A stretch of DNA of 59,691 bases from the NCBI GenBank assembly GCA_029560585.1, contig JAKQKQ010000216.1, forward strand, positions 1-59,691, read 5' to 3'. Shown piece after piece: positions 1 through 59,691 of this stretch. Within the stretch, counting starts at the first letter, position 1. Every line of letters starts with the position of its first letter. Under the pieces are notes generated by a model. The model was not told the origin of the DNA and searched no databases. It was given only the letters and a program-made list of their open reading frames with translations. Source of the stretch: Verrucomicrobiota bacterium. GTDB taxonomy: Bacteria; Verrucomicrobiota; Verrucomicrobiia; JADLBR01. The position numbers and the translations under genes were made by a program.

Positions 1-547
1 GGCGCGGGACTCCGGTCGGCCTTCGCTACGCTCCGGCCTCCCTGCGTCCCGCACCCCCAGCCGGCACAAGAAGACAACAAACAAAGAAAGGGGACATTCT
101 CTCGTGAGTTAACAGGGGGACATTTCTAAAGAGTTTTGACAGGGGCAAGCGCCACGAGGCGGGGACAGGAGGCGTCCCGCGTCAGACATTCCCGAGGCCT
201 CGCGGGCCGCATTGGCCACGGAACGGAGATCAACGCATGCGGGTGGATCGCGGACGCCGAGGCCGACGTCCCTCCCATGCCCATCGCGACGGCCTATCTG
301 CCGGGCTTTTCAACGGGCTAATGCGCGTCATCGGGTGATTCCGCAGGCGGGGGCAACACGATTGTGCCAATGGCCAGCCATGTCCGTATCAAACCTGCGG
401 GGGAAAAAGGGCGGTCGTGGGGGTACCCTTTGCCCCTTGCATGGGCGGGGGAGGGCACACAAACTGCCGCGGCGTGACGCGTGCGGTTCGCCTTCCCCCC
501 GGGGTGGCTGGTCGCAGTCGCGGGACGCGCTATCTTTAACCTCGCGG
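1..547. other. Intergenic region upstream of the NuoEF-fusion operon
   Basis: No gene is supported here. An open frame runs from 212 into the downstream gene, but its codons resemble non-coding read-through and NuoE homology begins only after the ATG at 548. The stretch holds an imperfect hairpin near the left edge (GCGGGAC at 4-10 against GTCCCGC at 46-52) and a pair of similar units at 90-143. A TATCTT hexamer at 531-536, 11 nt before the start codon, could be a -10 box, but no convincing -35 is seen. Confidence 0.5.
90..143. repeat. Two degenerate tandem units around GGGGGACATT
   Basis: Two units each begin GGGGACATT, continue with a short A/T-rich stretch containing GAGTT, and end in ACAGG (about 90-117 and 115-143). 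This short text resembles the repeat sequence often found beside REP-associated transposases. No transposase lies in the window, so that association is inference only. Confidence 0.4.
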
Positions 548-2962
548 ATGGCAGAAGGCATACAGAACGGGTTCGTGGAGCGGTTGCTGGAGCGGACGGG
601 TTCCGGCATCGAGGCGACGATCCCGATTTTGCAGGGCATTCAGCGGGAATACCGCTATCTGCCGGAGCCGGTGCTGCGCCGCGTCAGCGAGGCCACGGGC
701 ATCCGCCTCGCACACCTGCTGGGCGTGGGCACCTTCTATCACCAGTTCCGTTTGAAACCGACGGGCAGGCACATGGTCCGCGTGTGCCATGGCACCGCCT
801 GCCACGTGAGGTCTTCGGATAGCATCCAGGAGGCCACCGAGCGCAACCTGCGCATATCCGCTGGCGAGGACACGAGTCCCGACAAAGAATTCACGGTGGA
901 GCGCGTCGCGTGCCTGGGCTGCTGCACGCTGGCGCCCGTCGTGCAGATCGACCACACCACCTACGGGCACCTCGCCGCAGACACCGTGGGCATGATGCTC
1001 GACGAGTTTCGTCGCACGGGCCACAAGAACATCTCTGACGTGGATGCGGTGCTCTGCCGCCGCGACGGGGGCGCGTCGGCCCCCGAGATTCGCGTGGGCC
1101 TCGGCTCCTGCTGCATGGCCAAGGGCAGCGACGAGCTGTTCCACCTGCTGCGCGAGACCGCCCGGGGCTTCGGCCTCGATCACGTCGCGGTCAAGCGTGT
1201 CGGTTGCGTGGGCATGTGCCACCAGACGCCGATCGTCGAGGTGCGCGTGCCAGATCGCCCCTCCGCGATGTACGCGAAGGTCACGCCCGACGATGCCGCC
1301 GCGATCGTGCGGCGGCACTTCCACGCGCCCGGCTGGGGACGTCGCGTGGGCCGCTGGATCGATCGCCGCATCGACGCATTCCTGTCGGGTGAGGATGTCG
1401 GCGACCGCATCGCCCGGCACACCATCAATGGGGGCGACCATCCCGTCGAGGCCTTCCTGGGCCGCCAGGTCCGCATCGCCACGGAATATTTTGGCGAGAT
1501 CGACCCCCTGGATCTGGATGAATACCTCGGGCACGGGGGTTTCAAGGCCCTGGCCATGGCGCGCAATCGCACGCCCGACGCGGTCATCGCCGATATCACC
1601 GCCAGCGGCCTGCGCGGCCGCGGCGGCGCAGGATTTCCGACAGGGGTCAAATGGAGGCGGGTCCGCGACGCGGTGTCCCCCGATGGCGTGAAGTGCGTCA
1701 TCGCCAATGGCGACGAGGGCGACCCCGGGGCGTTCATGGACCGGATGCTCATGGAGTCGTTCCCGTTCCGCCTGATCGAGGGCATGCTCATCGCGGCGCA
1801 CGCCGTCGGGGCGAAGGATGGGTACATCTACGTGCGCGCCGAATACCCGCGCGCGGTCAGTCGCCTCCGCGAGGCGATCGGAGTCCTGGAATCGCGCGGC
1901 TGGCTGGGGAAAGATTTTCGCCTGAAGATCTTCGAGGGCGCGGGGGCGTTCGTCTGCGGCGAGGAGACCGCGCTGATCGAATCCATCGAGGGCAAGCGCG
2001 GCATCCCGCGGCTCAAGCCGCCCTATCCCGCCGACGCCGGCCTTTGGGGTCGGCCGACCCTCATCAATAATATCGAGACCCTGACGATGCTGCCGTGGAT
2101 CGTGCGCCGCGGCGCCCCCGCATTCGCCGCGATGGGCACCGCCAAGAGCAAGGGGACGAAGGTGTTCGCGCTCGCCGGCAAGATCCTGCGCACGGGTCTC
2201 ATCGAGGTGCCGATGGGCATCACCATCCGCGAGATCGTCGAGGAGATTGGCGGCGGCGTGCCCGATGGCAAGCGGCTCAAGGCGGTGCAAATCGGTGGCC
2301 CCTCCGGCGGCTGCATACCCGCATCGCTCGCCGACACGCCCGTCGATTTCGAGGCGCTCACTGCCGCGGGTGCCATCATGGGTTCCGGTGGCCTGATCGT
2401 CCTCGACGAGGACGACTGCATGGTCGACGTGGCGCGGTATTTCATGTCGTTTCTGCGCGATGAGTCCTGCGGCGAATGCACGTTCTGCCGGATCGGGACG
2501 ATGCGCATGTGGGAGATCCTGGATCGGTTGTGCAATGGCAAGGCGAACCCGCGCGACCTGGAGGAACTCCAGCAGCTCACCGGGCTGACCGCGCAGGGCA
2601 GCATCTGCGGCCTCGGGCGCACGGCGCCTAATCCTGTCATCACCACGCTCCGATATTTCCGAGACGAGTACGAGGCCCACCTCCAGGGCCGCTGTCCGTC
2701 GGGCAAGTGCAAGCCCCTCATCCAGTACGTCGTCCAGGACAACTGCACCGGTTGCACGATCTGCGCCCAGCATTGTCCCGCCGATGCGATTCCGGCCGTG
2801 CCTTTCCAGATTCACGAGATCGACACCGACAAGTGCACCCGCTGCGACGTGTGCCGCGTCGATTGCCCGGAGGGCGCCATCGCCATCGTCAGCGGCGGCC
2901 TGAAATGTCGCGGGCACGCGCCATCGGAACACCTGGAGCACATTGTGATCGCCCACGAATGA
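548..2962 (+). CDS. NuoE-NuoF fusion flavoprotein (NADH:acceptor oxidoreductase subunit, HydB/HndC-like)
   Basis: The 804-residue protein is a soluble NADH dehydrogenase module. Residues 1-155 are a NuoE-type thioredoxin-like 2Fe-2S domain with ligands C80, C85, C122 and C126. Residues 180-260 are a second thioredoxin-like 2Fe-2S domain (C188/C189, C220, C224). Residues 305-720 are NuoF: FMN/NADH loop GRGGAGFPTG at 357-366, GDEGDPGAF at 388-396 and 4Fe-4S ligands C641, C644, C647 and C687. Residues 730-780 form a 2x[4Fe-4S] ferredoxin. The start at 548 was chosen because NuoE homology begins there. The stop overlaps the next start as ATGA, so the two products are probably translationally coupled and form one complex. 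No catalytic hydrogenase or formate dehydrogenase subunit is adjacent, so the second electron acceptor is unknown. The module resembles the HydB/HydC core of electron-bifurcating enzymes. Confidence 0.92.
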   Translation: MAEGIQNGFVERLLERTGSGIEATIPILQGIQREYRYLPEPVLRRVSEATGIRLAHLLGVGTFYHQFRLKPTGRHMVRVCHGTACHVRSSDSIQEATERNLRISAGEDTSPDKEFTVERVACLGCCTLAPVVQIDHTTYGHLAADTVGMMLDEFRRTGHKNISDVDAVLCRRDGGASAPEIRVGLGSCCMAKGSDELFHLLRETARGFGLDHVAVKRVGCVGMCHQTPIVEVRVPDRPSAMYAKVTPDDAAAIVRRHFHAPGWGRRVGRWIDRRIDAFLSGEDVGDRIARHTINGGDHPVEAFLGRQVRIATEYFGEIDPLDLDEYLGHGGFKALAMARNRTPDAVIADITASGLRGRGGAGFPTGVKWRRVRDAVSPDGVKCVIANGDEGDPGAFMDRMLMESFPFRLIEGMLIAAHAVGAKDGYIYVRAEYPRAVSRLREAIGVLESRGWLGKDFRLKIFEGAGAFVCGEETALIESIEGKRGIPRLKPPYPADAGLWGRPTLINNIETLTMLPWIVRRGAPAFAAMGTAKSKGTKVFALAGKILRTGLIEVPMGITIREIVEEIGGGVPDGKRLKAVQIGGPSGGCIPASLADTPVDFEALTAAGAIMGSGGLIVLDEDDCMVDVARYFMSFLRDESCGECTFCRIGTMRMWEILDRLCNGKANPRDLEELQQLTGLTAQGSICGLGRTAPNPVITTLRYFRDEYEAHLQGRCPSGKCKPLIQYVVQDNCTGCTICAQHCPADAIPAVPFQIHEIDTDKCTRCDVCRVDCPEGAIAIVSGGLKCRGHAPSEHLEHIVIAHE

Positions 2963-4551
2963 GCGCGCTCGTGAACATCACGATCGATGGAAAATCCGTG
3001 GCCGTCCCGGCGGGCAGCACGGTCCTGGATGCCGCGCGCGGGCTTGGGTTGCGCATCCCGACGCTCTGTTTCCTCGCCGGGGTCAAAGAGAATCGTCCCT
3101 CCTGCATGTCCTGCGTCGTGCGCGTGGGGACGGATAGCCGGCTTGTGCCGTCCTGTTCGACGCGCGTCTCGGAGGGGATGATCATCGCCAGCGAGGCGCC
3201 CGATGTCCGGGCGGCGCGCAAGGGGGCGCTCGAGCTGCTCTTCAGCGACCACCTTGGCGACTGCGTGTCGGTCTGTCAGCGGGTGTGTCCGGCGCGGCTC
3301 CAGATCCCGGAGGTGATTCGCCTCGTGGCGGCGGGGCAGATGCGGGAGGCGATCGCGCGGGTCAAGGAGAACGTCGTTCTGCCGGGCGTGATGGGCCGGA
3401 TCTGCCGCGCGCCGTGTGAGATGGGCTGTCGCCGCCGGCAGTACGATGGCGCGGTCGCCATCCAGCTCATTGAGCGCGAGGTTGCCGAGCAGGATCGCAA
3501 GTCCGGCGCCCGCTACGTTCCCGAATGCGCGCCGTCCACGGGCAAGCGCGTCGCCATCGTTGGCGCCGGGGCGACCGGTCTCTCCGCGGCATTTCACCTC
3601 TTGCGCCGCGGGCATGCGGTCATCCTCTTCGATGACCACCCCGAGCCGGGCGGACACCTGCGCTACGGCGTTGGCGATGAACTGCCGAAGGACGTGCTCG
3701 ATGCCGATATCGAAACCATTCGCGCCATCGGGTTGGAGTTCCGAGGCGGGGTGCGGCTCGGGCGCGACGTGGGCCTGGATGCCCTGCGCCGGGAGTTCGA
3801 TGCCGTCATCCTGGCCGTCGGCCTGATGCGACGCACCGATCCGGCCGGGCTCGGTGTCGCCGCCACCGAGCGCATGGTGCGCGTCGATGCCGCCAATCTC
3901 CAGACCGAGGTGGCTGGCGTTTTCGCGGGCGGGACGTGCATCCGCAGCGCGTGGGATCCCGCGCGCTCCGTCGGCGATGGGCACACGTTGGCCGAATGCG
4001 CCGACGCCTTTCTCGACGGCCGCACCCACCGGATCGCGGTGAAAGAGTTTACGTCCACCATCCCCAAACTCACGCCCGAGGAATACCAACAGCTCGGTCG
4101 CGGTGCCAATTCCGAGCTGAGCGTGCGCGAGCTGCTGGGCGAGGCCGAGCGCGCCGCGGGACGGTGTTGCCATTGCGACTGCCGCGCGGCGAGCGACTGC
4201 AAACTGCGCATCTTCGCGGAACTCTACGACGTGGATCCACGCGGTTTCGCGGGCGAGAGGCGCCGCGCCTTCGCGGTGATCCGGCAGCTGGGCGGCGTGA
4301 TCTTTGAGCCTGGCAAGTGCATCTCCTGCGGCATCTGCGTGGAGATCGCCACGCAGGCCAAGGAACCCCTCGGGCTCACATTCATCGGGCGCGGCTTCGA
4401 CGTGCGCATCGGTGTCCCGCTGGAGGGCGGCCTCGACGAAGGTCTACAAAAGGTCGGCATGGATTGCGTCCGCCACTGCCCCACCGGCGCCCTCGCCCTT
4501 GAGGACGATGCCCGCACCCGCGCGGTGAGGGCCGGGGCAGTTGCCGCGTAG
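2959..4551 (+). CDS. 2Fe-2S/GltD-like FAD iron-sulfur protein lacking the NAD(P)H domain
   Basis: 530 residues. Residues 1-75 are a NuoG-N/HydA-N-type 2Fe-2S ferredoxin (C37, C49, C52, C66). Residues 95-165 match the cysteine-rich N-domain of glutamate synthase small subunits (C102, C106, C110, C149, C153, C157). An FAD-binding fold starts at 198 (GAGATG at 202-207, GGHLRYGV at 231-238). After DAVILAVG (281-288) the sequence goes almost directly to LQTEVAGVFAGG (314-325), so the roughly 130-residue NAD(P)H-binding insert of GltD/NfnB is absent. The C-terminus has further clusters (C403-C414; CISCGIC 454-460 with C503 and C507). It starts 4 bp inside the NuoEF-fusion gene. It probably relays electrons between the NADH module and a ferredoxin or other carrier; that role is inferred. 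Confidence 0.85.
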   Translation: MSALVNITIDGKSVAVPAGSTVLDAARGLGLRIPTLCFLAGVKENRPSCMSCVVRVGTDSRLVPSCSTRVSEGMIIASEAPDVRAARKGALELLFSDHLGDCVSVCQRVCPARLQIPEVIRLVAAGQMREAIARVKENVVLPGVMGRICRAPCEMGCRRRQYDGAVAIQLIEREVAEQDRKSGARYVPECAPSTGKRVAIVGAGATGLSAAFHLLRRGHAVILFDDHPEPGGHLRYGVGDELPKDVLDADIETIRAIGLEFRGGVRLGRDVGLDALRREFDAVILAVGLMRRTDPAGLGVAATERMVRVDAANLQTEVAGVFAGGTCIRSAWDPARSVGDGHTLAECADAFLDGRTHRIAVKEFTSTIPKLTPEEYQQLGRGANSELSVRELLGEAERAAGRCCHCDCRAASDCKLRIFAELYDVDPRGFAGERRRAFAVIRQLGGVIFEPGKCISCGICVEIATQAKEPLGLTFIGRGFDVRIGVPLEGGLDEGLQKVGMDCVRHCPTGALALEDDARTRAVRAGAVAA

Positions 4552-4579
4552 CTGACCGTCTTCGGGGCCAGCAGTTCTT

Positions 4580-4851
4580 GGGAGGGACGCCGGCCCCGGC
4601 GTCCGCGATTCACCGGCCGTGCGACTCGTGAGCCAATTCGGTCCGCGAGGCGAGCGTGTCTCAAGACCTCTGAGCCGAGCCGCCTGGCACAGGCGGCCTA
4701 CAAATTTTGTAGGGCATCTCTGTGAGATGCCGTGCATTGTCGCGCGCCGCACACCATTGGAAGTCCCCTCTATAGTCAGATGGCATTGATTGTTGGATGT
4801 TCCGTGTTAGGCGTTTGAGTTTTGAGACAGCTTCACGCCGCGGGCCCTCCC
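4580..4851 (+). repeat. Composite repeat, filled copy A (outer GGGAGGG...CCCTCCC element with inserted 183-bp element)
   Basis: The outer element starts GGGAGGGACGCCGG with its palindromic partner CCGGCGTCC and ends GGGCCCTCCC. Inside it lies a 183-bp insertion (4652-4834) bounded by GAGCGTGTCTCAAGAC and GTTTTGAGACAGCTTC. The insertion holds three abutting 17-nt hairpins at 4680-4696, 4697-4713 and 4714-4730. Beyond the outer end, to about 4930, is a further family segment with a GGCGTCTC-type hairpin. The rest of the 4552-5053 gap holds no recognisable gene. Confidence 0.85.
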
Positions 4852-5053
4852 TAGGATCCCCGCGTGGCGTGTCTAAGGTCTTGTAGAGGGCGTCTCCATG
4901 GGACGCCGGCCATGGGGGGCGTCCCGATGAGGCATTGCCCCGTGCCAACCGCACGACGTCGATAGGCCGATCGGTTAGCAGATGGGTTATGGCCCCGTTT
5001 GGCCTTGGCGTCGTCGCGCGAAAAGGCCGACTCGTTTGTGAGGGCCGCGAGCG

Positions 5054-5659
5054 TCAGCGCGTTTCGGCTGCCACGCGGATGATGACTTCGTTCCGGCGGA
5101 GAAAGGTCGGGGTCCAAGGTGGATCGTAGTATGCGAAGAAGGGCTCGCCCTCGATCGCGATCTTGCGTTTGGCGACCTCGGACCTGAGCGCCCCGATGGC
5201 CTTGCGCTCGACCTCGGCGGTGCGGCCTCCCTTGAATCTCAGGACCGCGAAACGCCCGCCCGCCTGCGTGCGGAGGCCGACGGCGGGATCGCTGGGTTTT
5301 GGGGCGTTGCCCGCGACGTCTTCGGGAACGATGAAGCTCATCGTGCCTTTCTCGCCCCGGACGCCCTCGACGATCACGGGCGTCGTCATGGTGATCTTCT
5401 GCTCGGTCGCATTGGAGCCGGTGATGAAGCGGAATAGCCGCCCGAATGCCCTGTCCATCCCGCGATCGGCGGCGGACATGTCGGTGCAGACCAATTCGAG
5501 ACGCGGATAGTCGCGCAGTTCGAAACCGCCATCTTTTTCAACGACGCTGTATTTCGGTGTCGGTGTCACGGCCCTGGAATTGGCAATGGTGAACCATAGC
5601 ACAACTGACACGGCCGCGAGGATCGCGCCGAGAGCGGTTCCGAGAAGAAGGCGTTGCAT
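5054..5659 (-). CDS. SOUL family heme-binding protein
   Basis: 201 residues with an N-terminal membrane anchor or uncleaved signal (about residues 5-26), then a SOUL/HBP domain: YSVVEKDGGFELRDYP near 40-55, KITMTTPV near 89-96, and the C-terminal FAYYDPPWTP and FLRRNEV blocks typical of the family. SOUL proteins bind heme or tetrapyrroles; the physiological role of bacterial ones is mostly unknown. It is monocistronic. A promoter 8 nt before the start codon suggests a leaderless transcript. It is divergent from the beta-propeller gene that starts 134 bp away. Confidence 0.9.
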   Translation of the reverse strand: MQRLLLGTALGAILAAVSVVLWFTIANSRAVTPTPKYSVVEKDGGFELRDYPRLELVCTDMSAADRGMDRAFGRLFRFITGSNATEQKITMTTPVIVEGVRGEKGTMSFIVPEDVAGNAPKPSDPAVGLRTQAGGRFAVLRFKGGRTAEVERKAIGALRSEVAKRKIAIEGEPFFAYYDPPWTPTFLRRNEVIIRVAAETR

Positions 5660-5667
5660 GGGGTGCG

Positions 5668-5696
5668 TCTATAGTGGCCGCCGATCTGCCGCGCAA
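5668..5696 (-). promoter_or_regulatory. Candidate sigma70-type promoter of the SOUL gene
   Basis: Read on the minus strand: TTGCGC (5696-5691), a 17-bp spacer, TATAGA (5673-5668), then 8 nt to the ATG at 5659. The predicted transcript start falls at or next to the start codon. Confidence 0.5.
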
Positions 5697-5793
5697 GCGG
5701 GGTATACACCTCAGTGTCGGGGATGTTGATCTGCTCGTGGATGTCCGCAGCGAAGTCTGGCTTCCCGGTTCGGCACCCGCCAATATCTCCGGC

Positions 5794-6717
5794 ATGGAAT
5801 CACTCTCCCGTGCGGCGCTCTGCGCGTTCGCGCTGTCTCTCACCCCGATGTCGATGGCCGAATCGCCGTCATCCCAGGTGGTGGGCCGCTCCATCGCGTG
5901 CGCCGATTACACCGCGGGCAAGGCCTTCATCCTTTCCGCCGATGGGAAGATAGAATGGGAGCAGCCCGCGCCGCACTGCAACGACCTCTGGGTGCTGGGC
6001 AACGGCAACGTCCTCTTTTCCACGGGCCACGGGGTCAAAGAGGTCACGCGCGCGGGGGCGACCGCCTTTTCATATGAATCCAAGAGCGAGATCTACGCGT
6101 GCCAGCGGCTCGCCGATGGCAATACCTTTGTCGCCGAGTGCAACGCGGGCCGCCTGCTGGAGATTCGGCCCGATGGGACATTCGCGAAGGAGTTTAGGCT
6201 GCTGCCCGAGGGCAAGGACGGCGGCCACACATACATCCGGAATGCCCGCAAGCTCGCGAGCGGCAATTATCTCGTCACACATTATGGCGAGGGTGTCGTG
6301 CGGGAATACGACCCCGCGGGCAAAGCTGTGCGGGACATCCCGGCCGAGGGTGGGCCGCACAGCGCGATCCGGCTCCCCGATGGCAACACGCTGATCGCCT
6401 GCGGCGACCGCACGAAGGCCGCGCGCGTCTTCGAGGTGGATCCCGGGGGCAAGGTGGTCTGGGAGATCGGGCCGAACGACCTGCCCGGCGCTCCGCTGAA
6501 ATTCATGGCCGGCCTCCACCGCCTGCCCAATGGCAACACGCTGATGTCGAACTGGGTCGGCCACGGCCAGTTCGGCACCGCCCCTCACCTCATCGAGGTC
6601 ACCCGCGACAAGAAAGTCGTCTGGACCTTCGCCGACCACCAGCGTTTCCGCACGATCTCCACCGTCCAGCTCCTCGGCATCCCCGGCGACCCGATCAAGG
6701 GCGAGATACTGCACTGA
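5794..6717 (+). CDS. Secreted beta-propeller protein with NGN-type repeats
   Basis: 307 residues from the ATG at 5794, chosen because it opens a clear signal peptide (hydrophobic core ALCAFALSL, cleavage near MAESP). The upstream in-frame ATG at 5674 would add 40 residues without such features. The mature part has at least five blade motifs of the form (D/N/S)GN(T/V/Y)(L/F)(V/I/M/F): NGNVLF, DGNTFV, SGNYLV, DGNTLI, NGNTLM, as in PQQ-like or arylsulfotransferase-like propellers. No catalytic residues are recognised. It is probably a periplasmic or exported scaffold or carbohydrate-associated protein. It stands alone between the SOUL gene and a structured intergenic region. Confidence 0.8.
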   Translation: MESLSRAALCAFALSLTPMSMAESPSSQVVGRSIACADYTAGKAFILSADGKIEWEQPAPHCNDLWVLGNGNVLFSTGHGVKEVTRAGATAFSYESKSEIYACQRLADGNTFVAECNAGRLLEIRPDGTFAKEFRLLPEGKDGGHTYIRNARKLASGNYLVTHYGEGVVREYDPAGKAVRDIPAEGGPHSAIRLPDGNTLIACGDRTKAARVFEVDPGGKVVWEIGPNDLPGAPLKFMAGLHRLPNGNTLMSNWVGHGQFGTAPHLIEVTRDKKVVWTFADHQRFRTISTVQLLGIPGDPIKGEILH

Positions 6718-6808
6718 GGCTAGCGGGGTACTCTTCTCTCATGGGGGCACAAAGGCGCGGCGCCTAGCAGCGCGTTTCAAAGACCCACACGACCGTCGGG
6801 TTGGCTAT

Positions 6809-6840
6809 GGGAGGGACGCCGTCCCCGGCGTCCGTGTCCC
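6809..6840 (+). repeat. Lone GGGAGGGACGCC/GGCGTCC palindrome
   Basis: GGGAGGGACGCC followed by CCGGCGTCC gives an 8-9 bp hairpin. It matches the left end of the composite repeats elsewhere in the window but lacks the GGGCCCTCCC right end. Confidence 0.75.
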
Positions 6841-7031
6841 ACCGGAAAACGAAAGGCACTAGAGGGTTCCCGGTCGAGTCGGCAAGATCGGCTCGCGTGT
6901 CTTGCTGCAGATAAAAACCGGAAACGTCCATACGGGACACGAGGGGCGCGGACTGGTCTGAAACAGGACGGGCGAGGTTTTTTTCCTCATCGATCCAGTT
7001 TCAAACCGGATCGGCGTTTGATTTTGGCACT

Positions 7032-7256
7032 AGCCCGGAATTTCACAGCCTTGCGGGCTGTGAAATTCCGGGCTCTGGGAAAACCGCGCCATGAGAGCCA
7101 CTTATTGGGAAAGGTCTCGCAAAGACTGGGATTCTTCGCGGTTGCAGAGTGTGTTTCGCGGATCGGTGGCCCCAGATCCTCCAAAATCGCGTCTTTCGGA
7201 GCGCGGTTTTCCTTTGAGCCTGCATGTTTCACGCGGAAGCGTGAAATATGCAGGCT
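7032..7256. repeat. Structured block: two long hairpins plus a nested 12-bp inverted repeat
   Basis: Hairpin 1 has a perfect 19-bp stem (7032-7050 with 7056-7074) and a 5-nt loop TTGCG. Hairpin 2 has an 18-bp stem with one mismatch (7217-7234 with 7239-7256) and a GGAA tetraloop. Between them GGAAAACCGCGC (7078-7089) is perfectly complementary to GCGCGGTTTTCC (7201-7212), enclosing about 110 bp. The block is more AT-rich than its surroundings and has no good coding frame. Confidence 0.8.
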
Positions 7257-7379
7257 AGGATGACAGATTTGGTTTAATCGCGTCCCACAAGCATGGCACG
7301 GCAGGTGTCGCCTCGTTCTCCCCAACGTTATCGACGGCGGGCGCGGTGCGCTGCTAGCCTCGCGGGCATTCCTGATAGT

Positions 7380-10300
7380 ATGAAAAAGCACATTTTTTTG
7401 CTCGCGGCCATATGCGTGCTCGCGCCAGCGGCGCTCCGCGCTGCGACAGAGCCGCAGCGGCCGTGTCTCATATTGCCCTTTGACGGCGACCTGCGGGACG
7501 CGTCCGGCCGTGGCAACGACGCGGTGGGCGAACGCGCGCGGTTTGTGCCGGGGCACGCGGGGCAGGGTCTGGTGATCGGGCCCGGCGCGGTCGTGGTGCC
7601 CGATTGTGGCGATGTGCGCCTCGCGCCCGGGCTGCGGATCGATTGCTGGGTGCGGGTGGATGCGCTCCCGCCGGAGGGCAAGGAGATCCTGTCCAAGGAT
7701 GACGAGTACATGCTCCGGATCGATCCGGCGAGCGAGGGCGGCCGCTTCTCTTTCTTCGTCAACCTCGGCGGCTGGGAATCGCGCGCCAGTTCCAGATTGG
7801 CGCCGGCTCCCGGCACGTGGCATCACCTCGTCGCCGCCTGGGATGGCAAGGAGATCTCGCTCGAGGCCGATGGGCAGGTCGCGCGAAAACCTCGCGCCGG
7901 CACTCCGGAGGCATCGCCCGAGCCTCTGCGCATCGGGCCCATGGAGGGCGTGATCGACGAGCTGCGTATCGTCAACCCCGCGGCCAATCAATCGGCCACG
8001 GCGTACTGGCCGTTCGACGGCGGGACGGGCGACGCATCTGGCAAAGGGCATGACGCCGGCGGCAAGGGGGCGCGCTTCGTCCCGGGCCGCTGCGGTCCGG
8101 CTATCCAGCTCGAGCGCGAGCCGGTCGCCGTCCCCGATGCCATCGACCTGCAGCTATCGGCCGGCCTGCGGATCGACTGCTCGGTCCGCGCCGAGAAGTT
8201 GCCGGAGAACTATCAGACGATCCTCATCAAGGATGGCGAATATCAGCTGCGCCTGAATTCAAAGAAGGAGGGCAGCCGCTTCGCCTTTTTTGTTTATCTC
8301 GATGGGCAATGGGAGCCGCGGGCGCTCTCCGTCGAACCTGCGAGGGCCGGCGCATGGCACCGGATCAGCGCGCGATGGGATGGCTCCGCCCTGACGCTCG
8401 ACGTCGATGGGCAGCGCGAGAGGGTTTCTCGCTCGGGGATGCCTTCGCCCAAGGGGCAGCCGCTGCGCATCGGCGCGCCGGGCCTCGCGCTCGACGAGAT
8501 GCGCATCGAGAATCCGCGGCGCCCCATCCTGCGCGCGCGTGCGCCAGAGCAGCAGGGTGCGATCCTGCGCGCCGAGTGCCCGGAGACCATCGCCGTGACG
8601 GTGCGCAACCTTGGCACGGAGGCGCGGGAAGCCGTGGCCTCCCTTGAGACGCCCAAGGGCATCGCATGCATCGGTCCGGCGGAGCGGGCCATCGGTACCC
8701 TGGCGCCGGGGGCGACGGCGCGCCTGGAATGGACTTTGCGGGCCGATGCGGAGATCACGGCCGCCGCCGGGATCCGGCTCCGGGCGCGCGACCTCAAGCC
8801 CGCAACGGATCGCTTTGCGCTCAGCTTCTTCCCTTCCGCCGATCGGCCCGCGCTCGCGCCGCCCGCGCCGTCGCAGGGCGCCCCTCCGGCGGCCACCTAT
8901 TACATCGACAGCGCGCGGGGTGATAACGCCAGCGTCGGCACGTCGCCCGAGGCGGCATGGAAAGACTTCACGAACATCAACGGGCGCACACTTGGCCCCG
9001 GGGAACGGCTGTTGATCCGTCGCGGCAGCGTCATCAACCAGGAGCTGGATATCTCCGCGCGCGGCACCGCCGAGCGGTGGGCCGAGATCGGCGCGTACGG
9101 TGACGGCCCGCGTCCCATCATTCGCCGCAACTGGGACATCGATGACCGCTGCGCGCTGGTCCGCGACCCGGACTTCCTCAGGATCAGCGGGCTGGTCGTC
9201 TGCCATGCTGGCAAAGGGCTGGTGGTGCATTACCGGGGCGGGGGACATTCGGGGGTGCTCATCGAGGATTGCATCGCCCATCACATCGAGGGGCTCTATC
9301 GCCTAAACGCCCACGGGATCCCGGAGTGGCGCGACCGGTTGGGCGCTCCCGGCGACGGCCTCCACAGCTCGGCCGGATTCGCCTTCAGCGGTGCGCCCGC
9401 GAGGGACATCACCCTGCGCGACTGCGAGATGTTCCAGTGCTCGTGGGGATTCCTCGCTCGCGGCGAGGCGCTCACGGTCGATCGCGTCTTCTGCCACGAC
9501 AACTTCGTCCACAACACCTCGCCCCACCCCGCCATCGTCGGCGCCCGGCGCTCCTTCCTCCAGAACAGCATCTTCGACGCACCGGGCTGGCACGCGTTCG
9601 CCGGCACGATGGGGATCATGCTCGTCGATCCCCAGGGGCTGATCATCCGCAACTGCACCTTCCGCAACCAGCCCGACTCCGGGAGCCACGACGAGGGCGG
9701 CATCGATTTTGAGAACACCGGCAGCGGTTGCCTGATCGACCACTGCACCTTCCAGAACAACGCCGGGGCGGCCATCGAGGTGCTGGGCCTCCGCGCGCCC
9801 CAGCCGCGCAACGTCGAGATCGTCGGCTCGCGCTTCATACTCAATAACACGGCGCGAAAACTCGGCCCCTCCGAGATCTATATCTGGGGGAAGACGCCCG
9901 ACCCGGAGGTCTGCTGCAGCACGGGTTGGATCCGCGGCAACGGCTACGTCCTCAACTCCGGCGTGGCGTTCTTCACGAACGAGGCCCCGCGCACGACTCG
10001 CTGGACGCTGGCCGACAACGTGGGCTATCCGACGGTGGCCGCCCTCAAAGAGGCGATGCCCTTCAACGATCCGCCCGTCGTCAGCGCGGGCCCAGACCTG
10101 TACTCGGCCGATGAGCGCATCGAACTGGTTGGCAAGGTCGCGGACGATGGCCGGCCCGCGGGGCGCCCGCTCGCGATCCACTGGGAGATGCTCCATGGCC
10201 CCGCCCCCGTCGTGTTCCAGGATCCGGGTGCGGCGCGGACAGCCGCCACGTTCCCCGCCGCGGGCGCCTATACCCTGCGGCTTGTCGCGGACGACGGCGA

Positions 10301-10847
10301 ACTGTGGTGCAGCGACACCGTCGCGGTCCACCGCCTGACCGCGGGGGCCTCGGTCGCCGCCGCTTGGGAATTCAACACGCCACGCGATAAACAGGGATGG
10401 GCGGAGGTCAATCCCGGCACGGTGGTGAGGGAATGGCTCGACCAGCAGTGGCCCTGCAAGGCCGAGCCGGTGAAATATGTGGGGGGTGGCTATTTCATTC
10501 TCGCCATCGAGGATAGCCGGGACGCGCACCTGCTCTCGCCCGACAACCTGGGCGTCGATCTCCCCGCCGCGAGCGTGGTCCAGATCCGATTCCAGAACCA
10601 CACGCCCGCCCGCCAGATGCGCCTGCGGTTCACCACCGAAGCCGACCCCGCTTGGGACGAACGCAAGGCGAGGGTGTTCGACGTCACCCCAGACGACAAC
10701 GCCCCCCGCGCCTATGCCGTCGATATGGCGGGCGCGCCTGGATGGAACGGCCGCCTCAAACAGCTCCGGCTGGACATCGCCACCGGCGCACCCCTGACCG
10801 GCACCTGCCGCTTCGATTCGATCCGGATCGAGCGGCACAAGCGTTGA
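7380..10847 (+). CDS. Large secreted protein: two LamG domains, right-handed beta-helix, PKD-like domain
   Basis: 1155 residues from the ATG at 7380, chosen because it opens a classic signal peptide (MKKHIFLLAAICVLAPAA). Two concanavalin/LamG repeats (about 25-195 and 205-380) share FDG...DASG(R/K)G(N/H)DA...ARFVPG. A CARDB/NEW-type beta-sandwich (about 385-490) follows. Then comes a parallel beta-helix of pectate-lyase type (about 500-890) with repeated (I/L)xxCxFxNQ/N rungs, and a PKD-like segment (VVSAGPDLYSADERIELVG, near 900). A C-terminal jelly-roll-like domain ends the protein. The architecture fits an extracellular polysaccharide-binding or lyase/epimerase-type enzyme; catalytic residues could not be assigned. 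It is monocistronic. Confidence 0.82.
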   Translation: MKKHIFLLAAICVLAPAALRAATEPQRPCLILPFDGDLRDASGRGNDAVGERARFVPGHAGQGLVIGPGAVVVPDCGDVRLAPGLRIDCWVRVDALPPEGKEILSKDDEYMLRIDPASEGGRFSFFVNLGGWESRASSRLAPAPGTWHHLVAAWDGKEISLEADGQVARKPRAGTPEASPEPLRIGPMEGVIDELRIVNPAANQSATAYWPFDGGTGDASGKGHDAGGKGARFVPGRCGPAIQLEREPVAVPDAIDLQLSAGLRIDCSVRAEKLPENYQTILIKDGEYQLRLNSKKEGSRFAFFVYLDGQWEPRALSVEPARAGAWHRISARWDGSALTLDVDGQRERVSRSGMPSPKGQPLRIGAPGLALDEMRIENPRRPILRARAPEQQGAILRAECPETIAVTVRNLGTEAREAVASLETPKGIACIGPAERAIGTLAPGATARLEWTLRADAEITAAAGIRLRARDLKPATDRFALSFFPSADRPALAPPAPSQGAPPAATYYIDSARGDNASVGTSPEAAWKDFTNINGRTLGPGERLLIRRGSVINQELDISARGTAERWAEIGAYGDGPRPIIRRNWDIDDRCALVRDPDFLRISGLVVCHAGKGLVVHYRGGGHSGVLIEDCIAHHIEGLYRLNAHGIPEWRDRLGAPGDGLHSSAGFAFSGAPARDITLRDCEMFQCSWGFLARGEALTVDRVFCHDNFVHNTSPHPAIVGARRSFLQNSIFDAPGWHAFAGTMGIMLVDPQGLIIRNCTFRNQPDSGSHDEGGIDFENTGSGCLIDHCTFQNNAGAAIEVLGLRAPQPRNVEIVGSRFILNNTARKLGPSEIYIWGKTPDPEVCCSTGWIRGNGYVLNSGVAFFTNEAPRTTRWTLADNVGYPTVAALKEAMPFNDPPVVSAGPDLYSADERIELVGKVADDGRPAGRPLAIHWEMLHGPAPVVFQDPGAARTAATFPAAGAYTLRLVADDGELWCSDTVAVHRLTAGASVAAAWEFNTPRDKQGWAEVNPGTVVREWLDQQWPCKAEPVKYVGGGYFILAIEDSRDAHLLSPDNLGVDLPAASVVQIRFQNHTPARQMRLRFTTEADPAWDERKARVFDVTPDDNAPRAYAVDMAGAPGWNGRLKQLRLDIATGAPLTGTCRFDSIRIERHKR

Positions 10848-10879
10848 AAGAGCAGCGAGAGAGAGAGGGCCCGCGGCCT

Positions 10880-11151
10880 GAGCCTGTCTCAAGAGTCGCG
10901 TCGAGAGTTCGCAGCAGGCCGCCTGGCGCAAGATAGAGTGCAGGCAAGGCTCGTGGCGGGATCCTTCCTTTGGAGCGCGGTGGCAACGCCACCGCTTTGG
11001 AACGGCGCGAAGCGACGGCACCGCTTTGGCCTCGGCCGGGACGTCGGCTCCGCCGACCGCGGAAAGCGGCGGCGTCGCCGCCGCACTCCAAAAACTGGCG
11101 CATCGATCAAATTGCCATGCTTCCGCGATGATCGAGTTTTGAGACAGACTC
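10880..11151. repeat. 272-bp insertion with GAG..TGTCTCAA ends and a distinct interior
   Basis: The left end GAGCCTGTCTCAAGAG (10880-10895) and right end GTTTTGAGACAGACTC (about 11136-11151) are imperfect inverted repeats, matching the ends of the 183-184 bp insertions. It sits in the same outer context, but the interior lacks the three mini-hairpins and contains a family B repeat at 10969-11094. Confidence 0.65.
10969..11094. repeat. Family B repeat (TTTGGAGNGCGG ... CCGCACTCCAAA)
   Basis: Inverted ends TTTGGAGCGCGG and CCGCACTCCAAA flank paired GCCACCGCTTTGG and GGAAAGCGGCGGC blocks. All frames give low-complexity arginine-, alanine- and glycine-rich shadows, not proteins. Confidence 0.7.
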
Positions 11152-11217
11152 GCCTCTCGGGCCGGGTTGGCCCAGGCGCGGCGCGGCTGGTGAATCGCGG
11201 ACTGTCGATCGAACGCG

Positions 11218-11865
11218 TCACATCGGCGACGAAGCGTGTGCGGGGTCGGCCGCGCCCGATCGTTCGCGGCCCATTCGGCGCAGTTTCGCTCGAATCTCCT
11301 CGTCAGAGAACTTCATCGGCAGAACCAGGCGTCCGCTTCTGTCGATGCAGCCCCAGTGACCGCTTCGGATAAGCTGATGCTCGCCAGTCATTCTCACAAC
11401 GGGATCGTTGCAAACAGCCGAGTGGCCGGACTGAAACGGCGAAGCGAAGCCATATTGCGCCTTGATCATGACTTTTCCCGATCTGTCGATGAACCCCATC
11501 TTGCCGCGATCAAGATATCTCGCCAACCCTTCCGAGAAAACATCGGGGCCGTTGTCAAATGTGACAGTGGGCACCGTGGAGCCGTCTCGTTTGACGAAAA
11601 GCCAGCCGAACCGTTCGGCGTGAATGGCGGCGAGGCCCCCGGAAAAATCCAGTTCCGACAATACGGAACGGCGGACGAAAATCTTCCCGTCTATCGCGTA
11701 CGCGCGATTGCCCCGGGGCTGCAGCTCGGCTCTGTCAGGATTCCCGGCATTAGACCGGTATGAGCAGGACACGGGACTGCCGCTCCTCGGCGGCACTTGG
11801 CATGATTGGAGGCAGACAATGCCGCAGATGAGAATCCTGGGGATGGCGCGGGGCATATTCCGCAT
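11218..11865 (-). CDS. WG-repeat lipoprotein
   Basis: 215 residues. A hydrophobic N-terminus with a possible lipobox (LQSC, residues 19-22) suggests a lipoprotein. The body has WG/KWG-type repeats, for example RFGWLFVKRDGS, KMGFIDRSGKVMI and HWGCIDRSGRLVLP. WG-repeat proteins are usually surface-exposed and of unknown function. It starts 9 bp after the tag stop codon on the same strand and is probably the second gene of that operon, although the functional link is unclear. Its 3' end runs into repeat sequence. Confidence 0.8.
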   Translation of the reverse strand: MRNMPRAIPRILICGIVCLQSCQVPPRSGSPVSCSYRSNAGNPDRAELQPRGNRAYAIDGKIFVRRSVLSELDFSGGLAAIHAERFGWLFVKRDGSTVPTVTFDNGPDVFSEGLARYLDRGKMGFIDRSGKVMIKAQYGFASPFQSGHSAVCNDPVVRMTGEHQLIRSGHWGCIDRSGRLVLPMKFSDEEIRAKLRRMGRERSGAADPAHASSPM

Positions 11866-11874
11866 CGGGGAACG

Positions 11875-12468
11875 TCAGGGAGGACCGCCGGTGGAGCGGC
11901 CGATTCTGGCGACTTCCTTATGGCGGAAACAATCCCTGACGTGGTCGTTCACCATGCCGACCGCCTGCATGAACGCATAGCAGATGGTTGAGCCCACGAA
12001 GTTGAACCCGCGCTTCCGCAGGTCCTTGCTCATCTGATCCGACACCTTCGTCTTGGCGGGGATCTCCACCATTCGCTTCCGGGCGTTCTGCACGGGGGTG
12101 CCATCGACGTAGCGCCACAGGAACGCGTCGAGGGTCCCGTATTCCTCCCGTATGGCCAGGACGCCCCGCGCATTCGTGATGGCTGCCCCTATCTTGAGGC
12201 GATTCCGCACGATGCCGGGATCCTGGAGCAGACGGAGGAAGTCGTGCCGCCCATATTTGGCGATGCGCTGAACGTCGAAGGAATCAAATGCCGTTCGGTA
12301 GTTCTCCCTCTTCTTCAGTATCGTGAGCCAGCTCAGGCCGGCCTGGGCCCCCTCCAGAATGAGGAATTCAAAGAGGCGCCTGTCATCATGAACCGGCACG
12401 CCCCATTCGTCATCGTGGTACGCGACATAAAGGGGATCGCTGCCGCACCATTCGCATCTTCTCTTCAT
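11875..12468 (-). CDS. tag: DNA-3-methyladenine glycosylase I
   Basis: 197 residues. It excises 3-methyladenine from alkylated DNA. It aligns across its length with E. coli Tag: RCEWCGSDPLYVAYHDDEWG at the N-terminus (zinc ligand C5 and H18 region), LEGAQAGLSWLTILKKREN with the conserved Glu and Trp, and KKTKV...LRKRGFNFVGSTICYAFMQ...GMVNDH near the C-terminus, which supplies the remaining zinc-site residues. The start at 12468 was chosen because family homology begins at MKRRCEWCG; a longer frame to 12513 adds 15 residues of repeat-like sequence. The C-terminus extends slightly beyond the zinc site. Confidence 0.95.
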   Translation of the reverse strand: MKRRCEWCGSDPLYVAYHDDEWGVPVHDDRRLFEFLILEGAQAGLSWLTILKKRENYRTAFDSFDVQRIAKYGRHDFLRLLQDPGIVRNRLKIGAAITNARGVLAIREEYGTLDAFLWRYVDGTPVQNARKRMVEIPAKTKVSDQMSKDLRKRGFNFVGSTICYAFMQAVGMVNDHVRDCFRHKEVARIGRSTGGPP

Positions 12469-12759
12469 GGCGTCCGTGGCAGGGTGCCGCGCGGGGCCTT
12501 GGGCGCAAGCCACTTTCCCGAAAGCCGTTCATCGAACCAAGCGTGGGGCGATTGTGGGCGCGGGGCGGGGGCGAGGAGGAAGAACGACGAGCGCCGGGGA
12601 ACGAACGCTGGGAGGTCGGACCGCTGAATCAACGATTCGCCCTGATGCTGATCATCGCTGCTTGACGTTGCAGCGTTATGAAGAGTGCGTCCTTCGACCG
12701 CTCGCTGCACTCGCGCTCAGGACGAACGGGGGAAGGTGGTCGTGGCGAAGTCACTCCCG

Positions 12760-13078
12760 GCTTCGGCGGTCGCTCCGCTCCAATCCAAAGCGGTGTGGCC
12801 CCCGACTTTTGGGCGGGGTTGGCACCGCACTCCATGACGCGAGGCGTGATCCAGGGCTCTGGGAAGGGGCGCGAGCTTTTGGAGTGCGGCGACGCGTCGC
12901 CGCTTTGGCAGGTCGCGTAGCGACGGACCGGCTCCGCCGGTCACGGAAAGCGGCGGCATTGCCGCCGCACTCCAAAACGCGGGGCATGCCAGCCCTTGGA
13001 GCGGCGCGCGAACGCGCCGCATTCGGGCGGGAGGGCAGAGCGACGGTGGACCGCCACACCAAAGTGGCGGCCGCGCAT
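12760..13078. repeat. Cluster of family B inverted repeats
   Basis: About four related units. The clearest (12877-12977) has TTTTGGAGTGCGGCG at one end and CCGCACTCCAAAA at the other, with CGTCGCCGCTTTGG and GGAAAGCGGCGG blocks inside. Others (12770-12840 and 12989-13078) contain CCAAAGCGG...CCGCACTCCA and GCGCGAACGCGCC variants. It is the same family as 10969-11094. Confidence 0.7.
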
Positions 13079-13081
13079 TAG

Positions 13082-13119
13082 GAATCTGCGTTCATCTGTG
13101 TGCATCTGCGGTTGAAATC
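13082..13119 (-). repeat. Short dispersed repeat reading CTQMNADS in one frame
   Basis: The text GAATCTGCGTTCATCTGTG followed by TGCATCTGCGG translates on the minus strand to RRCTQMNADS. I recognise this as a common intergenic repeat of many PVC and deltaproteobacterial genomes that is often mis-annotated as a small protein. Confidence 0.6.
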
Positions 13120-13230
13120 CCTGGGGTTTGCTGCAGCCCGGGGGGACGGGCCGTCGGTAATCCCCTCGATTCCTGGCATACCCATGTATTGCATTGACCG
13201 GGGCCGTGGCACCTCAAGAATACCGGAGCC

Positions 13231-14877
13231 ATGAGACATAACCTGATGACCCTCACGATGGGCCTGTTGGGCCTCGGCATGTCCGGGGCGTGTGCGCTGG
13301 GCGCCGCCGAGAGGAAGCCGAACATCCTCTTCTGTTTCGCCGACGACTGGGGCCGCTACGCGCGCGCGTACGATGCCGCCGATGGCGGGCGCCCGTCGCC
13401 GAACCAGGTTATCGCGACGCCGAACGTGGACCGCGTGGCGCGCGAGGGCGTGCTTTTTCGACACGCCTTTGTCAACGCGCCGTCCTGCACGCCGTGCCGC
13501 AGCGCCCTGCTGTCGGGCAGGTACTTTTTTGCGACGGGGCGCGGGGCGATCCTCCAGTGCGCGGAGTGGGATCCCGCGATCCCGACGTGGCCGCTGTTGC
13601 TGCGGGACGCGGGCTATCACATCGGCAAGATGTACAAGGTGTGGAGCCCGGGGACGCCCGCCGACGCGGGGTATGGCGGACAGCAGCACGCCTACGAGAA
13701 GGCAGGCCGCGGATTCTGCGACTTCTCGGAGAATGTGACCGCGCTGGTGGCCCATGGCGTGCCATTGGCGGAGGCCAAGGAGCGCATGTACGCGCAGGTG
13801 CGCGAGAACTTCGAGGCATTCCTTGCCGCGCGCGAGGGGAGCAAACCGCTCTGCTTCTGGTTTGGCCCGACGAACACCCACCGGAAATGGATTCGCGGTT
13901 CGGGCAAGGCGCTGTGGGGCATCGACCCCGACGCGCTCAAGGGCCGATTGCCCAAGTTCCTGCCCGACGTGCCCGAGATCCGCGAGGATTTCGCCGACTA
14001 CCTCGGCGAGGCGCAGGCATTCGATGCGGCCGTCGGTGTACTGATCAAGAAGATGAAGGACATTGGCGAGTTCGACCGCACGGTGGTGGTCGTCAGCGGC
14101 GACCATGGCGCGCCCGGCTTTCCCGGGGGGAAGTGCAACCTGTACGATTTTGGGGTCGGCGTCGCGCTGGCCGTCCGTTGGCCCGGCCAGCCCGCGGGCC
14201 GCGTGGTCGAGGATTTTGTCAATCTGATGGATCTGGCGCCGACGTTCCTCGACATCGGCGATGTCGCGATCCCGCCGGGGATGCAGGCCCGGAGTTTCGT
14301 CAGCGTTTTGCGCAGCGAGAAGTCCGGCTGGGTGGATCCCGAGAGGGAATTCGTGGTCACCGGTCGCGAGCGGCACGTCGCCGCGGCCCGCGATGGGAAC
14401 CTGCCCTATCCCCAGCGCTCCTTCCGCACCAAAGACTTCCTCTACGTTCGCAACTTCGCCCCGGATCGCTGGCCCATGGGCGGTCCCATGTCCGTCACCG
14501 AGGCCGCTGCGCCCTCCCACGAGGAGCTGGTGGAGAATACGTTCGCGACCTTCTCCGACATGGACTCCAGCCCGACCAAGGCATGGATGGTCGAGCACCG
14601 CAACGACCCGCAGTGGAAATGGCATTACAATTACTCCTTTGGGAAACGCCCCGCCGAAGAGCTGTACGATCTCCGCGAGGATCCCGATGAGATCAAGAAC
14701 CTCGTCGATGACCCGGCCCACGCCGACATCAAGCGCCAGTTATCCGGGCGACTCATGAAAGTCCTCACCGGCAACGGCGATCCTCGCGTCACGGGCGATG
14801 GCATGACCTTCGAGCGCCCGCCGTTCACCGACGTCCCGGCGCCGAAAGCCAAGGGCGGGAAGAGGAAGAAGAAGTAG
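13231..14877 (+). CDS. Secreted type I sulfatase
   Basis: 548 residues with a signal peptide (about 1-26). Family S1 features are the metal-site start [12 protein letters not shown] (29-40, D38/D39), the formylglycine signature C86-T-P-C-R followed by SALLSGRY, and [11 protein letters not shown] for the C-terminal metal site. The C-terminus ends in [17 protein letters not shown], as usual for this fold. The cysteine at the modified position requires an FGE or anaerobic maturase not encoded in the window. A GGAG lies 5 nt before the ATG. It is monocistronic. The substrate is probably a sulfated polysaccharide; the subfamily is not determined. Confidence 0.92.
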
Positions 14878-15493
14878 GCCGGGGGTCCGTCACTGGGCAG
14901 AACCCATTGGCTTAAGTTGTTCCCTGCCATCGCGTGATTCGCAATGGCGGGCGCGGTGGGCGATTATCGGACGACTTGGGCAACGGTACTTCTTGGCGGC
15001 GCATGGCGTTCGCCTTGCCTTGCGGCGTCTCACGGAGACGCCCTGCAAGATGTTGGGCACGCCATCCGGGTATCCTGGGGAGGGCCCGCGGCCTGAGGCT
15101 GTCTCAAAACTCAAACGCCCAACACGGAACATCCAACAATCAATGCCCATCTGATGATAGAGGGGATTTCCAATGGTGTGCGGCGGGCGACAATGCACGG
15201 CATCTCACAGAGATGCCCTACAAAATTTGTAGGCCGCCTGTGCCAGGCGGGCGGTTCAGAGGTTTTCAGACACGCTCAGGCCGCGGGCCGGGTTGGCCCA
15301 GATGTGGCGCGGCTAGTGAATCGCGGACGCCGGGGCTGGCGTCCCTCCCGGCTGATGCGGGCGGCAAGTACGGTGCGGCAGCGGATTCGGTCTTTCCGCA
15401 CCGCGTGACAGCCGGGCCCCCGCACACGGAGATTTCACAATTTTTCCATGCTGGGTTCATCAGGGTTTCACAGGGCGGGGGCAGGGTGTGGCC
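14878..15493. other. Intergenic region occupied mainly by composite repeat copy C
   Basis: No gene is supported. A GGCGTCTC-ACG-GAGACGCC hairpin lies at 15024-15042, followed by the reverse-oriented composite repeat at 15078-15349. From 15350 to 15493 is the upstream region of the secreted-protein/creD operon, without a clear promoter. Confidence 0.6.
15078..15349 (-). repeat. Composite repeat, filled copy C (reverse orientation)
   Basis: It is the reverse complement of copies A and D: outer end GGGAGGGCCC at 15078 and palindromic end GCGGACGCC...GGCGTCCCTCCC at 15322-15349. The insertion is 15095-15277 (183 bp), bounded by GAGGCTGTCTCAAAAC and GTTTTCAGACACGCTC. The three abutting hairpins are at 15200-15216, 15217-15233 and 15234-15250. 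Confidence 0.85.
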
Positions 15494-17269
15494 ATGAACA
15501 GGTTGTGCTCATGCGTGTGGTTGGCCGCGGCGCTCGCGGTCGAGGGAACTGTGGATATCCATTCGGCGGAAGTGCCCATCGGCGTGATCCCGAGCTTCGC
15601 GGCGACGGCCCGACCGAGGCAGTCCAACGACGTTGGGGCGACGGTATCGCCCGATGTCGAAGCAACGACGGGAGAGCGGCTGACGGCCGACAATCCCTTG
15701 GCCCTCCCCGGCGCGAAGGTGCTGATCCCGTATCCGGAACTCAAGGCGCTGCTGGAGAAGGCAGCGGCGGAGCAAGCATGGAAGAAGGAGGTTCCGCCGG
15801 TCGAGGCCGCGCTCCTCTCGGCGCGCTTTCGCCTTGCGCTTGGCGGCGGGGCTCCCGCGCTGGAGGCGCGGTTTGAGGTGGCGGCATTTGGCGAGGGCTG
15901 GCGGCTGGTGCCGCTGGTTGGCAGCGACGTGGCGCCCGCCTCGATCGAGCCCCCGGATGTCGATGTTGTCGCGCGGGACGGCATCCTGTGCGCGTTGATT
16001 CATGGGCCGGGGCGCGCATCGGTCACGGTGCGATTCGATGTGCTTGGGTCACGGAAGGATCTGGGTCAGCCATTCCTGAAACTCAGGACCCAGGCCACGA
16101 CCTCGTCCACGCTGCAAGTGACCGGCCTGGGGAAGGGCGAGCGATTGCGCGTGGTCGGGCTGCCGGAGGCCGATGCCCGCGCGGAGAGCATGCCGCTGCC
16201 GACGGCCGGCGCCCCACTGGAGTTCGTCTTGGACGAGGATCGGCCTTCCGCTCCATCGCAATGGGAGGCGACCGCCGGCGTCCTCGTCGAGCGCGATGAT
16301 GTGTTTCTCCGGTATACCGCGCGGATCCTGGCCGATGTGGTCGAAGGGTCGGGCGTGGAGATGGTGCTGGAATTACCCGCTGACACCCGCGAGCGGGAGA
16401 TCGAGAGTCCCGGGATGTCCCGCTTCTGGGTGCAGCGAGATTCCGGCGGGCGCGACGTGCTGAAGATCGCGTGGGCCGATCCGAACGTCCGTTCCCGCGA
16501 GGTGCTGCTGCGGTGGCGGACCCCACCGCGCGGGGACGCCGAGCGGTGGCCGATGGAATGCCCTCGGCCGCAGGGTGCGCGATCCTTTGATGCGCTCTTC
16601 GTGGCCGCACGGCCCGAGCTGATGGCGTTGGAGGTGCAGCCGCCGTCGGCCTCGACGGCGAGCACGGGACTGGCCGGATGGATCCGCGAGAAGCTGGGTG
16701 CCCGGGAATACGTGGTGGCGACGGCGGGGGCATCGTTGGCGCCGCGGTGGCTGAAGACCGCCGACACCGAGCGGGCGACGGTGAAATCCGCCAAGTGCGC
16801 GACCACACTGGTGGGCGACGGCTCGGCGCTGGGGCAGGGGGAGTTCGAGATCGAACATGCCGGGCCGATGCGCTGGCGCGTCCGGTTGCCGGAAGGCAGT
16901 CGTCTCCTGAAGTGTGCCGCGGGAGGCGCGTCCGCCCAGCCGATTTTATCGGAAGGTGGCGAGCTTGAGTTCCCGCTGCCAGCCAGTTCGAAGGGCGTCT
17001 CCACCGTCAGCCTATCGTACACCGAGAAGAAAGACACCATGGATCCAGTCGGGGGCCACATGTCCCTCTGCCTGCCGTCTACGCCCCTTTTCGCCGAGCG
17101 GATCGAATGGCAGTTGCTCCTGCCGCAGGCCTACGAAGTGACGGCCGTCGATGGAAATCTCGACGTTGGCAAAGGCAGCGGCCCGGCGCTCGTTCTTGAG
17201 AAACGGCTCTGTCGCGGCGAGATGCCAAAGGTCGATCTCCACTACCGGAAGAAGGGACCGCGCGAGTGA
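15494..17269 (+). CDS. Unknown secreted protein upstream of creD
   Basis: I do not recognise this family. It is about 591 residues with a signal peptide (MNRLCSCVWLAAALAV). A helical segment containing PGAKVLIPYPELKALLEKAA (about 75-95) follows, then an almost entirely beta-strand body with no transmembrane helix. There are no obvious catalytic motifs. A GTG at 15488 is an alternative start two codons earlier. It lies 54 bp upstream of the creD homologue on the same strand, so the two are probably co-transcribed. It may act in the periplasm with CreD; this is inference from position. The helical VLIPYPELKALLEK segment also recalls regions of large predicted surface proteins of planctomycetes, but that is a weak impression. 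Confidence 0.7.
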   Translation: MNRLCSCVWLAAALAVEGTVDIHSAEVPIGVIPSFAATARPRQSNDVGATVSPDVEATTGERLTADNPLALPGAKVLIPYPELKALLEKAAAEQAWKKEVPPVEAALLSARFRLALGGGAPALEARFEVAAFGEGWRLVPLVGSDVAPASIEPPDVDVVARDGILCALIHGPGRASVTVRFDVLGSRKDLGQPFLKLRTQATTSSTLQVTGLGKGERLRVVGLPEADARAESMPLPTAGAPLEFVLDEDRPSAPSQWEATAGVLVERDDVFLRYTARILADVVEGSGVEMVLELPADTREREIESPGMSRFWVQRDSGGRDVLKIAWADPNVRSREVLLRWRTPPRGDAERWPMECPRPQGARSFDALFVAARPELMALEVQPPSASTASTGLAGWIREKLGAREYVVATAGASLAPRWLKTADTERATVKSAKCATTLVGDGSALGQGEFEIEHAGPMRWRVRLPEGSRLLKCAAGGASAQPILSEGGELEFPLPASSKGVSTVSLSYTEKKDTMDPVGGHMSLCLPSTPLFAERIEWQLLLPQAYEVTAVDGNLDVGKGSGPALVLEKRLCRGEMPKVDLHYRKKGPRE

Positions 17270-17323
17270 GTCGGGGATGATGGGTTTCTGGCACGACAAT
17301 CAAACGAAAGAGAAGGAGTCACG

Positions 17324-18583
17324 ATGAAATACAAGATGACGATGGGCGGGATGTTTGCGGTGGGCTGGATCTTCCTCTGCACTGCGGCGGGCTGGTTTTT
17401 GCTCGGTGGCGCGGTGGAAAAGCGCACGGCGGCGGCGGTGCAGAACCTGGGCAAGGAGGTGCGCGGCGCTTGGGGTCCAGCCATGGCGCAGTGTCACCCG
17501 CACGCCTACTATCTGCCGCCGGGCGGCGGACAAAAGGACGGCATCATTCGACCGGCGTCGAGCCATATTGCGGTGGCGCTATCCTATGAGCCCAAGCGCA
17601 AGGGCCTCCTGTGGCACCGCACGTATGGGGTATCGTTTGAGGGCGAATACCTGATCCAGAATCCGACGCCGATACAGCAGACGGTGTACGTCGTGTTCAG
17701 GTTCCCGAGCGCCGATGCCACCTATCACGACTTCCGATTCTCGATCGGTGATGCGGCGCCCACGGAGCGCGCGCCAGAGAATGGCGCGATCACCGAATCG
17801 GTCGTCATCGCGCCCAACGCATCGGTCCCCCTCAAGGTGGGATATCGGGCTCGCGGCGTGGACCGCTGGGCATACGCGTTCGAGGACGCCAGCCGCGTGC
17901 GGAACTTCGAGCTGCGCATGACGACGGACTTTGCCGAGATCAACTTCCCCACGGGGACCGGATCGCCGACGGGGAGGCAGAAGACGCAGAATGGGTGGGA
18001 GCTTACGTGGTCCTATCCGGACGTGCTGTCGGCGCCCGGGATCGGCATGGATATGCCCAATGTGCTGAACGCCGGGCCCGTTGCCGCCCGCATCAGCTTC
18101 TTTGCGCCGGTGTCCCTACTGTTCTTCTTCGCGGTCCTGCTGATCGTCGGCGTGGTGCGGCAGCAGAACCTGCATCCCATGAACTACTTTTTCCTCGCGG
18201 CGGGCTTCTTCGCGTTCCAGGCGCTGTTCACGTATCTGGTCGATCTGGTGCCGTTGCACCTTTCGTTCGCCATCGCGGCGGCCGTGTCGCTCCTGCTGGT
18301 GTGCGGGTACATCCACGCGGTGAGCGGGGGACGACTCTCGCGGGTCGCGGTGCCGGCCCAGATCGCCTACATGGTGCTGTTCAGCTACAGCTTTTTCTTC
18401 GATGGCCTATCGGGCCTGACGATCACCATTGGGGCGGTCGGGACCCTGGCACTGCTGATGGCCCTGACGGCGCACATCGACTGGGATGAGAAGTTGGGGA
18501 AAGGCGGGAGCCGAAAGAAGGGTGGTCAGGATGGGATCGGCGGTCCGTTGCCCGTGGCCGTGCCGCCCAAGCTGGGGGCGTGA
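17324..18583 (+). CDS. creD: CreD-like inner membrane protein
   Basis: 419 residues with the CreD layout: an N-terminal membrane helix (about 8-28), a large periplasmic beta-rich domain (about 30-255) and a C-terminal bundle of about six helices. The most diagnostic part is the end of helix 1 into helix 2, with QNLHPMNYFFLAAGFFAFQ, and the last helix leading to ALTAHIDWDEK, which parallel HPLNYLL and the NVDWY end of E. coli CreD. CreD is induced by CreBC and linked to envelope stress and beta-lactam or colicin tolerance. Here it precedes creB by 147 bp, unlike the creABCD order of E. coli. The gap carries an empty composite repeat. Confidence 0.85.
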   Translation: MKYKMTMGGMFAVGWIFLCTAAGWFLLGGAVEKRTAAAVQNLGKEVRGAWGPAMAQCHPHAYYLPPGGGQKDGIIRPASSHIAVALSYEPKRKGLLWHRTYGVSFEGEYLIQNPTPIQQTVYVVFRFPSADATYHDFRFSIGDAAPTERAPENGAITESVVIAPNASVPLKVGYRARGVDRWAYAFEDASRVRNFELRMTTDFAEINFPTGTGSPTGRQKTQNGWELTWSYPDVLSAPGIGMDMPNVLNAGPVAARISFFAPVSLLFFFAVLLIVGVVRQQNLHPMNYFFLAAGFFAFQALFTYLVDLVPLHLSFAIAAAVSLLLVCGYIHAVSGGRLSRVAVPAQIAYMVLFSYSFFFDGLSGLTITIGAVGTLALLMALTAHIDWDEKLGKGGSRKKGGQDGIGGPLPVAVPPKLGA

Positions 18584-18609
18584 GGGGTGTGCCAAGGGTC
18601 GCAGTCTGC

Positions 18610-18679
18610 GGGAGGGACGCCGGCTTCCGCGTCCGCGGGTGGTGCGGGATCCGACCCGCGAGACGGCGGGCCCTCCCGT
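18610..18679 (+). repeat. Empty outer element (GGGAGGG...CCCTCCC, no insertion)
   Basis: It starts GGGAGGGACGCCGG and ends GGCGGGCCCTCCC, about 69 bp, with CCCGCGAGAC where other copies have the GAGnnTGTCTCAA insertion. It lies between creD and creB. Confidence 0.75.
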
Positions 18680-18730
18680 AAGCTGGGATGGTCTCCGCTT
18701 TGGCTGGGTTTAGGATGAAGATCGCGTACA

Positions 18731-19468
18731 ATGGAAGAAGTGGCTGAGGCGAAGCAAGAGGCCTGTGGTCGGCGGCGCGTGCTGGTCGTGGACGACGAGG
18801 TGTCGATCAGTGACACGATTGTCTACTGCCTTGAGTCAGAGGGTTTCTCGGCGCGGGCGTGCGCCCTGGGCACGGAGGCGCTGGAACTCGCGAGGGGTGG
18901 GCATTTCGATTTGCTCATACTCGACGTTGGATTGCCCGACATGAACGGCTTCGAGGTGTGCCGCCGCCTGCGGGAACAGAGTTCCATGCCGGTGATTTTC
19001 CTGACGGCGCGCGCGTCCGAGGTGGATCGCGTGGTGGGGCTCGAGATCGGGGGCGATGACTACATCGTGAAGCCGTTCAGCCCACGGGAACTAAGCGCGA
19101 GGGCGCGGGCGGTGCTGCGGCGCTCTGGGAGCCGGGAGGCGAACGCGGATGCCGCCGGCAGCGAGACCGCGGGCCAGTCGGCCTTCGATGTGGACGAGGC
19201 GCGCTGCACGATCCGGTATCGCGGCCAGGGGCTGAAGCTGTCGCGCTATGAATTCCGGCTGTTGCGCCTTCTGGTCAAACATCCCGGCAGGGTGTTTTCG
19301 CGGGCCCAGTTGATGGATCATGTCTGGGAAGAACCGGAGGCCTCGATGGAGCGGACTGTCGACAGCCACATCAAGGCCCTGCGCGCGAGGATCAGGGAAG
19401 TCAGGGCCGATGCGGATCCGATCCAGACGCACCGGGGCATGGGATACTCGTTCTCGGAGGAAGCATGA
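18731..19468 (+). CDS. creB: CreB-like response regulator (OmpR family)
   Basis: 245 residues. The receiver domain (15-130) has the acidic pair D21/D22, phosphoacceptor D65 in LLILDVGLPDMNGFEV, T92 and K114 (DDYIVKPFSP). The C-terminal winged helix (about 150-243) is of OmpR/PhoB type, with LSRYEFRLLRLL, VFSRAQLMDHVW and HRGMGYSF. Its stop overlaps the creC start as ATGA, so the pair is coupled. Neighbouring creD and the strong CreC match identify it as CreB and not a generic OmpR. Likely targets include creD, but no clear cre-tag direct repeat was found upstream. Confidence 0.9.
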   Translation: MEEVAEAKQEACGRRRVLVVDDEVSISDTIVYCLESEGFSARACALGTEALELARGGHFDLLILDVGLPDMNGFEVCRRLREQSSMPVIFLTARASEVDRVVGLEIGGDDYIVKPFSPRELSARARAVLRRSGSREANADAAGSETAGQSAFDVDEARCTIRYRGQGLKLSRYEFRLLRLLVKHPGRVFSRAQLMDHVWEEPEASMERTVDSHIKALRARIREVRADADPIQTHRGMGYSFSEEA

Positions 19469-20910
19469 GTCTGACGTTGCGCGTCCTGATCGGGATCTGC
19501 GCGATCGCGGCGGCGGGCTATTTCCTGGTGATGCCGCCGGTGCTGCAGCGCGTCGAGAGGCAGTATCTCGAGGCGGCGGAGGAGATCATGGTGGATGCGG
19601 CCGAGGTCTGCTCGGGGGTGGCGTCTGCCGATGTCGCCGGTGGTCGCCGCCCGACGGAGACGCTGGCACGCGCATTCGAGAGTGCGGGGCGGCAAGAGAT
19701 CAATGCGCGGATCTATGCCATCGAGAAGAACAGGGTTACCCTCAATGCCTACGCGACCGATGCGGAGGGTCGCGTGCTCTTCGATTCGGGGCACCCGGAG
19801 CGAGTGGGCGCGGATTTTTCTCAGAAGAGGGATGTCCATCGGACGCTGGCGGGCCGGTATGGGGCGCGGGCCAGCCGGGACAGGCCGGAGGATCCGCTCT
19901 CTTATGTCATGTACGTGGCGGCCCCGTTGCGGCAGGGCCAGGGAGAGGCGGCGGCGGGGGTGGTGAGCGTCTACAAACCGCAGCGAAGCCTGATGGCGTT
20001 CGTGTACGAGACCCGGAGCTATCTGAAGAAGATCGCGCTGGCCGCCCTGGTCGGCGTTTTGGTGGCGGGGCTTATCCTCTCCCACTGGGTGACCCGCCCA
20101 TTGGATGAATTGACGCACTACGCGCTGGCGGTGAGCCGGGGCGAACGGCCCAATCCTCCCCGCCCGCCGGGCCGCCATCTCCGGGTGCTCGGCGACGCGG
20201 TTGATCGCATGCGCGATGCGCTGGAGGGGCGAAAGTATGTCGAGCACTATGTGCAGAGCATGACGCACGAGATGAAAAGCCCCATCGCCGCGATCTCGGC
20301 GACGTCCGAGTTGCTCCAGGAGGACATGCCCGCCCCGCAGCGCGCCAAATTCCTGGAGAATATGAGCAACGAGGTCGACCGGCTCCAGCGGCTGGCCGCC
20401 CGCCTGCTTGCGCTCTCCTCCCTCGAAAGCCGGAAGGCGCTGGATCGTCCCGCGCCCGTCGATGTTTCCGCCGTCGCCAGACGGGTCTGCGCCGAGGCCG
20501 AGGCGCGCGCGCGCGCCTCGGGAGTCAGGCTCCGCCTCGAGGGAAATGGCCCGTGCGTGGTCCGGGGCGACGAGTTCCTGCTGGAGGCCGCGCTGGACAA
20601 CCTGGTCCAGAACGCCATCGAGTTTTCGCCTCCGGGCGGTGCGATCTCGGTGGCAGTCACTGACGGGGAGAAGGGCTGTGTTGTGGTCGTCGTGGAGGAC
20701 GAGGGTCCCGGCATGCCGGATTATGCCCTCGGCAGGGTTTTCGAACGGTTCTACTCGTTGCCGAGACCCGCGACCGGGCGCAAGAGCACCGGCTTGGGCC
20801 TGTGCTTCGTTCGCGAGACCGCGCTGCTTCACGGGGGGAATGCGTCGGTGGTCAATCGCACGGATCGGTCGGGGGCGAGGGCGAAGATCACGTTGCCGGG
20901 GGCGGCATAG
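19465..20910 (+). CDS. creC: CreC-like sensor histidine kinase
   Basis: 481 residues. Transmembrane helix 1 is about 5-25 and helix 2 about 187-207, with a periplasmic sensor between them that closely follows E. coli CreC (GRVLFDSGHPERVGADFS, GRYGARASRDRPEDPLSYVMYVAAPL). HAMP-like RPLDELTHYA (211-220) is followed by a HisKA box with H268 in THEMKSP, N-box VQNAIEFSPPGG, G1 VEDEGPGMPDYALGRVFERFYSLPR and G2 STGLGLCFV. The conserved PDYAL.R.FERFYSLPR stretch is a CreC hallmark. It ends 3 bp before the convergent stop codon of the DUF3999 gene. Confidence 0.93.
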   Translation: MSLTLRVLIGICAIAAAGYFLVMPPVLQRVERQYLEAAEEIMVDAAEVCSGVASADVAGGRRPTETLARAFESAGRQEINARIYAIEKNRVTLNAYATDAEGRVLFDSGHPERVGADFSQKRDVHRTLAGRYGARASRDRPEDPLSYVMYVAAPLRQGQGEAAAGVVSVYKPQRSLMAFVYETRSYLKKIALAALVGVLVAGLILSHWVTRPLDELTHYALAVSRGERPNPPRPPGRHLRVLGDAVDRMRDALEGRKYVEHYVQSMTHEMKSPIAAISATSELLQEDMPAPQRAKFLENMSNEVDRLQRLAARLLALSSLESRKALDRPAPVDVSAVARRVCAEAEARARASGVRLRLEGNGPCVVRGDEFLLEAALDNLVQNAIEFSPPGGAISVAVTDGEKGCVVVVVEDEGPGMPDYALGRVFERFYSLPRPATGRKSTGLGLCFVRETALLHGGNASVVNRTDRSGARAKITLPGAA

Positions 20911-20913
20911 AGT

Positions 20914-22902
20914 CTAAGGCTTTTTGGGATCCTGGGGACCCGGCAGCAGTTTTGCCACTGCCCAGAGCAGGATAGCCACCGCCAGGCCGAGTGAGCCCCA
21001 GAAGAGAATTCTGCCCGATCGGCCGGCGAGAGTGAATGGTTTGCGGATCGAGGATGCCTTGGCGTCGGGCGCGGCGAGCGTGGCAATGTTCTCGTGCGCA
21101 GTCAGGAGCCGTTGCGCGACCAGCTGGATATCGTAATGCGGGGCGGCGGCCCGATCATTGCCGTAGGCGAGCTCCACCTCGCCGGGTTCGGCGGCCCGAA
21201 AGTGCAGGCGTATCACAGGATACGCGGCCTCCACGGCAACGGGGGCAAATGCGGAGTTATCACCATGGTCGATTTCCAGATACAGTTGGGCGGACGTCGG
21301 GGGCGCCTGGAGGGGGATGACCTGGCGGGGTGACTCGGTGCCAGAGTGGCGGATCCAGTGTGCGGAGCCGAGGGTGCGTCGCCTGGCATCGCCCCGGTCA
21401 TTCGACGCGATTTCATACACGCGCACGTTTCGCTCGAAGACCGGCTCCCCGATGGTGAGATTCAGGCGCGAGATCGGCACGCCCTCGGCTGGCAACTCGA
21501 GCCGCCAACGGTGGATCTCGGGATGCTCGGGGTCGGGGGCGCTCGCGAACGAGAGCTGCAACAGCCGCGAGCGGCAGGTCCGCTCGAGGAGATATGGGAT
21601 CTGCCTTCCGGCCCGCGCGATGCGGATGTCGGAATAGTCGTGGCGTGAGGCGGCGAGCGCCACCGGGTCGAGTTCGAGGATCTGGGCACCGGGCCGGTGG
21701 ATGGTAACGGCGCGCCGATGCCGCCAGCCCTCCGGGTGAAATGGACCGGCCATGTCCGGGATTTCGTTGGACGGCTGCGAGGGGCGGTAGGCGGGATTTC
21801 GCTCCGGGTCACTCCATTGAAGGGACGTGGCGGGCAGGCGCCGCCACTCGTCGACGAAGGCCGCGACGTCGTAGCGCGGGCCCGGCACGGCCGGATGACC
21901 GGACAGGAGGGTGTACTGCCCTGTGGCCTTGGCTTGGAACGCGAGATGGACGGGCCGCAGGAGAACCGAGGCATCCTTGATCGAGAGTGGCGGGCTGTCC
22001 CCATTATCGATGGAAAGCTCCGCCCGCGAATCTGCGATCGGCGCGGGCAGAGCGAGGTCCAGTTTCTCGAAACTTCGGCCGCCCTCAAGGCGCAGGCGGC
22101 TGATCGACCCCAAATCCCGCAGGGATTCGCGCGCCTCCGTGTCGGAAAGGAACCGCGTCACGAGTCTGACGCGTCTCGAGAATATGTCGTCGGAAGGATT
22201 CAGCACAATGCCGGTCACCGGGAGGTTGCGGGCCCCGAGGTCCAGGATGATCCGTGTCTCGCCGCCACTCGACTCGGCCGAGACGATGTGCGCCGGAACC
22301 GATTCCGGGGGTGGGGCGGCGATCTCGCCGACGATGAGCCGGGCATGCGAGAATGGCACGGGTGCGCTCTTCGCGTCGTCGATCGTGATGCGGATCGCAG
22401 AGATCGGTGCGTTTCCGAGGTCAAGCGAAAGTTGGGCGGCTCCCGAGGCATGACGAAATATGAGGGCGCCGGCGGTGATCGTGCGCCAGTTTCTAGCCGG
22501 GTCGGCCGTCTCGACGGTGGCGGCTTTGACAAAGTCATCGTGAGGCGTTTCAAGCACCACGCGCGAGGCGGCTTCGGGTTGGCCGAGGGTGAGTTCGAGC
22601 ACGGTCGTCGATTCCAAGAGGCGGGCGGTGAGAGGATGACGCGTTTCGCGGCCAGGCACCGTCGGCGCTGGGCCGACGATGGCGAATGGAACCTCCATCC
22701 CATCGGGGTCCAGCAGGCGAACATCGCCCAAGTCCGGGCGGGCGGCATTGAGGGCGCTCGCGGGCAACGTTATCCGCATCGCGCCCGGGGCAGCGACCCG
22801 GAACGTCTGTCGAGTCTCCCACGGCGCGAGGTCGAATGGTGCGGCTGCGGCGCCGAAGGAAGCGATGGCGCAGGAAGCCAAGCCGATTTTGCGGAGGGTC
22901 AT
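20914..22902 (-). CDS. DUF3999 family envelope protein
   Basis: 662 residues: signal peptide (about 1-20), a long beta-rich periplasmic region and one C-terminal transmembrane helix (LFWGSLGLAVAILLWAVAKLL) with a short PKKP tail. The opening FDLAPWETRQTFRVAAPGAMRITLP and the duplicated discoidin-like VTRFLSDTEARESLRDLGSI and SNDRGDARRRTLGSAHWIRHSG blocks match DUF3999. The family is habitually encoded beside DUF2339, as here, where the two genes overlap by 4 bp (ATGA). The function is unknown; a membrane-envelope complex is likely. It is convergent with creC across 3 bp. Confidence 0.85.
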   Translation of the reverse strand: MTLRKIGLASCAIASFGAAAAPFDLAPWETRQTFRVAAPGAMRITLPASALNAARPDLGDVRLLDPDGMEVPFAIVGPAPTVPGRETRHPLTARLLESTTVLELTLGQPEAASRVVLETPHDDFVKAATVETADPARNWRTITAGALIFRHASGAAQLSLDLGNAPISAIRITIDDAKSAPVPFSHARLIVGEIAAPPPESVPAHIVSAESSGGETRIILDLGARNLPVTGIVLNPSDDIFSRRVRLVTRFLSDTEARESLRDLGSISRLRLEGGRSFEKLDLALPAPIADSRAELSIDNGDSPPLSIKDASVLLRPVHLAFQAKATGQYTLLSGHPAVPGPRYDVAAFVDEWRRLPATSLQWSDPERNPAYRPSQPSNEIPDMAGPFHPEGWRHRRAVTIHRPGAQILELDPVALAASRHDYSDIRIARAGRQIPYLLERTCRSRLLQLSFASAPDPEHPEIHRWRLELPAEGVPISRLNLTIGEPVFERNVRVYEIASNDRGDARRRTLGSAHWIRHSGTESPRQVIPLQAPPTSAQLYLEIDHGDNSAFAPVAVEAAYPVIRLHFRAAEPGEVELAYGNDRAAAPHYDIQLVAQRLLTAHENIATLAAPDAKASSIRKPFTLAGRSGRILFWGSLGLAVAILLWAVAKLLPGPQDPKKP

Positions 22903-25895
22903 GTTGGGTCCCTGTGCTCCTTGCGAAGGAAACGTTGATATAGGAATGATGCGGCGAAAGCGATGATGGCAACCGCGATGAAGGCCCCCACGCGATAGAG
23001 TTGGTCGAGGTTATCGAGGTCGTGCACGAACAGTTTCAGTAGCGCGATGCCCAACAAAGCGATCGCCGCGTAGCGTGCCGCGCGCAGACCTTTGGCGATC
23101 CCGATTACCAGGAGCGCCAGCGCGAAAAGGGACCATCCGATCGTGTAGGACATGTCACGGGGCAAGTTGTCGCCAAAGCTCAGGCACAGGGCGGATCCGG
23201 GCGGGGCGAAGTAGTCGGCGATCTCGAGGTTCATCAGGACAAACACGAGAATGGTCCCCATCGTGGCAACGAGCACCCGGGCGTTGATGCCGAGCGCACG
23301 ATCGCGGGGTGGCGCAAGAAATCTCGCTCCGACGAGGCAGGCTGCTGCGGCGACACCGTAGGTGTACAGGATCCAGTTGAGTATTGGCCGCTCCCCGCGC
23401 GGGGCATAATCGAAGATCGCGGAGTTGACCGTGAGGCGGACGAAGACAGCGATCAGAAGGGCGATGGCGGTGACGCGAAGGCCCGGGTGCGGGAGCCGGT
23501 GGAACAGCCACAGCAGCGCCGCGCCCTCGAGCGCCCAGGCGATCGTGATCCAGTGCCTTTCATATTGGAGGGGGAACGCAAGCGTGACAAAGAAGAGGGC
23601 AACGCCCGCGAACCACGCCAATCGATTCAGGCGGAACGGCGCATCGGCCGGGATCCACCTCATGAGTGCGATCAGGCCGATGAGCGGCGGGACGGCGCAG
23701 GCGACCGCGATGATCCCTGGGATATCGTTGGGCCAGACGGCGCCGATGCCACGGTGCAGCAGGATGAAGTGCATCGGCAGCGACAGGGCGGCCGTGGCCC
23801 AGGGCGGCTGCAGGTCCAGCAGGCGGTGGCGCATGGCGAATGGAAACGCCAGGAAGAGCGCAGCGAAGCCCGCAAAGCAGGCGAGGCCGACGCCCTGTTC
23901 TCCCCGGAAGAAGCAGTGGCCGAACCACACGTGCTCGACGATCAAACAGCCGACGAAAGCCGCCAGCGCCAACGCGCCTTGGCGCAAGATCGAGGTGAGC
24001 CCCATCAGGAGCAACACCAGAAGGAGTGCGACACCGAAGATCTCCAGCGGGTTGGTCGGACCGAGCTTAAATATAAGCATCACGAGCAGCGCGAATGGCG
24101 TCGCGGCGGAGAGCCCCGGCAGGAGTCGCTCCCACGCGGGCGGCGCCATGTCGGCTGCGCGGAACGAGCGCTGGCTCCGTCTCAGGAGCCATGCCGACGC
24201 GGTGCAGAAGAACACGGCAAAGGCGGCGATAAGGTAGAGTTCCGCGTGTTCCATGTGCCCAGGAAGGGGGGCCTCGGGGAGCCGGATGATCGCCGCCCCG
24301 AGGGCGATCAACGTGAGGACGACGGCGCCGACCACCGCCAGGAGGGCGCCCGACGCGGCCGCCGCCGCGATCGCTATCAAGTCCAAGAGCAGGAATGCGG
24401 GCCACAGCCAGAGGCCGACGTCGTCCATGGAAATGACCGGGACGAGCAAGGCTGCCAGCCCGAGCGCGGGGAAGGCGCTGATCCAGCCACCCTCGGTGTG
24501 GTCTGGCCGCGCGCGCCCCAGGACAAAGGGGAAGGCGACGTGGATCGCACCCAGAAGGACGATGAATCCGAGGGCCCAGGGCAGCAGATCCGTCGTGGCG
24601 GCCACGCCGATCCAGATGGCCGTGATGAAAAACGCGGCCGCGCCGGCGAAGGCATGGGCCCTCGCAACGGCCGGGTTCATCAGCGCGATCGCGAGGATCG
24701 AGAGGTCGGCCACGAATACGGTCGCGAAGATCCAGCCGGGTTTTGCGGCAGCCGTCGCCAGCGAGATGAAGTAGCAGGAGAACGCCATCGCCAGGGCCGC
24801 GGGGATGAAAGCGGCCCATGCGAGCAGATCCCTCCTTTGGCCGATCCGGCGTCCGACGGCGACCGCCGCGGTGAAGACCGCCACGAACAGCAAGCATATC
24901 GCCACGGCGGTGGGAAGTTTGGGCACGGAGAAGAACCGCTCGGCCCATCCAATCTGCATGCCCGCCGTTCCGACCGCCGCGAGGATTGCGAGGTAGTGCC
25001 AGCGACGGTGAAGCGCGACGGCAAGCAGCCCAATGTCCAGCAGGGCAATGTAGCCGAACAGCGCGGGCGGGTTATCCACGCCAGAGGAGACGAGGATCGG
25101 CGTCAGGAATCCGCCCGCAAAGCCCAAGATCGCCACGGTCTGCGATGGGATGCGCACGGCGAGGAGAAAGGCGGCGATGGTGATCAGCACCATCACGGCG
25201 AAGGTTGGACCGCCAGAGAAAAAATCGAAACGGTAGAGGACCTTGCAGGCGAACGTCACCGCATAGAGAATGACGATGCCCGTCGCGCAGAGCGCCTGGC
25301 CCGTGGCATCAAACCTCCGCCTGATCGAATACAGGCCCCCGGCGACCAGGCCTGCGCCTATGACGAAGCCGCCCGCCGCGCGAACTGCGGGTGGAACCCA
25401 TCCGTGCTCGACCGAATACTTCAGCCCAAAAATGGCACCGAAGAGCGCCGCGAGGCCGGCGAGCCAGGCGAAGAGTTTCACACCCAGGAACTGCTCCCAG
25501 TTGAATTCGGCTTTGGGCGCCACCGGTTCTGGCGCGGGAGTGGTTGGCCGAGGAGCCGATGCGACGATGGGCGGCGGTTTAATTGAGGGAGGCAGTTTTT
25601 CGACCGGAGGGGTGGAGGTCGGCGTCGGGGACGGCTCGGGCATCGGGGGAGGGGAGGCCACCGGTGGGACATGGGCGATGCCCGTTGCTGGCGAGTCGGC
25701 CTTCCGGACGGTGGCCGGCAAAGGCGCCTTTTGATCACGTTCCAAACGTCGGAGATGGGACTCAAGGTGGAGAATCCGTTCGTAGAGTTCGGCGCACCTG
25801 CTCTTGGCGCGGGTGGCGGCGACGATCGCGGCGATCGGCAGAACGATTGTCAGCACCAGCAAGGCGAGGCCGACCAAAACCCCTATGCTTTCCAT
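22899..25895 (-). CDS. DUF2339 polytopic membrane protein
   Basis: 998 residues. An N-terminal membrane helix (about 5-27) is followed by a short coiled coil (SRCAELYERILHLESHLRRLERD), a proline-rich linker (about 60-130) and roughly two dozen transmembrane helices from NWEQFLGVKLFAWLAGLAALF onward, the usual DUF2339 signature. VEHGWVPPAVR and GFAGGFLTPILVSSG are further family landmarks. It is the first gene of the pair with DUF3999. No catalytic function is known. Distribution next to creBCD may reflect a shared envelope-stress role, but only adjacency supports this. Confidence 0.88.
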   Translation of the reverse strand: MESIGVLVGLALLVLTIVLPIAAIVAATRAKSRCAELYERILHLESHLRRLERDQKAPLPATVRKADSPATGIAHVPPVASPPPMPEPSPTPTSTPPVEKLPPSIKPPPIVASAPRPTTPAPEPVAPKAEFNWEQFLGVKLFAWLAGLAALFGAIFGLKYSVEHGWVPPAVRAAGGFVIGAGLVAGGLYSIRRRFDATGQALCATGIVILYAVTFACKVLYRFDFFSGGPTFAVMVLITIAAFLLAVRIPSQTVAILGFAGGFLTPILVSSGVDNPPALFGYIALLDIGLLAVALHRRWHYLAILAAVGTAGMQIGWAERFFSVPKLPTAVAICLLFVAVFTAAVAVGRRIGQRRDLLAWAAFIPAALAMAFSCYFISLATAAAKPGWIFATVFVADLSILAIALMNPAVARAHAFAGAAAFFITAIWIGVAATTDLLPWALGFIVLLGAIHVAFPFVLGRARPDHTEGGWISAFPALGLAALLVPVISMDDVGLWLWPAFLLLDLIAIAAAAASGALLAVVGAVVLTLIALGAAIIRLPEAPLPGHMEHAELYLIAAFAVFFCTASAWLLRRSQRSFRAADMAPPAWERLLPGLSAATPFALLVMLIFKLGPTNPLEIFGVALLLVLLLMGLTSILRQGALALAAFVGCLIVEHVWFGHCFFRGEQGVGLACFAGFAALFLAFPFAMRHRLLDLQPPWATAALSLPMHFILLHRGIGAVWPNDIPGIIAVACAVPPLIGLIALMRWIPADAPFRLNRLAWFAGVALFFVTLAFPLQYERHWITIAWALEGAALLWLFHRLPHPGLRVTAIALLIAVFVRLTVNSAIFDYAPRGERPILNWILYTYGVAAAACLVGARFLAPPRDRALGINARVLVATMGTILVFVLMNLEIADYFAPPGSALCLSFGDNLPRDMSYTIGWSLFALALLVIGIAKGLRAARYAAIALLGIALLKLFVHDLDNLDQLYRVGAFIAVAIIAFAASFLYQRFLRKEHRDPT

Positions 25896-26132
25896 GACCC
25901 GATGTTTCCAAGGTTTTCCCCGCGTGCAAGCTCGGTCATGGCCGATGCGTTCGCGGGGCCCAACATCGATGGGCCCTTCGGGTCAGAGGTCGATGGCTGA
26001 AGCCTTGGGGCGGTACGAGGACTAAGACCCCGGCATGCACCCCCATTGCACTATCGCGCGATAGGGCGGGGCCTCCCCGTGGATCTGACGCGGTGGCGTG
26101 GGGCGCGGCTGGCGCATGGCACGAGAAACCAA

Positions 26133-26208
26133 TGGCGACCCTAACGGGATTCGAACCCGTGTTACCGCCGTGAAAGGGCGGTGTCCTAGGCCTCTAGACG
26201 ATAGGGTC
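26133..26208 (-). tRNA. tRNA-Glu (UUC)
   Basis: Minus-strand cloverleaf of 76 nt including encoded CCA (26135-26133). Acceptor stem GACCCTA pairs with TAGGGTC. The anticodon stem CCGCC/GGCGG encloses CTTTCAC with anticodon TTC. The T arm is CGGGTTCGAATCCCG and the D arm contains TCTAGAGGCC, as in other tRNA-Glu genes. A TTGCCT-N16-TATGTT promoter candidate lies about 55 nt upstream on the minus strand. Confidence 0.97.
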
Positions 26209-26309
26209 TTGGGCGGTTGCGCCGCAGGGGAAGAAACATAGGCGGGAAGTGGGCGGAGGCAAGCCGCAAGCGCGCCCGATGAGCGTGCCTCGTCCCCGGG
26301 GGGTTTTTC

Positions 26310-26338
26310 TTGCCCGCCGTGCGGCCGCCCATGATCAT
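26310..26338 (+). promoter_or_regulatory. Candidate promoter of the BKACE/sugar operon
   Basis: TTGCCC (26310-26315), 17-bp spacer, GATCAT (26333-26338), then 8 nt to the ATG at 26347. This would give a leaderless or very short leader for a long plus-strand operon. Confidence 0.35.
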
Positions 26339-26346
26339 TAGCGGAG

Positions 26347-27237
26347 ATGGAGAACGGCGATCTGATCGTGAACTTCGCGCCCACGGGCCTCGCGGTGAAC
26401 CGGGAGGATCACGCGGGGGTGCCGCTCATGCCGGACGAGATCGCGGAGTCGGTGAGGGAGGCGTGTGCCGTGGGGATCACGATGGTGCATTTGCACGCGC
26501 GGGATGTCGGCGGGCGCCCCAGCCACGATCCGGCCATCTATGCGGAGATCATTAGCGCGGTCCGCACGTTCGCACCAGAGCTAGTCGTCTGCGTTTCATT
26601 GAGCGGGAGGAGGGAATCGGATATCGCGCGCCGACTGGCACCGCTCGAATTGGATGGGGACGTGAAACCCGACATGGGTTCCTTCACCCCCGGCTCATTG
26701 AATTTCGCCCGCGAGGCCAGCCTGAACAGCCCGGAGGATCTTGTGAGGCTCGCGGAGGCCATGCGGGATCGTCTGGTCCTGCCAGAGATTGAGATCTTCG
26801 ACTCGGGGATGATCAACGCGGTGCGCTATTTCGAGCGCAAGGGCCTGCTCCGGGCGCCCCACTACGCGAACATCATCCACGGCAACCTCTATTCCGCACA
26901 GGCAGACCTTCTGCATGCGGGCTGCCTGGTGCGGGATCTGCCACCGGGGACTCTCTGGTCGATGGGCGGAATTGGCGCGGCACAACTGCCCGCCAACATG
27001 TTTGCCATGGCGGCAGGCGGGGGCGTGCGCGTCGGCCTCGAGGACAACCTCTTCTGGGATGAGGCCCGGACTCGCCGCGCGACCAACCGAGAGCTGCTGG
27101 GGAGGGTGGTGGAGATCGCGGTCCGGCTCGGTCGCACGCCGATGGCGCCGGCCGAGTTGCGCCGCAGGCTGGGACTCGCCCCCGGCAAGGGCCGGTATGG
27201 TCTGGCCCCCGAGCCGCGCGTGAGAGACGCCACGTGA
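26347..27237 (+). CDS. BKACE (DUF849) family beta-keto acid cleavage enzyme
   Basis: 296 residues forming a TIM barrel of the 3-keto-5-aminohexanoate cleavage family. These enzymes condense a beta-keto acid with acetyl-CoA to give acetoacetate and a new acyl-CoA. Zinc ligands H48 and H50 (MVHLHARD) and catalytic R228, E232 and D233 in GGVRVGLEDN are present, as is the SMGGIG loop (205-210). Its stop overlaps the next start (GTGATGA), placing it first in a plus-strand operon with an acyltransferase, an FdtA-like isomerase, an aminotransferase and a glycosyltransferase. This is an unusual setting for BKACE and suggests that it supplies an acyl group or acyl-CoA for sugar modification (inference). 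Confidence 0.88.
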   Translation: MENGDLIVNFAPTGLAVNREDHAGVPLMPDEIAESVREACAVGITMVHLHARDVGGRPSHDPAIYAEIISAVRTFAPELVVCVSLSGRRESDIARRLAPLELDGDVKPDMGSFTPGSLNFAREASLNSPEDLVRLAEAMRDRLVLPEIEIFDSGMINAVRYFERKGLLRAPHYANIIHGNLYSAQADLLHAGCLVRDLPPGTLWSMGGIGAAQLPANMFAMAAGGGVRVGLEDNLFWDEARTRRATNRELLGRVVEIAVRLGRTPMAPAELRRRLGLAPGKGRYGLAPEPRVRDAT

Positions 27238-28184
27238 TGACGATACCCAAAGGGTTATCCCTGACGCGCTTTGCCGAGGCGGATCGCGGGGCATGGGACA
27301 ATCTGGTCGGCGATGCCCGGAACGCGCATTTCTTCTTTCGCCGAGATTACTTGGACTACCATGGTGATCGAATCCAGGACCATTCCATGGTGCTATGGCG
27401 GGGGTCGCGGCCGTGGGCTGTCCTGCCCGCGCATCGCGATGGCGATGCCCTGATCTCGCACGGCGGACTTTCTTTTGGCGGGCTGGTTGTGGCACCCGAG
27501 GCGCGATATGCGGACGTGGCGGGCTGCTTCGATCTGTTGGCCGACCACATGCGGGCGGAAGGCATGGCCCGACTGACGTATCGCCGGGCGCCGACACCAT
27601 ATTGGCGGGCGCCGGGGGAGGAGGATCTGCTGGAGTTATCCAGGCGCGGTGCGCGGCGCACCGATGTCAGGGTCGGCGCGGCATTGGCCCCGAGTGGGCC
27701 CGTGGCGATCGGGCGGACCTGTCGGCATGAGGTCAAACGCGCGAAGAGCCTCGGGTTTGAGGTGCGCCCCGATCCCGTGGAGGGCGCCTGGCCCCTCGTG
27801 GTCGATATGTTGGAAAGGCGACATCGTGCCGCCCCCGTCCATTCCTTTGAGGAGATCTGCCTCTTGCGCGATCATTTCCCGGATAACATTCTGGCGCGCT
27901 CCGTTTTCGCGGGATCGGAGAGATTGGTTTCGGCGGTGTTATTCGTCTCGCCCTCCGTTTTGAAAATGCAGTACTTTGGATGGCGATCGGAGGCCTCTGG
28001 CACCGGTGCCGCAGAACTCATGGACGTATCCATGGCCGAGGAGGCTCGCCGCGGCGGGCGCTGGCTGGATCTCGGAACATCCATGGAGCCCGAAACTGGC
28101 GAACTGCAGGCCCGGTTGCATGCAACCAAAGAGGACTGCGGCGCGCGCATGATCCTCTACGAGACATACGAATGGAGCCCGTGA
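27234..28184 (+). CDS. FemAB/GNAT-like N-acyltransferase
   Basis: 316 residues resembling the GNAT/FemAB fold found in bacterial surface-glycan clusters: N-terminal LTRFAEADRGAWDNLVGDARNAHFFFRRDYLDYH, a central ICRTCRHEVKRAKSLGFEVR-like helix and C-terminal WRSEASGTGAAELMDVSMAEEARRGGRWLDLGTSMEPETGELQ split over strands. No signal peptide or transmembrane helix. It overlaps the BKACE gene by 4 bp and the FdtA-like gene by 13 bp. It probably transfers an acyl or aminoacyl group to an amino sugar or lipid-linked precursor; the donor is unknown. Confidence 0.7.
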   Translation: MMTIPKGLSLTRFAEADRGAWDNLVGDARNAHFFFRRDYLDYHGDRIQDHSMVLWRGSRPWAVLPAHRDGDALISHGGLSFGGLVVAPEARYADVAGCFDLLADHMRAEGMARLTYRRAPTPYWRAPGEEDLLELSRRGARRTDVRVGAALAPSGPVAIGRTCRHEVKRAKSLGFEVRPDPVEGAWPLVVDMLERRHRAAPVHSFEEICLLRDHFPDNILARSVFAGSERLVSAVLFVSPSVLKMQYFGWRSEASGTGAAELMDVSMAEEARRGGRWLDLGTSMEPETGELQARLHATKEDCGARMILYETYEWSP

Positions 28185-28609
28185 GCCAGACTGCCCCTGA
28201 CGACCTCCGAGTGATTCGCCTCCAGAGCGTGCCACACGCCTTCGGCGAGTTGCTGGTGGCCGAGGCCGGGATCCTCCCATTTGAGCCGCGCCGCACGTAC
28301 TTCGTGCACGGGATTCCGGCGGGGGCGACGCGCGGGGCGCACGCGCACCGTCGGACGCGCGAGGCCATCATCGCGCTGCGGGGCAGCTTCAGGGCCACCG
28401 TCGATCGCATCGGTCAATCGCCCCGGGTCTTCCGGCTATCCGAGCCGCGCGAGGCGTTGCTGGTGCCGCCGCTTTGCTGGATCACGCTGGATGAGTTTTC
28501 CGCCGGGGCGTCGTTTCTGGTGGTGGCCTCGGAGCCTTATGACGAGGCCGATTACATCCGGGATCGGGCGACCTTCGAGGGCCTGGCGTTGAGGGAGCAC
28601 CGGGAATGA
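28172..28609 (+). CDS. FdtA/WxcM/QdtA-like dTDP-keto-sugar 3,4-ketoisomerase (cupin)
   Basis: 145 residues, single cupin domain. Family features are the RRTYFVHGIPAGATRGAHAH block with likely catalytic H57 and H59, EAIIALRGSF, and the C-terminal VVASEPYDEADYIRD. These enzymes isomerise dTDP-4-keto-6-deoxyglucose to the 3-keto sugar for transamination by an FdtB-type enzyme, which is encoded immediately downstream (ATGA overlap). A GTG at 28181 that overlaps the previous stop is an alternative start. No rmlA or rmlB is present in the window, so the dTDP-sugar substrate must come from elsewhere. Confidence 0.85.
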   Translation: MEPVSQTAPDDLRVIRLQSVPHAFGELLVAEAGILPFEPRRTYFVHGIPAGATRGAHAHRRTREAIIALRGSFRATVDRIGQSPRVFRLSEPREALLVPPLCWITLDEFSAGASFLVVASEPYDEADYIRDRATFEGLALREHRE

Positions 28610-29724
28610 GTGCGCCGGTGCCGTTTCTGGATCTGCGGCAGCCCACGGCCGCGCTTCGAGGGCAGATCGATGGCGCGATAGCCCGCGTGCTGGATCGAGG
28701 GCTGTACCTGTTGGGGCCGGAGCTCGAGGCATTCGAGTCGGAGTTCGCCTCGTGGTGTGGTGCGCGACACTGCGCGGGCGTGGCCAGCGGTTTTTCGGCG
28801 CTCCAGCTCATCGTCCGCGCGTGCGGCATCGGTCCCGGTGACGAGGTGATCGTCCCGGGGAACACCCACATCGCCACGTGGCTGGCCGTGACCTCGGCCG
28901 GGGCCCGGCCGGTGCCCGTGGATCCGGATGCCGCCACGCGGGTTATCACCGCCGCGGGGGCCGAGTCGGCCATCACCCCCAGGACCCGCGCGGTTTTCGC
29001 GGTCCACCTGTACGGCATGCCGTGCGACCTGAAGGGGCTCTCGGAACTCTGTCGCGGGCGCGGGCTGCGCCTGCTTGTCGACGCGGCCCAGTCGGCCGGG
29101 GCAGAGATCGATGGTTCGCGCAACCTGTGCCACGGTGACGCGGCGGCCTATAGCTTCTATCCGACCAAGAATCTTGGTGCGCTTGGGGATGGCGGTGCCG
29201 TGGTGACCGATGACCCCGAGATCGATGGGGCGGTCCGCCTGCTTCGGAATTACGGGATGCGGCATTTCGCGGATCATCCCATGCGTGGGGTCAATGCGCG
29301 CATGGAGGAAATCCACGCCGCCGTCCTTCGGGAGAAACTGGTCCTGCTGGACGAGTGGAACGCGCGCCGTGCGGCGCTCGCCCGACGCTACATGGGTCGG
29401 CTGGAGGGGATGCCCGGTGTCGCCGGGCCGGAGGTGCCGGGATGGGCGGGGCACGCGTGGCACCTGTTCGTCGTCGAGGTGGAAGATCGCGACCTGATCC
29501 GGCGGCGCCTCGATGCCGAGGGGATAGGCACCGCCGTGCATTACCCTCTCCCGCCACACCGGACCGCCGCTCTCGAGACGGTCGGGCCGTTCCCGCCGCT
29601 GCCGATAACGGATCGTCTATCTCGCCGTGTCCTGAGCTTACCGATGAACCCATTCCTGAGTGACGCGCAGGCCGACCGCGTCATGGATGCGCTTGCTGGA
29701 GCGCTGGGAAAGGTGGGTGGATGA
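28606..29724 (+). CDS. DegT/DnrJ/EryC1 family sugar aminotransferase
   Basis: 372 residues, PLP-dependent. Residues 1-12 (PFLDLRQP) are the typical start. The PLP pocket has D159 and Q162 (LVDAAQSAGAE), and the Schiff-base lysine is K188 in SFYPTKNLGALGDGGAVVT. RLLRNYGMRHF and the C-terminal LPMNPFLSDAQADRV blocks are intact. With the FdtA-like gene just upstream it probably makes a 3-amino-3,6-dideoxyhexose (Fuc3N or Qui3N). It overlaps both neighbours by 4 bp (ATGA). Confidence 0.93.
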   Translation: MSAPVPFLDLRQPTAALRGQIDGAIARVLDRGLYLLGPELEAFESEFASWCGARHCAGVASGFSALQLIVRACGIGPGDEVIVPGNTHIATWLAVTSAGARPVPVDPDAATRVITAAGAESAITPRTRAVFAVHLYGMPCDLKGLSELCRGRGLRLLVDAAQSAGAEIDGSRNLCHGDAAAYSFYPTKNLGALGDGGAVVTDDPEIDGAVRLLRNYGMRHFADHPMRGVNARMEEIHAAVLREKLVLLDEWNARRAALARRYMGRLEGMPGVAGPEVPGWAGHAWHLFVVEVEDRDLIRRRLDAEGIGTAVHYPLPPHRTAALETVGPFPPLPITDRLSRRVLSLPMNPFLSDAQADRVMDALAGALGKVGG

Positions 29725-31205
29725 ACGAGTCGGAGCGGGGTTCCGCCGTCCTGGCGGAAGCCTGGGCCGCGATTGACGCCGGCGATATTCCTCGCGCGCT
29801 GAAAAGTGTTTCGAGGGCCTACGAGCGGATCGGGAGGTGGTGTCAGGGGGGACAGCGGCTTCCCATTGGCTGGCCGGAGGCCGATCGTCTCATCGCTGCA
29901 GCGGCCGACATCGTGCGCCCCTCGGCCGATGCCGTTCCGGCGCCGGCGAAAGACGGCGGAAACGACGCGGTGGTGCTCTCGCACTGGAGCGAATATGGGG
30001 GCCACCGCTTCGTGGCATCCGATCTGCTTCGCGCCTCGCCCGCCCGCCGCAAGCACGCCTTCGTTTTTGATTTCAGGGGATTGGCGCCTTCGGCGGAAGA
30101 GATTGCCGCGATGCTGGGCATTCCCGACGACTGTGTGGAGATCGCGCCCAGGGAAGTTTTGGAGACACCATGGGAGTGGTTCCCGGCGCGCGCCGGGGCG
30201 CTTGGCTGCTCCCGGCTTTTTGTTTTCCACGAGACTTTTCACCCCGGCGCCCTTGTCGCCGTCCTCGCATCAGGGCTGGCGCGCGCGTACGTCGTGCACC
30301 ACACGGACGGCAAGCCTTGCAGCGGGCTGCACCTGCCGGGTGTCCGTGTGGTCGAGGTGACGCCGTTCTGCTATCACTACTCCCGCCGCAATCTGGGCAT
30401 CGACCCGCTTTATCTGCCGCTGGTGTCGGATCCGCCCACGGGAGACAGGCCTCCTTTCATGGTGGGCGGTCAACTGCGGACGGCCACCTGTGGGCGCGAG
30501 ATGAAATTCGCGGTGCGGCGCGGTTTTCCGTATGCCTCGGTGATTGCCGAGAGGCTGCGGCGTTTCGGGGGCAGCCATCTGCATATCGGCGGCCTTTCCG
30601 AGCGGGCCCGAGCCTTGATCGACGGGGCGCTGCGGGACGCCCACGTGGACAAGGAACGATTTGAGCATCTGTCCCACGTCGAGAGTCTGCCCATTGCCCT
30701 CTGGGCCAATCGGATCGACCTGTATATCGGCTCATTCCCTGCCGGCGGGGCTAGGACGACGGTCGATGTGATGGCCTCCGCGACGCCGGCCGTCGGCCAC
30801 AGCCGCACCGGGCGCGAACGCTACAGCAACAGCAGCCTGCGCGCGCCGGGCACCGAGCACTGGTCAACGCCCGAAGAACTCTGGTCGATCCTGGGGTCCG
30901 TGAATTCCGCATGGCTCACCGAGAGGTCGAGGCTCGCGCGGGCGCACTTCGACCGCCATCACCGCCGAGAGCTATTGGCAGAGGCGCTCGCGCGACCCGA
31001 CTTCGTCGGCCTCGAGCCACCGCCGATTCCGGCCGATGCGAGGATTCCCTCACCGCAGGATGTTCTGTGTCAGATAATCGCGGACGTCACATGGCTCCGT
31101 CACAGGGAAAAAGAACTGTCCAAGAGACTGGCGGCGCTGGAAGGTGCGATCACGCCGCCCAGGAAGCGGTCGCGTTTCCCGTGGCTGCGCTGGTTCAAGC
31201 GCTGA
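29721..31205 (+). CDS. GT-B-like glycosyltransferase with C-terminal coiled coil
   Basis: 494 residues, the last gene of the plus-strand sugar operon. N-terminal helices (about 1-70), then VVLSHWSEYGGHRFVASDLL and a Rossmann-like half. The C-terminal half contains YIGSFPAGGARTTVDVMASATPAVGH, the donor-site pattern of GT-B enzymes that share spindly/O-GlcNAc-transferase-like sugar loops. The end (about 440-475) is a predicted coiled coil (WLRHREKELSKRLAALE) followed by a basic RKRSRFPWLRWFKR tail that may bind membrane. No exact GT family is assigned. It probably transfers the modified amino sugar. Confidence 0.65.
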   Translation: MNESERGSAVLAEAWAAIDAGDIPRALKSVSRAYERIGRWCQGGQRLPIGWPEADRLIAAAADIVRPSADAVPAPAKDGGNDAVVLSHWSEYGGHRFVASDLLRASPARRKHAFVFDFRGLAPSAEEIAAMLGIPDDCVEIAPREVLETPWEWFPARAGALGCSRLFVFHETFHPGALVAVLASGLARAYVVHHTDGKPCSGLHLPGVRVVEVTPFCYHYSRRNLGIDPLYLPLVSDPPTGDRPPFMVGGQLRTATCGREMKFAVRRGFPYASVIAERLRRFGGSHLHIGGLSERARALIDGALRDAHVDKERFEHLSHVESLPIALWANRIDLYIGSFPAGGARTTVDVMASATPAVGHSRTGRERYSNSSLRAPGTEHWSTPEELWSILGSVNSAWLTERSRLARAHFDRHHRRELLAEALARPDFVGLEPPPIPADARIPSPQDVLCQIIADVTWLRHREKELSKRLAALEGAITPPRKRSRFPWLRWFKR

Positions 31206-31234
31206 CTCGAAAATACCGTGCAACCGGCCAGTAG

Positions 31235-31293
31235 CGAAGGGCTTGCGCCCTTCGGCGTGGGCCGGGCGTTCGCCGAAGCCGGAAGCGGCTTCG
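31235..31293. terminator. Two strong hairpins between convergent operons
   Basis: CGAAGGGC-TTGC-GCCCTTCG (31235-31254) and CGAAGCCG-GAAG-CGGCTTCG (31274-31293) are perfect 8-bp stems with 4-nt loops, followed by ATTTTCT. They sit in the 155-bp gap between the glycosyltransferase and the minus-strand NeuD-type gene, and probably act as a bidirectional terminator or a REP-type element. Confidence 0.55.
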
Positions 31294-31360
31294 CCACGAT
31301 TTTCTGCCCCGGTGGTGCCCCACTACGCGGCAGGCATGAGGCCTGGCACCAGCGTCCAAG

Positions 31361-32026
31361 TCAGATCCCCTGCAGTTCGTGGCTCGCCTTGGGCAAGCGG
31401 ACGGACGGCGGGCCCTTATAGACGCACCCGGCTTGAGTGTTTTCGAGCACGAGGGCCCCGGCCCCGATAACGCACCCCCTGGCGACCGTGATTCCGTCCC
31501 TGATCGTGGCGTTTGCCCCGATGAAACAAAATGGCTCCACCCTGCTGTTTCCGCAGACCATGACGTTCGCGGCGATGAAGCAGTGATCCCCGATGATGCT
31601 ATGGTGTGAGATCAGGCTGCCGGATGCGATCACGACATTGCTGCCGATCTTGGCGAAAGGCTGGATGATACTACCCGCCTGGATATCGCAGTTATCGCCG
31701 ATGGTGAGATCGGGCCACGTGATGGCGCGAGAACTCACGTAGCTAATGAGCTTGTACCCTTTGGCTCTTGCCTGTTCATACTTCTCGGCCCTGACCGAGT
31801 TCACATTCACGTAGCTGATTGCGATCAGCATCCCGATTTCCGAGGGCGGAAATGCCGATTCGATTTTCTCGAACGCCACGACCGGCAACCCCAGATGGGT
31901 TGCGGCGGCGATATAGCGCCCGTCCACCGTGAATCCGACGACCTCGTAGGCCGAATCGTGCGTCAGATAGTAGTGGGATACGTCGGCGGTTGTGCCGGTC
32001 CCGAATATAACGACCTTCTGTTTCAT
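31361..32026 (-). CDS. NeuD-type left-handed beta-helix sugar acyltransferase (paralogue 1)
   Basis: 221 residues. A PglD/NeuD-like N-terminal Rossmann half starts KQKVVIFGTGTTADVSHYYL. A left-handed beta-helix of hexapeptide repeats follows from about residue 105 (TIGDNCDIQAGSIIQPFAKIG...) to the C-terminal loop. These enzymes acetylate or acylate a sugar amine or hydroxyl. It overlaps the PaaK-like gene by 4 bp (ATGA), which suggests that the ligase supplies its acyl donor. It is a close paralogue of the gene at 33499-34164, with the same length and start. Confidence 0.85.
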   Translation of the reverse strand: MKQKVVIFGTGTTADVSHYYLTHDSAYEVVGFTVDGRYIAAATHLGLPVVAFEKIESAFPPSEIGMLIAISYVNVNSVRAEKYEQARAKGYKLISYVSSRAITWPDLTIGDNCDIQAGSIIQPFAKIGSNVVIASGSLISHHSIIGDHCFIAANVMVCGNSRVEPFCFIGANATIRDGITVARGCVIGAGALVLENTQAGCVYKGPPSVRLPKASHELQGI

Positions 32027-33372
32027 GGGGAGGTGGGTCGGGCCGAGGCCGGTTCGCGCTTGCGGTGATCGGTGATGCGCCTGGCCTTCATTTCAAAGCG
32101 TGGCAGGGAGCCGGGGGGGGCGGCCTCCACCGAAACCCGCAGACCCAGGCCGTCGAGCAGATCCCGGGCGACTCCGGCGGCGACGGTGGGGCCGTCGACG
32201 GTCGGCGAGGCCTCGACACGGATCCGCATCTCATCCAGTTCGCCGCAACGATGGATCTCGACAGCATATTCGCCCGCCTCGGGGTGTTGGCGAACGATAT
32301 TCTCGATGGCACTGGGGAAGACATTGACCCCGCGGAGGACGAATGCGTCGTCGACGCGCCCCAGTATGCCGCCAGCCAGGCGGCGGAATGTGCGCCCGCA
32401 ACTACAGGCTGTCGTGTCCAGGCGCGCGCGGTCGCCGGTGCGATACCGGATGACCGGCATGCCGGCCCGGCCGAGGTTGGTGATGACCAGTTCGCCCTCG
32501 TTGGCGGGCGCGCAGGTCTCCGGATCGATGATCTCGAAGATGAACTCGCCCTCGTTGATGTGCATGCCGTCCTGGGCCGCGCACTCGAACCCCCACGCCC
32601 CGACCTCGGTCGCCCCCGCATGGTCATAGCACCGCGCGCCCCAGGTTGCCTCGATGCGGCGTTTGGTGGCGGGCAGGCTGGCGCCCGGTTCCCCGGCGTG
32701 GATCGTGATCCGAACGCCCGAAGCGGCCATGTCCAGGCCCTCGCGTCGGGCGACTTCTCCTAGATGCAGGGCATAGGTTGGCGTGCAGACAAGAACGGTG
32801 GCGCCGTGGGTGAGGATCGCCTTCGCCCTCTGGTGGGAGGACATGCCGCCGCCCGGGAGGACCATGGCGCCCATGGCCTGCGCAGAATCATGCGCGGACC
32901 AGAATCCCACAAACGGGCCAAACGAAAACGCGAAGAAGATGCGGTCCGAAGCGGTCACGCCGGCCGCGCGATACACGGTCGCCCAGCATCGCGTCTGCCA
33001 TTCCCAACTTTCGCGGGTCTCGAGCCAAAACAGGGGGGTGCCGGTCGTGCCCGACGTCTGGAAGGCGCGAGTGTAGTTATGTTGGGGGAAAGTGAGGTTC
33101 GTGCCGTGGGGTGGGTGGGCCGACTGATCGGCCGACAGTTCTTGTTTTGTGGTGAAGGGCAGCCGACCGAGATCCTCAAGCGTCCGCACGTCCTCGGCCC
33201 GCCTCACGCCCGCGCCGGTGAGTTTGCGGCGATAGAAGGGGTTGGTCTTCAGCACCGGCCCGAGCGCGCGCCGGAGTTTGGTCAACTGGACGCGCGCCAG
33301 CTCATCCCGGCCCATTCTCTCGACGGGCGGGGCGCTTAACTCGTGCAACTGACGGGCGCCGACCAATTTCAT
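32023..33372 (-). CDS. PaaK-like adenylate-forming acyl ligase
   Basis: 449 residues of the phenylacetate-CoA ligase family. The phosphate-binding loop is SGTTGTP (107-113). YDHAGATEVG and ITNLGRAGMPVIRYRTGDRA carry the adenylate-binding and hinge motifs, and the C-terminal ACT-like domain starts near FVLRGVNVFPSAIE. It activates a carboxylic acid as an acyl-adenylate or CoA thioester. In polysaccharide loci such ligases often provide unusual N-acyl groups; here it lies between two NeuD-type acyltransferases. A TTGACA-N19-TAGCCT pair directly precedes the ATG (33403-33373, minus strand). Confidence 0.85.
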   Translation of the reverse strand: MKLVGARQLHELSAPPVERMGRDELARVQLTKLRRALGPVLKTNPFYRRKLTGAGVRRAEDVRTLEDLGRLPFTTKQELSADQSAHPPHGTNLTFPQHNYTRAFQTSGTTGTPLFWLETRESWEWQTRCWATVYRAAGVTASDRIFFAFSFGPFVGFWSAHDSAQAMGAMVLPGGGMSSHQRAKAILTHGATVLVCTPTYALHLGEVARREGLDMAASGVRITIHAGEPGASLPATKRRIEATWGARCYDHAGATEVGAWGFECAAQDGMHINEGEFIFEIIDPETCAPANEGELVITNLGRAGMPVIRYRTGDRARLDTTACSCGRTFRRLAGGILGRVDDAFVLRGVNVFPSAIENIVRQHPEAGEYAVEIHRCGELDEMRIRVEASPTVDGPTVAAGVARDLLDGLGLRVSVEAAPPGSLPRFEMKARRITDHRKREPASARPTSP

Positions 33373-33498
33373 AGGCTACGTTCCCGGCCCCGGAGTCTGT
33401 CAAGACATAGGGCGCTCTCCGGGACGGGACCGATACCTTCGGGATGAATTCTCGAATGGCCGGGGCACGGGAAGACGGTGGCCGTGCCGGGCCGAATG

Positions 33499-34164
33499 CT
33501 AGATCCTTTGGAGCGCGTCGCTGGATCTTGGGAACAGCGTTGCCGGGTGCGCCCTATAGACACCCTTCTCCCGCGTGTCCTCCAGCACAACGGCGCCCGC
33601 TCCGATCACGCACCCGCTGGCGATCGTGATATTGTCCCTGATCTTGGCGCCGGCACCAATGAAGCAGAAGGGCTCGATGGTGACTTTGCCAGACACCATG
33701 ATCCCGCCCGACAAGAAGCAGTGGTCTTTTATGACGGTGTCGTGGCCAATCACGGTGCCAGGCCCGATGACAACATCGCTGCCGATCCGCGCGAAGGGCT
33801 GTATGATGCTGCCCTCGTGGATGCGGCTATTGTCACCGATCACCAGGCCTGGCCACGTGATCGCACGCGAGCTGACATAGGTGATGAGGCCATATCCCTT
33901 CGCCTTGGCCTGGGCGTATTTTTCCGCCCTCGCGCTGTTCACGCCCACGTAGCTGAGCGCGACCAGCATCTTGTAGCGCGACGACGGAAAAACGGATTCG
34001 ATTTCGTCGAACGCAACCACTGGCAGATCCCGGTGGGTCGCCCGATCGAGGTAGGGTCTGTCCACGGTGAATCCGCAAACCTCGTACGCCGAGTCGTTCG
34101 CCAGATAGAAATGCGAGCGGTCGGCCGTCTCGCCGGTGCCGAATACGATGACCTTCTGTTTCAT
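33499..34164 (-). CDS. NeuD-type left-handed beta-helix sugar acyltransferase (paralogue 2)
   Basis: 221 residues starting MKQKVIVFGTG, chosen over an upstream in-frame extension because it aligns with paralogue 1. N-terminal half as in NeuD/PglD, then hexapeptide repeats (VIGDNSRIHEGSIIQPFARIG...). Residues diverge mainly in the helix face and the last 25 positions. It lies 29 bp after the third acyltransferase gene and 126 bp before the PaaK-like ligase. Two paralogues in one locus suggest two different acylation positions or acyl groups. Confidence 0.85.
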   Translation of the reverse strand: MKQKVIVFGTGETADRSHFYLANDSAYEVCGFTVDRPYLDRATHRDLPVVAFDEIESVFPSSRYKMLVALSYVGVNSARAEKYAQAKAKGYGLITYVSSRAITWPGLVIGDNSRIHEGSIIQPFARIGSDVVIGPGTVIGHDTVIKDHCFLSGGIMVSGKVTIEPFCFIGAGAKIRDNITIASGCVIGAGAVVLEDTREKGVYRAHPATLFPRSSDALQRI

Positions 34165-34193
34165 GGCTGCGATCGCGCCGCCCGCGCGAGGGA

Positions 34194-34913
34194 TCACGGC
34201 AGGCCGGGCACTTTTTCGGGAACGGCCGACGGCGCTAGGCGTTTCTTGGCGACCGCGGGCACGCCCGCGACCAGTGTCAGGGGCTCGACGTCGCGGGTGA
34301 CCACGGCCCCGCCGGCCACGAAGGCCTGCTCGCCGATCGTGACCTTGTTGATGACCGTGCATTGGATGCCCAGCCGGGCGCCGTGGCACACGCGTGCGCC
34401 CGAGGCCAAATGTACGCCGGAGGCCAGATCGCAGAAGGGTCCGATCGCGACGTCGTGCCCGATGTAGCAACCGGTGCCGATCGCGCAGAAGCGACCGAGT
34501 TCGGCGTTTGCACCAACGGTGGCCCGCGCCCGCGCGATGATGCCCTCGGGCTGGCGCACCGTGGGCGAGATGATGGCCGTGGGGTGGACGAGCGGTTCGA
34601 TCTCCAGGCCGAGGTTCGATGTCACGTAATCGCAGAGCGGTTGCAGCCTGAGGCCCCGCGCGGCGAGCACGTGGCGGTCCGCCGCCGATGGCCGGAAATC
34701 GCGGAGGTGCTCAACTTCGACGCGGTGGCGTATGCCCTGAGAATCGAGCCAGAGGTGGTACCTGTCCAATTGTTCCCGGAAAGAAACGATGCCGGTGTTG
34801 GTCTCCACGGGCAGGTTGATGACGATCTTTCTGATGGTGCCGCCGAGGGCGTGGACGAGGTCGGCGTATTCGCCGAAGAGCCCGTTGAAGCCGATAAAGA
34901 CGTAGGGTTTCAT
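34194..34913 (-). CDS. Left-handed beta-helix acyltransferase (third in locus)
   Basis: 239 residues. The start at 34913 was chosen because MKPYVFIGFNG begins the fold. The N-terminal half (about 1-115) is a divergent Rossmann-like region unlike the NeuD pair. The C-terminal half (about 120-225) is a hexapeptide-repeat helix ending TLVAGVPAVAKKRL, the usual end of acetyltransferases of the WbbJ/PglD kind. It is first in the minus-strand acyltransferase-ligase set and divergent from the ATP-grasp gene 129 bp away. Confidence 0.8.
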   Translation of the reverse strand: MKPYVFIGFNGLFGEYADLVHALGGTIRKIVINLPVETNTGIVSFREQLDRYHLWLDSQGIRHRVEVEHLRDFRPSAADRHVLAARGLRLQPLCDYVTSNLGLEIEPLVHPTAIISPTVRQPEGIIARARATVGANAELGRFCAIGTGCYIGHDVAIGPFCDLASGVHLASGARVCHGARLGIQCTVINKVTIGEQAFVAGGAVVTRDVEPLTLVAGVPAVAKKRLAPSAVPEKVPGLP

Positions 34914-35042
34914 TTTCCCAAACGATGCGAGACAATCCCATGGAACCCGGAATCGTGCTCCCGTCAAGGGTCCGTTGGCGCCTTGACCGGACCGGGGGAC
35001 ACTGGTTCATTGGATCCGGGGTGAGGCCGATCACCCGATCTT

Positions 35043-36038
35043 ATGAAGCTCTACCTCCCCGGCGCTGGCGCGAGGATGATCCCGGCCGTCAGGGCCGTGT
35101 CCGCCGTCAGCGAGGTCGTCGTTTCGATCAACGATTCGCTTGGCGCGGGTGGCTTTCTTGCGGATCGGGCCTACCTGTTGCCCGGTTTTGACGAGCCGGG
35201 GTTTGCGGAGGGCGTCATGGCGATTCATCGGCGCGAGCGATTCGACGCCTGTCTGCCGGTGCTGGACTCGGCCCTCCTCTTTTTCGCGCGCAACTGGGAT
35301 CGGTTCCGCGACGCGCCTTTCCGGCTGGCGATGTGCGATCCCGGGATCGTCGAGATGGCATGCGATAAGGTGAGCACGCTCAGTTTTCTCGCGGGTTGTG
35401 GGCTGCCGGTGCCGCCGACTCAGACGTTCGCGGAATATCTGGGCGCGTCGGCGCATCCGCTGCCCCGCTTTCTGAAACCCCGCTACCCGGAGGATCGGGA
35501 CTTTGGTCGCGCGGTCTACGCGCGCCTGAAGGACACGGCCGATGTCGGATACTGGGCCGCGAAACTCGCCGGTGGCCTGGATCGACACATCGTGCAACCC
35601 CTGCTCGAGGGCGACGAGTTTAACATCGATTTCTTTTGCGATGCGTCGGGGGATGTCCGCTCGACGGTCATCGTGCGGCGCGTCAGCGGGGAGCCGGGCT
35701 GCGCTCTCTCCTGCGGGGAGATCGTGCCGGGCAATCGTTTTGCGCGTGAGGTGCGGGCGGTGACTGAGGCGGTCCGGCTCTGGGGCGCCAACCAGTTGCA
35801 GGCCATCGTGGCGCCCGGCGGCGCCCGGTGCTTCACCGAATTGAATGCTCGCCTGACGGCCGACAGCCCCTTCGTCCAAGCCGCGGGGGTAGATTATTTC
35901 GAGGGCACCGTGCGGCTGTTGCGGGGGGAGGACATCGATTTCCCGGAGGCGCCTCGCGCCTTGCGCATGGTCCAGTGGGATCACGTCTGCTACTTCGAGA
36001 AGCCGCCTGCCCTCCTGCTGCCCTCGCGGGATTTCTGA
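35043..36038 (+). CDS. ATP-grasp family ligase
   Basis: 331 residues with the carbamoyl-phosphate-synthase-like ATP-grasp fold. FLKPRYPEDRDFGRAV is the nucleotide-binding lysine region (near 150), HIVQPLLEGDEFNIDFF (near 185-200) the acidic strand, and FTELNARLTADSP (near 265) the metal-binding N-x-R strand in a slightly divergent form. It probably joins an amino acid or other carboxylate to an amine of the modified sugar (inference from context). It is divergent from the third acyltransferase. Its last 49 bp overlap the 3' end of holA on the other strand. Confidence 0.75.
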   Translation: MKLYLPGAGARMIPAVRAVSAVSEVVVSINDSLGAGGFLADRAYLLPGFDEPGFAEGVMAIHRRERFDACLPVLDSALLFFARNWDRFRDAPFRLAMCDPGIVEMACDKVSTLSFLAGCGLPVPPTQTFAEYLGASAHPLPRFLKPRYPEDRDFGRAVYARLKDTADVGYWAAKLAGGLDRHIVQPLLEGDEFNIDFFCDASGDVRSTVIVRRVSGEPGCALSCGEIVPGNRFAREVRAVTEAVRLWGANQLQAIVAPGGARCFTELNARLTADSPFVQAAGVDYFEGTVRLLRGEDIDFPEAPRALRMVQWDHVCYFEKPPALLLPSRDF

Positions 36039-37120
36039 GAGGCGAGTTCCGCGACCTTGACGCAGAGCATCTCCATGGCGCGAAAGTCCGTCAGGCCCGA
36101 CCGGAACATCGCCAGATAAGCATCGTACACCAGGTCGAGGAACTGGAGCCAGTGCCGGAGCGGGTGGGCCGACGCCTGATCCCCCACGCGGCGGACGCGG
36201 AAGCCGCCCGGCATCTTGCCGGTCTTGCCCCGCGCCAGTATCTCCTCGGCCTCCGGGGCGATCGAGACCTGATAGCCGCTCATCGCAAGCCAACCCCGGT
36301 CCAGCAGGACGCGGCATTGCACCAGCAGCCGGGCGTGGCTCGAGAGCGCGGCGATCAGCCCGACGGGATTCTCCCTCTGGAACTCCAGTTGGCGGAGCAG
36401 GCGGAGCGCCCGCGCGAAATTCCCCTCGACGACCGCGTCGCACCAATCCCAGTGGCTCTCGGCGCGTGCCGGGGTCACAACTTCGTCCACGTGTGTCGCC
36501 GAGACACGTGGGTCGTCACCGGCATAGAGGCAGGCTTTCTCTGCCTCTGCCCTGAGCAACCATGGGTCTGGTCCGCATAGCGCCGCGAGCCGCGCCACGG
36601 CCCCTGCCTCGGCCTCTTTGCCCGCGCCGCGGAATGCGTCAGCCGCCATTTCCTCGAGGGAGCCGTCGCCCTTCCGGCCGGTTTGTGCGGGCAGGTCGAA
36701 GATCCTGACCTCCCCCGAGGCCTGCAGCGCCTTGAAGAAACTGCGCCTCCGATCGAGGCCCGGTGCGGAGATCAGCAGGCGAACGTTGTCGGGCACCCCG
36801 CGGGCGAGCGCCTCCGCGAGGACATCCAGGGCCTCATACGTCGCCGCGCCCCGCCCCAACTCCTCGTCGGAGGGCGCCGTGACGTTCTTGAACCACACCA
36901 GCTTCTCATTCGCCAGGAACGGTGGTGTATCCACCGCCTCGATCACCCGGCGCACGGCCTGCGCCATCTGGTCCGGCCCTTCGACCCACCCGTCGATGAT
37001 CTCCAGACCCCACTCCACGGCGGGGGCCAATCTCTTGGCCCATGCCGCCGCGTCCTCCTTGACCGCCAGATCATCAGAGCCGGTCACGGCATGGACTCGG
37101 GCCTGGGATTGCTTCGCCAT
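35990..37120 (-). CDS. holA: DNA polymerase III subunit delta
   Basis: 376 residues. It loads the beta clamp as part of the gamma complex. The N-terminal ATPase-like domain starts RVHAVTGSDDLAVKEDAAAWAK. LVWFKNV and RLLISAPGLDRRRSFFKALQ (strand and helix of domain I) and the C-terminal collar domain ending HWLQFLDLVYDAYLAMFRSGLTDFRAMEMLCVKVAEL are typical. It is an isolated housekeeping gene that marks the boundary of the sugar locus; its 3' end overlaps the ATP-grasp gene by 49 bp. Confidence 0.88.
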   Translation of the reverse strand: MAKQSQARVHAVTGSDDLAVKEDAAAWAKRLAPAVEWGLEIIDGWVEGPDQMAQAVRRVIEAVDTPPFLANEKLVWFKNVTAPSDEELGRGAATYEALDVLAEALARGVPDNVRLLISAPGLDRRRSFFKALQASGEVRIFDLPAQTGRKGDGSLEEMAADAFRGAGKEAEAGAVARLAALCGPDPWLLRAEAEKACLYAGDDPRVSATHVDEVVTPARAESHWDWCDAVVEGNFARALRLLRQLEFQRENPVGLIAALSSHARLLVQCRVLLDRGWLAMSGYQVSIAPEAEEILARGKTGKMPGGFRVRRVGDQASAHPLRHWLQFLDLVYDAYLAMFRSGLTDFRAMEMLCVKVAELASQKSREGSRRAGGFSK

Positions 37121-37190
37121 CGGTCCCCTTCAACCATGCGGGCCGATCCGTGGCCAGCCAGAAATGAGACGCCCCCCGCGCCAGTCCGCC

Positions 37191-37220
37191 TTGCGGGAGC
37201 GTGCGATACGCTGTTAGATT
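37191..37220 (+). promoter_or_regulatory. Candidate promoter of the HIT-family gene
   Basis: TTGCGG (37191-37196), 18-bp spacer, TAGATT (37215-37220), then 5 nt to the ATG at 37226. No ribosome-binding site fits, which again suggests a leaderless transcript. Confidence 0.45.
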
Positions 37221-37225
37221 GCGGC

Positions 37226-37708
37226 ATGGAGATTCTCCACGCACCGTGGCGCGCGCGCTATCTCGAGGATGACTCGGAACGTTCCCCGACCGTGTTTTCG
37301 GACATCATCCAATCCGGGGACGACGAGGCCAATCGCGTTCTGGTGCGCCGGAAGACGTGCCTCGCGGTTCTGAACAAATTTCCCTACAGCACGGGGCACA
37401 CGCTCGTCGTCCCATACAAGTGCACGGCCTGCTACGAGGAACTGGCCCCGGCGGAGCTGGGCGAGCTGATGGGCCTCAGTCAGGAAATCGTGCGGATCCT
37501 GAGGGCAGAATTTCGCGCGGAGGCCTTCAATGTCGGTTTCAACCTGGGCACCGCCGCTGGCGCTGGCATCGCCGACCACATCCACCTCCACGTCGTGCCA
37601 CGATGGTCGGGCGACCACAATTTCATGACAGTGCTTGCGGCGACGCGCGTCCATCCGGGCGAGCTGGAAACCGTTTGGCGGAGGATGCGCGCCCATTTCA
37701 GTGGCTGA
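37226..37708 (+). CDS. HIT family nucleotide hydrolase/transferase
   Basis: 160 residues. The histidine triad is HIHLH followed by VVPRW (H118, H120, H122). The N-terminal CLAVLNKFPYSTGHTLVVPY block and NVGFNLGTAAGAGIADHIH match the Ap4A-phosphorylase-like/HIT group found in PVC and actinobacteria, often annotated as Ap4A hydrolase. It acts on a nucleotide or dinucleotide substrate in the cytoplasm. It is divergent from holA, monocistronic, with its own promoter. Confidence 0.92.
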   Translation: MEILHAPWRARYLEDDSERSPTVFSDIIQSGDDEANRVLVRRKTCLAVLNKFPYSTGHTLVVPYKCTACYEELAPAELGELMGLSQEIVRILRAEFRAEAFNVGFNLGTAAGAGIADHIHLHVVPRWSGDHNFMTVLAATRVHPGELETVWRRMRAHFSG

Positions 37709-37806
37709 GTGGGTCGCGCGACAAAAACCGCTCGCCTCAGGGGCGACGGGACGCCAGACTATACTACAGAGGCTGATTCCCGGCGGATAGCGTCTGGGGC
37801 ATTGAG

Positions 37807-38382
37807 GTGACAACCGTGACGGCTGAAGAAACCAAGGGGAAGTATGGTCCCAGATCGCTGATCTGGGCCACGGCGGCCATGGCCGCAGTTGTGGTCGTCG
37901 TGGCGGGGATGCTCTCTTCCACCCCGAACGTCGGATCGGAGCAGGATCGCGCCAAAGAGGAAAAGAATCTTGAGAACATGCAGCAGCTGGTGCGCGCCTG
38001 CCTGCTATACGCCGACGACAACGGGGGCGTGCTGCCGGACAGCCTCGGGCAACTGGTCGCCGAGACGAAGCTGAATCCCGAGATTCTGTACAGCCCTTTT
38101 GTCAAGGATCGCTCGCAGCCCAGCTACGAACTCGCCCTGCGCGGGAGGATCTTCGGTTCGGAGACGGACCTGGACCCCGAGATCCTGTACGCTCCCGCCG
38201 CCGGTGGGGATGGCGACGGGACCGACGCCGCGATTGCGCGAACGGGTAACGACCGCTACGAGGTGCCCTCCAATGTGATCCTCATTATCGAGCGCGAGGG
38301 TCTCCGGCCCGGCGCCCGGCGTTTCGTGCTCCTCAACGGACTCCCGGGGTCGCTGGATCTGAAGGTCGACGCCCCGCGATGA
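37807..38382 (+). CDS. Pseudopilin-like single-pass membrane protein
   Basis: 191 residues from a GTG start (a second GTG lies at 37816). One membrane helix (about 18-35) is followed by a globular domain opening with LENMQQLVRACLLYADDNGGVLPDSLGQL, which mirrors the post-helix region of PulG/DUF1559-type pseudopilins. The prepilin-peptidase site and the GFTLIE motif are absent, so it is not a typical assembled pilin. A duplicated LNPEILYSP/LDPEILYAP motif lies near residues 92 and 123. A TATACT lies about 45 nt upstream. Function unknown. Confidence 0.7.
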   Translation: MTTVTAEETKGKYGPRSLIWATAAMAAVVVVVAGMLSSTPNVGSEQDRAKEEKNLENMQQLVRACLLYADDNGGVLPDSLGQLVAETKLNPEILYSPFVKDRSQPSYELALRGRIFGSETDLDPEILYAPAAGGDGDGTDAAIARTGNDRYEVPSNVILIIEREGLRPGARRFVLLNGLPGSLDLKVDAPR

Positions 38383-38428
38383 GGGCCGGCGTTCCTCCCG
38401 TACCCAACGCGACTGCGGTGGGGGTCTT

Positions 38429-39199
38429 TCAGAGCCTCTGCACGGCCATGCCCCCATCGACCATGATGACTTGGCCGGTCGAATAGGGCAGATCGCCGCG
38501 CGCGAGCATGGCAATGGCGCGGCCGACATCCCCGATGGTGCCCCAGCGCGGTTGCACGAGCAGGCCCCCGGCGATGAGTCGGTCGTATTTTTCCTTTACG
38601 CCGGAGGTCATGTCCGTCGCGACGATCCCGGGGCGGACCTCGTAGGCCGGGATATCGAACTCGCCGAGCCTCGCGGCCCAGAGCTGCGTGGCCATGCTGA
38701 TGCCCGCCTTGGATATGCAGTATTCGCCGCGCGCGGGCGACGCGAACGTGGCGGAGACGGACGACACATTGATGATGCAGCCGCGCCATGTGGGGCTGGC
38801 CTTCTTCTGGTCGATCATCCACCGCGCTGCTGCCTGCGTCAGGAAATAGGGGCCCTTCAGGTTAACGCCGACCACCTCGTCAAAGCTTGCCTCGGTGGCC
38901 TCCAGCAGATCCGCGCGGACGCGGGGGGCGATGCCGGCGTTGTTGACCAGAACGTGGAGGGCGCCGAAGCGGGCGCGCACCTCATCCAGGAGTCGCGCGC
39001 GGTCGTCGGCCGAGGCGACGCTGGCCTGCACGTAATGGAGTTCCCCGCCTTCGCCGCGCAGGCCCCGGACGGTGTCCTCGACGGCGTCGGCCGACTTCGT
39101 GCCACACGCCGCGACCGAAAATCCCTCCTCGAGCAGCGCGCGGCTGACGCCGAGGCCGATGCCGCGCACGCCGCCGGTGACGATGGCGACCCGTTTCAT
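38429..39199 (-). CDS. SDR-family NAD(P)-dependent oxidoreductase (FabG-like)
   Basis: 256 residues. TGGVRGIG (8-15) is the cofactor loop and NNAG is at 86-89. The catalytic Ser is in INVSSVS (143-149), and Y160 and K164 lie in EYCISKAG. The C-terminal GQVIMVDGG is typical. The start at 39199 was chosen because the Rossmann fold begins at MKRVAIVTGG. It overlaps the upstream Gfo/Idh/MocA gene by 4 bp. In this operon it probably reduces or oxidises a keto-sugar intermediate. Confidence 0.93.
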   Translation of the reverse strand: MKRVAIVTGGVRGIGLGVSRALLEEGFSVAACGTKSADAVEDTVRGLRGEGGELHYVQASVASADDRARLLDEVRARFGALHVLVNNAGIAPRVRADLLEATEASFDEVVGVNLKGPYFLTQAAARWMIDQKKASPTWRGCIINVSSVSATFASPARGEYCISKAGISMATQLWAARLGEFDIPAYEVRPGIVATDMTSGVKEKYDRLIAGGLLVQPRWGTIGDVGRAIAMLARGDLPYSTGQVIMVDGGMAVQRL

Positions 39200-40353
39200 T
39201 TGAGCTCCTTCAGGTTCACCCAGGCCCGCTTGCGCGATGACTCGAGGCCGGCCTCGGCGAGCTGCACGCCCTTGGCGCCCTCGATCAGCGACCACGGGAA
39301 TGGCTCGTCCCGCACGACGTGGCGCAGGAACAGTTCCCACTGGACCTTGAAGGCGTTGTCGTATTCGCGCTGTTCGGGCAGTTTCAGCCAGCCGTCGAAG
39401 AACGGGATGGGTTGGGGGACGTCCGGGTTCCAGACGGGTCGGGGCGTGGCGCCGTACGGCTGGACCCACACGTCGCGCAATCCCGCCACGGCGGAGCCGA
39501 GCGTGCCATCGACCTGGAGCGTGAGCAGGTCGTCGCGGCGGACGCGGACGCACCACGAGGAGTTGAAATGGGCGATGATGCCACCCTCGATCTCAAAGGT
39601 CGCGTAGGCGGAATCGTCGGCGGTGCACGCGTACTTCTTTCCGGCCTCGTCCCAACGCTCGGGGATGTGCGTGGCGCCGAGGCAGGAGACGGCCCTCACC
39701 GGGCCAAAGATGTTATCCAGCACGTATCGCCAGTGGCAGAGCATGTCGATCATGATGCCGCCGCCCTCCTCCTTGCGGTAGTTCCACGACGGGCGCTGGA
39801 GCGGGATGGTGTCACCCTCGAAGACCCAGTAGCCGAATTCGCCGCGCACCGAGAGGATCTTCCCGAAGAATCCGCGGTGGATCAGCTCCTTGAGCTTCAT
39901 CAGCCCGGGCAGCCAGAGCTTGTCTTGGACGACGCCATTCTTCACGCCGGCCTCCGTGGCGACCCGGTACAGCTCCGCGGCGGTGGCGGTGTCGGTCGCG
40001 GTCGGCTTCTCGCAGTAGATGTGCTTGCCCGCGGCGATCGCGCGCTTGACGTCGGCCGCGCGACGATCCGTCGTCTGCGAATCGAAGTAGATCGTGTTGG
40101 CCTTGTCGGCGAGCGCCGCGTCGAGGTCGGTGGTCCACTGGGCGCCGCGCGCGCGCTCGGACAGCCTCCGGAGCTTGTCGGCGCTGCGGCCCACGAGCAC
40201 CGGCCGTGGCAGGATGCTGGTGCCGTCGGGCAACCTCACGCCGCCCTGGTCGATGATCGCGACGATGGACCGCATGAGGTGCTGGTTGGTCCCCATGCGG
40301 CCGGTGACGCCGTTCATGATGATGCCGATGTTGTGTGTCTTGCTGTCGCTCAT
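39196..40353 (-). CDS. Gfo/Idh/MocA family sugar oxidoreductase
   Basis: 385 residues. The N-terminal Rossmann domain starts IGIIMNGVTGRMG. The conserved GKHIYCEKPTATD supplies the catalytic-site lysine of the family, and GGIMIDMLCHWRYVLDNIFG corresponds to the D-x3-H sugar-site motif. The start at 40353 is supported by the fold; the longer open frame upstream is tandem-like intergenic sequence. Fourth gene of the XRE/GH88 operon. It probably acts on the sugar released by the hydrolase. Confidence 0.9.
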   Translation of the reverse strand: MSDSKTHNIGIIMNGVTGRMGTNQHLMRSIVAIIDQGGVRLPDGTSILPRPVLVGRSADKLRRLSERARGAQWTTDLDAALADKANTIYFDSQTTDRRAADVKRAIAAGKHIYCEKPTATDTATAAELYRVATEAGVKNGVVQDKLWLPGLMKLKELIHRGFFGKILSVRGEFGYWVFEGDTIPLQRPSWNYRKEEGGGIMIDMLCHWRYVLDNIFGPVRAVSCLGATHIPERWDEAGKKYACTADDSAYATFEIEGGIIAHFNSSWCVRVRRDDLLTLQVDGTLGSAVAGLRDVWVQPYGATPRPVWNPDVPQPIPFFDGWLKLPEQREYDNAFKVQWELFLRHVVRDEPFPWSLIEGAKGVQLAEAGLESSRKRAWVNLKELK

Positions 40354-40426
40354 GTTCTCTCCGGGTTTGGGGGCTGGGTTCTGGGAGTTGGTGTGACTCG
40401 TTGGATGTTGGCTGTTGGGCGTTGTC

Positions 40427-40870
40427 TTAGGGTTTGTCGGTGCATTGCGGTCGCGCGCCGACGGGGAGGGGCGGGACATCGACGCCGGCCTTGGGCAGCG
40501 TGCCGGCGAGTTCCTGTCGCCAGTGTGCGACATCGCCGGCGGGGCCGTAGACATAGATCATCTTCATCGGCCAGTCGCCGATGTTGGTGATCTGGTGGAA
40601 AACCCCGGGGGGGATGGACACGGCCTGTCCGGCTTGGAGTGTCTGGCGCTCCTCGCCCAGGCACATCTCGGCGGTGCCCTCGATGATGAAGTACACCTCC
40701 TCCTGTTCCTGATTGTGCCACGGCACCTGGCCGCCGCCCGCGTCGAGCGTGACAAGGCCCATGGCGAAACTCTTCACCTGAATGGGCGAGAGTCCGCCGA
40801 CGATGTTCTGGGTGCGCCGCCGGGCGGGGAAGCGCCGGCCCTCGATCTGTTTCAGGTCCGCGATGGTCAT
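40427..40870 (-). CDS. Small cupin protein
   Basis: 147 residues, a single cupin barrel. Motif 1 is WHNQEQEEVYFIIEGTAEM and motif 2 PGVFHQITNIGD; metal-ligand positions are H51, E55, E57-type and H91-type. It lies 16 bp after the GH88-like gene in the same operon. It may be an epimerase or isomerase of the released sugar, or a sugar-binding regulator. The 73-bp gap to the next gene has no strong feature. Confidence 0.85.
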   Translation of the reverse strand: MTIADLKQIEGRRFPARRRTQNIVGGLSPIQVKSFAMGLVTLDAGGGQVPWHNQEQEEVYFIIEGTAEMCLGEERQTLQAGQAVSIPPGVFHQITNIGDWPMKMIYVYGPAGDVAHWRQELAGTLPKAGVDVPPLPVGARPQCTDKP

Positions 40871-40886
40871 GGGTGTCTCCTTTGGG

Positions 40887-42275
40887 TCAGTTGATGTTGA
40901 AGAAGGTGGGATACGGTTTGCCCTCGATCATTCGGTGTATCATCAGCGCCGCTTCCCGGAGGTGATAATCGCCCCACATGGACGACTCGCCGCAGGGGAT
41001 CGTTTGGCCCGCGGGGACGTGATCCCAGCCGCGCGGGCGGTGATAGATCGAATGGAGGAGCAGGCCCTGGTGGCCAGGCGAGGTGCTCAGGTAGGGCTCG
41101 TCGAGCAGCGTGCGGAGGACGGTGAGGCCCGCCTGCCAGTAGCGCCTGCCCGAGGCGGGATCGGTGCCGGCGCGGGTCGCCAGGAATTGGCCGAGGCGCA
41201 GCAGCCCCTGCGCGGCGATTGCGGCCGCTGAACTGTCCACGGGCTCGAATTCGTTGCGGGGGTCGGCGGGGCGGGCGCGCCAATCGCCGAGGCGATGCAG
41301 CTCCGGGGCGCCGGTGTCCCAGTACGGGATGCCATCGGCGGCCGTGGCCCGATCCACATAGAAGTCGCAGGTGGCCGTGGCGGCCCTGAGCATGAATGCC
41401 TCGACCTTTGTGCGGCCGCCGTGGGGCTCGAGGTCGGCGTCGGGAATCGCTGCCAGGAACTCCAATTCCTCCGCGTAGCCGCACATGATCCACGCGAGGC
41501 CCCGCGTCCACGTGGAGAACGGGGACCAGCCCTGCTGCGAATTGGGGCAGCGATATTGGCCGTCGTTGAGATTGAATATGCTCTCGTGGGCGACGCGCCC
41601 CCGTTCGTCGTACGCATCGCGGCCCTCGCCGTGATAGACGTTGAAATTGGCGGTGGTGCGCGCGTGTCCCAGGAGCCGATCGAGGAGCGAGACGCGGCGG
41701 TCGTTCTCTTCCATGAGGGGATGGCCCAGGCGATGGGCCACCGCGAGGGAGCGGAGCGACCGGATCGTGTCCGCGAAGAGCGAATGGGGGCCGTTGAATG
41801 AGTAGATGTAGCCCTCGCCGTCGGCGATCCGCGTCCAGCGCCGCGCCTGCACGGCGCCGGAACACTTCAGCGCCATCTCGAGGAAGTCGCGCTCGTGCGG
41901 GTCATCGGCGATTCGGCCCTCGCGCATGAGGCGGAGGAGATTCCCGTATGTGCTCACGTTGTTGAAGCCGTGGTCGTGGACGCCGACGTGCGTCACGTGC
42001 GGCGCCATTTTCTCGCGGGTGTCGCGGCGGGCCGCCTCCAGCAGGTCCGCCTCGCTGGTTGCGTCGAACTGGAGTATCGCCGCGCCATACTGGAAGCCCT
42101 GCGTCCACTCGGTCCATCCCCGCGTGGTGTACTTGCCGCCGACGGTGAACACCGGCGACCCCTTCCGCTCATCGTATTCTCGCGCGATCAGCCGGATCTT
42201 CTGGCCCGAGAGTTCCCAGAGGCGCGCGAGTTTCGCGCGCAGGTCGGCGGGTTGCAGTGTCTCGTCTATTCTCAT
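40887..42275 (-). CDS. GH88/GH105-like unsaturated uronyl hydrolase
   Basis: 462 residues forming an (alpha/alpha)6 barrel. Landmarks are VGVHDHGFNNVSTYG, LNDGQYRCPNSQQGWSPFSTWTRGLAWIMCGYAEEL and the C-terminal SSAAAIAAQGLLRL and IPCGESSMWGDYHLREAAL, which parallel the SSA..A and GDYFL.EAL motifs of GH88. Such enzymes hydrate and cleave the 4,5-unsaturated uronic acid produced by polysaccharide lyases. No signal peptide is seen, so it acts in the cytoplasm. It begins 2 bp after the XRE-cupin regulator in the same operon. Confidence 0.82.
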   Translation of the reverse strand: MRIDETLQPADLRAKLARLWELSGQKIRLIAREYDERKGSPVFTVGGKYTTRGWTEWTQGFQYGAAILQFDATSEADLLEAARRDTREKMAPHVTHVGVHDHGFNNVSTYGNLLRLMREGRIADDPHERDFLEMALKCSGAVQARRWTRIADGEGYIYSFNGPHSLFADTIRSLRSLAVAHRLGHPLMEENDRRVSLLDRLLGHARTTANFNVYHGEGRDAYDERGRVAHESIFNLNDGQYRCPNSQQGWSPFSTWTRGLAWIMCGYAEELEFLAAIPDADLEPHGGRTKVEAFMLRAATATCDFYVDRATAADGIPYWDTGAPELHRLGDWRARPADPRNEFEPVDSSAAAIAAQGLLRLGQFLATRAGTDPASGRRYWQAGLTVLRTLLDEPYLSTSPGHQGLLLHSIYHRPRGWDHVPAGQTIPCGESSMWGDYHLREAALMIHRMIEGKPYPTFFNIN

Positions 42276-42277
42276 GT

Positions 42278-42823
42278 TCAGAACCTCTTGGCTTTCGTGA
42301 TGTGCGCGATGACGAGCCGGCTGGGCGCCAGCGCCCGATACGTGTGTTCCAGCACCGCGTCAAACTGAAGCGCGTCACCGTCGCGGAGCACGTGCTTCTC
42401 GCGGGGCAGCGCCACCTCGACCGCGCCCTCGAGCACCCAGCAGATCTCGTAGTCGTCGTGGTGGATCTCGGGGCGATGGGTCCTCGCGCCCTTGGTCGCG
42501 TCGCCGAAGAACAGGCGCGCGTTGCCATAGGCCACCGTGCGGAAGTCGAAGCCGTCAGAGCGGTATCCCGACCCCTTCACCCGGTGCGCAGACCGGCGCT
42601 CGACCAGCGAAAGGAGGTCCGCCGCGGTCAGCCCGAATACCCGCGCGAGCCGGAACAGCGTCTCCAGCTCGGCCCTCGTCTGGTTGCGCTCCAGTTTCGA
42701 GATCACCGCCGGCGATATCCCCGAGCGGCCCGACACCTCGCCGATCGTCAGCCCCTCGCGCTTTCGGAGTGCGCGGAGGATCGAGAAATCGAAGCTCGGA
42801 TCGGCGGGGGCGCCCTTCGTCAT
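42278..42823 (-). CDS. XRE family regulator with cupin sensor domain
   Basis: 181 residues. A helix-turn-helix (about 12-66, with LTIGEVSGRSGISPAVISKLERNQT) is joined to a C-terminal cupin (about 105-178, HRPEIHHDDYEICWVLEGAVEV), as in PuuR/SutR-type regulators. It is first in the operon GH88-cupin-Gfo-SDR and is probably its sugar-responsive regulator. A 16-bp palindrome sits between its -35 and -10 boxes. The start at 42823 lies 10 nt after the -10; an upstream in-frame ATG near 42850 would fall inside the promoter. Confidence 0.9.
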   Translation of the reverse strand: MTKGAPADPSFDFSILRALRKREGLTIGEVSGRSGISPAVISKLERNQTRAELETLFRLARVFGLTAADLLSLVERRSAHRVKGSGYRSDGFDFRTVAYGNARLFFGDATKGARTHRPEIHHDDYEICWVLEGAVEVALPREKHVLRDGDALQFDAVLEHTYRALAPSRLVIAHITKAKRF

Positions 42824-42833
42824 TTCATGGATA

Positions 42834-42862
42834 ATAAAATATATGGGCATATATATTGTCAA
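42834..42862 (-). promoter_or_regulatory. Promoter and palindromic operator of the XRE/GH88 operon
   Basis: Minus strand: perfect TTGACA (42862-42857), 17-bp spacer, TTTTAT (42839-42834). The spacer is filled by the palindrome ATATATG-CC-CATATAT (42839-42854), which would block RNA polymerase when bound. The start codon follows 10 nt after the -10. Confidence 0.6.
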
Positions 42863-43415
42863 AGAAAATATTCGGGGGTGGGGAGGCCTGGGGGGAACGA
42901 TCGGCGGGGGGAAGCGGCGCGGGGACGCATCACGCTCTAACAGCCCGTTAGAAAACGTCACCGATTGGCCATGACGGTGTGGGACGCCAGATTTCGACGG
43001 GAGGGACGCCGGCCCCGGCGTCCGCGATTCACCAGCCGCACGACATCTGGGCCAACCCGGCCCGCGAGGCGAGCGTGTCTCAAAACCTTTGAACCGAACC
43101 GCCTGGCACAGGCGGCCTACAAATTTTGTAGGGCATCTCTGTGAGATGCCGTGCAATGTCGCGTGCCGCACACCATTGGAAGTCCCCCCTAACATCAGAT
43201 GGGCATTGATTGTTGGATGTCCCGTGTTGGGCGTTTGAGTTGTGAGACAGCCTCGGGCCGGCGTGCCACCCCGGATTGGACCGGGGTGCCTGCCATGTTC
43301 TGGTTCATTTGAAGACGCCAGACTTGCTCTTTCCAAGGGCGGCGGGAGGTCCTAGCCTTGCGCTGGCGCCCTGGCGAGGGTCCGGGTCGGGGGCTGAGGC
43401 GCGGAGGTCTGGTCT
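42863..43415. other. Intergenic region with composite repeat copy D
   Basis: No gene is supported. 42863-42998 shows nothing recognisable. The composite repeat spans 42999-43260, followed by a GC-rich hairpin (GGCACCCCGG against CCGGGGTGCC near 43265-43290). A TAGCCT hexamer at about 43353 may be the -10 of the large propeller gene, whose ATG at 43416 has GGAGG 8 nt upstream. Confidence 0.55.
42999..43260 (+). repeat. Composite repeat, filled copy D (right outer end lost)
   Basis: It begins GGGAGGGACGCCGG. The insertion is 43071-43254 (184 bp), with GAGCGTGTCTCAAAAC and GTTGTGAGACAGCCTC ends. The three hairpins are at 43099-43115, 43116-43132 and 43133-43149. After the insertion the text reads GGGCCGGCG, so the CCCTCCC end has diverged. 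Confidence 0.85.
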
Positions 43416-46400
43416 ATGAAGCGCACGTTGCCCGCCCCCGGGTTTTTGTTGAGATGCACAGGGTGGCTTTCGTTGGTGTTCACGTGTGCCTTGGCGGGCG
43501 CAGGGGACTGGCCGACCTACCGGCATGACGCGGCGCGCAGCGGCATCACCGCGGAGGCGCTGAGGCCACCGCTGGTCGAGTGCTGGCGACTCGTGTCGCG
43601 GGTGGCGCCAGATCCTGCGTGGGAGACGCCGCGGGACGTGCCGGTGGAGGGCATCCTGGAACTTGGGCGCACGCGCTTCGATGACGCGCACCACGTCGCC
43701 GTGGCGGATGGGCGGGTCTATTTTGGGACCAGCGGGGATGGGCGCCTGTGCGCCCTTGATGTGGCCACGGGCAAGAAGGTGTGGACGCGGCACGCGGGCG
43801 GGCCGGTGCGGCTGGCGCCGTCGTTCTCGCAGGGCCGCGTGTACTTCGGGGCCGATGATGGGATCGTGCGGTGCCTCGACGCGGCCACGGGGAACGTCGC
43901 CTGGGAGCGGCGCGTGGGCCCGCGAGACGAGCGGCTGCTTGGCCACGGGAAGATGATTTCGCGTTGGCCGGTGCGCACCGGCGTCTTGGTCGATGGGGGC
44001 GTCGCGTACTTCGGGGCGGGGATATTTCCGGCCGAGGGCGTTTTCATGGAGGCGGTCGGGGCCGCCGATGGCCGGCCGGTGTGGCGCAATGATACCTGCG
44101 GGGAGGCGCCCGACAGCATCATCTCGCCCCAGGGTTATCTGCTCGCATCAAAAAGCCAGCTCTTCGCGCCGCTGGGGCGCGTGTCACCAGCCGGGTTTGA
44201 TCGCGAGACCGGCAAGTTCATCCAGGCCGCGTCCTTCGGCAAGACCATCGGCGGCGGCTCCGCGCTGATCGCAGGCGAACAGCTTTATACCGGGACAGAG
44301 GAGATCATGGCCTATCGGCCCGGCACGAAGAAAGAGAAGACGGCCTGGCTCGGGGGCCGCCAATTGGTGGTGCGGGGAGACATTTTCTATCTGGCGACCG
44401 ACAAGGCGATCGTGGCGGTGGACCGCAAGGGATATGCCGTGCCGAGCGTGAAACGGTTCACATTGCGTGAGCAGCTGAGGCAATTTGGCACCGACTTGCG
44501 CGCGGCGGTGGGCGCGGAGGCCAAGGCCGCGAAGGCGCTCGCGCTTGACCAGAGAGCGCTGGCGGCCATGGGGCGGGATGCCGTCGGCCGGGCGGAACTG
44601 GAAGAGAAAGTCGAAGAGGGCGCGCGGCAACTGGAGGACGCGCGACGGCAGCTCGGGCAACTGCGCGAGCGGCAGGGGGAAATGGATGAGACCTTTGAGC
44701 AGGCTGGCGAGGCGATGTCCGCCGCCCAACTCTGGGTGTTAGAGCGCACGTGCGCCGACGCGCTGATCCTCGCGGGCGAGACCCTCTTCGCCGGCGGCGA
44801 TGGGCGGGTCCTGGCGATCGACGCGGGCACGGGCAAGGTGCTGTGGGAGGGATCGGTGGAGGGCGTCGCCCGGGGGCTTGCCGTGGCTGATGGCAGGCTG
44901 TTCGTCAGCACGACGACCGGCGCGATCTACTGCTTCGGGCCGGAGGGTAGTAAAGCCTGTGGCGCTGTCGAGGACGCGGCTCCCAAGCCGTCGGCCGGGG
45001 GCGATGCATCGTGGGCCAAGACCTGTTCCGAGGCGGCGGATTTTGTGATTCGGGAGTCGGGTGTCACCCGGGGCTACGCGCTCGTGCTCGGTTGCGGGAC
45101 GGGCAGGCTTGCGGCGGAACTCGCGATGCGCACGGAACTGACGATATGCGCGGTGGACTCTGATCCCGCGAGGGTCGAGGCGGCGCGCGCGCTCCTAGAT
45201 GCGGAGGGCCTCCTCGGTTCGAGAATCTCAGTGGATTGCGTCGGGCACGGCGCTCTGCCTTTCTCGGATTTCTTCGCGAATCTCGTCGTCAGCGAGCGCC
45301 TGCTCGGTGGGGACGCGGCCGGCATTGACGCGACGGAAATCTCGCGCGTGCTGAAGCCCTGCGGCGGCGTCGTGATGTTCGGCCGACGTCCTGGTTCCGG
45401 GGGCGGTGGCGGGCTGCGGGCGCTGCTGCCGGCCGACAAGTTCCCTGGTGCGAAGGAATTGGCGGGCGGCAACTGGGTGTCTTTCGTGCGCGGATCGCTG
45501 CCGGGGGCCGGGGACTGGACTCACGCTTATGCGGATGCGGGCAACACCGCGGGCGGTGGCGACTCGGCGCTGCATTGCCCGATGGGGTTGCTGTGGTTCG
45601 GGCGACCCGGGCCACTGGAGATGATCAGCCGCCACCGCCGCGCGGCGGGTCCGCTGATGGCAAAGGGCGTGCTCCTCGTCCAGAGCGAGAACGCGGTCAC
45701 GGGATACGATCCGTACAACGGCCTGCGGCTCTGGCGCCACGAGATGCCAAAGGTCGTCCGGGATCTCGTCTCCCACGACTGCAGCAATCTCGCCTCCGAT
45801 GGGGAGACCTTTTTCGTGGCGCAAGATGCCGGGTGCTTCCGCCTTGATGCCCGCGACGGAAAGACGCTGGCGACCTTCCGGGTACCGGGCGACAAGGCCG
45901 AGCGGTGGGGGTACATTGCGGCGGAGGGCGGCCTGCTCTTTGGAAGCGCGACGAAGCAGGGCAGGACGTGCGATCGGATTTTTGCGATCGACCCCGCGAC
46001 CGGTAGAAATCTCTGGCAATACGAGGGTCCCGGGATTCCCCACCCATCGATTTCGGTGTCGGGCGGCCGCGTCTTCTTCGTTGAGGACAGGGCGGCGACG
46101 TCCGAGCAACGGCTCGCCGCGCTGCACGATCAACTGGAGGGGTTGAAACCCGCTGACGCGGAGAAGGCCATGAGGAAGGCCGCGGTGCGCTTTGCCGTGT
46201 GCATTGACGGCCGGAGTGGCCGCAAGCTGTGGGAGAGGCCCGTGGACCTGACGGGTGGCATCGGCGGACTATATTGGAGTTCGCTCGGGACGATGGCGGC
46301 ACGCGGGACGCTGGTGATATTCGGCGTCTATACCGACGGCCACTATTGGAAGGATTTCTTCGCGGGACAGTTCGATTCGCGGCGGATCGTGGGGCTGGAC

Positions 46401-48206
46401 GCGGCCGACGGGCGCACGCTCTGGGACAAGAGGGTGGGCTATCGGGTCCGGCCGCTGATCGTCGGCGACACGCTGCACGCCGAGCCATGGGCCTACGATC
46501 TCAGGACGGGCAAGCAGCGCGAACGCGTCAACCCCGTGACGGGGTTTGAAGAGCCGTGGCAGTACGCGCGCCCCGGACACCATTGCGGTCCGCCCGTTGC
46601 GGCGCAGAACGTGATGCTGTTCCGCTCGGGGCACGTCGGGTACTTCGACCTCGAACACGACATTGGGACGATGCACTTCGGCGGCCAGCGGATGGGCTGT
46701 TGGGTCAACTTCATCATGGGGGGTGGGCTGGCGATGATCCCCGAGGCCAGTTCCGGCTGCATGTGTCCATTCCCCAACGTGTGCACCGTTGTTTTCGCGC
46801 CGCGGGCGCAGGAGCGGGCGTGGGCCAAGATGAGTCTCGTGGGCGGCACGATGCCCGCCAAACACCTGGCCCTGAATCTCGGGGCGCCGGGGGACCGCAA
46901 AGCCGCCGACGGAACCCTCTGGCTGGCTTACCCGAGGCCGACGGGTTCGCTCGTGGTGCCATTCGCGACAGATGTTTCGACGTATCCCGGCGGCGGGTCC
47001 TTTCTCAAGGGCACGGATTTCACCAAGGTGGAAGGAACGGCCAATCCGTGGCTCTATGAGTCGGGCTATCGGGGCTTCAGGCGACTCGGTCTCCCGCTGT
47101 TGGCCCCGGGTGATGGCCGGGCCGCGTTCACGGTCCGCCTCCACTTTGCCGAGCTCGATGGCGCCGCGCCCGGCCAACGGGTGTTTGACATCCGGCTCCA
47201 GGGCAAAGTCGTTGCGCGGGCATTCGACCCGGTGGCCGAGGCCGGTGGGGCGGGGAAGGCCGTGATCAAGGAGTTTGCGGGCGTGGAGTCGGACCGGGAT
47301 CTCGAGATCGAATTCAGTGCCAAGGGCCGCAGCCCGGCGCCCGACAGCGCCCCATTGCTGCAGGCCATCGAGGCGCTGCGCGAGCGCGTGCTCGCCGTCG
47401 GCGTGATCGTGCCCGAGGTTTTGCTGAACCGGTCGAGGCCGACGGCGGAGGTGGAAGTCCGCGCGGCGAATCTAAAGGATGTTCCTTTCGGCGGGACGTT
47501 GGAGTTGCTCGCGCCAGAGGGTTTTCGCGTCGAGCCGTCGAAGATTCCCGTGCGGCTTGAGGCATCGGGCGGCAAGGCGGTCGTGAAGGCATCCATCTCC
47601 TGCCAGCAACTCGAGATGCCCGAGGTGAAGCGGGAACTCCTGGCCAGGCTGGTGGGCGCGGGGGGCGCCGTGGAGATGGAGGCGCGCAGCGACATCGAAT
47701 TTCTCGGGCGACGCGAGCGCACCATCCTCAGGGCGTGCGAGGACACGTACGCGACCGCGGGCACCCCGAACTCGGCCAAGGGCGGCACGGCGCCGACCCT
47801 GGTCGTCGATGGGGGCAACCTCACGACCGGTGACGACTCGCATAGCATCGCGTTTCTCAAGTTCCTGATCGACCTGCCCGGCACCCCGGTTTCCGCAATC
47901 CTGGTTTTATGCAACGCCGGCAACGAGTCCACGGACGGCGGGCAGATCCGCGTCGTGGAGGGCCACTGGAGCGAGCAGGGCCTGACCTACGAGAAACGGC
48001 CCACGCTCGGTCCGGTGGTTGGCAGGATCGGCAAGATCGCATCGCGCCAGGTGGTGCGAATTCCGCTGGATCTGAAGTTCACGGGAGCGAAGCAGGTGAG
48101 CCTGGCGATCGAGCCCGTGAACAATGATGGGGTAGACTACGTCTCGCGCGAGGGCAAGAAACCCGCAGAGCTGCTTGTCGAATACCTGCCGGCCAATAGC
48201 CCCTAG
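43416..48206 (+). CDS. Giant secreted beta-propeller protein with embedded methyltransferase-like, malectin-like and DNRLRE domains
   Basis: 1596 residues with a signal peptide (about 1-28). Residues 30-345 and 445-520 are PQQ/BamB-like blades (VTGKKVWTRH and TGKVLWEGS-type repeats), interrupted by a coiled coil (about 347-440). Residues about 535-675 form a class I SAM-methyltransferase-like Rossmann domain: LVLGCGTGRLA (motif I), CAVDSDPARVEAAR (post-I) and RVLKPCGGVVMFG (motif IV-VI region). A second propeller (about 690-1110) follows, then a malectin-like domain (about 1180-1320) and a C-terminal DNRLRE/CBM96-like domain (about 1440-1593). GGAGG lies 8 nt before the ATG. SAM is not expected outside the cytoplasm, so the embedded fold may be structural or bind another ligand. 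Confidence 0.8.
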   Translation: MKRTLPAPGFLLRCTGWLSLVFTCALAGAGDWPTYRHDAARSGITAEALRPPLVECWRLVSRVAPDPAWETPRDVPVEGILELGRTRFDDAHHVAVADGRVYFGTSGDGRLCALDVATGKKVWTRHAGGPVRLAPSFSQGRVYFGADDGIVRCLDAATGNVAWERRVGPRDERLLGHGKMISRWPVRTGVLVDGGVAYFGAGIFPAEGVFMEAVGAADGRPVWRNDTCGEAPDSIISPQGYLLASKSQLFAPLGRVSPAGFDRETGKFIQAASFGKTIGGGSALIAGEQLYTGTEEIMAYRPGTKKEKTAWLGGRQLVVRGDIFYLATDKAIVAVDRKGYAVPSVKRFTLREQLRQFGTDLRAAVGAEAKAAKALALDQRALAAMGRDAVGRAELEEKVEEGARQLEDARRQLGQLRERQGEMDETFEQAGEAMSAAQLWVLERTCADALILAGETLFAGGDGRVLAIDAGTGKVLWEGSVEGVARGLAVADGRLFVSTTTGAIYCFGPEGSKACGAVEDAAPKPSAGGDASWAKTCSEAADFVIRESGVTRGYALVLGCGTGRLAAELAMRTELTICAVDSDPARVEAARALLDAEGLLGSRISVDCVGHGALPFSDFFANLVVSERLLGGDAAGIDATEISRVLKPCGGVVMFGRRPGSGGGGGLRALLPADKFPGAKELAGGNWVSFVRGSLPGAGDWTHAYADAGNTAGGGDSALHCPMGLLWFGRPGPLEMISRHRRAAGPLMAKGVLLVQSENAVTGYDPYNGLRLWRHEMPKVVRDLVSHDCSNLASDGETFFVAQDAGCFRLDARDGKTLATFRVPGDKAERWGYIAAEGGLLFGSATKQGRTCDRIFAIDPATGRNLWQYEGPGIPHPSISVSGGRVFFVEDRAATSEQRLAALHDQLEGLKPADAEKAMRKAAVRFAVCIDGRSGRKLWERPVDLTGGIGGLYWSSLGTMAARGTLVIFGVYTDGHYWKDFFAGQFDSRRIVGLDAADGRTLWDKRVGYRVRPLIVGDTLHAEPWAYDLRTGKQRERVNPVTGFEEPWQYARPGHHCGPPVAAQNVMLFRSGHVGYFDLEHDIGTMHFGGQRMGCWVNFIMGGGLAMIPEASSGCMCPFPNVCTVVFAPRAQERAWAKMSLVGGTMPAKHLALNLGAPGDRKAADGTLWLAYPRPTGSLVVPFATDVSTYPGGGSFLKGTDFTKVEGTANPWLYESGYRGFRRLGLPLLAPGDGRAAFTVRLHFAELDGAAPGQRVFDIRLQGKVVARAFDPVAEAGGAGKAVIKEFAGVESDRDLEIEFSAKGRSPAPDSAPLLQAIEALRERVLAVGVIVPEVLLNRSRPTAEVEVRAANLKDVPFGGTLELLAPEGFRVEPSKIPVRLEASGGKAVVKASISCQQLEMPEVKRELLARLVGAGGAVEMEARSDIEFLGRRERTILRACEDTYATAGTPNSAKGGTAPTLVVDGGNLTTGDDSHSIAFLKFLIDLPGTPVSAILVLCNAGNESTDGGQIRVVEGHWSEQGLTYEKRPTLGPVVGRIGKIASRQVVRIPLDLKFTGAKQVSLAIEPVNNDGVDYVSREGKKPAELLVEYLPANSP

Positions 48207-48265
48207 GCCCGGTGTGGTGTCTCCTCAGATGAATCTGAACACCACCGTCCTCCCGATCAGATTCG

Positions 48266-48538
48266 GGGAGGGCCCGCGGCCTGAGGCTGTCTCAAAACTC
48301 AAACGCCCAACATGGAACACCCAACAATCAATGCCCATCTGATGATAGAGGGGACTTCCAATGGTGTGCGGCGGGCGACAATGCACGGCATCTCGCAGAG
48401 ATGCCCTACAAAATTTGTAGGCCGCCTGTGCCAGGCGGCTCGGCTCAGAGGTTTTGAGACACGCTCGCCTCGCGGGCCGGGTTGGCCCAGGCGTTGCGCG
48501 GCTGGTGAATCGCGGACGCCGGGGACGGCGTCCCTCCC
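48266..48538 (-). repeat. Composite repeat, filled copy E (reverse orientation)
   Basis: Outer ends are GGGAGGGCCC (48266) and GGCGTCCCTCCC (48538). The insertion is 48283-48466 (184 bp), bounded by GAGGCTGTCTCAAAAC and GTTTTGAGACACGCTC. Hairpins are at 48388-48404, 48405-48421 and 48422-48438. It is the best-preserved copy. Confidence 0.87.
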
Positions 48539-48693
48539 AATTGATACTGAGACGCCAGCGTGGATGTGATGGTGGCATTTTGAGACAGGCTGGCCTCGGC
48601 GTCCGTGCCGCAGCCCCGCTTCCGGCCCGGGCATCCGGATAATTGACAGCCGCATGGCGGCCGGGATAAAAAGACAATCAGCATTGATATTAT

Positions 48694-48700
48694 AGGAAGG
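48694..48700 (+). promoter_or_regulatory. Shine-Dalgarno AGGAAGG deciding the start at 48708
   Basis: AGGAAGG ends 7 nt before the ATG at 48708 and only 4 nt before the GTG at 48705, so the ATG is preferred. Confidence 0.6.
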
Positions 48701-48707
48701 TCGCGTG

Positions 48708-51020
48708 ATGCGAAAGGGACTGCTGGGTCTGGTGGTGCTGGGATGGTTCGCGGCGTCCGTCGCGATGGCGGACGGGGGGGCGACGGGAGCGGGCGTGCTG
48801 CCCGAAGGGAAGGCGCCGCCGCCGCTGGCGGTCCCGCATTTTCCCGATCGGCTGCACGCGTTTGTCTGGCGTAATTGGCCGGTGGTCGACGCCGCGAAGA
48901 TGGCGGAGGTGGTGGGCGGCACGGCCGAGGACATCCGGGCGATCGGCGCTTCGATGGGCCTGCCGCCGCAGGGGGCGATACTGCCGGAATGGCGGACGCG
49001 GGGATACATCACGCTGCTGCGCCGCAACTGGCACCTGTTGCCCTACGATCAGATGCTCCCGCTGCTCGGCATGACCGGGGAGCAACTGGCGTACTCGTTG
49101 CGCGAGGATGATTTTCTATTTCACAAGTTTGGCAACCTGAAGCCGAAGTGCGAGCCGTTGCGATATGCGGCGCCGGCTGATGCGGCGAAGCGGCGCGCGG
49201 AGGCGATCAGGGCGTTCGTGACGGAGAATTTTCCCGACTGGGCGGACGGCTCGGAGGAACCGCGATTTCATTTTATCGGTGAACTGAGCCGCGCGGGGGG
49301 TATGACGGCGGCGGTGGCGCGGGCCGATTCGGGCCGCTTTCGCCTCAGGTATATATATTCGTATTTCGCATCGTATGGCGACCCGCTGATGAACCCGGCG
49401 CTCGATCCCTATCCGGACGGGCTGCTGGAGCGGTTGGCAGCGGCCGGCGTGAATGGGATCTGGTTGCACACGGTGCTTCGGACGCTCGCGCCGAGCCCGA
49501 TGTTTCCCGAGTTTGGCGAGGGCCACGAGCGGCGGCTGGAGACGCTGCGCGATCTGGTAAAGCGCGCCGGCCGATATGGGATACGCGTGCTCTTGTACAT
49601 GAATGAGCCGCGGGCGATGCCGGAGTCGTTTTTTGCGAAGCCGGGGCGGGCCGATCTCATGGGCGTGAGGGAGGGGGAGCACGTGACGATGTGCACGTCG
49701 CGGCCCGAGGTGAGGCGATGGCTCTCCGATTCGTTGGCGCACGTTTTTCGCGAGGTCCCGGAGCTGGGCGGGGTGTTCACAATCACCGCGTCCGAGAACC
49801 TCACGAGTTGCGCATCCCACCACAAGCAGGCGGGCTGCCCGCGCTGCAAGGATCGCGCCCCCGGCGAGATCATTGCGGAGGTCAATGCGACCATCGGGGA
49901 GGGCGTTCATCGGTCCGCGCCCGACGCGGACGTGATCGCGTGGGACTGGGGGTGGCGCGATGACTGGGCCGCCGACGCGATCGCCCGCCTGCCGAAATCC
50001 ATCTGGTTGCAGTCCGTGAGCGAGAAGTCGCTCCCGATCAACCGCGGTGGCGTGGCCAGCGAGGTGGGAGAGTACTCCATCTCCTCGGTGGGCCCCGGCC
50101 CTCGCGCAACGAAGCACTGGGCGATCGCGCGCGAGGCGGGCCTGAGGACGGTCGCGAAAGTGCAGTTGAACAACACGTGGGAGATATCGTCGATACCGTA
50201 CCTGCCGGTGCTCGATCTCGTGGCGGAGCATTGCGCGAATCTGGCGGGCAGCGGCGTGAACGGGATGATGCTGAGCTGGAGCCTGGGCGGCTATCCTTCG
50301 CCCAACCTGGAGGTCGCGCGGCAGTTCGCCGCGGACACCACCCCGACGAAAGACGATGCCCTCGACCGCGTGGCGCGCGAGCGGTTTGGTCCAGAGGGCG
50401 CGCCGCATGCGCGGCGGGCGTGGTCCGCGTTCTCCTCGGCATTCCGGGAGTATCCGTTCCACGTCAGCGTCGTATACCTGTGCCCGGCGCAGATGGGCCC
50501 GGCGAACCTGCTCTATGGCACGCCAACGGGATACACGGCCACCATGACGGGCATCCCGTACGACGATCTGAAGCGCTGGCGCGGGCCGTATCCCACCGAC
50601 GTGTTTGAGGCACAGTTTGCGAAGGTCGCCGATGGATGGCGCAAGGGCCTGCCGGAATTGGAGCGCGCGGCCGGTGCGGCGCCGCCATCGAAGAAAGCGG
50701 AAGCCGCGACCGAGATGCGATTTGCCAGGGCCGCCGGCCTGCATTTCGCCAGTGTCGCGAATCAAGTGCGCTTCATCGCGGCGCGCGACCGGATCCTGGA
50801 TCAGAAGAATCCCCCGCCGCCCGAGGAGCGCTCGCGGCTCATCGCCGAAACCCGCGCCATCGCCCGGGACGAAATCCGGTTGGCGCGCGACATATTTCCC
50901 TTGGCGCGGCAGGATTCGCGCATCGGCTTCGAGGCCGCCAATCACTACTTCTATCTTCCGGTCGATCTCGTGGAGAAGGCGATCGGCTGCCAGTACATCG
51001 CCGAGCAGGCGTGGAAGTAG
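48708..51020 (+). CDS. Secreted TIM-barrel glycoside hydrolase-like protein (family unassigned)
   Basis: 770 residues with a signal peptide (MRKGLLGLVVLGWFAASVAMA). Residues about 190-560 read as a TIM barrel: LLERLAAAGVNGIWLHTVL, YGIRVLLYMNEPRAMP, GGVFTITASENLTSC, IAWDWGWRDDW and GMMLSWSLGGYPSPN are successive strand ends rich in aromatic and acidic residues. The pattern recalls clan-A hydrolases such as GH20 or GH123, but I could not identify a known catalytic pair. The N-terminal 150 residues and helical C-terminus (about 600-770) are unrecognised. It follows the giant propeller gene on the same strand. Probable substrate is a host- or algal-derived glycan. Confidence 0.65.
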   Translation: MRKGLLGLVVLGWFAASVAMADGGATGAGVLPEGKAPPPLAVPHFPDRLHAFVWRNWPVVDAAKMAEVVGGTAEDIRAIGASMGLPPQGAILPEWRTRGYITLLRRNWHLLPYDQMLPLLGMTGEQLAYSLREDDFLFHKFGNLKPKCEPLRYAAPADAAKRRAEAIRAFVTENFPDWADGSEEPRFHFIGELSRAGGMTAAVARADSGRFRLRYIYSYFASYGDPLMNPALDPYPDGLLERLAAAGVNGIWLHTVLRTLAPSPMFPEFGEGHERRLETLRDLVKRAGRYGIRVLLYMNEPRAMPESFFAKPGRADLMGVREGEHVTMCTSRPEVRRWLSDSLAHVFREVPELGGVFTITASENLTSCASHHKQAGCPRCKDRAPGEIIAEVNATIGEGVHRSAPDADVIAWDWGWRDDWAADAIARLPKSIWLQSVSEKSLPINRGGVASEVGEYSISSVGPGPRATKHWAIAREAGLRTVAKVQLNNTWEISSIPYLPVLDLVAEHCANLAGSGVNGMMLSWSLGGYPSPNLEVARQFAADTTPTKDDALDRVARERFGPEGAPHARRAWSAFSSAFREYPFHVSVVYLCPAQMGPANLLYGTPTGYTATMTGIPYDDLKRWRGPYPTDVFEAQFAKVADGWRKGLPELERAAGAAPPSKKAEAATEMRFARAAGLHFASVANQVRFIAARDRILDQKNPPPPEERSRLIAETRAIARDEIRLARDIFPLARQDSRIGFEAANHYFYLPVDLVEKAIGCQYIAEQAWK

Positions 51021-51187
51021 CCGACGGCGTTTCAGACGCCGATGCGATGGGGCGCGGGTGGAGGACGATCGCGTGAGGTGATTGGCGCGTTGGGCCTGAC
51101 GATCTGGGAAAGATGCTGGCGCGTTCGGCTATGACCCATTGAAGAAGATCATCGGTCGCCCATAACGGCATCCGTGACGTTTCCGCC

Positions 51188-51272
51188 GGGAGGGACGCCG
51201 GCCCCGGCGTCCGCGATTCACCAGCCGCGCGATACTTGGGCCAACCCGGCCCGCGAGGCCGCGGGCCCTCCC
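51188..51272 (+). repeat. Empty outer element (pre-insertion site)
   Basis: It begins GGGAGGGACGCCGG and continues through GCGATTCACCAGCC and GGGCCAACCCGGCCC to GCGAGGC|CGCGGGCCCTCCC with no insertion. Aligning the filled copies places the insertion at the bar, flanked in filled copies by GAGGC on the left and AGGC on the right, compatible with a 4-bp target duplication. Confidence 0.82.
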
Positions 51273-51347
51273 CAGGATGCCTGCATAGCGTGCCCAAAGT
51301 CTTGTCGGGCGTCTACGGCTCACACCCTCGACCAGAGTCCGGTGCTG

Positions 51348-51376
51348 TTGACCGGGCACACCCGCGCCCGTAGCCT
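51348..51376 (+). promoter_or_regulatory. Candidate promoter of the mini-ORF/DUF6807 operon
   Basis: TTGACC (51348-51353), 17-bp spacer, TAGCCT (51371-51376), then 6 nt to the ATG at 51383. Confidence 0.45.
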
Positions 51377-51382
51377 GATCCC

Positions 51383-51496
51383 ATGAGATCTCCCCTCGTT
51401 GCTTTTGCTGTCTCTTTCGCCCTGTTCTCCGTTGTCCACGCCAAAGGGTGGGAGGGACTGATCAAGGAGGCGCAGAAGAAGGCGGGGGGTTCCTGA
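51383..51496 (+). CDS. 37-residue secreted mini-protein, coupled to the DUF6807 gene
   Basis: The frame encodes a clear signal peptide (RSPLVAFAVSFALFSVVHA) followed by the short amphipathic tail KGWEGLIKEAQKKAGGS. Its stop overlaps the next start as TGATG (51494-51498), so translation of the DUF6807 gene probably depends on it. Its start sits 6 nt after a promoter -10. It could be a real small exported peptide, a translational leader, or the remnant of a longer secreted protein truncated at its 3' end. I recognise no homologue. Confidence 0.55.
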   Translation: MRSPLVAFAVSFALFSVVHAKGWEGLIKEAQKKAGGS

Positions 51497-52404
51497 TGCG
51501 TCGTGCGGTTCATGCGGCCGCGGTCTTGCTGTCGCTGGTCCCGCTGGCGCGCGCCGGGGCGTCTCAGGAACTCAAGGCGCTCGCCGCCACGGATCGCATC
51601 CGGGTGCTGGTGGCCGGGCGCCTGTTCACCGAGTACCGCTATGCCGATGACCAGAAGTTCCCGTACTTCTTCCCGGTGATCGGACCGCGCTCGGGCGTCG
51701 GCATCACGACCATCGGGCAGACCAATTACCCCCACCATAGCTCGCTGTGGTTTGGCTGCGACAGGGTCAATGGGGGAAATTACTGGGCGGGCGACGTCAA
51801 GGCCGGGCGGATCGCGCCGAGGGGCACGCGCCTCGTGAACGGCGGTGGCGAGGAGATCATCTTCGAACAGGACTGCGAATGGGTGAAGGCCGACGCGCCC
51901 TCGCCATTCAAGGACCATCGCCGCGTCGAGATTCGAGCGCCCTCCGCGGATAGGCGCGAGATTGGTTTTGATATCACGCTGACGGCGCTCGAACCGGTGA
52001 AGATCGAAAAGACGAACCATTCGCTTTTTTCGGCGCGCATGGCGCCGGACATGTCGGTGGCGGGCGGCGGGCGGTTGCGCAATGCGGAAGGACTGGAGGC
52101 CGAGAAAGGGACATTTGGGAAGCCGTCGCCATGGATGGATGCCCGCGGCACCCGGGCGGGAATCACCGAGGGACTGGCCATCATGGTGCATCCATCGGTC
52201 CCGGGATTCCCACCGCCCTGGTTCACGCGGGATTATGGGTTCATTTCGCCGACGCCCATGTTCTGGCCCGAGAAGGGCGACACGGAATTCGCCAAGGGCG
52301 AGACGCTGCGCCTGCGCTACCGCGTCATCGTGCACGGCGACGATCCCGCGCCCGAGGTCCTCCAGGCCGAGTTTGACCGCTGGGCCAAGGTGCCGCCCCC
52401 GTGA
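51496..52404 (+). CDS. DUF6807 (PmoA-like) family secreted protein
   Basis: 302 residues with a signal peptide (about 1-24). It is an all-beta protein; TNYPHHSSLWFGCDRVNGGNYW (about 75-95) is the family hallmark, and MVHPSVPGFPPPWFTRDYGFIS lies near the C-terminus. These proteins are annotated as methane oxygenase PmoA in some databases but have no relation to particulate methane monooxygenase activity. They occur in carbohydrate-utilisation loci of PVC bacteria and Bacteroidota and resemble galactose-mutarotase folds. The start at 51496 is set by the TGATG overlap with the mini-ORF and the signal peptide. Confidence 0.87.
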   Translation: MRRAVHAAAVLLSLVPLARAGASQELKALAATDRIRVLVAGRLFTEYRYADDQKFPYFFPVIGPRSGVGITTIGQTNYPHHSSLWFGCDRVNGGNYWAGDVKAGRIAPRGTRLVNGGGEEIIFEQDCEWVKADAPSPFKDHRRVEIRAPSADRREIGFDITLTALEPVKIEKTNHSLFSARMAPDMSVAGGGRLRNAEGLEAEKGTFGKPSPWMDARGTRAGITEGLAIMVHPSVPGFPPPWFTRDYGFISPTPMFWPEKGDTEFAKGETLRLRYRVIVHGDDPAPEVLQAEFDRWAKVPPP

Positions 52405-52492
52405 GGCGGACGATCGTGTCTGTCGGCGCGCACCCAGGGCTGACGCCGCAGGCAGAATTGCGCGGGCGACCGACCGTGAAATAGGTTTCGCC

Positions 52493-54043
52493 CTACTTGG
52501 CCGAGGCCTCGGGCTTCATCGCCGCGGATCGCGCCCCGTCTCGCGCGGCGTACAGGGTCTTCATGCTGGCGATGAAGAGGGTTCCATTGGCGATGGCCAT
52601 GCCGCTGTAGGCGCTGTCGAGTTTGACGTGGCCGAGCACCTTCTTATCGCGGCTGGCGGCCAGCGTCCAGAAGTCGCCCCGCCGAGTGCCGGCGTACACC
52701 TTGCCATCGGCAACGACGACCGAGGCGTACGTCTCCCCTCCGGTATCGTGGGTCCAGATGCTCTGGCCGGTCTGGGCGTCGAGGCAGTGGAGGGTGTCGC
52801 CGGAATCCGCGATGAAGACGAGGCCGCCATGGATGGCGGGCGTGGTGACGCAGTGCCGATTCAGCGGCGCGGTCCAGACGAGGCCGGAACGGGTGATGTC
52901 GCCATCGCCCGACCCGTCGATGCATTGAAGGCGGGCCTCGTGTTTGCCCCACCATATGTCGCCGCCGCTCGCCACGAAGATGCGGCCGTCGAGGAACACG
53001 GGCATGCCGGAAATCAGGCTGGGGCTGACCTCGCGGTTTCCCATGTACTGGTGCGGGGTGGTTTCTTTGGGGGCCTCGGGATCGCAGTCGAATCGCCAGA
53101 TGCGTTTGAGGGCGATTGGCGCATCCCGGGGCGCGGAATCTTCGGGCACCGGCTCGAACGCGTAGCACACACCGTCGGGTCCGCCAAAGAACAGGCGGGG
53201 TTTCCCGTTGATCGCGCCAAGCGATGGGGAGGACCATGTCCCGTGCACGGTGCGGGGGCCGAAGCCCTCGGTGTCGCGCGCGATCAGGCGCCCGGTCTCT
53301 TTATCCAGTACGACGAGCGCCGGCGCGTCGGGGCGACGGATCACCTTGTGGGTGTTGTCCACGCCGTTGCAGGTATTCATGTAGAGGTGCCGACCTCGTA
53401 TCAGTATCGACGCGTGGGCCGAGTCGTGGCGGTGGCAACCCGCGTCGGCCAGCATGTCGAATCGCCATAGGACGTCGGCGTCGGGCGGCTGCGGCGCGAG
53501 CGGTTGCGCCCCCTCTGGCGCCATGAGTCGGCCCTCATCCATGAAGGTACCGTCATTGCCGTCGGCGAGGCCATCGGTGTCCAGGCAGAGGACCTCGCCG
53601 CGGCTGGTCAGCAGGTACGCGCGGTCGCCCTCCACCGTCACGGGCGAGCAGATCCCCACCGAGGGCCAATCCTGATAGTTGTCGCCCTCGACCTTGGGAA
53701 TCACCAGTTGCCACTGCAGCGAGCCGTCGCCCTCGTTAAGGCAGAGGAGGATGGATCGGTCGCCGTGGTGGCGCGGGTCGCGGGGACGGCCGTTATTCGT
53801 GCCGATGAAGACGCGGCCGTTGGCGACGATGGGCACGGCGTATGTCTTGGTTCCGAGCTGCGAGGTCCAGAGGACATTCTCGCCGGTGGCCGGATCGAAT
53901 GAGTGGGGCAGGCCGGTCTCGGGCGAGACCATGTTGCGGGTGAATCGCTCGCCCCACTGGGCCTGGTCCGCAGCGGCGCAGGCACAAGGCGCTGCCGCGA
54001 GGGCGCAGAGCACCGTGCGGACCAGCGAAGGGGGCATTCGCAT
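52493..54043 (-). CDS. Secreted PQQ/BamB-like beta-propeller protein
   Basis: 516 residues with a signal peptide (VRTVLCALAAAPCACAAADQ). Propeller blades recur as ENVLWTSQLG, GDGSLQWQLVI, ADVLWRFDML, ALKRIWRFDCD, SGLVWTAPLN and GQSIWTHDTGG, with A-x-DG-x-(V/L)Y/F strands. No heme or dehydrogenase motif is seen, so it is probably a binding or scaffold protein. The start at 54043 was chosen over the frame to 54232 because a promoter ends 9 nt before it and the signal peptide begins there. It is convergent with the DUF6807 gene and follows the esterase gene on the same strand. Confidence 0.82.
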   Translation of the reverse strand: MRMPPSLVRTVLCALAAAPCACAAADQAQWGERFTRNMVSPETGLPHSFDPATGENVLWTSQLGTKTYAVPIVANGRVFIGTNNGRPRDPRHHGDRSILLCLNEGDGSLQWQLVIPKVEGDNYQDWPSVGICSPVTVEGDRAYLLTSRGEVLCLDTDGLADGNDGTFMDEGRLMAPEGAQPLAPQPPDADVLWRFDMLADAGCHRHDSAHASILIRGRHLYMNTCNGVDNTHKVIRRPDAPALVVLDKETGRLIARDTEGFGPRTVHGTWSSPSLGAINGKPRLFFGGPDGVCYAFEPVPEDSAPRDAPIALKRIWRFDCDPEAPKETTPHQYMGNREVSPSLISGMPVFLDGRIFVASGGDIWWGKHEARLQCIDGSGDGDITRSGLVWTAPLNRHCVTTPAIHGGLVFIADSGDTLHCLDAQTGQSIWTHDTGGETYASVVVADGKVYAGTRRGDFWTLAASRDKKVLGHVKLDSAYSGMAIANGTLFIASMKTLYAARDGARSAAMKPEASAK

Positions 54044-54052
54044 CGCTCGGGG

Positions 54053-54080
54053 ATTATCGCACCTATTGGTCGCGGGCCAA
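54053..54080 (-). promoter_or_regulatory. Candidate promoter of the PQQ-like propeller gene
   Basis: Minus strand: TTGGCC (54080-54075), 16-bp spacer, GATAAT (54058-54053), 9 nt to the ATG at 54043. It lies within the last codons of the upstream esterase gene. Confidence 0.45.
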
Positions 54081-55610
54081 TGCGGGAATCCCGGTCGTGA
54101 AGGGCGAGGCGGGTATGCCCGTCGCGTTTGATAGAGGGGCGGCGGGGTTGTTCGAACACGCGTAACGGGCGGCAGTGGGGGCCGTGACGTCGGGTGATGA
54201 AACGACGACGGCATCGCCGTCGATCTTGGCAATGGCCTTGTGCCAGCTGCCGTCGGCCGCCCGCACCTCGAAGCCGGCGGGTTCGCCGTCGGCCTTGAGG
54301 CCCTCGGCGTGGTCGAAGATCAATCGGATCTCATTGCCGCGGATCTCGTGCGAGCGGAGCAGGGGGCCGGAATAGGCGATGTTCTTGCCATATGCTTTTG
54401 CCATCGCCCAGAGCGCGAGGCGATGGCCGACTTCCTGTTTGTTTGTCGGATGGATGTTGGAGGGGTCGCCGATGTCGAGGGTGATGGCCATGCCGGTGTC
54501 GGGGATGGCGAGCGCGCGGCGCATGCCCTCGCGAACGGCGGGCCAGTCGCGGTCAGGGGGAGCATTGAAGTTGGGGAGCTGCACCCACGCAAACGGGAAT
54601 CCCGCGCCCGCCTTGGGACCGGGGGCCTTGCCGTCCCAGCGCGCGCGCCAGTCGCCGATGAGCGCGTCGAGCAGCACGTCGTAGAACGCGGCGGTCTCGC
54701 CGCGGGTGTTGTTCTCTCCCTGGTACCAGATGGCGCCGCGGATGGCGTAGGGAACGAGGGGCGCGATCATTCCGTTGAACAAGTTGCCGGGGTAATGGGT
54801 GTCATCGCGCGGATTCATCGGTGCCTTGGGTCTGCGGGGCGGCTTCTTGCCGTCGGCCTTGGTGCGTTTCGCGCGCTCGGCGAATGCGGCCAACTGTTTC
54901 TCATGCGCGGCCTTCGCCTTCACGGGGTCATACGTGGCCGCGCGACTGGCCCAGCTTTCCAACACGGGCTTCAGCTCGGCCTTGAGTTTGCAGGCGTCCA
55001 GGCTGGTCCATGCCTCGATGGGCGTGCCGCCGACGGAGGAGTTGAGAATCCCGACGGGCACGCCGAGAGCGCGGTGGATCTCGCGGGCGAAGAAATACGC
55101 CGTGGCGGAGAAGCCGCCGACCGTCTCGGGGGAACAGATGGCCCAAGAGCCCTTGCAGTCTTTCGCGGGTTCTCGTGCCGGGGTGCGGGCGGTCGTGAAC
55201 ATCCGGATCTGCGGCAGGTTGGACGCGGCGCATTCCTTCTCGAAATCGCGGGCGCGGTTCACGGTCATGGCCATGTTCGATTGTCCGGAGGCCAGCCAAA
55301 CCTCTCCGATGAGGACGTCCTGGATCTCGACGGTATTCTTGCCCTCGACCTTGAGGGCGTGGGGTCCCCCGGCCGCCAATCGGCCGAGCTTGGCGCGCCA
55401 TGCGCCGCCGGCGTCCGCGGTCGCCTCGGCCCTCTGGCCCGCGAGTGTGACGACAACTTTTTCGCCGGGCTCGGCCCAGCCCCACACCGGGACCTCCGCA
55501 TCGCGTTGCAGGACCATGTGGTCCGAGAACACTGCCGGGAGGCGCACGTCGGCATGTGCGTCAAAGGCCGTGACGAGGGCGGCTGCGAGAATCGAGATGC
55601 GTCTTCTCAT
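54063..55610 (-). CDS. Sialate O-acetylesterase family SGNH esterase
   Basis: 515 residues with a signal peptide (about 1-20). DVRLPAVFSDHMVLQRD is the typical beginning. Catalytic S111 lies in WLASGQSNM, the oxyanion block is WYQGENN, and the Asp/His residues lie in DIGDPSNIHPTNKQEVGHRLA. It removes O-acetyl groups from sugars outside the cytoplasm. The start at 55610 has AAGGA 7 nt upstream and opens the signal peptide; an alternative ATG at 55631 overlaps the sulfatase stop as ATGA. It is the second gene after the sulfatase on the same strand. Confidence 0.92.
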   Translation of the reverse strand: MRRRISILAAALVTAFDAHADVRLPAVFSDHMVLQRDAEVPVWGWAEPGEKVVVTLAGQRAEATADAGGAWRAKLGRLAAGGPHALKVEGKNTVEIQDVLIGEVWLASGQSNMAMTVNRARDFEKECAASNLPQIRMFTTARTPAREPAKDCKGSWAICSPETVGGFSATAYFFAREIHRALGVPVGILNSSVGGTPIEAWTSLDACKLKAELKPVLESWASRAATYDPVKAKAAHEKQLAAFAERAKRTKADGKKPPRRPKAPMNPRDDTHYPGNLFNGMIAPLVPYAIRGAIWYQGENNTRGETAAFYDVLLDALIGDWRARWDGKAPGPKAGAGFPFAWVQLPNFNAPPDRDWPAVREGMRRALAIPDTGMAITLDIGDPSNIHPTNKQEVGHRLALWAMAKAYGKNIAYSGPLLRSHEIRGNEIRLIFDHAEGLKADGEPAGFEVRAADGSWHKAIAKIDGDAVVVSSPDVTAPTAARYACSNNPAAPLSNATGIPASPFTTGIPALARDQ

Positions 55611-55627
55611 GGTTGTTTCCTTGCGGA

Positions 55628-57106
55628 TCATCTGCCCCTGCGAGACTCGAGGGGGAACCGTCCCGACAGTTTCGCGGACAGCTCCTTGATCAGCGCCGCG
55701 TTCCTTGGATCGTCGGCGACGTTTTCGTTTTCCTCGGGGTCATTCTGGTGGTCGTACAGCTCGTGGACGGGTTCTTCGTCGGCCTTCGTCCACTCGACGA
55801 ATCGCCAGCGGTCGGTCCGCATGGCGACGCCGAGGTGGCCGCCCATCGGGTAGAAGCTGAAAGCGCAATCCTTGATCGTGGCCCTGGGATCATCCAGGAG
55901 GGGCGCGAAGCTTCGGCCCTGGGTGCCCTCGGGTTTGGGCAGGCCGCAGATCTCGGCGAGGGAGGGATAGATGTCGACGAAATCCGTGAGGGCGTCCGTC
56001 TTCGAGCCGGGATGTTTCTGGCCGGGGGTGGCGATCATGAGCACGGCGCGCGTCGCGCCCTCGTAGTTGTTGTGCTTGCTGCCCCACCAGTTGTGTTCGC
56101 CCATGTAATATCCGTGGTCCGACCACAGGATCACGACGGTGTTTTTCGCGGCCGGCGAGGCATCGAGGGCCTCGATCAATCGGCCGACGAGGGCATCGAC
56201 ATAGCTGATGGCGGCGAGATAGCCGTGGAGGCACTCGCGGCCAAACTCGTCGGTGATGACCTTGTCCCTGGGAACGTTCGAGTACCACATGAAGTCCTGA
56301 CCGCTCTTCGCGGCGAACTCGGGGGCCCTGTGGGGGACATAGCGGTTGTCTGGCAGGGGGATATCGGCACTGCGGTAGAGGTCCCAGTATTTCTTGGGCG
56401 CGACCCACGGGACGTGGGGATTCGCGTAGCCCACGCCGAGGAAGAAGGGCTGGTCCTTCTTGTCGGCGAGTTCCTTCAACGACTCGATGGCGTTCTTGGT
56501 CGTGTCGCCATCGAGGAGATCGTCATCCCCGACCTCGGGGTTATCGAAGGCGGGAACAGCGAAATTGGCGGCGCCTTTGCCTTTCTTCGGCAACTCGTTG
56601 CCGGCGTCCTTCATCATGGCGCGATACCTCTTGATCATCTCGTCGCCCCGGGGACCCACGCGCGAGATTTTGGAATGCCATGCGGGGATGGACCACGACT
56701 GCGGGTCATCGATCCCGACGTGGTAGACCTTGCCAAGGCTGCGCGTGAAGTAGCCGTTGTTCTTGAAATGCTGGGGAAGGGTGACGATGTCGGGCATCGT
56801 CTCGCGCAGGAAGGGACCGATCGAGTAGATGCGTGTCGTCAGCGGATAGCGTCCGGAGAGCAGCGAGATGCGGGAGGGGCTGCAGAGCGCCTGCTGGCAG
56901 TAGGCCCTATTGAACAGCAGTCCGCGCGAGGCGAGCCGATCCATGTTCGGCGTCTTGGCCAGCGGGTCGCCGTAGCAGCCGAGCTGGGGGCGCATGTCGT
57001 CCACGGCGATGAACAGGACGTTGGGTCGGTCTGCCGCCGGTGCCGACGCCGGGGCGAGGCAGGATGCGGCGGCCATGGCGACCGTGGCAAAGCGGATTGG
57101 GCGCAT
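55628..57106 (-). CDS. Secreted type I sulfatase (iduronate-2-sulfatase-like)
   Basis: 492 residues with a signal peptide (about 1-26). RPNVLFIAVDDMRPQLGCYG starts the fold. The formylglycine site is C75-S-P-S-R79 followed by ISLLSGR. VVILWSDHGYYMGEHNWWGSKHN supplies the second metal and substrate half, and the C-terminal ELYDHQNDPEENENVADDP is typical. The spacing and DDMRP resemble iduronate-2-sulfatases and related S1_7 enzymes. It probably works with the adjacent O-acetylesterase on the same substituted glycan. The start at 57106 was chosen for the signal peptide. Confidence 0.93.
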   Translation of the reverse strand: MRPIRFATVAMAAASCLAPASAPAADRPNVLFIAVDDMRPQLGCYGDPLAKTPNMDRLASRGLLFNRAYCQQALCSPSRISLLSGRYPLTTRIYSIGPFLRETMPDIVTLPQHFKNNGYFTRSLGKVYHVGIDDPQSWSIPAWHSKISRVGPRGDEMIKRYRAMMKDAGNELPKKGKGAANFAVPAFDNPEVGDDDLLDGDTTKNAIESLKELADKKDQPFFLGVGYANPHVPWVAPKKYWDLYRSADIPLPDNRYVPHRAPEFAAKSGQDFMWYSNVPRDKVITDEFGRECLHGYLAAISYVDALVGRLIEALDASPAAKNTVVILWSDHGYYMGEHNWWGSKHNNYEGATRAVLMIATPGQKHPGSKTDALTDFVDIYPSLAEICGLPKPEGTQGRSFAPLLDDPRATIKDCAFSFYPMGGHLGVAMRTDRWRFVEWTKADEEPVHELYDHQNDPEENENVADDPRNAALIKELSAKLSGRFPLESRRGR

Positions 57107-57157
57107 GGGCCAGATGATCGGCAGGGCGGATATCGCGGTCAACCGGTTTCGAGCCGA

Positions 57158-58384
57158 TCATCGGAGGACAGAGAGCCAGAGGATGGCGACGGCGAGCGTG
57201 GCGAGGGTAATGGGCACACCCGCGCGCAGATAGGCCACGAAGCCGAGGCGGACTCCGCGGGCGCGGGCGATTTCGGCGACGATGAGGTTGGCCACGGAAC
57301 CGAGGAGCGTGAGGTTGCCGGCGAGCGTGGTCGCCGCGGCGAGGGCCAGCCACGCGGATCTGGGATCGGGCAGCGCGAGGATCAAATGCCGGAAGAGCAT
57401 GACCGCGGGCACGTTTGAAACGACATTGCTCAAAACGACCGCCACGGCACAGAAAGCCGGAAGGCCGCCCTCGACCCATGGCTTGGAGAAGGCAAAGAGG
57501 CGATCGGACAGACCCTTGACCTGCAGCGAACCCGTCACGACAAATAGCGACGCGAAGAAAACAAGCAGCGACCAGTCGATCTCGCGGAATACCCGGGCCG
57601 GCTTGAGGCGGCGCGTGACCAGCAGGACGGCGGCCGCGCCGAGGGCGGACATGGCGATGGGCGCACCCGCGAGAAAGGCCACCAGCATCGCGCCCGCGGC
57701 CAGGAGACTCTTGCGCAGCAGGGGGCGGTAGTGGCGGTCGGGGATTGGAAAACTTGTGTCCAGCGGCCCCGCCGCGAACTCCTGGCGGTGCAGTGCCACG
57801 ATGATCAGCCACGCAAGCCCCAGGCCCAGGATGGCGACCGGCGCCAGCGCCAGCGTGAAGTGTGCGAACGGGATGCCAGAGGCCATGCCCACGATCATGT
57901 TCTGAGGGTTGCCGGTGATCGTCGCGACCGAGCCGATGTTCGCCGCGCACACCAGGCCGATCAGGTATGGCACGGGATTGCGGCGCATGGCCAGGGTCAT
58001 GTCGAGGACCAGCGGCGTGAACATCAGCACGATCGTGTCGTTTAGAAAAAGCGCAGATAGGACGCCGGCGCAGAAAACGATCAGTGCCAGCAGTCGCCTC
58101 GGCGTCTTGGCGTGGCGCGCGACCCAGGAGCCTACGAGATGGAAGAAGCCCGACAGCCGGAAGTTCGCGTTGATCACCATCATCGCGAACAGCAGCGCGA
58201 TCGTGTCCCAGTCAATCAGCCGCCAGGCGTCCTCCCTCCGGACGGCACCGCCCAGCAGCAGCACGACGGCGCCCACGAACGCGATCGTGGCGCGGTTCAT
58301 CCGCAGGGCCGGGTAGCGGCCCAGGGCGACGCCAATGAGAGTGGCCAGGACCACTCCGGCGCAGAAGACGGTCTCCGCGGTCAA
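57158..58384 (-). CDS. ArsB/NhaD (SLC13-like) anion or sodium symporter
   Basis: 408 residues, about eleven transmembrane helices. The duplicated ion-transporter motifs are visible: FLNDTIVLMFTPLVLDM and ANIGSVATITGNPQNMIVGMASG in repeat 1, VVLSNVVSNVPAVMLFRHLI and AATTLAGNLTLLGSVANLIVAEIARARG in repeat 2. These match the ArsB/NhaD/CitMHS superfamily (YbiR-like). Next to a sulfatase, it may export or import sulfate or an organic anion, but the substrate cannot be told from sequence. 51 bp separate it from the sulfatase start on the same strand, so they may be co-transcribed. Confidence 0.87.
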   Translation of the reverse strand: MTAETVFCAGVVLATLIGVALGRYPALRMNRATIAFVGAVVLLLGGAVRREDAWRLIDWDTIALLFAMMVINANFRLSGFFHLVGSWVARHAKTPRRLLALIVFCAGVLSALFLNDTIVLMFTPLVLDMTLAMRRNPVPYLIGLVCAANIGSVATITGNPQNMIVGMASGIPFAHFTLALAPVAILGLGLAWLIIVALHRQEFAAGPLDTSFPIPDRHYRPLLRKSLLAAGAMLVAFLAGAPIAMSALGAAAVLLVTRRLKPARVFREIDWSLLVFFASLFVVTGSLQVKGLSDRLFAFSKPWVEGGLPAFCAVAVVLSNVVSNVPAVMLFRHLILALPDPRSAWLALAAATTLAGNLTLLGSVANLIVAEIARARGVRLGFVAYLRAGVPITLATLAVAILWLSVLR

Positions 58385-58541
58385 GAGCGCATATTGAAGA
58401 CGCGCCTCCGCCGGAATGGAAGCGCGGGTTCAGCGTGACGACCGTGGCCGATCTCAGGCCATCGCCAACCCAGATCATGGAAGCGCCGGATGGCGCGGAC
58501 CGGAAAACCCCAGGGCTCTCACCGAGCGCGCGCACGCGCAC

Positions 58542-58576
58542 GGGAGGGACGCCGTCCCCGGCGTCCGCGTCCCACC
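58542..58576 (+). repeat. Lone GGGAGGGACGCC/GGCGTCC palindrome
   Basis: GGGAGGGACGCC-GTCC-CCGGCGTCCGCG, the same form as the copy at 6809. Text resembling CGGCCCGCGAGGC follows further on (near 58622), so a diverged outer element may extend to about 58640. Confidence 0.7.
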
Positions 58577-58969
58577 GGGGGTCAAACCTGTCCTTTAGGG
58601 CGGCCGGCCCGCGCCGCCATCCCGGCCCGCGAGGCCCCGGCTCCCGGCCACGGCGTCGCGGCCCGGCGTTGCCCACCCCAGAGATCACGGGCGCACAGGG
58701 GCCAAAATACTCGAATTCGCAGCCCTTTCCCACCCCAGCTATCAACCCGGCGCCCAGGGCCCATAACCGCATCCCCCCTTAGCACTTGAACCACCCCCCG
58801 ACTTCGGCAACATTCTACCCAACGGGATCGGTGAATATTTCACCAACAGAGCGTCTTCTTGGTCAGGCGCACCCCTCGCGCCCCCACCAACCGCCGTGCC
58901 CACGTCGGTACCTCCCGTCTCCCCGCATCCCGTCGCACCACGCCTCGTTCCCCGGCCGACACCCGTTCC

Positions 58970-58998
58970 TTCCCGAATCCATTGCACACCCGTATAAT
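58970..58998 (+). promoter_or_regulatory. Candidate promoter with perfect TATAAT
   Basis: TTCCCG (58970-58975), 17-bp spacer, TATAAT (58993-58998). It points toward the small membrane protein at 59134 and would give a leader of about 130 nt that includes the tandem repeats. Confidence 0.4.
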
Positions 58999-59038
58999 AC
59001 GATACACCCCAGCCGCTGTCAAGGCCCCCGAACAGCGT

Positions 59039-59100
59039 GTCCGCTTTGCCCCCCAAAACAGACAAATGGGTCCGCTTTCCCCCGCAAAACAGACAAATGG
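59039..59100 (+). repeat. Two tandem 31-bp direct repeats
   Basis: Each unit runs GTCCGCTTT...AAAACAGACAAATGG; units 59039-59069 and 59070-59100 differ at two positions. They lie between the TATAAT promoter and the small membrane protein gene. Confidence 0.85.
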
Positions 59101-59133
59101 GGAACCTAAACATCGTTCGCAAATCAAAAGCAT

Positions 59134-59391
59134 ATGACGATAAATGCCCGGGACCTGAAGGCCACGTCCTTGCTTGCTTGCGCGTTGGCGCTCGTTTCAC
59201 AAATCATCCTCACATTTCGGCTTGTCCCCAACCGCGTAGAACAAGCGTCAGGATTTGTGTGGATTCTCTCCTTGGTGATGACCTTCGTCTCGGGCGGACT
59301 GCTGCTAGGTCATTCCCGCGCTGCGGGTATCATCACTCTGGCCTTCGGATTACTCCTCATCTTGTGTGGTCTGTTCACCCCTGCATCGTGA
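59134..59391 (+). CDS. Small membrane protein of unknown function
   Basis: 85 residues with three hydrophobic segments (about 11-28, 40-57 and 64-81: LLACALALVSQIIL, FVWILSLVMTFVSGGLLLG, GIITLAFGLLLILCGL). No family recognised. The start has no obvious ribosome-binding site. It lies in a low-density, repeat-bearing accessory region just before an immunity-protein-like gene. Confidence 0.55.
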   Translation: MTINARDLKATSLLACALALVSQIILTFRLVPNRVEQASGFVWILSLVMTFVSGGLLLGHSRAAGIITLAFGLLLILCGLFTPAS

Positions 59392-59562
59392 GATCGAACA
59401 GCCATTTGAAAGCGCATGAGAACCAACTTATGAATGCGAACCACGCGCTGGACCGAACCGCCAGCAAAGCTCTCGTTTCAGGCGGACATGAGAGGATGTT
59501 TCCGGCCGAGAGAGTTTGGATATATCGTCAGGCGGTCGGTCACCGCGAGCGTTGGCGGAATT

Positions 59563-59691
59563 ATGAAGGTCCTATATCCCACCCCTGAGGCCGTGACGGT
59601 GTGGGTCGGCTCCTTCACATCTGAGGGCCAGTTCGATTATTGCATCGACCGGATCATTGCTCCCCGCCTGAAGCTTCCTGTCGAGATGAGC
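59563..59691 (+). CDS. Imm22/DUF4284-like immunity protein, truncated by window end
   Basis: The last 43 codons of the window are open and in frame: MKVLYPTPEAVTVWVGSFTS, then EGQFDYCIDR and so on. The V(T/S)VW(V/I)G-x-F-x-S-x2-(Q/E)(F/L)-x2-Y pattern is the usual start of Imm22/DUF4284 immunity proteins, which neutralise contact-dependent or secreted toxins. The fragment is too short for certainty, and the matching toxin, if any, would lie beyond the window. Confidence 0.5.
   Translation, partial: MKVLYPTPEAVTVWVGSFTSEGQFDYCIDRIIAPRLKLPVEMS

Follow-up and report, generated by a model that had tools for sequence, protein, structure and literature searches.

The window, by which we mean the whole 59,691-nt stretch of Verrucomicrobiota DNA analyzed here (contig JAKQKQ010000216.1), contains four copies of a composite repeat of ~273 bp. 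Each carries, within an inner unit bounded by TIRs, a pair of short tagged palindromes that we designate REP-a and REP-b. The features are listed below.

4580 to 4851, plus strand: composite copy A, with outer arms GGGAGGG...CCCTCCC, inner unit and REP pair; intergenic
4652 to 4667, plus strand: left TIR of the inner unit, GAG CG TGTCTCAAGAC
4679 to 4701, minus strand: REP-a of copy A, GTAG GCCGCCTG TGC CAGGCGGC; 23 nt, 8-bp stem, 3-nt loop
4702 to 4708, no strand: spacer AAATTTT between the facing GTAG tags; 7 nt, loop and upper stem of the middle hairpin
4709 to 4731, plus strand: REP-b of copy A, GTAG GGCATCTC TGT GAGATGCC; 23 nt
4819 to 4834, plus strand: right TIR of the inner unit, GTTTTGAGACA GC TTC
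10866 to 11204, no strand: related TIR-bounded element with the same outer arms and a different core, no intact REP pair; a paralogue lies in the L067 flank
15078 to 15349, minus strand: composite copy B, REP pair at 15199-15251
42999 to 43271, plus strand: composite copy C, REP pair at 43098-43150
48266 to 48538, minus strand: composite copy D, REP pair at 48387-48439
51188 to 51272, plus strand: empty outer copy without the inner unit, 85 bp

The original prediction for this DNA described the core as three abutting 17-nt hairpins, each with a 7-bp stem and a 3-nt loop. Its sequences and coordinates are correct: the window has triples of abutting perfect 7-bp/3-nt hairpins beginning at positions 4680, 15200, 43099 and 48388, of which the second and fourth are on the minus strand, and has no others. 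No such triple arose in 60 Markov simulations. Folded as single-stranded DNA, the 53-nt core reaches -20.1 kcal/mol (z -7.6) in this three-hairpin form, and the middle 17-mer, searched with up to two mismatches, is found in the window only at the four triple sites. As an anatomy, however, the three equal hairpins do not hold. The outer stems are really 8 bp (copies B and C have a mismatch in the basal pair of the first), and a hairpin together with its tag makes a natural unit of 23 nt. The core consists of two GTAG-tagged REPs placed tail to tail, parsed over positions 4679-4731 as 23 + 7 + 23 nt: the reverse complement of GTAG-GCCGCCTG-TGC-CAGGCGGC, the spacer AAATTTT, and GTAG-GGCATCTC-TGT-GAGATGCC. 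Each REP is a palindrome in the 20-40 nt range and has a terminal GTAG-type tag; where the two tags face each other across the spacer, the middle hairpin arises as a by-product.

This parse is supported by how the REPs are distributed in the genome. Exact matches number 108 for the REP-b type and 80 for REP-a, with zero in the controls; like the other genome copy counts given here, these figures come from searches by pattern and by DNA similarity and should be read as minimum values. The same REPs also pair outside the standard composite (L203, L210, L212, L221, L222, L224, L226-L230, L235 and L239), sometimes with GTGG tags. Hence the hairpins are not private to the insertions. The free tail-to-tail pairs sit in unrelated flanks, and their spacers vary (AAATTTT, AAGACTT, AATACTT, AAAAGCT and AATAATACTT). 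The family is therefore present in high copy and dispersed, with two inverted REPs recurring as a unit in the manner of REPINs or REP dimers. It is also mainly extragenic where position was scored, i.e. in the window, whose four copies are intergenic by ORF layout.

Other REP-like repeats occur in this genome and in a relative. A second type of REP-pair element holds the same two REPs within other short inverted arms, GAAACTTGACGCCCGCT ... AAACGCGTGCGAAGTTTC (L224, L226-L230, L235 and L239), and one diverged copy of it occurs in the sister species G001 (L093). Another REP type, GTAGGAGCNNGCTTGCNNGCGAT, which we take to resemble the Pseudomonas GTAG-1 kind, lies in the same genome at L102:3103 and 3153 and in the flanks in L050, L087 and L221. 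In G001, L274 (about 6800-7300) and L093 carry a different GTAG-tagged hairpin repeat, GTAGCCGAACGCGT(G/A)AGCGTTTGGC.

The original prediction also held that substitutions are rare and fall in the loops, which would suggest selection on the stems. The first point holds genome-wide, and the second is supported by substitution rates and covariation. Among 40 alignable composite copies, substitutions per site were 1.9% in the stems (24/1279) and 0.9% in the tags (3/320), against 8.3% in the loops (20/240) and 7.4% in the rest of the element (464/6275). The difference between stems and loops is pronounced (Fisher p = 2e-6) and that between loops and the rest is not (p = 0.5), although the copies are related by descent, so that independence is overstated and the p-values serve only for orientation. 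Overall, the rate of change in the stems and tags of the composite is about four times lower than in its loops and remaining sequence. Moreover, 12 of the 24 stem changes make up six compensated A-T to G-C pairs, and one compensated change of this kind, in REP-b, is common to six copies. The covariance analysis over genomic copies that had been proposed as a check points the same way. In 36 distinct monomers, six of the eight stem pairs vary on both sides, with a covariation score of 0.598; shuffles gave 0.179 and slid partners no more than 0.145. Of the 36 rows, 12 come from a hairpin-based search and are biased towards pairing. In the other 24 rows, picked by a pattern blind to pairing, 18 monomers were fully paired and six had one mismatch. 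The stems are thus maintained by compensatory changes, in addition to their low substitution rates.

Enzymes that could act on such a substrate are encoded in the same genome. Using as query a protein from a REP-flanked RAYT of another genome, the only search that found them, we identified two intact RAYT ORFs, C287:31610-32035 and C223:32603-33028. Both have REPs of the same family within ~120 bp on their flanks; at C223 these are a GCAG-tagged REP-a upstream and a REP-b downstream. The two proteins match the NCBIfam model for REP-associated tyrosine transposases (NF047646) at 63.7 and 70.5 bits (E 1e-17 to 1e-19), both under the curated cut-off of 80 bits. The H-x-H motif of HUH enzymes, the WQ and the catalytic tyrosine of the Y...NP motif are invariant in the RAYTs, and there is a weak match to the solved TnpA-REP structure 4er8 (E 0.0015). 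The Pfam Y1_Tnp model misses both cognate genes; its six matches in this genome were considered as cognate enzymes and rejected, as they are not flanked by the REP-a/REP-b family. Y1-type transposase frames of this genome occur at L098-L101 and L103, four of them of 328-366 aa, without flanking GTAG hairpins of the family. None of the composite copies was seen adjoining a RAYT.

The association of RAYT and REP extends to other genomes. A scan of named genomes with the REP-b pattern gave matches in Spartobacteria, Chthoniobacterales, Phycisphaerae and a MAG labelled Proteobacteria (JALHNO), where the pattern is present in great numbers and in BIME-like arrays. The pairing of REPs with a RAYT recurs in Spartobacteria, Phycisphaerae and this MAG. 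The RAYT of this MAG (L201) lies between REP arrays, and its protein retrieved REP-adjacent RAYTs in L191, L105 and L161, of which L105 and L161 had originally been fetched by the REP pattern alone. A RAYT gene flanked by its own REP family, i.e. a REPtron, is therefore found at C287 and C223 in the genome under study and at these four loci elsewhere; a further candidate, L198, has no convincing RAYT ORF and was left out of the count. Other RAYTs of the wider clade have their own flanking GTAG hairpins of the same build and with different stems, as expected if RAYT/REP pairs co-evolve. In G001, which is 94% complete, such that absence is uncertain, we found neither a RAYT of this clade nor an exact REP-b, while it retains many outer repeats and a single REP pair, which has diverged (L093).

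We consider it very probable that the core is a GTAG REP dimer of the REPIN/BIME type, the present or past folded single-stranded substrate of a cognate RAYT that the genome encodes twice, and that one such pair became the core of a TIR-bounded, non-autonomous element. Among the roles originally offered for the hairpins, a single-stranded recognition site for a transposase is the best supported, since the REP family flanks a specific RAYT clade both here and in several other genomes. The REP pair would fold where its DNA is single-stranded, as on the lagging strand; the RAYT (TnpA-REP, an HUH nuclease) may then bind the tag together with the hairpin and nick close by, so that the unit is copied or moved. 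By analogy with characterized enzymes, the C287/C223 RAYT would be expected to bind and cut these REPs. The TnpA-REP of Stenotrophomonas maltophilia acts on a single-stranded 23-nt REP with GTAG, an 8-bp perfect stem and a 3-nt loop; mismatches in the stem or changes in GTAG impair cleavage, and the tag is implicated in the choice of cleavage site (PMC8266576). The pattern of conservation in stems and tags described above fits this biochemistry.

The element that carries the REP pair in the window has two further layers. The pair lies inside an inner unit of ~184 bp with the TIRs TGTCTCAAAAC...GTTTTGAGACA (bounds GAGCGTGTCTCAAAAC...GTTTTGAGACAGCCTC), which in turn lies inside an outer palindromic repeat with arms GGGAGGGACGCC...GGCCCGCGAGGC and AGGCCGCGGGCCCTCCC. 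What had been taken for an array shared by all four insertions belongs to composites of which DNA and pattern searches recovered ~74 whole or partial copies genome-wide. Several of these are at contig ends, as expected where a repeat broke the assembly. The composite is short and non-coding, has TIRs and many copies, as in MITEs, and folds as a whole better than shuffles (z -4.1). Once a REP pair had become the core of the inner unit within the outer repeat, amplification of the element would have produced the ~74 copies.

Several observations concern the neighborhood of these repeats. The intergenic repeats of this genome are heavily nested; for example, a short recurrent unit ending ...GATGGTCTGGCGTTTTGAGACAGGCTC, with a TGTCTCAAAAC end and without a REP core, occurs at L202, L204, L209, L214, L216 and L218 and at 48577 in the window. 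Composite D and the empty outer repeat bracket the gene 48705-51020 (48266-51272), and in G001 the ~3.3 kb between the flanking orthologous stretches shrinks to 603 bp, without this gene or either repeat. The G001 stretches beside the orthologue of gene 43416-48206 have no composite at the places of C and D, which, with synteny broken, is weak evidence on insertion versus loss. A 300-nt direct repeat of 69% identity, 31577-31876 and 33715-34014, is probably paralogous coding sequence.

The composite was most likely amplified by a transposase that reads the TIRs. One form of this idea, to which we give about an even chance, is that the REP pair is a passenger: the composite would have been amplified by a DDE-type transposase that recognizes the TGTCTCAAAAC ends, and the REPs would persist by chance or because gene conversion by free copies renews them. 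The proposal bears on how the carrier was amplified and is compatible with a REP dimer as the core. It accords with the inverted ends of ~14/16 bp and with the occurrence of the inner unit in both orientations relative to the outer arms. The terminal CG/GC dinucleotides stay with the unit in either orientation, which speaks against simple homologous inversion between the TIRs as the origin of the two orientations. The empty outer copy at 51188-51272 fits as well. Set against it, there is a possible 2-bp GC duplication of the kind left at target sites. On the other hand, the stems are conserved well beyond their surroundings, and among the fetched TIR sites lacking the core we found no IS, autonomous element or transposase with TGTCTCAAAAC ends.

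The excess conservation of the stems raises a different reading, that the composite, TIRs and REP pair together, is the unit moved by the RAYT, with the pair as internal recognition site, so that copies with broken stems cannot propagate. The roughly fourfold lower rate of change in stems and tags favors it, as do TIR-bounded elements of three sizes (~106, ~173 and ~228 bp) that differ in stuffing and all contain the pair, and several truncated copies that stop 10-30 bp beyond REP-b. However, DDE-type TIRs and nested arms would be superfluous for a RAYT element, a fourth size class of 260-270 bp, including the element at 10866-11204, lacks an intact pair, and free REP pairs have spread with no TIRs. 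The same conservation would also result if the REPs of the composite underwent gene conversion by free ones. We therefore regard this reading as unlikely. We hold it similarly improbable that one mobile unit carries sites for two unrelated types of transposase, an HUH-type RAYT and a TIR-reading enzyme, with selection on the stems reflecting RAYT-dependent spread of the whole composite.

Selection on the array as RNA, as a stabilizer of mRNA 3' ends, a terminator or an attenuator, is quite unlikely. The intergenic position of the four window copies and the strong folding would suit such a role, and REPs are plausibly transcribed (PMC3733652). Nevertheless, the ORFs around the copies may be convergent, divergent or co-directed, the copies themselves occur in either orientation, and the GTAG tags, which matter to a RAYT and less to RNA folding, are the most conserved part. 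An Rfam scan of the window at gathering score matched no family at the array, its only hit being a tRNA at 26136-26208. Finally, three independent 17-nt hairpins serving as a double-stranded protein-binding array, as the perfect tandem symmetry of each of the four window copies might suggest, are disfavored to the point of near dismissal: the two outer hairpins are also found apart from each other or with different partners, and the middle one is never seen alone and has a variable spacer in free pairs.

A GTAG REP dimer, our preferred explanation of the core, has well-described relatives. The GTAG superfamily, with its tail-to-tail (TT) dimers, was described by Di Nocera et al. 2013 (PMC3733652), who also reported GTAG REPs in the Verrucomicrobia, in Opitutus terrae, with GTGG tags dominating one family. 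The present REPs share with that superfamily a GTAG, sometimes GTGG, tag at one end, a short perfect stem with a short loop, and intergenic monomers and inverted dimers, the likeness to its 24 published families being one of description and not of consensus stem or loop. Most of those families favor head-to-head dimers, whereas tail-to-tail dimers dominate here. Similar in build is the Group 3 REPtron Sm of S. maltophilia (PMC8266576), in which a small HUH/Y1 TnpA-REP is flanked by 23-nt REPs of GTAG, an 8-bp perfect palindrome and a 3-nt loop. That system belongs to another organism, the likeness does not reach the stem sequence, and ours is a case made from sequence. As in REPINs (Bertels and Rainey 2011, PMC3116915), two inverted REPs form the repeated unit, with a link to a RAYT and compensatory changes; unlike in REPINs, the two halves, though related, differ from each other, and a TIR-bounded element encloses many of the pairs.

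The literature already describes GTAG REP dimers, REPINs and REPtrons (PMC3733652, PMC3116915, PMC8266576, PMC6006769). The nesting of a REP pair in a MITE-like element is unusual and has precedents in REP dimers inside larger palindromes. For example, in A. variabilis GTAG-15 and H. neapolitanus CGTC-1 a conserved palindromic repeat regularly hosts the REP dimers (PMC3733652), but here there are two nested layers, both relative orientations, and an empty outer copy in the same window. Like bacterial MITEs, the composite is short, non-coding, TIR-bearing and dispersed in intergenic spacers; unlike them, it has a REP pair as its core, and no parental IS was identified.

What emerges is a clear REP/RAYT system from an uncultured lineage, in which a single unit pairs two REPs of different sequence. 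With several RAYT genes found alongside matching REPs in different genomes, the co-evolution of RAYT and REP can be tested directly. In the nested composite, the constraint on the REPs can be measured against neighboring sequence of the same age, so that the carriage of REPs by other mobile elements becomes testable as well.
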